Below are positions 1-30,192 of a stretch of 30,192 nt of DNA, piece by piece. A model generated the notes under the pieces. That model had not been told where the DNA came from. It did not search any database and saw only the letters and a list, made by a program, of their open reading frames with translations. Where the stretch lies: positions 1 through 30,192 of IMG/VR virus record IMGVR_UViG_3300046011_006513; one strand, given 5' to 3'. Position 1 is the stretch's first letter. Each line of letters starts with the position of its first letter. The translations under genes were made by a program, and so were the position numbers. This DNA comes from a virus.

Positions 1-8
1 TTTATCAT
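1..8 (-). CDS. Possible start of the next gene, cut by the window edge
   Basis: An ATG on the minus strand at 8-6 follows the stop codon of the long fibre gene by 22 bases and begins Met-Ile before the window ends. The leader contains TATAAATA (13-20 on the minus strand), which is identical to the T4 late promoter core but only 4 bases from the ATG. Only two codons are visible, so this is a weak positional call. Confidence 0.2.
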
Positions 9-30
9 ACTTTATTTATAACTTTATTTA

Positions 31-3000
31 TTAACTTTCACCATAAGCTACAGAAATCCAATAAGTAGTCCCAGCTAAATTAGTACTACTGTTTGTATCT
101 ATTATAAAACTTCCTGATACTTTACTATCTATAGTCCAAGTTCTTGAATCCTCTCCTGTTATTGTTATAGCATAATTATTGTTTGTAAATGGTGTTGAAA
201 AAGTAACAGTTGCTCTTTTAGGATTTCCTGTAAATGATGTATTTGCTACGTTACCTGATTTTGTTGTTAATCCTCCTGATCCTGCATTTAAAGCATAAGA
301 TGCTGTTAAAGCAAATGAAGAACTTAAAGCAAATGAAGAACTTGTTGCTATAGAGGATGTTAAAGCAAATGAAGAACTTAATGCTTGAGTAGCAAACGAT
401 GAAGTTCCTAAAACACTTCCTGTAAACGATCCTGTAAATGATCCTGTTCTAAATGATCCAGTGAAACTGTTAAACGCTGTTAAAGTTGTATAAGCAGGTG
501 CAAAGGAAGCAGTTAAAGCAAATGAAGAACTTAAAGCATTATTAGCATAAGAGGCTGTTCCTAATAAACTGCCTGTAAATGAGCCTGTAAAAGACCCTGT
601 TGTGTTTGTTGGAGAAAATGATGCACTTAAGGCATATGAACTACTAATAGCAAATGATGAACTTAATGCATATGAACTACTTAAGGCATATGATGAACTA
701 GTTGATATTGAAGCAGTTGATGCAAATGATGAACTAATTGCTTGTAAAGCATTTGATGCCCAACTAGCTGTTCCTAATAAACTACCTGTAAAACTACCTG
801 TAAATGATCCTGTAGTGTTTGTTGGAGCAAATGAAGCAGATGTTGCAAATGAAGAACTTATACTAAAAGATGAGGTGGTTGCAAATGAAGAACTTAAAGC
901 ATTTGTAGCATAAGAAGCAGTACCTAATAAACTTCCAGTAAATGAACCTGTAAATGATCCAGTTGTATTTGTTGGAGCAAATGATGCTGTTAAAGCAAAT
1001 GATGAACTTGTCGCTATAGAGGCTGTTGAAGCAAATGATGAACTAACAGCGTTTAGTACGTAAGATGCTGTTTGAGCAGTTACTACATATGATGCTGTTA
1101 AAGCATTAACTACATACGAAGCAGTCGCAGCATAAGACGCACTAGTAGCAATAGATGCAGTTAATGTATAAGAAGAACTTATTGCATTAGAAGCTGTACC
1201 TAATAATGAACCTGTAAAATTACCGTTAAATGAACCACTAAATGAACCTGTGTTTGATAAAAATTGATCTACTCTATTTGCTGTTACAATAAGTGAAGGT
1301 ATGCCTGGTACTACTCCAAATGCTGATTCTGCATGTAATCGTACGTTAGCATCAGGTGAATACCACATTAATTGAAAGTAGTCATTTGCAGCAGCATTAA
1401 CAAAGAAATTCCATGCTGCGACATAGTGAGCACCATTACCTTGTAATTCTACAGATGTAGCAGAATCACTTATGTCAGTTCCATTTTTTCTAATCCATAT
1501 CCATATCTCATCTGTTCCACTGTCTGTTTTATCTACTTGTGCTGAGAATTGTATGTCATAAACTCCTGGGTTTTGTACTTTAATATAGGTATTGAAGGGG
1601 TTTGTTGATCCTGAAATAGACACTCCATTAGTAATGTCAGTCACATTCAAAGACATTGATCTAGCTGTTCCTGCTACATTTGTCTGTGTTTGTGTAGAGT
1701 AAAAACTACCATAAGAACCGGTAGATGTATTAAATGAAGTACTTCCACTTAAATTAGCTGTTATTGTAACCTGTCCTAAACCACTTATTGGTGATAAAAC
1801 AATATTAGGACCTGCTAATAATTGAGTTACACCACCATTTAAAGCATAAGATGCACTTAAAGCATTTGTAGCATAAGAGGCAGTTCCTAAAAACGAACCT
1901 GTAAATGAGCCTGTAAATGAGCCTGTTGTATTTGTTGGAGCAAATGATGCACTTAAAGCATAAGAAGCACTTGTAGCAATAGATGCTGTTGCAGCGTAAC
2001 TTGAACTAACAACACTTCCTAATAATACTGATGCTGTTGCTGCATATGAAGATGATCTTGCTTGTTCTGCAAATAAAGCATAAGATGCTGTTGCTACAGA
2101 TCCGGATTGAGATACAGTAACATCAAATGTAGTGTTATCTCCTCGTGTAAATGTTATGGTTGTATTAGCAGCTGAAGCTGTTATCACACCACGTAGTGGT
2201 AATGATGCAGTTGTTGCAAAAGAAGAACTTAAAGCATTATTAGCATAAGAGGCTGTTCCTAACAATGAACCTGTAAAACTGCCTGTGAATGAACCTGTAG
2301 TGTTAGTTGGAGCAAATGATGCACTAAGAGCATATGAACTACTAACAGCAAATGATGAAGTAGTAGCAAATGATGAACTTATAGCTCTTGAGGAACTTAA
2401 TGCAAATGATGACGTTCCTAAAAATGAACCTGTAAAGGATCCTGTGAATGAACCTGTATTGTATGAGCTTGTAAAAGCATTAAAACTTGAAGTTGTTACA
2501 AATGAACTTGTGTTAATAGTTGTTCCTGCATTAAGAGCAAAAGATGCAGTTAATGCAAATGAAGAACTTAAAGCATTTGTAGAATAGGAAGCTGTTCCTA
2601 ATAAACTTCCTGTAAACGATCCAGTAAATGAACCTGTAGTATTTATTGGAGCAAATGATGCACTTAAGGCATATGATGAACTTAAAGTATAAGATGAACT
2701 TGTTGCTATTGAAGCAGTAGCAGCATATGAAGCACTAGTTGCTCTTGAGGCTGTAGAAGCAAATGAACTACTTACTGCTTGTAATACATAAGATGCAGTT
2801 TGAGCTGTTGTTACGAAAGAAGCAGTCGCCGCATAAGACGCACTTGTTGAACTAGATGCATAACTTGCACTTATAGCATTTAGCACATAAGATGATGTTG
2901 TTGCATAAGATGAACTTAAAGCATTATTAGCATATGATGCTGTTCCTAATAATGAGCCTGTTATTGAAGGAATATTAGTACTACCTGTTACTTCAAAACT

Positions 3001-4098
3001 ACCACTTACAATAGTTCTTCCTATTAAGGTTTGTGTATCATCAGTTGCATCACCAAATTGGTTTGATCCTGATGAATATATTACTGAAGCAGATTCATAA
3101 CTTATATTTAAATAAGTTATACTTGCTGTTCCGTTTAGTGTTAAATTACCGTTAAATGTTAAATCTTGATTTAATGTATTTAAATAAGATGCTGTTGAAG
3201 CAAATGATGAACTAGTTGCTATTAAAGAGGTTGATGCAAATGAAGAACTTAAGGCTTGATTTGCGTAACTTGCTGTACCTAATAAACTACCTGTAAATGA
3301 TCCTGTATAAGATCCAGTTCTAAAAGAACTAGTAAAATTATTAAATGTTGTTAATAGAGTATAACTTGGAGCAAATGAAGCAGTTGAAGCAAATGAAGAA
3401 CTTAAAGCTTGTTCTGCAAATAAAGCATAAGATGCTGTTGATACAGATCCAGACTGTGAAACGGTTACATCAAATGTAGTGTTATCTCCTCGTGTAAATG
3501 TTAGGGTTGTATTATTTGCTGAAGCTGTTATTATTCCACGTAATGGTAATGAAGAGGTTGATGCAAATGATGAACTTATTGATTGAGATGAACTTATAGA
3601 AAAACTTGAAGTACCAAGTAATGAGCCGGTAAAACTACCAGTGAATGATCCTGTGTTATAACTTGAAGTAAATGAATTAAAGCTTGAAGTTGTTACGAAT
3701 GAACCTGTGCTTATAGTTGTTCCTGCATTTAAGGCAAATGATGCTGTTAATGCAAATGATGAACTTAAAGCGTTTGTAGAATAAGAAGATGTACCTGTTA
3801 AATTTCCTATAAAAGAACCGGAAAATGATCCTGTGTAAGAACCGGAAAATGTTGATAGGGTTCTCCAATTTGATGTACTATCCCAATCTAATGATCCTGT
3901 TGTTTGACCATAAAAACCATAAAATTCTTGTGAAGAAGATACAAATATAATAGCTCCTAGTTTTCTTTTATTATCAGGAATTGAACCTGTTTCTGATAGT
4001 GATCCTAAAGGGTAACTATTTCCTCTTAATTGAGTTATATCAACTAAAGCCCTATCGGGATTATTATGTTCTAATATGTCAGGGTAAAAAATTGGCAT
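31..4098 (-). CDS. Long tail fibre / receptor-binding protein with Ser-rich repeats, C1q-like and lectin-like domains
   Basis: A 1355-residue fibre protein, presumably trimeric and surface-exposed on the tail. The N-terminal ~85 residues are non-repetitive and probably attach to the particle. Most of the rest is a low-complexity array of units such as TGSFTGSFTGSLLGTASYA and ALSSSFALTASFA, with about a dozen GSFTGS blocks. Three inserts break the array. A short beta segment beginning LPLRG occurs twice (about 180-217 and 633-667). A non-repetitive stretch at about 307-377 contains DDTQTLIGRT. A C1q/TNF-like jelly-roll lies at about 785-946, with the signatures GVYDIQFSAQ, WIRKNGTDI and YFQLMW. 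The last ~80 residues (VTFSTPF, GEDSRTWTI) match a C-terminal domain common on phage fibres and resembling H-type lectins, which is likely the receptor-binding tip. The gene sits 4 bases downstream of the shorter fibre gene. The fold names rest on motif recognition only. Confidence 0.88.
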   Translation of the reverse strand: MPIFYPDILEHNNPDRALVDITQLRGNSYPLGSLSETGSIPDNKRKLGAIIFVSSSQEFYGFYGQTTGSLDWDSTSNWRTLSTFSGSYTGSFSGSFIGNLTGTSSYSTNALSSSFALTASFALNAGTTISTGSFVTTSSFNSFTSSYNTGSFTGSFTGSLLGTSSFSISSSQSISSSFASTSSLPLRGIITASANNTTLTFTRGDNTTFDVTVSQSGSVSTASYALFAEQALSSSFASTASFAPSYTLLTTFNNFTSSFRTGSYTGSFTGSLLGTASYANQALSSSFASTSLIATSSSFASTASYLNTLNQDLTFNGNLTLNGTASITYLNISYESASVIYSSGSNQFGDATDDTQTLIGRTIVSGSFEVTGSTNIPSITGSLLGTASYANNALSSSYATTSSYVLNAISASYASSSTSASYAATASFVTTAQTASYVLQAVSSSFASTASRATSASYAATASIATSSSYTLSSSYALSASFAPINTTGSFTGSFTGSLLGTASYSTNALSSSFALTASFALNAGTTINTSSFVTTSSFNAFTSSYNTGSFTGSFTGSFLGTSSFALSSSRAISSSFATTSSFAVSSSYALSASFAPTNTTGSFTGSFTGSLLGTASYANNALSSSFATTASLPLRGVITASAANTTITFTRGDNTTFDVTVSQSGSVATASYALFAEQARSSSYAATASVLLGSVVSSSYAATASIATSASYALSASFAPTNTTGSFTGSFTGSFLGTASYATNALSASYALNGGVTQLLAGPNIVLSPISGLGQVTITANLSGSTSFNTSTGSYGSFYSTQTQTNVAGTARSMSLNVTDITNGVSISGSTNPFNTYIKVQNPGVYDIQFSAQVDKTDSGTDEIWIWIRKNGTDISDSATSVELQGNGAHYVAAWNFFVNAAANDYFQLMWYSPDANVRLHAESAFGVVPGIPSLIVTANRVDQFLSNTGSFSGSFNGNFTGSLLGTASNAISSSYTLTASIATSASYAATASYVVNALTASYVVTAQTASYVLNAVSSSFASTASIATSSSFALTASFAPTNTTGSFTGSFTGSLLGTASYATNALSSSFATTSSFSISSSFATSASFAPTNTTGSFTGSFTGSLLGTASWASNALQAISSSFASTASISTSSSYALSSSYALSSSFAISSSYALSASFSPTNTTGSFTGSFTGSLLGTASYANNALSSSFALTASFAPAYTTLTAFNSFTGSFRTGSFTGSFTGSVLGTSSFATQALSSSFALTSSIATSSSFALSSSFALTASYALNAGSGGLTTKSGNVANTSFTGNPKRATVTFSTPFTNNNYAITITGEDSRTWTIDSKVSGSFIIDTNSSTNLAGTTYWISVAYGES
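2063..2200 (-). repeat. Copy 2 of a ~140-base intragenic duplication in the long fibre
   Basis: This block encodes the LPLRG insert and its flank. It matches the block at 3409-3548 almost base for base. One shared run, from acatcaaatgtag to ggttgtatta, has a single mismatch in about 45 bases. The rest of the array is much more diverged, so this is probably a recent duplication or gene-conversion product. Confidence 0.75.
3409..3548 (-). repeat. Copy 1 of the ~140-base intragenic duplication in the long fibre
   Basis: Partner of the block at 2063-2200. Both are preceded by a nearly identical segment encoding ASYALFAEQA, and both encode a beta-strand-rich insert with the signature FTRGDNTTFDVTVSQSG. 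Confidence 0.75.
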
Positions 4099-4102
4099 TT
4101 TG

Positions 4103-5713
4103 TTATGATATTGCTAGTGTTGTTCCGCTTGCGAAAGCTTTGTCTGAATTTGATTTATATATTCTTACTAAAATGGAAGCACCGAATGCATTTGTTACAG
4201 TAAAATCTCCTAAATTGGTAAATGCTGTTAAAACAGATAATGCTCCATTTTGAATTATATTTGATAAGTTTCCATAAGAAGCAGGATATATTACATAAGT
4301 AAAATTTCCTAATATATTATTAGCTGCTGTACAAGTTGCAGTCCATGCTCTATCTGTATCTAAAGTAGAAGTAACTGAAGCATTTACTACTGTTTGTGCT
4401 GTAGCATTATCTGTTGGGGTGGTTGGTGATGCTGATAGATAATTTCTCCATTGAAATGATATTGAAGTAGTAGTACCTGTAATAGCTGCTCCTGTATCTG
4501 ACCGTCTACCATTTACAGTAAAAGTAACTGTACCGTTTGTAGTAGCTCTATTAATTGTATAACTACCTCCAATACTTCTTACATTAGATGATGATAATAC
4601 ATTATCTCCAAAATAAAATGTTTGTGTTCCTATATCAGCTCCTGATCCTGTCCATGATGAGCTTATAGGAAATATACTTGTTGGGTTATCAGCTGCTGCT
4701 GAAAATGAAGCTGTATTTACTGTAAATGAATCTCCTACATCTCTAGCAGCAGTTGATATATTAGATCCTCCATTTCTCATTACTAAAGATGATAAAGTAG
4801 GAGGAATATATGTAACAAGCATTGTTCTTAATATACTCTCTAATCCTGTTCCTGTAGGTAATGTTGTTCCTGATGTTAAAGCACCAACTGTTTGATTAGT
4901 TAAAATTAGATTTTGTAATATTGTATTTGATGCTGTTGTTGCTATTCCATTAAATGAACCTGTAAATGATCCTGTGTTATAAGAGCTTGTAAAAGCATTA
5001 AAACTAGAAGTTGTTACAAATGAGCTAGTATTTATAGTTGTTCCTGCATTAAGAGCAAAAGAAGCTGTTAATGCAAATGAAGAACTTAAAGCGTTAGAAG
5101 CGTATGATGCTGTCCCAAGTAATGAGCCTGTAAAACTACCTGTGAATGAACCTGTAGTGTTTGTAGGAGCAAATGAAGCGCTTAAAGCGTATGATGAACT
5201 TACAGCATATGAACTACTAATACTAAAAGATGAACTTACAGCTCTTGATGAACTTATAGCAAATGAAGAACTAAGAGCAAAACTTGAACTTAAAGTGTAA
5301 GATGAGCTTATTGATTGAGATGAACTTACAGAAAAACTTGCTGTTCCTGATAAACTACCTGTAAATGAACCTGTGAATGATCCAGTATTATAAGATGAAG
5401 TAAAATTATTAAAACTACTTGTAGTTACAAATGAACCTGTGTTTATAGTTGTTCCTGCATTTAAGGCAAATGATGCAGTTAATGCAAATGATGAACTTAA
5501 AGCATAAGATGAGCTTACTGCATTTGATATACTTCCTGAAAAATATGATGCTGATACTGAGTTTTCGGCCCAACTAGCTGTCCCTTGTAATGAACCGGTA
5601 AATGATCCACTAAATGAACCGGTAAAGGAACCACTATTTGATATACCACCGCCATTTGGATTTGTTGCAAATACTCCAATAGGTACATTATCTAAAAATC
5701 TAATCTTTGCCAT
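4103..5713 (-). CDS. Short tail fibre / adhesin, paralogous to the long fibre
   Basis: A 536-residue protein. The first ~25 residues are unique and contain FLDNVPIGVF. Residues ~28-260 are the same Ser-rich repeats as in the neighbouring long fibre, including the block ending SSFNAFTSSYNTGSFTGSF found in both. The remaining ~275 residues form a non-repetitive C-terminal region. It contains an Ig-like, Thr/Ser-rich part (SLVMRNGGSNIS, FTVNGRRSDTG) and a terminal part with YVIYPASYGNLSNI. That last pattern is known from C-terminal regions of phage fibres in Bacteroidota phages and prophages. It probably works with the long fibre at the baseplate. The start is supported by an A-rich leader and by a TAATATTTATAAC element 11 bases upstream. 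Confidence 0.82.
   Translation of the reverse strand: MAKIRFLDNVPIGVFATNPNGGGISNSGSFTGSFSGSFTGSLQGTASWAENSVSASYFSGSISNAVSSSYALSSSFALTASFALNAGTTINTGSFVTTSSFNNFTSSYNTGSFTGSFTGSLSGTASFSVSSSQSISSSYTLSSSFALSSSFAISSSRAVSSSFSISSSYAVSSSYALSASFAPTNTTGSFTGSFTGSLLGTASYASNALSSSFALTASFALNAGTTINTSSFVTTSSFNAFTSSYNTGSFTGSFNGIATTASNTILQNLILTNQTVGALTSGTTLPTGTGLESILRTMLVTYIPPTLSSLVMRNGGSNISTAARDVGDSFTVNTASFSAAADNPTSIFPISSSWTGSGADIGTQTFYFGDNVLSSSNVRSIGGSYTINRATTNGTVTFTVNGRRSDTGAAITGTTTSISFQWRNYLSASPTTPTDNATAQTVVNASVTSTLDTDRAWTATCTAANNILGNFTYVIYPASYGNLSNIIQNGALSVLTAFTNLGDFTVTNAFGASILVRIYKSNSDKAFASGTTLAIS
4940..5640 (-). repeat. Coding repeat array of the short fibre, shared with the long fibre
   Basis: Same units as in the downstream gene. 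The stretch at about 4975-5095 is closely similar at DNA level to 2452-2580 of the long fibre: both carry gagcttgtaaaagcattaaa and tagttgttcctgcattaaga. The two genes have therefore exchanged or duplicated modules. Confidence 0.8.
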
Positions 5714-5724
5714 TAATGTTGTTT

Positions 5725-5740
5725 GTTATAAATATTAAAA
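5725..5740 (-). promoter_or_regulatory. Recurrent TAATATTTATAAC junction element
   Basis: On the coding strand this reads TTTTAATATTTATAAC. It lies between the gp15-like stop codon and the short fibre ATG, with 11 bases between element and ATG. The same 16 bases occur at 9151-9166. It could be a late promoter core related to T4 TATAAATA, or an AU-rich translation or RNA-processing site. Confidence 0.4.
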
Positions 5741-5741
5741 T

Positions 5742-6926
5742 TTATAATATCGTTATATAATTTGTTTTTGTTACAATACCACTTGAATTATTTCTTCCAG
5801 ATATTAATGTAACTGAATAAGTACCTGAGGTAGAATAAATTTTAGTTGGGTTTTGTAACGATGATGATGTTCCGTCTCCAAACATCCACATCCAAGCAGT
5901 TGGTGCATTGGTTGTTAAATCAGTAAATGTAATTAATTCTCCAGTATTAGCTGTTAATTTATCTGACGAAAAATCAGATGTTGATATTAATATTGAAGGT
6001 ATTGATGGAGCAGCACTAGGAGCAAAAGTTACTTTTTTAGGTGATTTTGTTACATTTGATAAACTTGCTGGGTCTTTAAATGAAACATCGGTTTCTATTG
6101 CTAATAATATTTTTGCTTTATCATTAAATTTTTTAACAGCATTTAAATCTCTTTGTATTACTTCAGGAACTATATATCCATTTAATTTTACAGTAAATGT
6201 ACTACGAACCAATCTTTCATCACTTGTATTTAATTCTGTTTGAAAATTAAAAGAATCAATCATTGCTCTGAATTGGAATAATTGAGGATCACCCCAATAA
6301 GCATCAGATGCATATTCAATTGCTTCTATTATTTTATTTAATTGTTCTACATAATAAGTAAAAACTGTAAATGAATAAGTAATTGTTAAATAATCAGGCA
6401 TTACTACAGCGTAATGTGTTTTAACTGGTACTCTGTTATTTAATACATGAAAATTATCGTATGCATTTTTTGGATTATATTTTTTAGTAAATACACCAAA
6501 ATTATTAGGATTATTAGCATCTAATTTATTTGCTATTGTTCTATTTTTATCAATAGATTCACGCTTAAATGCAATTAATGGTGCTTGTATTTTACCGTTT
6601 TGATCTCTATAATAACCATCCTTTTGATATGATTTCATTTTTTCAGGAGAAGCATATACTACAGGAACAGGCAATATTTGACCGTTTTGTATTACGGTAG
6701 GTTTAATTATATTTTGAAAGTAATAAAATATGGCCTCGTCAATATCTTTAATACCAACAGAAAATGGTTTTGTATTATCGTCTTTAAATGATAAATTTAA
6801 AGATCTATTTGTTTTTCCATCCTCAACAAATGAATTAGGATTACCTTGTTCTTGATCAAAAGCAGTATGTTGCTTTAAACTAAGTTCTCTTTGGGTAGGT
6901 GGTATTGGTTTTCTTACTTTAGCCAT
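5742..6926 (-). CDS. 15: gp15-like tail completion / sheath stabiliser protein with a fused PKD domain
   Basis: A 394-residue protein. Residues ~1-285 resemble T4 gp15, which caps the tail and joins it to the neck. Matching features in order are VPVVYASPEKM, then YLTITYSFTVFTYYVEQLNKI, then a stretch ending TFTVKLNGYIVPEV. In T4 these correspond to VPITYASKEHF, MIYELSIFTRYED and LTFEVNGWMYPP. Residues ~314-394 form a PKD (Ig-like) domain with TAWMWMFGDGTSSS, QNPTKIY and GTYSVTLIS, which T4 gp15 (272 residues) lacks. The start overlaps the stop of the upstream gp14-like gene as TAATG, suggesting translational coupling. The gp15 assignment rests on motif order and on the gp13-gp14-gp15 gene order. 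The PKD call is firmer. Confidence 0.78.
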   Translation of the reverse strand: MAKVRKPIPPTQRELSLKQHTAFDQEQGNPNSFVEDGKTNRSLNLSFKDDNTKPFSVGIKDIDEAIFYYFQNIIKPTVIQNGQILPVPVVYASPEKMKSYQKDGYYRDQNGKIQAPLIAFKRESIDKNRTIANKLDANNPNNFGVFTKKYNPKNAYDNFHVLNNRVPVKTHYAVVMPDYLTITYSFTVFTYYVEQLNKIIEAIEYASDAYWGDPQLFQFRAMIDSFNFQTELNTSDERLVRSTFTVKLNGYIVPEVIQRDLNAVKKFNDKAKILLAIETDVSFKDPASLSNVTKSPKKVTFAPSAAPSIPSILISTSDFSSDKLTANTGELITFTDLTTNAPTAWMWMFGDGTSSSLQNPTKIYSTSGTYSVTLISGRNNSSGIVTKTNYITIL

Positions 6927-7483
6927 TACATTCTTGATTTAATAATATTTAATCTGTCTGAAGGAACGTAATGACAATCACATCTTACTTCAACACTGTA
7001 TCCGAAATTTTCTAGGCCTGCATTTAATGGATTATCTCCATTAGCATCATAATAAGGATATTCTGGATTTTTACCCATAACATATTGTGTATTGTATGTA
7101 TTATCTATTTCCCAATATCCGTTTTGATAAGCTATTACATCTCCTACTACTGGTTGTAAATCAGCACCATATAAACTACCAGAATTAAAATCAGGATTCT
7201 TACCTATTAAATCATCACGTAAAAATCTAAAAGTAATAGGCCATGTAAAGTCTACACCTAATTCATTTACTGGTGATTCAGGAGTTCCTAATTCTATTAA
7301 AGCAAATAATATAACAGGTTCAGCAAAATTTCTTCCTTCTACTGATTCTCCATACATGTTTGATTTTGTAGTAGTTACATTATATTTGTAAAATATTACT
7401 TGTTGAGAAATAATATTACCCATCAATTCACGATTGATTCGTCTGAATAGACTTATGTCTCTTGCTTCACCGTATAATGCCAT
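6926..7483 (-). CDS. 14: Probable neck protein, gp14-like
   Basis: A 185-residue soluble protein that lies between a gp13-like and a gp15-like gene, as gene 14 does in T4. Its composition resembles short gp14-type neck proteins. It opens with a helical segment (LFRRINRELMGNIISQQVIFYKYN). A beta-rich part follows with PVVGDVIAYQNGYWEIDNTYNTQY, resembling the conserved block in neck proteins where a smooth strand pair precedes the exit of the domain. It is shorter than T4 gp14 (256 residues). It starts one base after the gp13-like stop and is joined to the gp15-like gene by TAATG. The identity is inferred mainly from order and pattern. Confidence 0.6.
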   Translation of the reverse strand: MALYGEARDISLFRRINRELMGNIISQQVIFYKYNVTTTKSNMYGESVEGRNFAEPVILFALIELGTPESPVNELGVDFTWPITFRFLRDDLIGKNPDFNSGSLYGADLQPVVGDVIAYQNGYWEIDNTYNTQYVMGKNPEYPYYDANGDNPLNAGLENFGYSVEVRCDCHYVPSDRLNIIKSRM

Positions 7484-7484
7484 A

Positions 7485-8708
7485 TTATCCTATAAAAATT
7501 GTCATTGGTACTTGATTAATTTCATTTACACGAGCTAATGATTCTGCTGCTCTTCTCTCTAATAATGCTTGACGTGAAGTTTGATCAAAATAATCTCTTA
7601 ATCTTGTTATTAATGCTTCTTTAGTTGCAGTAGCTGATGATAATAAATCTTGTTGGTTTAATGTTACAGAATCACCTGGAATTGGGATTGTTGAATATTT
7701 TCCTCTAACATATCCTAACATTTCTTTAGCTAATGCTAAAGTATATTCAAAAATCCAACTTCTACCTATTGAATTTATTTGAGTATAAACAGGATTAATA
7801 TAAGGTACATTTGAAGTATTTGTAATTAAATTATTACCATTAGAATAAGCAGAATTAATTCTATCTTCTAATTTAATATATTCAAATGATAAATAATAGT
7901 TATTAAACCCTTCAAGCTCTCCACCAAAACCATCTTGTAAACCTGTTCCAGGAATAGGAAATACACTTATTATATTATTTACTAATTCAAAAGTATAATT
8001 AGATAATGTTACTGTATTTTGCATTTCAATTGCGTTAATATTAGCCATAGTAAAACTAGTAGGCATCATCATATAGTTTGTATAACCATATCCTATACCG
8101 TAAATACCAGCAGCAGGAACACCTCCTAAACCACCAGGACCAGTACCTAACATTGGTGAATATAATTGATTAATTGCTGGTGGTGGTTGGAAAAATACTC
8201 TTTTAATCTCAATACCTCCAGTAATACCTTCATTTGTAGCCCATTGTTTTAAATCATATCTTTGTTGACCTGCTACTAATGGTAATAATCCTTTATAATA
8301 AGTTACATTACCTCCAACACCAGCTTCTTCACCATATTGTTGAGATAATCTAACAATAGTTTCAAATGAAGGTGTTATTAATGAATTGTTTACATTTGTA
8401 TTAGTTGAAGCACCTTCAAAACTTAAATAATTATCTCTTGTTTGAAATGCATATAATTCATTACCATAAATTGTTGTAGCTTCTTCAAATCCAGCCCAAA
8501 AATTAATATCTTGTAATTCAATATTTTCAATAGGATATCCTAAACGTAATGCACAAAAATTAGATACTTTATCAGCATCTGTCTGAAATTGAGGATCAGT
8601 ATCATAAAAACCAAATGGTGTGGGTGATGGTAATGTTCCACTGATATAAAATGAATTATATACTGAAGCAAATGAGCTTGAACCGGGCCAAATAGGGATG
8701 TTTGCCAT
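7485..8708 (-). CDS. 13: Probable neck / head-completion protein, gp13-like
   Basis: A 407-residue protein. The C-terminal third carries the pattern typical of gp13-type head-completion proteins of T4-like phages. It runs WIFEYTLALAKEMLGYVRGKY, then IPIPGDSVTLNQQDLLSSA, then a long charged helix (EALITRLRDYFDQTS). The central part contains a Gly/Pro/Tyr-rich insert (about 180-225). It is longer than T4 gp13 (309 residues). The protein would sit on the portal to close the filled head and receive the tail. It leads the gp13-gp14-gp15 run and follows a small beta protein. Confidence 0.65.
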   Translation of the reverse strand: MANIPIWPGSSSFASVYNSFYISGTLPSPTPFGFYDTDPQFQTDADKVSNFCALRLGYPIENIELQDINFWAGFEEATTIYGNELYAFQTRDNYLSFEGASTNTNVNNSLITPSFETIVRLSQQYGEEAGVGGNVTYYKGLLPLVAGQQRYDLKQWATNEGITGGIEIKRVFFQPPPAINQLYSPMLGTGPGGLGGVPAAGIYGIGYGYTNYMMMPTSFTMANINAIEMQNTVTLSNYTFELVNNIISVFPIPGTGLQDGFGGELEGFNNYYLSFEYIKLEDRINSAYSNGNNLITNTSNVPYINPVYTQINSIGRSWIFEYTLALAKEMLGYVRGKYSTIPIPGDSVTLNQQDLLSSATATKEALITRLRDYFDQTSRQALLERRAAESLARVNEINQVPMTIFIG

Positions 8709-8718
8709 AATTGTTTAA

Positions 8719-9141
8719 TTAGTTTGTTATTACGTAATATTCTATTGAAGCAACACTACCTGATGGTTCAACTTTTATTGATTTTATATCACTAAAGTTT
8801 AAACCTGAAGTACTACCTGTTATTTTACTTGTAGAAAGTATAAATGAACTTCCTGTTGCTATTAAAAAACTCATAGCTTCTGTTGAAGAAGATACAATTA
8901 ATTTAACAGGTACTGTAGTTGAATTATTTGTAACTCTACCATATTGAAAACTACTGCTTACAAAAGTACCAGCTCCAGGTAAATTATCTAATGAAAATAT
9001 AGTTGTTACAGATCCTGAAGGGATATTTAGTATTCTATTATCCATAAAATTAATATTATTAATTGTTTGAGTAACAGAAGATCCGACATCATCTCCATTA
9101 AGTGTTAATTGTTCTATTATTTTTAAGGTAAAAATTGCCAT
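8719..9141 (-). CDS. Small beta-rich protein of unknown function, probably virion-associated
   Basis: A 140-residue protein rich in Ser, Thr, Ile and Val, with no charged helices, signal peptide or membrane segment. It has alternating hydrophobic strands (SVTTIFSLDNL, VPVKLIVSSSTEAMSFLIATG, IKSIKVEPSG). It begins a new transcription block: a terminator lies just upstream and a TAATATTTATAAC element 9 bases before the ATG. It then leads into the neck genes. Its composition resembles the 110-residue protein at 17320-17652. A head decoration or neck accessory role is possible but unproven. Confidence 0.7.
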   Translation of the reverse strand: MAIFTLKIIEQLTLNGDDVGSSVTQTINNINFMDNRILNIPSGSVTTIFSLDNLPGAGTFVSSSFQYGRVTNNSTTVPVKLIVSSSTEAMSFLIATGSSFILSTSKITGSTSGLNFSDIKSIKVEPSGSVASIEYYVITN

Positions 9142-9150
9142 TTGTTTTTA

Positions 9151-9166
9151 GTTATAAATATTAAAA
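9151..9166 (-). promoter_or_regulatory. Recurrent TAATATTTATAAC junction element downstream of a terminator
   Basis: The coding-strand sequence TTTTAATATTTATAAC is identical to 5725-5740. It lies between the PhoH terminator and the 140-residue gene, with 9 bases to the ATG. Its position just after a terminator favours a promoter role here. Confidence 0.5.
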
Positions 9167-9173
9167 TAGAAAG

Positions 9174-9198
9174 GAAAAAGCCAATCTAACGATTGGCT
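9174..9198 (-). terminator. Rho-independent terminator after phoH
   Basis: On the minus strand an 8-bp perfect stem (AGCCAATC / GATTGGCT) with a 4-base loop is followed directly by a T run. It closes the amidinotransferase-decarboxylase-endonuclease-PhoH block. Confidence 0.85.
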
Positions 9199-9221
9199 TC
9201 CACACATATTATTCTAAATAT

Positions 9222-9908
9222 TTAATCTCTAACTTCTTCGTAAATTCTAAGAATTTCTTCTACTATTTCATGACGATGATTTTTCTTTAATGAGATTGTT
9301 CTAACACCTTTTACTCTTGCATCTAAAATATCAAAAAATCCAATACCAGAATCTCTTTTACTTTTTAGATCTACTTGCGAAATATCACCACAAAATACAA
9401 TTTTACCCCCTTTACCTAAACGACCTAACATCATTTCGGTTTGTGAGTGTGTTATGTTTTGACATTCGTCTACAATAACAAATGATTTAGGAAACGTTCT
9501 ACCTCTCATAAATGCAAAAGGTACAATTTCTATTTGACCATCTGCTACTAATTTATCTATTTTTATTTTATCATATAGAAGATATAAGTTAGAATAAATA
9601 GGTGCTAACCAAGGATCCATTTTTTCTTTTAAATCACCTGGTAAGAAACCAATTTCTTCTTTAGATACAGTTGGTCTTGTAATAATGATTTTTTCCATTT
9701 CTTTTTTAAAAACCATATCTAAAGCTATTTGACAAGCTAATAGTGTTTTACCTGAACCAGCCATACCTTTTATAAGTGTTACAGGATTATCTAAAATTAT
9801 CTGCTTGGCTTCTTTCTGTTCTGAATTTAATTCGATTTTGAATTTGATTGGACCTTTTGGTTTGGTTTTATTTTTAAAAACCTCGTCGTCATGTTTTGGT
9901 GGGTTCAT
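9222..9908 (-). CDS. phoH: PhoH-like P-loop ATPase
   Basis: A 228-residue protein with the complete PhoH ATPase core. Walker A is GMAGSGKT (48-55), IITRPTV (75-81) follows, and Walker B is FVIVDECQN (143-151) before a Q-T-x-M-L-x-R-x-G block and GDxSQ (CGDISQVD). The N-terminal 20 residues are Lys- and Pro-rich. PhoH proteins are common in T4-like and other phages; the bacterial family is linked to phosphate starvation and RNA metabolism, but the phage role is unsettled. It is the last gene before the terminator, and the GIY-YIG gene lies just upstream of it. Confidence 0.92.
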   Translation of the reverse strand: MNPPKHDDEVFKNKTKPKGPIKFKIELNSEQKEAKQIILDNPVTLIKGMAGSGKTLLACQIALDMVFKKEMEKIIITRPTVSKEEIGFLPGDLKEKMDPWLAPIYSNLYLLYDKIKIDKLVADGQIEIVPFAFMRGRTFPKSFVIVDECQNITHSQTEMMLGRLGKGGKIVFCGDISQVDLKSKRDSGIGFFDILDARVKGVRTISLKKNHRHEIVEEILRIYEEVRD

Positions 9909-9932
9909 TTTGTTATAATTTTAATAAGTTTG

Positions 9933-10511
9933 TTATTTATCATTTTTCCATAACCATACATAACCATGAGCTGTTTTAGCTCTACCGTTTAATACGTTAT
10001 TAACACCGTTATAAACATCATTTGCTTCACTACTACTTAACCATTCTTTAATTAATATTCCATCTTTTAATTGCAAACATGGTTTTCTATTAGATTCAGC
10101 TCGTTTTATAACATATTCTTGTGGTTGTTTTTTTCCTTTCATAGAATTTGGTTTTCCTTTATTTGATTTGCTAATATTTTGTTTTCTTAATTCATTATCT
10201 TTATATCCGGTAACTTTTTTATTTTTACTTATTAATTTTTTAATTTCATCATCATGAAAATCCGGTCCTCCTCCTCCTTTATTTTTATTTAAAAGAATAA
10301 ACCCCCACATTTTAAATTGAGATATCCAATATTTTTCCCAAAATTTCCATTCTTTTATATCTACAACATCTATTATTTCTAAAATAGTTTTTTTACCAAA
10401 TGTTCTTTTATGATTATTTATTCTATCCTTAATATTGTTTGTTTTTCCAATATAAAAAGGTATATTGTCATCATTATGTAAAAAATAAATATTTACCGTT
10501 TTTATTTCCAT
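9933..10511 (-). CDS. GIY-YIG homing endonuclease with NUMOD-type DNA-binding modules
   Basis: A 192-residue free-standing homing endonuclease. The N-terminal nuclease domain shows YFL (9-11), FYIGKT (19-24), the catalytic Arg in DRINNH (R30, H34), the metal-ligand Glu at about E59 in FWEKYWI, and N75 in LLNKNKGGG. A Lys-rich NUMOD3-like linker follows (ISKSNKGKPNSMKGKKQ). A C-terminal NUMOD1-like helix-turn-helix comes last (LSSSEANDVYNGVNNVLNG, ending YVWLWKN). It overlaps the end of the decarboxylase gene by 10 bases and separates it from phoH, as expected for a mobile gene that inserted at a gene boundary. No group I intron hallmarks were noticed. Confidence 0.9.
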   Translation of the reverse strand: MEIKTVNIYFLHNDDNIPFYIGKTNNIKDRINNHKRTFGKKTILEIIDVVDIKEWKFWEKYWISQFKMWGFILLNKNKGGGGPDFHDDEIKKLISKNKKVTGYKDNELRKQNISKSNKGKPNSMKGKKQPQEYVIKRAESNRKPCLQLKDGILIKEWLSSSEANDVYNGVNNVLNGRAKTAHGYVWLWKNDK

Positions 10512-11218
10512 TTTATTTTTATTAACTTATCCAAACCAGCCTCAACATGGGTGTGATCCTCTTGACATAGTTCAAAATCAAAGCGCTTATCTAAAGGTAA
10601 TATTAATTCTGTTTGACTACCCCAACGCACTAACCCAAATCTATCGTTTTGTGAACATATATCTTGTTGTTTTTTAAATGAAGATATAACATTTACATCT
10701 TCATCAGCTATTAAACACATATTATATTGATATTCTAAAGAAAGTGAATTTATTTTTATTTTCATTCTTTCATTATTTTTAAGATATTCTAGATTTGCTG
10801 GGTTAATTTTACCGTTAAAGATATCTTTTTCGGTTGCTAACATAGGCTTATTTGTTGATTCTATTGCCTCTAAATATTCATAATCAATAACACCACCATA
10901 TGGAATTCTTATAATGTGAGGATCATAAAATGACATAAATATACCAACAACTAAAGATGGTTTGTTATAATCTTTATCACCCATTGCATCTTGTAAAGTA
11001 TAATTTATACCTTTAATTTCCACAATAGGTTCAGTAGGATCATTAATTACTTTTTGATATAAGATAGTTCCATCAGCTGGTGAATAAAAATGTTCATTAT
11101 CAATATACATTGTTCTTAAAGGATCTCTAAAGAAAAATTGATTTGATAATTGTTCAATAGACATTTTTTCAGCCTTTTTTACATCTGTATTAATCCAGTC
11201 TTTTAATGTTTTAGCCAT
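10502..11218 (-). CDS. psd: Phosphatidylserine decarboxylase-like enzyme
   Basis: A 238-residue protein of the pyruvoyl-dependent phosphatidylserine decarboxylase family, which turns phosphatidylserine into phosphatidylethanolamine. Family motifs appear in order. QFFFRDPLR (27-35) is followed by YSPADGTI with D49, then VVGIFMSFYDPHIIRIP with H101, a conserved NNER (148-151), and the C-terminal FGLVRWGSQTELILP. That last block is the FGS-type self-cleavage site, with S201 expected to become the pyruvoyl group and to leave a ~38-residue alpha chain. The D-H-S triad is complete, so activity is plausible. No membrane anchor is seen, which agrees with the short archaeal/bacterial subtype. The start overlaps the amidinotransferase stop as TAATG, so the two are probably co-translated. 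The physiological substrate is not proven by sequence. Confidence 0.88.
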   Translation of the reverse strand: MAKTLKDWINTDVKKAEKMSIEQLSNQFFFRDPLRTMYIDNEHFYSPADGTILYQKVINDPTEPIVEIKGINYTLQDAMGDKDYNKPSLVVGIFMSFYDPHIIRIPYGGVIDYEYLEAIESTNKPMLATEKDIFNGKINPANLEYLKNNERMKIKINSLSLEYQYNMCLIADEDVNVISSFKKQQDICSQNDRFGLVRWGSQTELILPLDKRFDFELCQEDHTHVEAGLDKLIKIKWK

Positions 11219-12132
11219 TATATTAATGATTTAGTATAATCAACATAATTTAAGTGCATTACACAGCATGATAACATAGCACCTGATTTCATATATTCTG
11301 ATAAATTGAATATAACTGGTTCTAAACCTTCATTAGCGCATATTCTTTCTAATGTATCTATTTTATGTTTTTCTAACTCATATAAAGGATCAGTACGTTT
11401 TAATTCTGAAATGTTAGATGCACATAAAATCATATTTCCCATTCTTACTGAATTTGTTAATCCACCAAAAGCATCATCAACACTAATATCAATAATTTCT
11501 GTATATTTTCCTATTTCTTCTAATTCTTCAGGTGTAAATAATTCAGTACAAACTAATGTTTTTTTATCAGTTAATGGAAATACTGAACAATCTAAATGAT
11601 ATAAATAAGGTTCAACCATTTCTATTTTAATAATATTCATATCAAAGTTTTGTTCCATCCACTCATAAGCTTCTTTAGTTGAACGTTGACCGTATCCACC
11701 TATGTAAGTGTTACCACCAATGTATTTTAAATCTGCTTCACCTTCCCATTTAAATGGACATAGATGAGTATTATAACCCATTAAATTAAAGAACGGTTTT
11801 GCTACTAATTCTTCACCTTGTCTAGGTTCGGAAGTAAAATTGGATAATAACACAATATTATCGTCTTTAATGTGGGGTAATTGCATTCCCACATTAGCCA
11901 CGTAAACTTGGTCTTGATAATCACCATACGATGGTAATAAATAAACTAAAGAACCACCAGCTATAAAATTATATAAATCCATAAACTGTTTATAAGCTTT
12001 AGGTTTATTAATTTTTAAATCTTCGGGTGATAATTCTTCCATCCAAATATTGTTTGGATTTTCAGTGCTTAGAGAAAAGGGGAAGTTTAATACATAACTT
12101 GGAACCTTTAATTGTGAAGGGGTTTCTATCAT
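11218..12132 (-). CDS. Amidinotransferase / dimethylarginine dimethylaminohydrolase-fold enzyme
   Basis: A 304-residue protein of the guanidino-group-modifying superfamily, which includes DDAH, arginine and agmatine deiminases and amidinotransferases. The pattern includes YVANVGMQLP near residue 78. The acidic motif is KWEGEADLKYIGG (E130 to D134), and the catalytic His is in YLYHLDCSVFPL (H179, with D181). The C-terminal nucleophile is in KSGAMLSCCVMHL (C289, possibly C290). The catalytic set looks intact. The substrate (arginine, methylarginine or another guanidine) cannot be read from the sequence. It is the first gene after the capsid terminator, lies downstream of an 18-bp palindrome and is coupled to the decarboxylase by TAATG. 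Confidence 0.85.
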   Translation of the reverse strand: MIETPSQLKVPSYVLNFPFSLSTENPNNIWMEELSPEDLKINKPKAYKQFMDLYNFIAGGSLVYLLPSYGDYQDQVYVANVGMQLPHIKDDNIVLLSNFTSEPRQGEELVAKPFFNLMGYNTHLCPFKWEGEADLKYIGGNTYIGGYGQRSTKEAYEWMEQNFDMNIIKIEMVEPYLYHLDCSVFPLTDKKTLVCTELFTPEELEEIGKYTEIIDISVDDAFGGLTNSVRMGNMILCASNISELKRTDPLYELEKHKIDTLERICANEGLEPVIFNLSEYMKSGAMLSCCVMHLNYVDYTKSLI

Positions 12133-12162
12133 TTTAAAACTATTTTTATTTATCTATACATA

Positions 12163-12180
12163 TTATATAGGCCTATATAA
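12163..12180. promoter_or_regulatory. 18-bp perfect palindrome upstream of the amidinotransferase gene
   Basis: TTATATAGG/CCTATATAA is fully self-complementary. It lies 30 bases before the ATG at 12132 and just past the capsid terminator. The coding strand also holds TATATAAT-like promoter sequence overlapping the palindrome. A dimeric repressor or activator binding at a promoter would explain it. There is no loop, so it is unlikely to act as an RNA hairpin. Confidence 0.5.
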
Positions 12181-12216
12181 ATGTAATAAAGATATCTAAG
12201 TTAGCCAAATAAAAAG

Positions 12217-12240
12217 AAAAAACCCCACTTTTGGTGGGGT
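12217..12240 (-). terminator. Strong Rho-independent terminator after the major capsid gene
   Basis: On the minus strand a 7-bp GC-rich stem (ACCCCAC / GTGGGGT) with a 5-base loop is followed by six or more T residues. It ends capsid transcription and isolates the following metabolic cassette. A second 16-bp palindrome (12265-12280, TATCTAAT/ATTAGATA) overlaps the capsid stop codon. Confidence 0.92.
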
Positions 12241-12273
12241 TCTTTAATTTTAGTTATAAAGTGTTATCTAATA

Positions 12274-14007
12274 TTAGATAGTGTTTAAACCACTAACATA
12301 GATTTTCGCGTAGAATTCAGGTCTTAACATTTTCTTAGCGTAACGAGTTAATAGACCTTTTCTTGGAGTGAAAGTTTCTGGATCGTACACTAACGGAGTC
12401 ATGATTAACGGAATGTACGGAGCAAATACAGCACCTGTTTCTAGGAACTGACTACCTCTGTAACCCATTAACATCAAATTCTCAGTCATGTAAGGATTTT
12501 TGTAAACCTTGTAACGACCGTTTACAGTACCAATTTTTTGTACACCGAAAGCATATTCCATTTGATCAGCTTCACCATTGCTTGTAGAAGCAAATCCTGG
12601 GATTGATTCTAAGATAGTAGCTACTGTTGGAGAAGTTACGATAAAATTAGCACCTCCACGTAAAGTTAATTGGTGGATTTTGTTGCTTAATTTTTGGATT
12701 TTAGTACCTAAAGTTTGGAACCATTGACCTTGAGTGTTATAATAACCTGAAGTTCCTAAGTTAGTTATAGTACCTTGGGTTGAAATAGTTTGGTTGTTAA
12801 TTGCTGACCAGTATTCAGTACCAGCTGCAGCATCTTCGATTAACATTTCTAAGATTTCTAAGTCAATTTCCATTGAAATATACTCACTCATGATGTTAGT
12901 TAATTCAGCTTCAGCATCAATGTTTTGGTAAGCACTTAAATCTTGAGCGAACTCAGGAGTCCATACAGCTTTTAACTTTTTAGTTTTAGCAGTGATGGCT
13001 TGTGATTGCATTTTAACATTAATTTCTGGGATTACGATGTTTGAACTACTTAAAGAGTTAGGTACAGATACGTCTGTTCTATCTGCTTCGAAATCAGCTC
13101 TAGCATCATTACCAGATAATGTACTACTGTTATTACCTTTGTTATAGAAAATAGTAGCAGAAGCACCGGCAGTATTATTAGCACCTAAAGTAGCTGAAGC
13201 TGTATAGAAGAAACTAATAGTTCCTGCTGTATAGTTATAAGTTGTAAACTGAGGTAAAATATTAGAAGCAGTAAATGTAGAACCAGATACTAAAGTGAAA
13301 CCTCTTACTGCATCTGGATCAAAGTTAGTTAATACAGAAGCTGTAGCAACAGTTACTTTGTATATTCTGTTTGCAATTACTGATGCTGAATATTCAGAAT
13401 CAAAATTTAATTCAGCCCATGATGCTGTAACTACTGAACCAGTACCAGCACCAATAGTAGGTAAAACACCACCAGCAGTAGATCCAGTTAATGGAACAGA
13501 AGCTGAGAATTGGTTAGTAGAGTAAGTAAATTTGTTTGCTGGGTTGTATAAACCGCCTTCAGCTGCTGGAGTAGCAAATGGATATTGACCAGAAGCATTT
13601 CTGTTACCATATAAAGAAGAACCTGCAGTAAATGGATTTTTGTTGTTTCCGTATTGGAAATCTAAGAAGAATACTAAACCAGAAGGCATGTTCATTGGTT
13701 GAACAGAAACGAATTCTTTAGCTACGATAGTTCCGAATACTTTTCTTACTAATGGTAATGCAATACCAGCCCAGTTTTCACCTTGTGTACCAGAAGTGAA
13801 TCCAGAGTTTGAAGCAACAGTGTTAGTTTCTGTTACTAATTGTTTTGCTTGGTTTTCTAATAAAAGGGACATATTGTTACTGTCCACAGTAGTTAAGCCT
13901 TCTAATAGACCTGTTTTAGTCCATTTAGAAGCTAATTTAGCAGCATCACTTTGTAGTGATTTCCAGTTTCCTGCTGCGCTTTCTAATAATTGATGTACGT
14001 TTGACAT
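12274..14007 (-). CDS. 23: Major capsid protein, gp23-like
   Basis: A 577-residue T4-type (HK97-fold) major capsid protein. The N-terminal ~60 residues are a helical propeptide. Possible gp21 cleavage sites are LLE at 49-51 and VTE at 58-60, the latter just before TNTVASNSGF. The mature part begins with the family block GENWAGIALPLVRKVFGTIV and VSVQPMNMPSGLVFFLDFQYG, which matches T4 gp23. The middle (about 150-300) is a Ser/Thr/Ala-rich insertion. The C-terminal half has the typical FAQDLSAYQNIDAEAELTNI and LTRYAKKMLRPEFYAKIYV blocks. It follows the scaffold gene by 27 bases, has an A-rich leader without a Shine-Dalgarno sequence and is followed by a strong terminator, as expected for the most abundant product. 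Confidence 0.97.
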   Translation of the reverse strand: MSNVHQLLESAAGNWKSLQSDAAKLASKWTKTGLLEGLTTVDSNNMSLLLENQAKQLVTETNTVASNSGFTSGTQGENWAGIALPLVRKVFGTIVAKEFVSVQPMNMPSGLVFFLDFQYGNNKNPFTAGSSLYGNRNASGQYPFATPAAEGGLYNPANKFTYSTNQFSASVPLTGSTAGGVLPTIGAGTGSVVTASWAELNFDSEYSASVIANRIYKVTVATASVLTNFDPDAVRGFTLVSGSTFTASNILPQFTTYNYTAGTISFFYTASATLGANNTAGASATIFYNKGNNSSTLSGNDARADFEADRTDVSVPNSLSSSNIVIPEINVKMQSQAITAKTKKLKAVWTPEFAQDLSAYQNIDAEAELTNIMSEYISMEIDLEILEMLIEDAAAGTEYWSAINNQTISTQGTITNLGTSGYYNTQGQWFQTLGTKIQKLSNKIHQLTLRGGANFIVTSPTVATILESIPGFASTSNGEADQMEYAFGVQKIGTVNGRYKVYKNPYMTENLMLMGYRGSQFLETGAVFAPYIPLIMTPLVYDPETFTPRKGLLTRYAKKMLRPEFYAKIYVSGLNTI

Positions 14008-14034
14008 TGTTTTAATTGTTTTGTTTTTTTATTG

Positions 14035-15096
14035 TTATATTTTTTTGATACCGGCTAATATTTGCCATCTGTTTAATTGGTCATTTACTTCAAGAATTGG
14101 TTTCTTTGGAGCAATACCAGATACTTTAGATGCCGCACCTCTTAATAATGATTCGTTAACTGGAGTTTTTGTTTGTTTTAAACCTTCACTTAATGTTTCA
14201 TATACTAATTTAGCTTCTTTTACGTTAACAGCTTTATCAAATGCTGCTAATACTTTTACTTTTTGTGATTCAGATAAGTTTTTGTTTCTGAAGATTTTGT
14301 TTGTGTAAAGTAATTTAGCGTTGAATAAGTTAACTTCGTTTAATTCAGATTTAACAAGTCTTAAAGCGTCATAAGCTTCTTTAAGTTCTTTTTCCATCTT
14401 TTTAACTTTGTCTTCTTTATCATCTTCTTTACTTGATTTTTTAGTTACTGGTTTCTTTTTAAGTTCAGCTACTATAGCATCTAAGTTAATTTCTTCTTCA
14501 TCATCACCCTCATCATCCATTTTCATAACATCTTCTTCTTCGCCGCCTTCTTCGCCTTCTTCACCAGCTTCTAATTCACCTGCTGATACCATGTCTGAGA
14601 TTACGTCTTTGATAAATGATTCTAAATCTTCTGTGCTCATGTCTTCAATGTTGATGTTTTCATCTTCATCATCATCTTCACCTTTAGCAACTTCATCATC
14701 TTCAGCTTCGTTTAGATTACCGTGATCATCGTTATCTTCATCTTCAGCGTAACCTGCGGCGTTGACTGTTTTGTCTTCTTCAATACCGTCTAATTCTCTT
14801 AGAAGAGCTTCTAGATCTAATGTATCTGCTTCAGCTGCCATTTCTGCATTTTCCACTTCCATGGTTTCTTCCATCATGTCATCATCTTCAGAATAATTTT
14901 CGTCCATTACTTCTTCTGTTTCTTTTAACTCTGTTTCTTCTTCTGCTTCATCTAATTCGTTTAACTTTGCAGCTAATCTTTCTCTTAGATACGGGTTGAA
15001 AGTTTCTTCAAGAGCTAATTTTGCATTTGCGATAGCTGTTTCTTTAACTGCTTTGGCATCTGCGATTGCTTCTTTTAGCAAATCTCTGTTTGTCAT
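14035..15096 (-). CDS. 22: Prohead core scaffold protein, gp22-like
   Basis: A 353-residue protein between the protease and capsid genes, the position of T4 gene 22. The first ~50 residues are helical with many LxE-like tripeptides. A very acidic stretch follows (about 45-215, rich in Glu and Asp), then a Lys-rich coiled coil (about 215-260). The C-terminus ends PILEVNDQLNRWQILAGIKKI, which matches the conserved C-terminal end of gp22-like scaffolds that binds the capsid protein. It is expected to be degraded by the protease during maturation. Unusually for this window, the ATG is preceded by a possible Shine-Dalgarno sequence (GAGGA, about 11 bases upstream). Confidence 0.9.
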   Translation of the reverse strand: MTNRDLLKEAIADAKAVKETAIANAKLALEETFNPYLRERLAAKLNELDEAEEETELKETEEVMDENYSEDDDMMEETMEVENAEMAAEADTLDLEALLRELDGIEEDKTVNAAGYAEDEDNDDHGNLNEAEDDEVAKGEDDDEDENINIEDMSTEDLESFIKDVISDMVSAGELEAGEEGEEGGEEEDVMKMDDEGDDEEEINLDAIVAELKKKPVTKKSSKEDDKEDKVKKMEKELKEAYDALRLVKSELNEVNLFNAKLLYTNKIFRNKNLSESQKVKVLAAFDKAVNVKEAKLVYETLSEGLKQTKTPVNESLLRGAASKVSGIAPKKPILEVNDQLNRWQILAGIKKI

Positions 15097-15108
15097 TGTT
15101 TTTTGTCC

Positions 15109-15213
15109 TCAAATTGTTTTGTTGGAAATACGCTTATTGTAGATAAAATCGAAGCGTAATAGAATATTTAAAATAGATACGATATAAAATGAACCGTATA
15201 TTCCTCGATACAT
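15109..15213 (-). CDS. Possible 34-residue hydrophobic peptide upstream of the scaffold gene
   Basis: In the ~200-base gap between the small gene and the scaffold gene there is an open frame beginning MYRGIYGSFYIVSILNILL. It ends at a TGA 12 bases before the scaffold ATG. An AAAGG sequence lies about 9 bases before its start. The centre is hydrophobic. It could be a leader peptide, a tiny membrane peptide or chance. No homologue is recognised. Confidence 0.25.
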   Translation of the reverse strand: MYRGIYGSFYIVSILNILLRFDFIYNKRISNKTI

Positions 15214-15234
15214 ATATGCACCTTTTCTAAAATC

Positions 15235-15266
15235 GAAAAAAGAAACCCTTCTTTTTAGGGAAGGGT
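15235..15266 (-). terminator. Rho-independent terminator between the protease block and the scaffold gene
   Basis: On the minus strand a 7-bp stem (ACCCTTC / GAAGGGT) with an 8-base loop is followed by TTCTTTTTT. It lies after the small gene at 15295 and before the scaffold gene, so scaffold and capsid are probably transcribed from their own promoter within 15097-15234. Confidence 0.8.
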
Positions 15267-15294
15267 CTATCAATGGATTCTATCCAGAGAGGGG

Positions 15295-15450
15295 TTAAGA
15301 GTTAATACCGAAATTTAATATTACTAATCTGTAAGATTTTTTAGAAAAATCTATATTTAATTCAAATATAGACAAATAAGATATTCTTGCAGTTATATCT
15401 ATTTTATCGAATTGTTTTGCTTTTGATTTCCAAGAGTTTATTATTTTCAT
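15295..15450 (-). CDS. Small protein between the protease and scaffold genes, unknown function
   Basis: A 51-residue basic protein beginning MKIINSWKSKAKQ. A start nine codons upstream (15477) is open, but it overlaps the protease stop and lacks the A-rich leader. The chosen ATG is preceded by AACAATAAAACT, which resembles other starts here. No membrane segment or known motif is seen. In T4 the small prohead core genes 67 and 68 lie next to the protease gene, so a core role is possible from position only. Confidence 0.5.
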   Translation of the reverse strand: MKIINSWKSKAKQFDKIDITARISYLSIFELNIDFSKKSYRLVILNFGINS

Positions 15451-15461
15451 AGTTTTATTGT

Positions 15462-16070
15462 TTAAAATATTGGACAAGAACCATTAGCACATAAGATTTC
15501 GGTTAATAATAAATTCACCTTATTATATGGGTTTATAATATTATTTTCCTTACCTTCTCTTACTAAATTCATATATGAGCCCGGGTTTGAAGGTGTTGAT
15601 ACGAAATCCCAACATAATAGTTCGAAATCATCTTGTACTTCTAAAGTACCTTCATTCATTTCTTTTAAACTACCCATTCCACGAGATGATACACCCACCA
15701 TAACTCCGTTTTCAATAAGAGCTTTTAATATGTTACCTGATGTTGTTGGTAATATTTCTATTTTACCTATTACTTTATCGTTGTCCCATCTAATTTCTCT
15801 AATAATATGAGATACGTTTTTTAGATTAATAATTGTAGATTCTGGGTGGTCTAACTCGCCTGTTGCTCTATTTTCTTTAACAACATCCATGTATTTATTA
15901 ATTTCTCTTTCCCATAAATCTTTAGAATAGTATCTACCATTACCATTTTTTACTTCGGCAGTAGCTAAAATACCTTCAACTAAAGGATTACCAGAACGGG
16001 CTTTCATTCCTTCAGTTAATTGTATCGGAGATACATTAAACGGTATAGTTTCAATTAATACTTGTTTCAT
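15462..16070 (-). CDS. 21: Prohead maturation protease, gp21-like
   Basis: A 202-residue serine protease of the T4 gp21 / herpesvirus assemblin type, which cuts the prohead core and capsid propeptides at LxE or IxE sites. Visible features are NGNGRYYSKDLWERE (43-55), ELDHP with H75, GVMVGVSSRGMG with S128 or S129, and CWDFVSTPSNPGS with D155. It has possible self-cleavage sites at LTE (18-20) and near the C-terminus (LTE, 189-191). The length matches the family. It follows the 407-residue gene by 3 bases and precedes the small and scaffold genes. Confidence 0.94.
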   Translation of the reverse strand: MKQVLIETIPFNVSPIQLTEGMKARSGNPLVEGILATAEVKNGNGRYYSKDLWEREINKYMDVVKENRATGELDHPESTIINLKNVSHIIREIRWDNDKVIGKIEILPTTSGNILKALIENGVMVGVSSRGMGSLKEMNEGTLEVQDDFELLCWDFVSTPSNPGSYMNLVREGKENNIINPYNKVNLLLTEILCANGSCPIF

Positions 16071-16073
16071 TAA

Positions 16074-17297
16074 TTATCCGTTTTTAGCTTTTTGATATAT
16101 AGAATTGATTTTATCCCAATCATCATGACTTGCATAAATTGTTTTTTCTGTGCGATCATCAAATTGAATATCATATGATTTATCTCCATTTTGTGGACTA
16201 ATTCTTCTAACTACTTTTTTATCAACAAATGTATATTTGTTAGGGGGATTTTCGTTTTCGTTTTCAGTTATTTTTTCATTGGTTGGGCTCCAAACTACTT
16301 TTCCTGTTTCAGGATCAACCATACTACCATCATCCATTAAATCATAATCTTCAGGATTTAAACCACCATAGTCTTCATCTTTATTTTCATCAACTATGGT
16401 TTTTTTACCACCTAATTTTGATAATTTTTTCTCACAAGTCATTTTGTATTTTTCAAGTACTTTAATGTCTTTTTTAAGTTCATTAATTTTTTTAGGATCC
16501 ATCATATCAGTTAACTCATCAGATTCAGATAATGATACTTTTTGAGTTAATTCATTAATTGCTTCATCCAATGATGCTATTTTAGATTCTAAAGCTAATA
16601 CTTCGTTTTGTTTTTCTAAATCTTTAATACGAGTTTGAACGTTTGATTTTTTAGCTTCATTTAAAGATTCTTTAACAACTTTAGCTTTAGGCATATCACC
16701 ATATCCTGATGATTTATATTTGCCTTTGGGTGCTATTGCATCTCCACCACCAACTACATCTTTTGTATATCCAATTTCTTTAACACCAAATGATGCTTCA
16801 GTATGATAATAATTGATGTCTTTAACCATGTTTTTTAATACAATAGCTTTTAATTCATCAACTGTTTTATCAGCGTTTTTAGGATCTTTCATTTCAGTAT
16901 AGTATCCCATTAAAAATGATTGTCCATAAACATTGTCTATGTTTTTATCATCTTTATTATCAAATTGATGATCTAAAGCATCTTGAACTTGTTTATCAAT
17001 TTTTTCAAATTCGTTTTGATCACCATATTCTTTAGTGTTTTTAACACCTACTGCTTCTTTTAAATTAGTATCAAATATTTTAAACCAATCTGGTTTATTT
17101 GGATTTGAAGTGATTACTCCTCCTATAGCGGTTTCACTTAAAATACTTTTTGATTTTAAAATATGAACTGTAGTATTATAATCATTAACTGGTGTAATGA
17201 ATTCTGGGAATAAATTTCTTGCTTGTTTAAGAAAGTGATCTTTATTTCCTTTACCTTCTCTAATAAGAGTATATTGTTGTTGTAATGTTTTTTCCAT
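16074..17297 (-). CDS. Head-region protein with coiled coil and a gp21-type cleavage motif, unknown function
   Basis: A 407-residue charged protein between the portal and the protease genes, where prohead core proteins are usually encoded. The first ~55 residues end in SILSE followed by TAIGG. This strongly resembles the T4 gp23 cleavage site FLTE/AEIGG, so the protein may be a processed head component. Residues ~215-295 form a predicted coiled coil with heptad-like Leu spacing (RIKDLEKQNEVLALESKIAS). An acidic linker (about 300-350) precedes a C-terminal segment (KYTFVDKKVVRRISPQNGD) that looks like a small beta barrel. No family name is recognised. Confidence 0.75.
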   Translation of the reverse strand: MEKTLQQQYTLIREGKGNKDHFLKQARNLFPEFITPVNDYNTTVHILKSKSILSETAIGGVITSNPNKPDWFKIFDTNLKEAVGVKNTKEYGDQNEFEKIDKQVQDALDHQFDNKDDKNIDNVYGQSFLMGYYTEMKDPKNADKTVDELKAIVLKNMVKDINYYHTEASFGVKEIGYTKDVVGGGDAIAPKGKYKSSGYGDMPKAKVVKESLNEAKKSNVQTRIKDLEKQNEVLALESKIASLDEAINELTQKVSLSESDELTDMMDPKKINELKKDIKVLEKYKMTCEKKLSKLGGKKTIVDENKDEDYGGLNPEDYDLMDDGSMVDPETGKVVWSPTNEKITENENENPPNKYTFVDKKVVRRISPQNGDKSYDIQFDDRTEKTIYASHDDWDKINSIYQKAKNG

Positions 17298-17300
17298 TTT

Positions 17301-17316
17301 ATTATAAATATGTTAA
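17301..17316 (-). promoter_or_regulatory. Recurrent junction element before the 407-residue gene
   Basis: The coding strand reads TTAACATATTTATAAT. It falls directly after the stop of the 110-residue gene and only 3 bases before the next ATG. A conventional promoter cannot sit this close to the start, so here an RNA-level role is easier to explain. Confidence 0.35.
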
Positions 17317-17319
17317 TTT

Positions 17320-17652
17320 TTATGCTCCTGTTCCTCTTAAATATAAAGTAGAACCTGTTATATTATTAGCAGGTGTAAACGTTAATGTACCTCCTCCTGG
17401 TGCTACAATAACTGAAGCTATATAATCTGATTGTATTAATTCTGCTAATCCTGTTCCTAATGAAAATGAACCTGAGGTGTTTTTAGGAGAAGTTGAATTA
17501 TAAAATCCGTCATTGTTTCTTACTGTTTCTAATGTAAAATAAGAAGAACCAATTAAAGGATTTGATATAGTATAAGTTGTTACCTGACTAGCTAAAATAT
17601 TTGCTGGTTGTATTACTATACTTTGTGTAACTGAAACATTATAATTAGCCAT
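17320..17652 (-). CDS. Small beta-rich head-region protein, unknown function
   Basis: A 110-residue protein lacking charged helices. It has strand-like stretches (SVTQSIVIQPANI, VTTYTISNPLIGSSYFTLETV, YIASVIVAPGGGTLTFTPA) and ends in LYLRGTGA. Composition and size resemble the 140-residue protein at 8719-9141 and the C-terminal half of the protein at the right edge. It lies in the core region between portal and protease. A head decoration or fibre-like virion role is possible, but no homologue is recognised. Confidence 0.65.
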   Translation of the reverse strand: MANYNVSVTQSIVIQPANILASQVTTYTISNPLIGSSYFTLETVRNNDGFYNSTSPKNTSGSFSLGTGLAELIQSDYIASVIVAPGGGTLTFTPANNITGSTLYLRGTGA

Positions 17653-17655
17653 GTT

Positions 17656-18216
17656 TTAATTTTTAAATAGTTCTAGTAAATCATTTAGATATTCGTTTGC
17701 AATATCTGTTCCATATAGAACGGTAAATGAATTTGGATCTTGTCTGTAAAAATCCATAGTTTTGTGTTTTGCTTGTTGTAATAAAGGAATTAATTCATTT
17801 AGTTTTGTTTCTAATTCATCAAATCCTAAAATACGAGATGTAATAAATTTTTTATTATCTGGATTTGTTATATTTAATCCTGTAATAAATTCTTCAACAT
17901 TAGTATTTGCTTCCCACAATGCTTTTATTTCAATACCTTTAGCTGCTTTATTTAGAGCAGGACGATTAACTAATTTATATTTAAATTTTTTAACATATAC
18001 ATTATCTTTAACACCTTCAGGACCTGCTTTTGGACCAGGACCTACTGTAGCTCCAGGACCTTCTGTTACTTTTTTAAATCCTACTTGTGTATATGCTCCG
18101 TAAGTTGATTTTTTTTTAGAAGGCCCACTATGATTTTCTCCAGTGCCTCCAGATGTAAATCCAGAATCAGATGAAATAGTTGATTCTTCTTTTATTTTAT
18201 ATTTGTACTTGAACAT
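17656..18216 (-). CDS. Head-region protein with an MCP-like SGFTSG...GEN segment, unknown function
   Basis: A 186-residue protein. Residues ~13-31 (TISSDSGFTSGGTGENHSG) closely resemble residues 63-81 of the major capsid protein in this window (TVASNSGFTSGTQGENWAG). In both, a possible gp21 cut site precedes the block, here IKE at 8-10. Next come a Gly/Pro-rich linker (EGPGATVGPGPKAGPEG) and a helical C-terminal domain (about 90-186) with LGFDELETKLNELIPLLQQ. The start lies within the last 20 bases of the upstream gene, implying coupling. It may be a minor head component or assembly factor. The motif comparison is direct; the role is inferred. Confidence 0.7.
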   Translation of the reverse strand: MFKYKYKIKEESTISSDSGFTSGGTGENHSGPSKKKSTYGAYTQVGFKKVTEGPGATVGPGPKAGPEGVKDNVYVKKFKYKLVNRPALNKAAKGIEIKALWEANTNVEEFITGLNITNPDNKKFITSRILGFDELETKLNELIPLLQQAKHKTMDFYRQDPNSFTVLYGTDIANEYLNDLLELFKN

Positions 18217-19066
18217 TCGCTTTAGTTAGTTCTTCTAAAAGTGCATAGTATTGTAATAAATTAACTAGATCATCATTATCTATCTTAGATAATTTACCTA
18301 ATGGGGTTAACATGTTGTTAACTTCTGTTAATTTAATTTGAATTGCTTTATCCGAAACTTTTTTACACAAATTGCTTAATTCAGACTTAATCTCAGTTAT
18401 TTTAGTATTATAAAATTCTTTTAATTTCGGTGTTGAATCTATTGAATTGATAAATTCTTTTAATACCATTTTTTGTGATGTATTTAATGATTCGTATTTA
18501 CCATTAAATTTTTCTAACATTACACGATACGTTAAAATACGTAAATCTTTATCATATGTTTGAAATTCAGTCATCAAATCATCTTCTACTTTTTGTTTAT
18601 CGATTGATTTTGTTGTTAATGTTTCTAATATTATAATTTTATTATCAATTATTTGGTCTGGATTTGATAAGTTTTCGCTATTATATATTTCTAATAATGT
18701 ATATAATGCTGCTTGTGATTTATAACTAGGTAATTTTGTTTTAAAAAATTCATCTAAATTATAATGACTAGCTATCTCTTTAATTATATTATATTTTTGT
18801 CTTTTTAATGCTCCTCTATTTAAATTTTTAGAGGACTCAATTATAGAATTAATTACTACCTCAGCTTTACCCTCAGTAAGATTTTTATGTTTAGAAAGTG
18901 TTTCATATAATTTATATTCTCTTCCTAATTCTGTTTTAACAAAGTATTTTTTTAAAATTTTAGTAGCTTTAGAATCAACACCAGATAATGTATCAGCGGT
19001 AATTTGTCTTACTAAAAGTTCAAACAGTATTCCTGTATTTTTGTACTTTGAGTGTTTAATATTCAT
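18197..19066 (-). CDS. Helical head-region protein downstream of the portal gene, unknown function
   Basis: A 289-residue, almost wholly alpha-helical, Lys/Glu/Leu-rich protein beginning MNIKHSKYKNTGILFELLVRQI. No membrane segment or enzymatic motif is seen. It follows the portal gene by 33 bases and a junction element, and it overlaps the next gene by 20 bases. The N-terminal pattern NTGILFELLVRQITADTL looks like that of conserved unknown proteins near the portal genes of T4-like phages. Position suggests a prohead core or portal-associated part, comparable to T4 gp67/gp68, but similarity to these was not established. Confidence 0.7.
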   Translation of the reverse strand: MNIKHSKYKNTGILFELLVRQITADTLSGVDSKATKILKKYFVKTELGREYKLYETLSKHKNLTEGKAEVVINSIIESSKNLNRGALKRQKYNIIKEIASHYNLDEFFKTKLPSYKSQAALYTLLEIYNSENLSNPDQIIDNKIIILETLTTKSIDKQKVEDDLMTEFQTYDKDLRILTYRVMLEKFNGKYESLNTSQKMVLKEFINSIDSTPKLKEFYNTKITEIKSELSNLCKKVSDKAIQIKLTEVNNMLTPLGKLSKIDNDDLVNLLQYYALLEELTKANVQVQI

Positions 19067-19078
19067 TCTTGAGATTTT

Positions 19079-19090
19079 GTTATAAATATA
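19079..19090 (-). promoter_or_regulatory. Recurrent junction element before the 289-residue gene
   Basis: The coding strand reads TATATTTATAAC, 12 bases before the ATG at 19066 and just after the portal stop codon. It belongs to the same family as 5725-5740. Confidence 0.4.
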
Positions 19091-19099
19091 TAATAATTT

Positions 19100-20992
19100 T
19101 TATTCTTTTAATCTAGATTCATCTAATAATGATTCTCCTGCTGAGTCTCTTTCAATAGATACTTTTTTACCTAAACTTTCAATTAATGTTTTATTTTTAA
19201 GGTAGACTTGTTTTGCCTCTAATGCTAACGGTGAACCACCTTTATATTGAGGACGAATTGAATCAGATTCGTTATCATCTTTTTTCATTCCTTGAACACC
19301 TAATCTGTCTTTTCCTAAGAAATCATCTTGTGTATTTCTATCAGTTACTTTTTCTTTTGGTCTTCCTAATGGTACTTTTTCATCATATCCATCAGGTACA
19401 CTAGTTTCTTCATATCTACCTCTACCATAAAGTGAAGCTAGATCGTGTGGTGTACCATATGATTTACCTGTTTCTTTAGGATCATTACCTTCTTCAAATA
19501 ATTGATTATATCTAAATGCACGTTTTTGGTCTTCAGCTACTAAATCTCTATATTCATCAAATTGATCTTGACTGAAGTGGAATATATTATCGTAAATCCA
19601 ATCTGTAGGTAATAATTTAGCATCCATTATTGATTTAGCTAATTCTACCTTTTGAGTTAATAATGCAATTTTTTCCTGATCATAGATAATAGATGGAGTA
19701 GTTAAATCTAATTCAAAATTAGTTAATTCTTCACCTGTGTAACCTTGGGCATATAAATGTACAAGCGCAATTTTATATAATTCAGATAAGGTAATACGTT
19801 GTATACGGTCAATTGTGCGTGCAAAACGAATATCTTCAGCTGCTAATGTTGCTTTACCTGTTAAATCTTTTTCATACCCCATAAAAGCTTTAGGTACTTT
19901 TAAAGCAGCAAATAATTTATCTCTTAAATATTCTACGTCTTGAATACCATCGTAAGTTAAACCTGGTGTAGTTTCTATTTTTGTTGTTTGATCATTACCT
20001 CTGATTGGGATATAAAAATCTTCTAACATGTTTTGCATGTTATATTTTAAATTATATTCACCTGTTTGGCTATCCATTAATGGAGTACGTTTCATTGTAG
20101 TGATAGTTTTCTGCATGAAGTTTTCTACTTCATTTGGTGGAATTGATCCAACATTGATATAAAATATTCTTCTATCTGGTGAACGAGAAATTCTATGAAT
20201 TAACATAGCATCTTCCATTAAAACATATTGTTTAAAAATACGACGAGCTGGTTCTAGATATGAACGACCATAAGGAAGATAGTTAACATCAGTTAATAAT
20301 CTAAAATGAGCCATTTCATAGTTTTCAAAAAATATACCTGGTTGATTATCAAATGTTCCAATATTTGGCGTACCATAGTAACCTGATCCTCCAGCATAAA
20401 TACCTTCAGGTGCATATTTAAATCTTACTGAGTTTGGACGTTCTTTATCATAGTTTTCTTGTCTTTCAATATGAAATGCTGTGTAAGGTATTACATTATA
20501 TACACCATATTTTTCAGCAATTTCCATTTTTAAGAAAAAGTCACCATATTTACACATTTGGCGAATCCAAGACCATAAATTAAATTCGATATTTAATACA
20601 TCATAAAATAAATTATAAAGTATTTGTTGAACATCCTCGTTACTACTTCTGATTTGGAGTACTTCTCCCATGTCATTTTTTAACGTACATTCATCAGCAA
20701 TAATATCAAGAGCAGAAGCTACAATAGCATCATAATCCATATTATCGTAATCTGAGTAAGTCATTGTACGTAAGTACTGCCAGTTTACGTTTAATTGAGA
20801 ACCTAATAATGATGTTGTTGATGGTGAATATAGACGATTATATCTATCTACTAATGAATTTGTTGCTATATCTCCGGAACGTTGAATGGAATCAACATCC
20901 ATTACTTTTAATTGATTGCCTCCTTGATTACGAATAATTACATCTGTAGAAAATAATCTTTGTAATCGGGTAAATAAACTTTTATCAGCCAT
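19100..20992 (-). CDS. 20: Portal vertex protein, gp20-like
   Basis: A 630-residue T4-type portal protein forming the ring at the head vertex through which DNA is packaged. Typical blocks are DYDNMDYDAIVASALDIIADE near residue 80, WSWIRQMCKYGDFFLKMEI near 140, LPYGRSYLEPARRIFKQ near 240, the LEDFYIPIRG block, and AFMGYEKDLTGKATLAAEDIRFARTIDR. It is longer than T4 gp20 (524 residues), mainly through a charged C-terminal tail (after about 500). That tail contains YGTPHDLASLYGRGRYEE and is likely disordered. It follows the terminase by 27 bases. In T4 the tail sheath and tube genes lie between these two; here they are missing. Confidence 0.96.
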   Translation of the reverse strand: MADKSLFTRLQRLFSTDVIIRNQGGNQLKVMDVDSIQRSGDIATNSLVDRYNRLYSPSTTSLLGSQLNVNWQYLRTMTYSDYDNMDYDAIVASALDIIADECTLKNDMGEVLQIRSSNEDVQQILYNLFYDVLNIEFNLWSWIRQMCKYGDFFLKMEIAEKYGVYNVIPYTAFHIERQENYDKERPNSVRFKYAPEGIYAGGSGYYGTPNIGTFDNQPGIFFENYEMAHFRLLTDVNYLPYGRSYLEPARRIFKQYVLMEDAMLIHRISRSPDRRIFYINVGSIPPNEVENFMQKTITTMKRTPLMDSQTGEYNLKYNMQNMLEDFYIPIRGNDQTTKIETTPGLTYDGIQDVEYLRDKLFAALKVPKAFMGYEKDLTGKATLAAEDIRFARTIDRIQRITLSELYKIALVHLYAQGYTGEELTNFELDLTTPSIIYDQEKIALLTQKVELAKSIMDAKLLPTDWIYDNIFHFSQDQFDEYRDLVAEDQKRAFRYNQLFEEGNDPKETGKSYGTPHDLASLYGRGRYEETSVPDGYDEKVPLGRPKEKVTDRNTQDDFLGKDRLGVQGMKKDDNESDSIRPQYKGGSPLALEAKQVYLKNKTLIESLGKKVSIERDSAGESLLDESRLKE

Positions 20993-21009
20993 TTTTTATT
21001 TTGTTATAT

Positions 21010-21022
21010 GTTATAAATATTA
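21010..21022 (-). promoter_or_regulatory. Recurrent junction element before the portal gene
   Basis: The coding strand reads TAATATTTATAAC. It overlaps the terminase stop codon (TAA at 21022-21020) and stands 17 bases before the portal ATG. Confidence 0.4.
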
Positions 21023-22585
21023 TAATAACCAATTAATATTCTCCATTCCATCTTTTGTTTGCATAGCATATGGATTTTGAATTTGGTTAGAATTATATCC
21101 TCCATTATACGATACTTTTTTCATACTACCAAGAGTAGCTCGAGTAAGATCATGAGATTGTTGTTGGAATTTTAATGAAGTATCTCTTAAATACATTGCT
21201 ATACCAAACGGCATGACTAAATCATCATTGTATCCTGTTTGTGCTTCTGCTCTACCATTTTTCCATACAAATACTTTCATTTCCTCTAATAAACGTTTTG
21301 AACGAATTGTTACTGATTTATCACCAATATATTCTCTAAATTTATTAATTACTAAAGGTCTTGTTTTTAAGGACATTGTAAAACCAGGTGTAACATTTGT
21401 ACTGTTTTCAAATTGATTAAAATAAGAATCTACAGTTAATGTATCTGATTTAGGAGAATAGTAAATGTTTGAATATCCTCTTTCTAATACAGAATCTATT
21501 GTAGCCCAACCAATTGAAGCATTTTCAATTACTAATAATCCCATATTATATTCTGTAGCTATTGCTACTAATAAATAACCAAATTCTTTTGGTGGTAGTT
21601 GTCCTCTATATTCGGCTATTTGTGTATTTGTAGCTATATCCATAACATGAAATGTAGAATAATCTTTACCGTCTCCTCTAGCTACGTCAGCTATTATCAT
21701 ATATTCTCTTGAATAATCAGCTACTTCCCATATCCATAAATTTTGATCTGCTCCTCTACGTTCTAATGGTTCTTGTATTGTTGTTTGATTTATAAATTCA
21801 ACCCATTCAGGAAAAAACACAACATCACCTGATGTACTAAAATCGCAATCACACTCTTGTGCTGCTAATCTAGGATCTCCTAATAATTCGTCTTGACGTT
21901 TTCTCCATTCCTCATTTCGTTCTGGATGTACGAACCAAGGTAGTTTGATAGGTAAAAAGTCGTTTTCCTTGTTCTCTGCTGATACCCATGTCTTGTGAAA
22001 CCAGTTTCCAGTTCCATAAGGTGTTGATAGAACAATTGCTCCACCACCCGTTGCTAATGTTTGTTGTGCTGATGCCCATATTTCTCCAATTTGTTCAATA
22101 AATGCTGCTTCATCGACTATTAGTAAAGATACTGCTTCTGAACGACCTGCATCTGATGATGCTGAAGTTGCTTTGATTTGAGATCCATTACTTAATCGTA
22201 GTGTTAATTTGTTATTTTCTTCTGCTGTTATTTTTAACCAAGAAGGTAAGTTATCAAACATGAATTTAACTTTCGTTACCATGTTTTTTGCTGTTTCTTG
22301 CTTAGTTGCAATACAAAGTACGTTTTTGTCTTTATGAAACAACATTAGCCACAAGGAATAACCTGCGGCTAAAGTAGATATACCTAATTGTCTTGATTTT
22401 AGTACTATTGAATATGGATTATCTCTCCATAAATGTAATACTTTATCTTGAAACGGGTATAAATTGAATATTACTCTACCTCTTTGTGGGTGTTGAATAT
22501 TACAATATTTTTTCATAAAGTGAGCCGGATCTTGGGAACACTTTATATATTCTTCTCTTATAATTGCTTTTAAATCTTGACTCAT
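21020..22585 (-). CDS. 17: Terminase large subunit, gp17-like
   Basis: A 521-residue packaging motor with ATPase and nuclease halves. The adenine-binding segment is LYPFQDKVL (42-50). The deviant Walker A of the T4 type is SRQLGIST (64-71), Walker B is LLIVDEAAF (154-162), and the coupling motif is STPYGTGNWF. The nuclease part shows three acidic clusters: IIADVARGDGKDYST, LLVIENASIGW and GYNDDLVMPFG. This is a complete RNase H-like set. The length is shorter than T4 gp17 (610 residues) because of short N- and C-terminal ends. No small terminase gene is recognised next to it. The ATG follows a 40-base AT-rich gap. Confidence 0.97.
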   Translation of the reverse strand: MSQDLKAIIREEYIKCSQDPAHFMKKYCNIQHPQRGRVIFNLYPFQDKVLHLWRDNPYSIVLKSRQLGISTLAAGYSLWLMLFHKDKNVLCIATKQETAKNMVTKVKFMFDNLPSWLKITAEENNKLTLRLSNGSQIKATSASSDAGRSEAVSLLIVDEAAFIEQIGEIWASAQQTLATGGGAIVLSTPYGTGNWFHKTWVSAENKENDFLPIKLPWFVHPERNEEWRKRQDELLGDPRLAAQECDCDFSTSGDVVFFPEWVEFINQTTIQEPLERRGADQNLWIWEVADYSREYMIIADVARGDGKDYSTFHVMDIATNTQIAEYRGQLPPKEFGYLLVAIATEYNMGLLVIENASIGWATIDSVLERGYSNIYYSPKSDTLTVDSYFNQFENSTNVTPGFTMSLKTRPLVINKFREYIGDKSVTIRSKRLLEEMKVFVWKNGRAEAQTGYNDDLVMPFGIAMYLRDTSLKFQQQSHDLTRATLGSMKKVSYNGGYNSNQIQNPYAMQTKDGMENINWLL

Positions 22586-22625
22586 ATATTATATTATTGT
22601 CTAATATAAATATATACAAGAAATT

Positions 22626-23204
22626 TTACTTCAATATTTGCCAGTAAATTCCAGCTTTAATAATTGGTTGAACTTGGTTTGTTACTCCAACCCCTAAACC
22701 ATATATTGTTTTACCTTTATGTTCATATAAACCATTTAAAGATATAAAACCACTATTTTTTCCTATACCAACTGATGGTCCAACAAATAATGCATTTTTT
22801 CTAACCATTTCTTTAGTTATAATACTAGTTATTGTTTTACGTTTAACACTTAAATTAACACTTTTTTCTAGTTTATATAATGGATCTTGACTGTATATTT
22901 TATATAATACAAATAATCTTGTTGAATCATTTATAACCGAGATTGTGTCTTCAGTTAATGTAACATAACCATAAACTGGGTATGGGATAGAATCTATTAA
23001 AGTATCATGAGTATGGATTGTTATTTTCTTCCATTTTGGTTTTGTAATTGTATCATGAATACTAAGAGTATCCCATTTTGATGTCTCAATATATTGAGTA
23101 TCAGAATTGCCTGTTGGAATAAATTTACCATCTCCACATTTAGTCATGAAAATAATTATAGCCACTAACGCGGCTATAATAATATAAGAGATTTTAATTT
23201 TCAT
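22626..23204 (-). CDS. Single-pass membrane protein with exposed C-terminal domain, unknown function
   Basis: A 192-residue protein. Residues ~5-20 form a hydrophobic membrane or signal segment (YIIIAALVAIIIFM) after two Lys. C23 lies just beyond it, but the preceding residues do not make a good lipobox. The rest is presumably periplasmic and beta-rich, ending with Gly-rich strands (FVGPSVGIGKNSGF, IYGLGVGVTNQVQPI). Similar membrane-anchored proteins occur next to packaging or lysis genes in Bacteroidota phages. A spanin-like or envelope role is possible from topology alone. It precedes the terminase and follows the 80-residue gene by one base. Confidence 0.7.
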   Translation of the reverse strand: MKIKISYIIIAALVAIIIFMTKCGDGKFIPTGNSDTQYIETSKWDTLSIHDTITKPKWKKITIHTHDTLIDSIPYPVYGYVTLTEDTISVINDSTRLFVLYKIYSQDPLYKLEKSVNLSVKRKTITSIITKEMVRKNALFVGPSVGIGKNSGFISLNGLYEHKGKTIYGLGVGVTNQVQPIIKAGIYWQILK

Positions 23205-23205
23205 A

Positions 23206-23448
23206 TTATTCTCCTCTTAATTTTTTGATTATTTTAGACTTATCTTCTTCTAATGGTGTTACACTAGCAATGTTTGGGTTTTTAGATTTAAAATCAGTCA
23301 TATCTTTTGTATTTGAAAAAGACGCTACTGTTTTCTTACCTGTTTTACCTGTAATTTCAGCACCAATAGCCTCATTTACGTCTTCAGATAATATTTCTGA
23401 AATATATTTTTTAATTTCTAGTTTTAGGTCAGATTTTTTCATGACCAT
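23206..23448 (-). CDS. Small protein with possible capsid-targeting N-terminus, unknown function
   Basis: An 80-residue protein (78 if the second ATG at 23442 is used). The N-terminus KKSDLKLEIKKYISEILSE is an amphipathic helix ending in LSE (20-22), a gp21-type cleavage motif. It resembles the N-terminus of the 148-residue protein at 28973-29419 (KIKDLRQIIREEIKSVLSE). In T4, internal head proteins carry comparable short targeting sequences that gp21 removes. The remainder is basic and ends KIIKKLRGE. A coding-strand AATATTTAT element directly precedes the start. Confidence 0.65.
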   Translation of the reverse strand: MVMKKSDLKLEIKKYISEILSEDVNEAIGAEITGKTGKKTVASFSNTKDMTDFKSKNPNIASVTPLEEDKSKIIKKLRGE

Positions 23449-23453
23449 AAATA

Positions 23454-23978
23454 TTATGAAAATAGTGCCTCTTTAATGGTTGTTATTCTATCTTCAGTAG
23501 TACCTTTTACCTCAATTAATTTAACAGGAGTCCATTCTACTAACATTTCCTTAATAACTTTATCTATTTTATCTCTGTATTCTGAGTCAGTAGTTCTAAC
23601 TCCATTATCTTCAATTTCAATACCTTCAGGAGATACATAAATTATAACATCATATTCTTTATGTAATTGCATTATTAATTGAACAAATGTTTCTCTAATC
23701 CACCACTCAATAGATTTGGCACTTAATGTAAAAGCACTAACATCATAAACTGTTCTATCAGTTATAATATTTTCTTTCATTAATTCTAATGAACGTTCAG
23801 CAGCAAATACTAATTGACCTTTAAAAGTTGAATCACTATTTAAAGCAATACCTTGATCTCTTAAATATTTTGAACGCTCAGTTGCTATTTCATAATCAGC
23901 AAATTCAGGTAATTCCTTAAGCGCATTTACAAGTGTAGTTTTTCCTACACTTACTGTTCCACATAATCCTATTTTCAT
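23454..23978 (-). CDS. NadR-like / AAA_28 P-loop kinase
   Basis: A 174-residue nucleotide-binding protein with Walker A GTVSVGKT at residues 7-14. ATERSKYLRD follows at the NMP-kinase-like position, then ENIITDRTVYDVSAF, then VIIYVSPEGIEI and a helical C-terminus. The pattern fits the NadR ribosylnicotinamide-kinase-like AAA_28 family common in phages. The phosphorylated substrate, perhaps a nucleoside or nicotinamide riboside, is not readable. An upstream start (24071) would overlap the 83-residue gene by 92 bases and add 31 residues unlike the family. The ATG at 23978 lies one base after that gene's stop and puts the P-loop at the usual place. Confidence 0.8.
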   Translation of the reverse strand: MKIGLCGTVSVGKTTLVNALKELPEFADYEIATERSKYLRDQGIALNSDSTFKGQLVFAAERSLELMKENIITDRTVYDVSAFTLSAKSIEWWIRETFVQLIMQLHKEYDVIIYVSPEGIEIEDNGVRTTDSEYRDKIDKVIKEMLVEWTPVKLIEVKGTTEDRITTIKEALFS

Positions 23979-23979
23979 A

Positions 23980-24231
23980 TTAAAACCTATTTGTTCCTCC
24001 TTTATTAGCTGATTGTTTATACCATGGAAGACCCTGTCTATTTTTACGAGCTTCTTTCCAAGCATCTTCACTATATTTTATACCATGAATATAATATTCT
24101 CTTTTACGATTATCACCCTCAGGTATTAAAGCTGGTCCTTCCCAGCTATGCAAACAGTTTTCCCAAATATATGCTATTGTTCCATCAGCCTTAGTTAATT
24201 TTCTCGAAGGTTTCCACTTATTATTTTCCAT
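23980..24231 (-). CDS. Small protein of the LH...GPA / YY.NG.KYS type, unknown function
   Basis: An 83-residue protein with TKADGTIAYIWENCLHSWEGPA and EYYIHGIKYSEDAWKEARK. It resembles the short repeat found in many phage proteins in which LHREDGPA is followed by W/YYxNGxxYS. The role of that module is unknown. Its first 37 bases overlap the end of the HNH endonuclease gene, so its original N-terminus may have been changed when that element arrived. It is joined to the kinase gene with one base between stop and start. Confidence 0.65.
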   Translation of the reverse strand: MENNKWKPSRKLTKADGTIAYIWENCLHSWEGPALIPEGDNRKREYYIHGIKYSEDAWKEARKNRQGLPWYKQSANKGGTNRF

Positions 24232-24872
24232 ATTGATTTTTTATATATTTTATTATTTTTAAATGAATTATATATAGATGATATACTAAATTCTTTTTTT
24301 AATTCTTCCAATCCATCCCACTCTTTAATAATATTTCCTTCTATGTCATATTGTATAAAAAGAGATTTATTTCTACCCACATTCCAACTTATTTTTCTAT
24401 TTTTTCCCCTACTTATACCTTTGTTACTTTTTCCAATTTTTTCAGCTAAACCTTCTTTCATTAATTTACTCAAATTAATGCCATATTCTTTAGGTTTAGG
24501 TTTTTGATTTTTTAATCCTATATTTCTTTTACTTTCCTCAGTATGCTTAGGTTTACCTTTATATTCTTTTATATAATTTAATCTAGCTTCTTCATATGTC
24601 CTAGATGATGGTATATATCTTCTCATATTTTTATTACCATTAAAACACATTCTCCAAAAGGCAGCAGCTAATGATTTATTTTTATATTCTTTATATAACA
24701 ACCAATGAGCTATAAAATGTTCTCTTGCTGTTAATTTAATTATATTTTCTTTATCATTTGTTCCACCCATACATTTTGGTATTATATGGTGTTTTTCATA
24801 ATATTGATTTAAATCTAAAACTCTATTTCTTCTAGTTTCTATTAAATTATTATAATGTTTTTTATAATTCAT
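24195..24872 (-). CDS. HNH homing endonuclease with NUMOD modules
   Basis: A 225-residue free-standing homing endonuclease. The HNH core is YEKHHIIPKCMGGTNDKENI (H28, H29, N43) followed by TAREHFIAHWLL (H52, H56). NUMOD3-like segments rich in Lys and Asn follow (SKRNIGLKNQKPK and KSNKGISRGKNRK). A C-terminal NUMOD1-like helix-turn-helix comes last (EWDGLEELKKEFSISSIYNSFKN). Base composition is even more A/T-rich than the neighbours. It lies between a 19-codon remnant-like frame and the 83-residue gene, which its 3' end overlaps. It probably inserted into or beside a small gene. No intron features were identified. Confidence 0.9.
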   Translation of the reverse strand: MNYKKHYNNLIETRRNRVLDLNQYYEKHHIIPKCMGGTNDKENIIKLTAREHFIAHWLLYKEYKNKSLAAAFWRMCFNGNKNMRRYIPSSRTYEEARLNYIKEYKGKPKHTEESKRNIGLKNQKPKPKEYGINLSKLMKEGLAEKIGKSNKGISRGKNRKISWNVGRNKSLFIQYDIEGNIIKEWDGLEELKKEFSISSIYNSFKNNKIYKKSIWKIISGNLREN

Positions 24873-24894
24873 ATATTTTATTTATTAATAAATA

Positions 24895-24954
24895 TTATAA
24901 AATATAAAAATCTTCCCAGTTGTAAAATTTACTTGCTTCAAACTTTTTACTCAT
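24895..24954 (-). pseudogene. 19-codon frame, possible 5' remnant of a gene interrupted by the HNH element
   Basis: The minus strand reads MSKKFEASKFYNWEDFYIL then TAA. It begins 17 bases after the FAD dehydrogenase stop codon and is too short for an independent annotated gene. It looks like a normal soluble N-terminus rather than random AT-rich DNA. The homing endonuclease starts 22 bases later, and the 83-residue gene could be the displaced 3' part. It may alternatively be a tiny peptide or chance. Confidence 0.35.
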
Positions 24955-24971
24955 AATTATAATATACGAAA

Positions 24972-26312
24972 TTAATTTTTATTTACCAAACTTTCTGCTA
25001 CATAAATTCCATGTGCACCACTAACAGTTATCCCGCGCGCTGATAAAGCATCACCTACAAAATGTACATTTGGATATTCATTTAATGATAAATCTGTGTA
25101 ATTTACTAATGGTTCAGGAGATAAGTATTTTACTTCAGGAATATACATTCCCCAATCATCTCCAAATTCAAATATTTTATTCATATCTTCAATGAATTTT
25201 TCTATATGTTCAAAATAACCACCCATAGCATTTCTAATATTATCTAGTGAATGTTCAGATATTTCCCAAGCTGATACTGTTGTACCTTCTGATGTTAATC
25301 CTGGTTTACGAGTCATATTAGGTGAGTAATATAATCCTGTTTTATTGGCTTGACATGATTCTACTACCTTTCTTGACCATTCAAACGGATTTTCAATACC
25401 TTTAATTTCCATTAAAATACCAAAATTGGTCATATCGTTTCTAAATTCCTCACCTTTTTTAGCATGACCATTGTAACTAATATCACCATATGTTTCTTCA
25501 ACAGCTACATAAGCTGCATTATTGTTAGTACAGAATGATCTTAAAGATACATTATCAAACTTCTGATATAGTTTAAAATCATAACTTATATCAATTAATT
25601 TTTGAAAATATTTTTGTGGTGCTTCAAAACGTACTCCAATTTGAACTGATTTAGGTTCATTAGGTAATTTATAATCATTAGCTAATTTTTGAGCAAAATC
25701 AATACCTGATTTGCCTACTGCAAATATTAAAGTATCATAATGGTGAGTATCAAAATGTTCTCCTTTTTCGTTTATCCATTTACCATAACATGTTCCTCCA
25801 GTAAATAGAGGATCATCATTATTAAAATCAATCTTAATTATTTCAGTCCCCCAATGAAAATCTACTCCTTTATCAACTAAATATTGATACCATGCTTTAG
25901 CAATTTCATGTAAATAATTTGAACCTATATGCCATACAGGAAACATTCTTAAACCAAAATATGGTTTAATAAAATCAGGTTCTGTTTGTGGATCTGACAT
26001 AAATATTTCTTCTGGTTTTGGGTGGAAACGTCTAAAGTTACTAATAACTTGATCCATCAATTCCATAGCTTTTTCCTCACCACAATATTTTGCTAATTGA
26101 CCTCCGATTTCTGTGTGGTAAGTTAATTTACCATCTGACCATCCTCCAGCTCCTAACATACCTGTCATTACCTCTTCAGGTAAGCGGTTATGTGGGTCAT
26201 TACCTTTATCGATAATTGTGATTAACTCTCCAGGATAACCATTATCTACTAATTTAGTAGCAGCATTAATACCTGCTACACCGGCTCCTATAATTACTAT
26301 TTTTTTATCCAT
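24972..26312 (-). CDS. FAD-dependent dehydrogenase, COG2509-type
   Basis: A 446-residue flavoprotein. The N-terminal Rossmann motif is IIGAGVAGINAA (7-18). The COG2509 signature GAGGWSDGKLTY lies at 54-64, followed by a long substrate-domain region. The C-terminus carries the second FAD contact (NVHFVGDALSARGITVSGAHGIYVAESL). The family is uncharacterised in detail; bacterial members are predicted oxidoreductases. The gene stands between a terminator and the HNH element and has no partner enzyme beside it, so its substrate is unknown. It is full length, with no sign of decay. It is an auxiliary metabolic gene candidate, possibly acquired from a host. Confidence 0.88.
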   Translation of the reverse strand: MDKKIVIIGAGVAGINAATKLVDNGYPGELITIIDKGNDPHNRLPEEVMTGMLGAGGWSDGKLTYHTEIGGQLAKYCGEEKAMELMDQVISNFRRFHPKPEEIFMSDPQTEPDFIKPYFGLRMFPVWHIGSNYLHEIAKAWYQYLVDKGVDFHWGTEIIKIDFNNDDPLFTGGTCYGKWINEKGEHFDTHHYDTLIFAVGKSGIDFAQKLANDYKLPNEPKSVQIGVRFEAPQKYFQKLIDISYDFKLYQKFDNVSLRSFCTNNNAAYVAVEETYGDISYNGHAKKGEEFRNDMTNFGILMEIKGIENPFEWSRKVVESCQANKTGLYYSPNMTRKPGLTSEGTTVSAWEISEHSLDNIRNAMGGYFEHIEKFIEDMNKIFEFGDDWGMYIPEVKYLSPEPLVNYTDLSLNEYPNVHFVGDALSARGITVSGAHGIYVAESLVNKN

Positions 26313-26330
26313 ACTTTATATTAATATACG

Positions 26331-26364
26331 AAAAAAAAACTGTAACCCAAAATTGAGGTTACAG
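26331..26364 (-). terminator. Rho-independent terminator upstream of the FAD dehydrogenase
   Basis: On the minus strand an 8-bp perfect stem (CTGTAACC / GGTTACAG) with a 9-base loop is followed by nine T residues. It lies 18 bases before the dehydrogenase ATG, so that gene needs a promoter within or just after the terminator, or depends on readthrough. Confidence 0.9.
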
Positions 26365-26422
26365 CTCTCTTAAAATTTTTGTTTAATCGAACAGGCTATA
26401 AATCTGTTCTGTAGTTTATTTA
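26331..26422 (-). ncRNA. Possible short phage RNA between a junction element and a terminator
   Basis: The ~92-base stretch downstream of the junction element at 26423-26434 has no ATG frame. It contains a hairpin GAACAG / CTGTTC (26389-26409, 9-base loop) and ends in the strong terminator. It could be a small RNA or simply the 3' UTR of the 269-residue gene. It does not fold as a tRNA by eye. Confidence 0.25.
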
Positions 26423-26434
26423 ATTATAAATATG
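26423..26434 (-). promoter_or_regulatory. Recurrent junction element not followed by an ATG
   Basis: The coding strand reads CATATTTATAAT, identical to 17301-17312. It lies just after the stop of the 269-residue gene. It is the one copy with no start codon nearby, which argues that the element is not only a translation signal. Confidence 0.35.
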
Positions 26435-26440
26435 TTTAGT

Positions 26441-27250
26441 TTATTGGAGATTATCAAAATATTTTTTAGTATATACTGGAGATATTCTTTTTATTGTTGT
26501 TAATTTTCCTCCTTTAAGTACTGGTTTTGAGTTTTTAAAATCTACATCTACCCAATCTAATTTTCCTCTAGCATCTCCCATTCCCGCTTTTCCATTTGAT
26601 GTATCTACTACTACTCCTTCTCCATAAATTTTATGATTAAAACTAGTATCTTTTCTATAAGCCATATTAACTTTGTATTCTACTGAGTCTTTTGACGGTG
26701 TTTTATTTACTTGTTGACTTTTTCCATATAATTTATCAAGATCTATAATATAATCATAATTTGATGATTCTATAATTTTAACATTAGCATTACGAATTTC
26801 TTGTTCTATTTCAAGATTATGTGCTATTCTATGTTCTAATTCAGTATTACTAATATCACTACTTAAAATTAAGGTAATAAGTTCATCTTTATTTACTACA
26901 GCATAATATAAATCTCCGTATTTTTTTCTTTCTTTATTTTTTTCTTGATAATCTACATACATAACAATAGGATATTTTTTACCATTACTAATTAATATTG
27001 GTTTAAATACTCTATATCCAACATAATATTTAAAGGACGATACTATATTTATTTTTTCTAGATTATTCAATCTATCAAGTATTTCTTTTTTTAAAATACT
27101 TATTAATTTAATGTTAGTTTCTTTGACATCATAACCACCATAAGCTTCATCAGGGATTTTTATTCTAGATATATTTGTTCGTTGAAATTTTCTTTCAGTG
27201 TAATGCTTACGCTGTCCTAATTCCTTTAAAATTTCAACTAAACTAATCAT
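26441..27250 (-). CDS. Protein of unknown function with a small C-terminal barrel-like domain
   Basis: A 269-residue, Lys-rich, soluble protein beginning MISLVEILKELGQRKHYTERK. The first 10 residues end in ILKE, a possible gp21-type site. The middle is mixed helix and strand (KKYPIVMYVDYQEKN, YYAVVNKDELITLIL). The last ~60 residues contain HKIYGEGVVVDTSNGK and WVDVDFKNSKPVLKGGKLTTI, resembling short KOW/SH3-type barrels in which H-x-x-(F/Y)-G-x-G-x-V is followed by strands. It is 4 bases downstream of the 572-residue gene and ends just before a junction element. No named family is recognised. Confidence 0.7.
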   Translation of the reverse strand: MISLVEILKELGQRKHYTERKFQRTNISRIKIPDEAYGGYDVKETNIKLISILKKEILDRLNNLEKINIVSSFKYYVGYRVFKPILISNGKKYPIVMYVDYQEKNKERKKYGDLYYAVVNKDELITLILSSDISNTELEHRIAHNLEIEQEIRNANVKIIESSNYDYIIDLDKLYGKSQQVNKTPSKDSVEYKVNMAYRKDTSFNHKIYGEGVVVDTSNGKAGMGDARGKLDWVDVDFKNSKPVLKGGKLTTIKRISPVYTKKYFDNLQ

Positions 27251-27254
27251 TTTA

Positions 27255-28973
27255 TTATATTAACTTATTAATCCAAGTTTTTAATTTTTCATGAAATTCA
27301 AAAGCGTCATCATCATTCATCTCACGAGTACGTTTTCTTATTAATTCAAGTATTTCATCAAATAGTTCTTTTGCTTTACCTTCAACGATAGTATTTTCTG
27401 TTACTGAAGATGTTACTGTATATATATTTTTTCCTATTTTTAATTTAGTAAGTGTATTAACATTAATTGTTCTATATGCTTTTTCTGGATTTTCTTTATA
27501 TTGCATATCATAAACAGGAATTAAACCTTTAGATTCAGCGTCATAAGCTAATGTTCCTCCTTTTAAATATTTTTTTACACCTAAACGAGCATTCATTACT
27601 CTTTCAGTACCATCCTTTTTATTAAATGTTGCTGTGAAAATTTTACCGTTTGTATCTTTTATTAAACGTTTAGCTTCTTCAGCACTAATTTCACCTGGTG
27701 GGGTTGATGGGGTTGGAGCCGGTTCATTAGATCCTTCAAGTTCATTATTTTCATTTTCATCTAGACCTTCAAATTCATCATTTTTATCTAAGAAAAATAT
27801 GTCTTTAATTTTACCATCAATACTAGATAATATTAATTTAATATCACCACCGGATGGGGTTTTTGATGATACTCTAACTTTATTTCCGTTTTTAAATTTA
27901 CCCAAATCAGCAGATAATGTAAAAATATCACCTACAGCAATGTTTTTTCCTTTTATTTCATCTATTTGTCCTTCATCTAATCCACTTAAACCAGTATCAT
28001 CTTTTTTAAGATCTTTTTCAATATCTTTCATTTCACCCAATGCCCATCTTTTTTGTTCAGGTGTTAATTGATCATTAACAGCATTTTCTACAAATGGAAA
28101 AAATTCATCATCTCCTAGTTTATATAGCGATGCAAAAAATAATTCACGTATTCTATTGTCATCTAAGTTACTCTCATTATATAACTTTGTTATCGCGTCA
28201 TATATGAATTTTCCGAATCGAAAATCGTTAGGCTCATTTGATACTTTATCTACAGCACCAACAATAGCTTTATTTTTTTCTTTATCAGTTCCAAATCCTT
28301 CAGTTCCTACTATTTCATACAATCCTTTTACAATTTCATGTACTAACATTGGAAAACAAAGTGCACGTGCTTTAATAACAAATTGCTCATTTTCTTCATC
28401 ATATTCAACTTCACTTTCACCACCTTGCATTTTTTGACCTTGTGCTAAAGCAGCTAACATCATAGCAATAGCATTTTCATCATCATATATACCAAATACT
28501 AATTTTAATATTTCATTATATCTATCTACTAAAGTATCATCCATCATATCAAGATATTCTCTAAATAAATAAAAAGCAAATGCTCCTCTAATTGATGCAC
28601 CTTGAGTAATACCATTAATAATACGACGTCTTGCTTTTTCGGCTTCTGCTGGAATTTCTAGTGAAGGTTCATCATCTGATGGTTCTCCACTACCTATATC
28701 TCCTCCTATTTTAGCATCTATTTTAATATTAGCATAATCAATAATTGGATAAGCTTGAGTTACCATTTCTATTGCTATTCCTTCTAGTAAATCATGATAT
28801 CCTTTTTCTGCTGCTATTATGTCATTTAATACTTCTTTAGATCTTATAAGGGTTTGCATTAATTCCTTGTTTCCAAGCATTTGTCTTAATGATTCACCTG
28901 ATTTGCCTTTTAAGGCTGCCATTGTTTCAGGACGAAAAATATCTTCGTATTCTGCTTCTAGTAAATTAATCAT
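27255..28973 (-). CDS. Large head-associated candidate with phage SH3-barrel-like C-terminal domain
   Basis: A 572-residue acidic protein. The N-terminus MINLLEAEYEDIF contains LLE, a possible gp21 site. Residues ~1-340 are helical, with blocks such as GIAIEMVTQAYPIIDYANI and GAFAFYLFREYLDMM. An acidic, Pro-rich linker (about 395-420) follows. Residues ~428-519 match a small phage domain often called SH3 beta-barrel fold: FTATFNKKDGTERVMNARLG, VKKYLKGGTLAYD, YRTINVNTLTKL. A charged helix ends the protein. The start overlaps the stop of the 148-residue gene as TAATG, implying co-translation. It may be an internal head or assembly protein, but this is inferred from the terminal motif and context. 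Confidence 0.72.
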   Translation of the reverse strand: MINLLEAEYEDIFRPETMAALKGKSGESLRQMLGNKELMQTLIRSKEVLNDIIAAEKGYHDLLEGIAIEMVTQAYPIIDYANIKIDAKIGGDIGSGEPSDDEPSLEIPAEAEKARRRIINGITQGASIRGAFAFYLFREYLDMMDDTLVDRYNEILKLVFGIYDDENAIAMMLAALAQGQKMQGGESEVEYDEENEQFVIKARALCFPMLVHEIVKGLYEIVGTEGFGTDKEKNKAIVGAVDKVSNEPNDFRFGKFIYDAITKLYNESNLDDNRIRELFFASLYKLGDDEFFPFVENAVNDQLTPEQKRWALGEMKDIEKDLKKDDTGLSGLDEGQIDEIKGKNIAVGDIFTLSADLGKFKNGNKVRVSSKTPSGGDIKLILSSIDGKIKDIFFLDKNDEFEGLDENENNELEGSNEPAPTPSTPPGEISAEEAKRLIKDTNGKIFTATFNKKDGTERVMNARLGVKKYLKGGTLAYDAESKGLIPVYDMQYKENPEKAYRTINVNTLTKLKIGKNIYTVTSSVTENTIVEGKAKELFDEILELIRKRTREMNDDDAFEFHEKLKTWINKLI

Positions 28974-29419
28974 TATTGTTTTGATTTTTCTCTTAATTTT
29001 TTAAGTACATTTGAATTAGCTGGGACATTCCATATTCCTTTATTAATGGCTGCTTTTGCTTGTTGTGGAGTCATTGCCTCTATTTCTTTATCAGTATATA
29101 AAGGTTTTGCTTTTGAATCTGATTTTTTGGAATCATTATCATCACCCAAAGTTAAAAGCTCATCCATTTGTTTACTTTTAAATCTTTTTGTAATTTTAGA
29201 TATAATATCTGCTTCTTTAAGTGTAGCTTTAGCTTTAGGAGCTGGTTTAACATTAGGATTACCTAATTTTCTACGTTTTTCCTCTTTACCTGGTTTAGTT
29301 CCCGGTTCAGCTACTTCTCTACCAGGGGTTTCACGTGGTTTAGCAGGAGCAGGTTGATTTTCACTCAACACACTTTTGATTTCTTCTCTAATTATTTGTC
29401 TTAAATCTTTAATTTTCAT
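28973..29419 (-). CDS. Basic protein with possible capsid-targeting N-terminus, unknown function
   Basis: A 148-residue protein. The N-terminal amphipathic helix KIKDLRQIIREEIKSVLSE ends in LSE at 18-20, a gp21-type cleavage motif. A Pro/Lys/Gly-rich disordered region follows (about 21-70), then a short helical C-terminal part with YTDKEIEAMTPQQAKAAINKG. The first segment resembles the start of the 80-residue protein at 23206. Together the two look like T4 internal proteins that enter the head through a short cleavable tag. It is joined to the 572-residue gene by TAATG and follows the edge gene by one base. Confidence 0.7.
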   Translation of the reverse strand: MKIKDLRQIIREEIKSVLSENQPAPAKPRETPGREVAEPGTKPGKEEKRRKLGNPNVKPAPKAKATLKEADIISKITKRFKSKQMDELLTLGDDNDSKKSDSKAKPLYTDKEIEAMTPQQAKAAINKGIWNVPANSNVLKKLREKSKQ

Positions 29420-29420
29420 A

Positions 29421-30192
29421 TTATTTGTTGGTTTGTTTTTCGGTTATGGTTTTTTTAATTAATTCTTTAAATTCGTTTTTATGTTGTGGATTCCGTTCTA
29501 AATATTCATTCATTATGTATCCTCTTGCTTCTGCTAAATTTCTTTGTTGTAAAGCATTTAATAATTCAGCGGGTGAATTTAAAGAGATAGCATTTGTTGA
29601 AGTAATTAAGTAATGTAAGTTACCTGGTTGTACTACAACTGATGCTACATTTGAACCATTGGCTAATCTAATTATATAAATATCACTTGGGCCTACTGAA
29701 ATGTTTCTTACTACACGACCATTATTTCCTAATAAATTATTACGACGAGTAGCACCTCTATTATTAGTTATTTGTTGTCCAACTCCTGTGTTTGTATTTA
29801 ATCTAGTAAATGAACGACCCGGTAATTGAGTAAATCCATTTCCTAATTCATAGTTTGCCATAATTCCTGCTACAGATTCACCTTGACCTGCTGGGACGTT
29901 TGCTGCTGGAGCTACAGGAGCATTAGGTACGCCTGCTGGTCTGCCTCTTCTACCAGTACCTGCTACTGGAGTGGCTACTCGTTCACCTGCCCCTTGTGCT
30001 GCTGGTGCCGTAGTACCTATTAATCGTGATGCTTGAGCAGGTGATATATTAGCTTTAACTAATTTACCACTTCTATCTGAAAGTTGTAAACTTTCTCTTG
30101 GATTAGCAGTATTAATAATAAGTAATGTATCATTAAATATTACTGGTCTGTATCTATTTTCAGCTGCTAGTGGTGGGTTTAATCGTACAAAT
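29421..30192 (-). CDS. Virion-like protein, 5' end outside the window
   Basis: The frame is open from the stop at 29421 to the window edge, giving at least 256 residues. A Met at 29861 is internal: the sequence before it continues without a stop. Visible parts begin FVRLNPPLAAENRYRPVIF, then NDTLLIINTANPRESLQLSDR with strand character. An Ala/Pro/Gly linker follows (about 62-105), then a basic Asn-rich segment (NNRGATRRNNLLGNNGRVV). The next block, beta-rich and with pattern PSDIYIIRLANGSNVASVVVQPG, resembles the small beta proteins of this window. A charged helix ends it (ARGYIMNEYLERNPQHKNE). The function is unknown; a structural role fits the composition. Confidence 0.75.
   Translation of the reverse strand, partial: FVRLNPPLAAENRYRPVIFNDTLLIINTANPRESLQLSDRSGKLVKANISPAQASRLIGTTAPAAQGAGERVATPVAGTGRRGRPAGVPNAPVAPAANVPAGQGESVAGIMANYELGNGFTQLPGRSFTRLNTNTGVGQQITNNRGATRRNNLLGNNGRVVRNISVGPSDIYIIRLANGSNVASVVVQPGNLHYLITSTNAISLNSPAELLNALQQRNLAEARGYIMNEYLERNPQHKNEFKELIKKTITEKQTNK

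Follow-up and report, generated by a model that had tools for sequence, protein, structure and literature searches.

Taken together, our profile searches, structure predictions and genome comparisons suggest that two overlapping genes in the phage DNA analysed here (the window, the whole stretch of 30,192 nucleotides) serve a non-lipid, arginine-linked amine pathway, a reading that we regard as likely, and as likelier than putrescine exactly. In the more specific form that we favour, at close to even probability, the two enzymes would lead from free arginine by way of ornithine to putrescine or a closely related amine; that the product is putrescine itself we place a little short of even. The 304-residue enzyme would begin by hydrolysing L-arginine to ornithine, CO2 and two NH3, like ArgZ/AgrE; the 238-residue protein, predicted to be soluble, would undergo autocleavage at Gly200-Ser201, gain a pyruvoyl cofactor in this way and then decarboxylate ornithine. 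The amine cation may then neutralise phage DNA or RNA and so aid replication during infection. We infer the substrates, step order, autocleavage, solubility, product and its use from the observations below.

The families of the two enzymes, their residues, their pairing and their neighbours come directly from computation. Both genes are intact and lie on the minus strand, as do all features named here. The gene for the 304-residue enzyme, ArgZ/AgrE-like and putatively modifying guanidino groups, occupies 11218-12132 (assigned by PDB profile search, predicted structure and active-site residues), and that for the 238-residue decarboxylase, of the phosphatidylserine decarboxylase (PSD) superfamily, pyruvoyl-type and of a branch marked by Gly-Ser-Gln, occupies 10502-11218 (PF02666, residues and tree). 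A TAATG stop/start overlap at 11216-11220, read from 11220 to 11216, couples them through a single shared base. A sequence-only reading had described two intact, co-translated metabolic genes joined in this way, and it proves correct and more than a coincidence, with the same 1-base overlap (-1 spacing) recurring in 91 of 105 distinct pairs among the IMG/VR loci kept. Upstream lies the gene for the major capsid protein gp23 (12274-14007; PF07068, 3e-77), followed by a strong intrinsic-terminator-like hairpin and T-run at 12217-12245; downstream lies phoH (9222-9908; PF02562, 3e-61), with a terminator-like hairpin and T-run at 9176-9201. Both come from a hairpin scan of the window with five terminator-like sites, where 1.4 would be expected; the capsid hairpin enters this count once for each strand. 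These terminators, which the same reading took as the bounds of the pair, are in place; what it missed is a 192-residue GIY-YIG homing endonuclease gene (9933-10511; PF01541 2e-5, phrog_314 3e-10) that stands between the decarboxylase gene and phoH and overlaps the end of the former by 10 bases. Ahead of the pair, ATATGTATA at 12155-12163 is, judging by motif counts, a putative promoter-like motif: of the 72 distinct spacers between gp23 and the pair, 70 contain ATAT[TG]TAT, against a shuffled mean of 3.0, and ATATKTATA matches the window nine times, always on the coding strand, a number that 12 of 100 shuffles reach. The T4 late promoter TATAAATA was rejected here, with 3/72 spacers against 1.9 when shuffled; ATATKTATA fits instead.

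For the 304-residue protein we found no Pfam match at E<=1, and hmmsearch against the PDB returned AgrE (E 7e-23) and ArgZ (3e-21), the enzymes known for this hydrolysis of L-arginine. Its predicted structure (pLDDT 87.6; the predictions for the two proteins used 37 and 36 sequences) was aligned to ArgZ by VIA-align with Z 28.1 and an rmsd of 2.4 over 260 residues. Other guanidino-modifying folds scored lower, namely DDAH and arginine deiminase (both 22.9), SxtG (21.9), AGAT (21.0), HsvA (20.6) and agmatine deiminase (19.3), and the amidinotransferase folds as a group (AGAT, StrB, SxtG, HsvA) reached 20.4-21.9 against 28 for ArgZ. Moreover, the residues aligned to ArgZ N22, N71, R90, E118, R139, H168 and C264 (N71 and C264 being named in PDB titles) are present in 105/105 phage rows, and the set is kept in the 57 close bacterial rows bar gaps in 3-5 of them, with the cysteine excepted in 2/57; the ArgZ-type Ala-Asn is retained as well. 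ArgZ Asn71, Glu118, His168 and Cys264 correspond to N80, E130, H179 and C289 of the window, so that in the catalytic set proposed earlier E130, D134 and H179 hold and the cysteine, left there between C289 and C290, is C289. The phage enzyme thus shares with the N-terminal domain of cyanobacterial ArgZ/AgrE its fold (Z about 28, with 22-23% identity over about 260 residues) and its active-site set with N71 and C264, but it is single-domain, without ArgZ's fused C-terminal domain, is paired with a decarboxylase, and falls far under the NCBIfam Arg_dihydro cut-off (70 bits against 450). Dimethylarginine dimethylaminohydrolase (DDAH) was considered and rejected: the NCBIfam cut-off for that enzyme is missed too (88 bits against 300), and the Lys that DDAH carries two residues past the catalytic His (PMC11659421) is replaced by D181 in 105/105 phage rows, if our mapping of the position is right. 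The hydrolase tree took 22 of the 105 phage rows and 53 of the 57 close bacterial rows; the other 13 of the 70 bacterial loci scored weakly (51-74 bits) and had been classed as distant relatives. We conclude that the protein is probably an ArgZ/AgrE-like arginine dihydrolase, on sequence and modelled fold. The earlier assignment to enzymes acting on guanidino groups is supported by this match, while the name amidinotransferase gives way to arginine dihydrolase as the closest class.

The 238-residue protein belongs to the decarboxylase superfamily by profile search (PF02666, E=5e-21, 75.7 bits against a 22-bit gathering cut-off), as had been supposed, and the cut-off is passed in 12/12 long phage records. 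Its catalytic set D49-H101-S201, also proposed earlier, was confirmed in sequence: D49, H101, G200, S201 and Q202 are present in 97/97 phage rows, and H101, G200 and S201 in 43/43 bacterial rows, D49 being found in 41 with two gaps. It therefore resembles the short-type phosphatidylserine/archaetidylserine decarboxylases (PF02666) in superfamily, D-H-S set and Gly-Ser cleavage site. However, all 97 phage and 43 bacterial rows read Gly-Ser-Gln, whereas the housekeeping PSDs have Arg or Thr (15/15); E130 and D172 are conserved only in the Gly-Ser-Gln branch, which has Q190 and H224 as further conserved residues and stands apart in the tree. There, a split (94/87) sets 15 housekeeping PSDs apart from 65 phage and pair-type rows, with long branches and bootstrap values that have not settled; cultured-phage sequences likewise sit on long branches and take no stable deep position in our trees. 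The residue table is built from the 43 among 48 bacterial pair-type PSDs that score above 200 and are neither split nor short, and from the 15 among 18 housekeeping PSDs that the pair-type profile picked up (L241, L242 and L246 excluded); the PSD tree took 22 of the 97 phage rows. In addition, the NCBIfam PSD equivalog cut-off is missed by far (best 80 bits against 183), and an ordinary second PSD is found in 18 of 20 bacterial genomes that carry the Gly-Ser-Gln branch. The N-terminus of the branch is less hydrophobic than that of housekeeping PSDs (the best 19-residue hydropathy spans -0.43 to 0.55 across the 97 phage rows and 0.26 to 2.33 among the 15 housekeeping PSDs), but the two ranges overlap, and the protein may still bind membranes peripherally. 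The best Foldseek match of the predicted structure is PsiD (E 9.5e-4). Against E. coli PSD the model scores Z 9.7-11.0, with an rmsd of 7.5 over 166 residues, and because EIIA-Glc outranks this protein (Z 13.1 versus 11.0) the fold comparison is supportive only; the model is poor over residues 125-144 and gives no reliable position for E130. By sequence, then, this is a PSD-superfamily protein of a separate Gly-Ser-Gln branch and not a housekeeping PSD.

The two genes keep close company in phages. Both are present in 45 of 50,697 phage records, which include several GenBank/RefSeq doubles or near-identical phages; all 45 decarboxylase-bearing records also hold the hydrolase, and 45 of 46 hydrolase-bearing records hold the decarboxylase (E<=0.01), while the one left over is a fragmentary match. 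One IMG/VR locus (L066) that looked hydrolase-only was discounted, since tblastn puts the start of the decarboxylase about 1 kb further on, where the contig end cuts the gene. The IMG/VR scans kept 80/223 and 80/183 relatives, and merging the overlapping loci of one contig left 105 distinct pairs; like the genome scan, these scans start from short conserved patterns and so are not exhaustive. Among IMG/VR loci with room, gp23 lies upstream of the pair in 91/92 (within 600 bases in 69), phoH downstream in 82/87 (within 300 bases in 79), and a homing endonuclease between pair and phoH in 3/87. The place beside the capsid gene is common in IMG/VR T4-like phages yet not universal: in Bacteroides phage DAC19 the pair sits among ligase, helicase, dUTPase and primase genes, in Campylobacter phage CPX the hydrolase adjoins gp41 and gp45, and in Campylobacter phages both genes co-occur but are unlinked. 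A role in DNA packaging only is weakened by the DAC19 pair and the CPX hydrolase, which lie among replication genes. At least three phage lineages carry the pair, an uncultured T4-like clade, Campylobacter Fletchervirus and the Bacteroides DAC-type, so the earlier remark that no T4-like genome was known with it does not hold: the 45 records and a large IMG/VR clade, cultured phages included, contain it. Functional coupling, as first proposed, is supported by this recurrence, by the unlinked co-occurrence in Campylobacter phages and by the reversed order in bacteria. We saw no exporter gene beside the phage pairs, and the product would therefore remain in the infected cell. A 7-deazaguanine DNA modification role was also discarded: QueD (PF01242) occurs in 8 of 12 long phage records, not with the decarboxylase throughout, and was not found in the decarboxylase-bearing G003, DAC19, NCTC12673 and CPX. 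Both window proteins fall in PHROG families of unknown function.

Additional support comes from bacteria, where the genes lie side by side in 48 of 57 loci, usually in reverse order to the phages, and in one further genome 600 kb apart. A MATE- or ABC-exporter-like gene is found within 2 kb in 47 of the 57 (Pfam typing covered five MATE and three ABC proteins; the others were counted as similar to a single MATE or a single ABC query); in the 33 loci with full flanks, 26 have it at 0-2 kb, none at 2-4, one at 4-6 and one at 6-8 kb. Ten Verrucomicrobial loci hold a family of PotD-like polyamine-binding proteins (one member typed, at 2e-53). In two cyanobacterial loci without the PSD-like gene, an unrelated PLP decarboxylase adjoins the hydrolase instead (PF01276 2e-77; PF02784 5e-38), one nearest to diaminopimelate decarboxylase and one to arginine/lysine decarboxylases, both loosely typed and far under cut-offs; together with the separate branch and the pairing, this replacement would point towards ornithine or arginine decarboxylation by the PSD-like protein. 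Three alphaproteobacterial loci (L213-L215) also have the hydrolase without the PSD-like gene; none of 12 neighbouring proteins typed there is a decarboxylase, and the large upstream gene, a candidate PLP decarboxylase, is of TPR/cyclase type in all three. The pair is sparse in four phyla (1/292, 2/288, 3/398 and 3/396 genomes at E<=1e-40, query genome included), with carriers that include Xenorhabdus and actinomycetes. Of 20 pair-bearing genomes, 10 have SpeA or an Orn/Lys/Arg decarboxylase above its cut-off (11 if one split SpeA is counted), so the pair does not generally stand in for putrescine synthesis.

These same bacterial data feed the strongest of the alternatives, which we nevertheless think rather unlikely: that the product is not putrescine but some other, specialised amine derived from arginine, such as a toxin, signal or protective cation, exported by bacteria via MATE or ABC proteins and in phages kept or released at lysis. 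The nearby exporters (47/57 loci), the very patchy spread across four phyla, carriers such as Xenorhabdus and actinomycetes, and the standard decarboxylase already present in 10-11 of 20 genomes all fit it, and an exporter does suit a special product better than putrescine. The phages would, though, require an intracellular use for such a product, and beyond the two enzymes and the exporter we did not find a tailoring enzyme widely common to the bacterial loci. A polyamine role in turn has against it that spermidine synthase (PF01564) is absent from 12/12 phage records, and a spermidine pathway was rejected on that count. It would be very improbable, in our view, that arginine breakdown serves to free ammonia or nitrogen for nucleotide synthesis with the decarboxylase simply clearing ornithine; the two NH3 liberated in ArgZ chemistry and the position of the DAC19 pair and CPX hydrolase among replication and nucleotide genes agree with this, but the bacterial exporters and the displacing decarboxylases are left unexplained.

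Two further readings keep closer to the gene names. The original proposal that phosphatidylethanolamine is made from host phosphatidylserine, altering membrane headgroups alongside an amidinotransferase, could appeal to the PF02666 score above gathering, the retained D-H-S and Gly-Ser, the E. coli PSD match (Z 9.7-11.0) and the GenBank names in Campylobacter phages, which are phosphatidylserine decarboxylase and amidinotransferase. We find it unsupported and improbable, since the protein falls in a PSD branch of its own and both its partner and its bacterial neighbours point to arginine-derived amines; moreover, an ordinary PSD is also encoded by 18 of 20 carriers, a constant arginine-hydrolase partner makes no sense for lipid synthesis, and the nearest relative of the 304-residue enzyme is ArgZ and not an amidinotransferase. 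No more credible is a transferase that moves the amidino group of arginine onto an amine made by the decarboxylase, giving an agmatine- or homoagmatine-like product. The 304-residue enzyme does share a superfamily with such transferases, HsvA, a polyamine amidinotransferase, is a weak match (E 0.057; Z 20.6), and a guanidino product would suit an exporter; yet hydrolases are closest by far in sequence and fold, the ArgZ-type Ala-Asn is kept, and 304 residues compare with 340-364 resolved residues in SxtG, AGAT, StrB1 and HsvA.

The arginine-to-putrescine route that we prefer has partial precedents. PsiD, the L-tryptophan decarboxylase of Psilocybe, is a PSD-family enzyme acting on free tryptophan (PMC12603985), though it is fungal, has another substrate and shares about 11% identity with the 238-residue protein. 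Chloroviruses make putrescine with an ODC/ADC and an agmatine iminohydrolase (PMC7019647), likewise a virus-encoded decarboxylase and a guanidino-group hydrolase, but the former is ODC-type, the latter agmatine-type and the virus algal. Phages encode SpeD-derived self-cleaving pyruvoyl ODC/ADC enzymes (PMC9992855, PMC10407285), which are phage-encoded and pyruvoyl-dependent like the enzyme proposed here but belong to the SpeD family and not the PSD family; the PNAS paper on them reports no arginase in phages, and the words dihydrolase and phosphatidylserine are absent from both main texts. Some published viruses encode single polyamine-synthesis steps only. Our literature searches found no publication treating the pair as a unit, and its enzyme families are not reported for viral polyamine synthesis; the pair itself is already known by sequence in cultured phages.

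Uncultured T4-like phages commonly carry the pair, in most cases with the capsid gene on one side and phoH on the other, and the names phosphatidylserine decarboxylase and amidinotransferase given to the Campylobacter phage genes are probably misleading. If putrescine or a relative is the product, this would be a new viral arginine-to-polyamine route; it would also show prokaryotes putting a lipid-enzyme fold to work outside lipid metabolism and would suggest a testable function for the bacterial operon that includes an exporter. Tentatively, and at somewhat less than even probability, we suggest that the unnamed Gly-Ser-Gln branch of the PSD superfamily decarboxylates free ornithine or arginine with an ArgZ-like partner, in bacteria alongside an exporter and in at least three phage lineages during infection. 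Should this be true, pyruvoyl-dependent decarboxylases of basic amino acids would have arisen independently once more, and phages would have an arginine-to-putrescine route made of enzyme families not yet reported in that role.

The window is a complete 30,192-base IMG/VR record. It is identical, on the opposite strand, to positions 4,150-34,341 of G001, a 171,684-base record and full-length relative, and its minus strand carries in order the gp23 capsid gene, the 304-aa gene (11218-12132), the 238-aa gene (10502-11218), a GIY-YIG homing endonuclease gene (9933-10511) and phoH. The two genes overlap stop to start as TAATG, and strong terminator-like hairpins lie 3' of gp23 and 3' of phoH, confirming the junction and flanking terminators described in the sequence-only reading; its placement of phoH downstream also stands, although the endonuclease gene intervenes. 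Homing endonuclease genes are also found touching or overlapping the decarboxylase gene of Campylobacter phages and of Bacteroides phage DAC19, and this gene may therefore be a recurrent homing site. About 31 bases 5' of the pair starts ATATGTATA, and of the 72 distinct spacers between gp23 and the pair, 70 have ATAT[TG]TAT 20-45 bases 5' of the start, versus 3.0 in dinucleotide shuffles; we read this element as the phage's own promoter, possibly a late one. The window has nine ATATKTATA sites, every one on the coding (minus) strand, their number being unremarkable (5.1 expected; nine reached in 12 of 100 shuffles). This motif also precedes many genes throughout G001, frequently 12-30 bases from the start codon, and looks like a phage-specific promoter that differs from the T4 promoter (TATAAATA). 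Elsewhere in G001, genes for QueC (PF06508, 6e-37), QueD and a QueE-like radical SAM protein lie close together at 66-71 kb, so that its DNA may carry 7-deazaguanines (the subject of PMC6884629, in the excerpts consulted); eight of the 12 long phage records have QueD. A tightly coupled cluster of sugar-type genes (glycosyltransferase-like, DegT aminotransferase, transketolase-like half, epimerase and TylF-type methyltransferase) occupies 86.8-97.4 kb, and diverged direct repeats (78-91% identity) between adjacent large genes, at about 365-5500 of the window and 28.6-37 kb of G001, probably mark paralogous tail or fibre proteins.

The 304-aa protein has no Pfam match at E<=1. Searched against the PDB, a profile of 39 relatives hit two arginine dihydrolases of cyanobacteria, AgrE (7e-23) and ArgZ (3e-21), and ArgZ/AgrE is likewise the top match of the protein's AlphaFold2 model (pLDDT 87.6) in both Foldseek and VIA-align (Z 28.1, rmsd 2.4 over 260 residues), ahead of DDAH and arginine deiminase (Z 22.9 each), AstB (22.8), SxtG (21.9), AGAT (21.0), HsvA (20.6) and agmatine deiminase (19.3). 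In the alignment, ArgZ N22, N71, R90, E118, R139, H168 and C264 (C264 and N71 being given as mutated sites in PDB titles of ArgZ complexes) correspond to N28, N80, R104, E130, R150, H179 and C289, which are unchanged in 105/105 phage rows and, save gaps in 3-5 rows, kept in 57 close bacterial rows, two of which have a different residue at the C289 position. Moreover, D181 lies two residues past the catalytic His, a position that is Asp in arginine deiminases and Lys in DDAHs according to excerpts of PMC11659421, the mapping onto D181 being our own. Of 13 bacterial proteins that form a distant set, 11 carry Lys-Asp instead of Ala-Asn. Combined with ArgZ R90 and R139, which we take to bind the carboxylate, the ArgZ/AgrE-first matches, the kept active-site residues and D181 suggest that the substrate is likely L-arginine and that the enzyme is more probably a hydrolase than a transferase.

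The 238-aa protein matches PF02666 (5e-21) and is far below all NCBIfam phosphatidylserine decarboxylase (PSD) cut-offs (best 80 of 183 bits). We compared 15 housekeeping PSDs with 97 rows from phages and 43 pair-type rows from bacteria and found Gly-Ser-Gln at the cleavage site in every phage and pair-type row, versus Gly-Ser-Arg (9) or Gly-Ser-Thr (6) in the housekeeping proteins. Conserved in the Gly-Ser-Gln branch only are E130 and Q190 (each 97/97 phage, 43/43 bacterial), D172 (96/97, 43/43) and H224 (96/97, 42/43), while D49, H101 and N149 are common to both groups. The PSD tree, in which the bootstrap had not settled, sets the 15 housekeeping PSDs apart (support 94/87) and supports the IMG/VR phage clade (98/99). 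With a pair-type profile, 12 pair-type copies score 244-312 bits and the 15 housekeeping copies that it detects 22-48. Of 20 bacterial genomes, 18 hold a stronger, separate PF02666 gene besides the pair-type copy, the other two (G013 and G015) having a single match each. The N-terminus of this branch is less hydrophobic than that of housekeeping PSDs, although E. coli-type PSDs score low too, which keeps the difference from being decisive. Its model (pLDDT 81, weak at 125-144) has PsiD as best Foldseek match; in VIA-align E. coli PSD (Z 11.0, rmsd 7.5) and PsiD (9.0) are both exceeded by EIIA-Glc (13.1).

The sequence-only reading knew of no standard T4-like genome with this pair; that none has it is wrong given the 105 distinct IMG/VR pairs and 45 phage records found here. 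Among 50,697 phage records, 45 (39 Campylobacter and 6 Bacteroides phages, including several doubles or near-identical phages) encode the 238-aa protein, and all 45 encode the 304-aa protein; the only others with a 304-aa match are one further Campylobacter record, fragmentary and in two pieces (39% of the query), and a meaningless Serratia match (E=8). The genes are 15 bases apart in DAC19 and widely separated in Campylobacter phages, where the 304-aa gene adjoins gp41 and gp45 (CPX) and the 238-aa gene adjoins groES (NCTC12673), so that co-occurrence holds even without linkage. From 223 and 183 IMG/VR relatives 80 of each were retained, and both genes are present in 149 of 156 sources (155 loci plus the window), the other seven being two Campylobacter loci with unlinked genes and five cut by contig ends (L066 among them, after an insertion). 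The one-base overlap recurs in 91 of the 105 distinct pairs. In loci with room, gp23 is upstream in 91/92 (69 of them within 600 bases), phoH is downstream in 82/87 (79 within 300 bases), and a GIY-YIG gene lies 3' in 3/87; a place next to the capsid gene characterizes one large phage clade and not the pair as such. PHROG places both proteins in families of unknown function (phrog_12670, phrog_12759).

A pattern-led search across 84,980 species genomes yielded 70 bacterial loci, of which 57 have a close homologue of the 304-aa protein (43-68% identity). A PSD-like gene adjoins the hydrolase gene in 48 of these, lying 5' of it in 46 (counting L218, whose called start overlaps, after reassignment), and the phage order occurs in L165, probably a phage contig within a MAG, and L221. 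L276, in a bacterial genome assembly (G457) from the phylum of G023, has a phage-order pair adjoining dUTPase-like and epimerase-like genes and is probably another phage lineage. Several bacterial subgroups recur in both trees (Verrucomicrobiales, Xenorhabdus, Sulfurimonas with Sedimenticola, Acidobacteria gp2). The hydrolase is rare in bacteria, found at E<=1e-40 in 1/292, 2/288, 3/398 and 3/396 genomes of four phyla, with the genome serving as centre counted each time. In Photorhabdus tasmaniensis (L209) an inserted gene splits the PSD-like gene, which is intact in Xenorhabdus relatives. Nine loci have no adjoining PSD-like gene: contig ends truncate three, in one the gene sits some 600 kb off, and in five (L182, L213-L216) it is missing from the entire available genome. 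Two of these five have another decarboxylase directly 3' of the hydrolase: Orn/Lys/Arg decarboxylase in Spirulina L216 (PF01276, 2e-77) and an Orn/DAP/Arg-type PLP enzyme in Dulcicalothrix L182 (PF02784, 5e-38), the latter with a gene of the agmatine deiminase family and one for a DrrA-type exporter ATPase after it. We read this as one decarboxylase swapped for an unrelated one. Seen at two loci, which the hydrolase tree places as sisters, this swap offers the strongest evidence that a basic amino acid would be the substrate of the PSD-like protein. The three alphaproteobacterial loci (L213-L215, rhizobia and relatives) all carry a TPR/cyclase-type gene upstream, and none of their typed neighbours is a decarboxylase; two hydrolase copies occur in one Mesorhizobium genome, the L215 copy lying close to resolvase and HamA genes.

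Taken together, these data lead us to propose, at nearly even chances, that the two enzymes would convert arginine to an amine in two steps, with putrescine as the leading product. That the PSD family can use a free amino acid is described for PsiD in excerpts of PMC12603985. Spermidine synthase was found in 0/12 phage records. SpeA is above cut-off in 7 and Orn/Lys/Arg decarboxylase in 5 of 20 pair-carrying bacterial genomes, together 10 (11 with the split SpeA of G010), a count covering these two families, so that in bacteria the unit does not simply stand in for putrescine synthesis. Of 57 bacterial loci, 33 have a MATE-like gene and 14 an MsbA-like ABC exporter no more than 2 kb away; as a control, in the 33 loci with full flanks such a gene is present in 26 at 0-2 kb, 0 at 2-4, 1 at 4-6 and 1 at 6-8 kb. 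A special product would better fit an exporter, and production of a different, exported amine is a rather unlikely alternative to putrescine. A solute-binding protein family recurs in ten Verrucomicrobial loci (its one typed member: PotD 2e-53, PotF 3.5e-40), and a sensor-kinase family in eight of the ten. The interpretation of the sequence-only reading is supported in part: it keeps its decarboxylase superfamily (PF02666) but loses its amidinotransferase, the 304-aa protein being nearest ArgZ/AgrE (Z 28.1 vs 21.0 for AGAT). Lipid remodelling by the phage, which that reading proposed, we consider improbable.

No paper on the pair was found in the open-licence literature searched. In the portions consulted, ocean viral genes include pssA, psd and creatine genes, not this pair (PMC11360552), and CP220 and CPt10 have a 'glycine amidinotransferase' inside radical-SAM clusters (PMC2853527). 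Chloroviruses encode an ODC/ADC and an agmatine iminohydrolase (PMC7019647), phage proteins raise putrescine (PMC11898732), and SpeD-derived pyruvoyl decarboxylases for ornithine and arginine occur in phages and bacteria (PMC9992855, PMC10407285), the PNAS paper of these two noting no arginase in phages; 'phosphatidylserine', 'dihydrolase' and 'amidinotransferase' are absent from both main texts. The arginine-to-amine pair, built from enzyme families not reported for such metabolism in the literature examined, would be a variant of virus-encoded polyamine-type metabolism.
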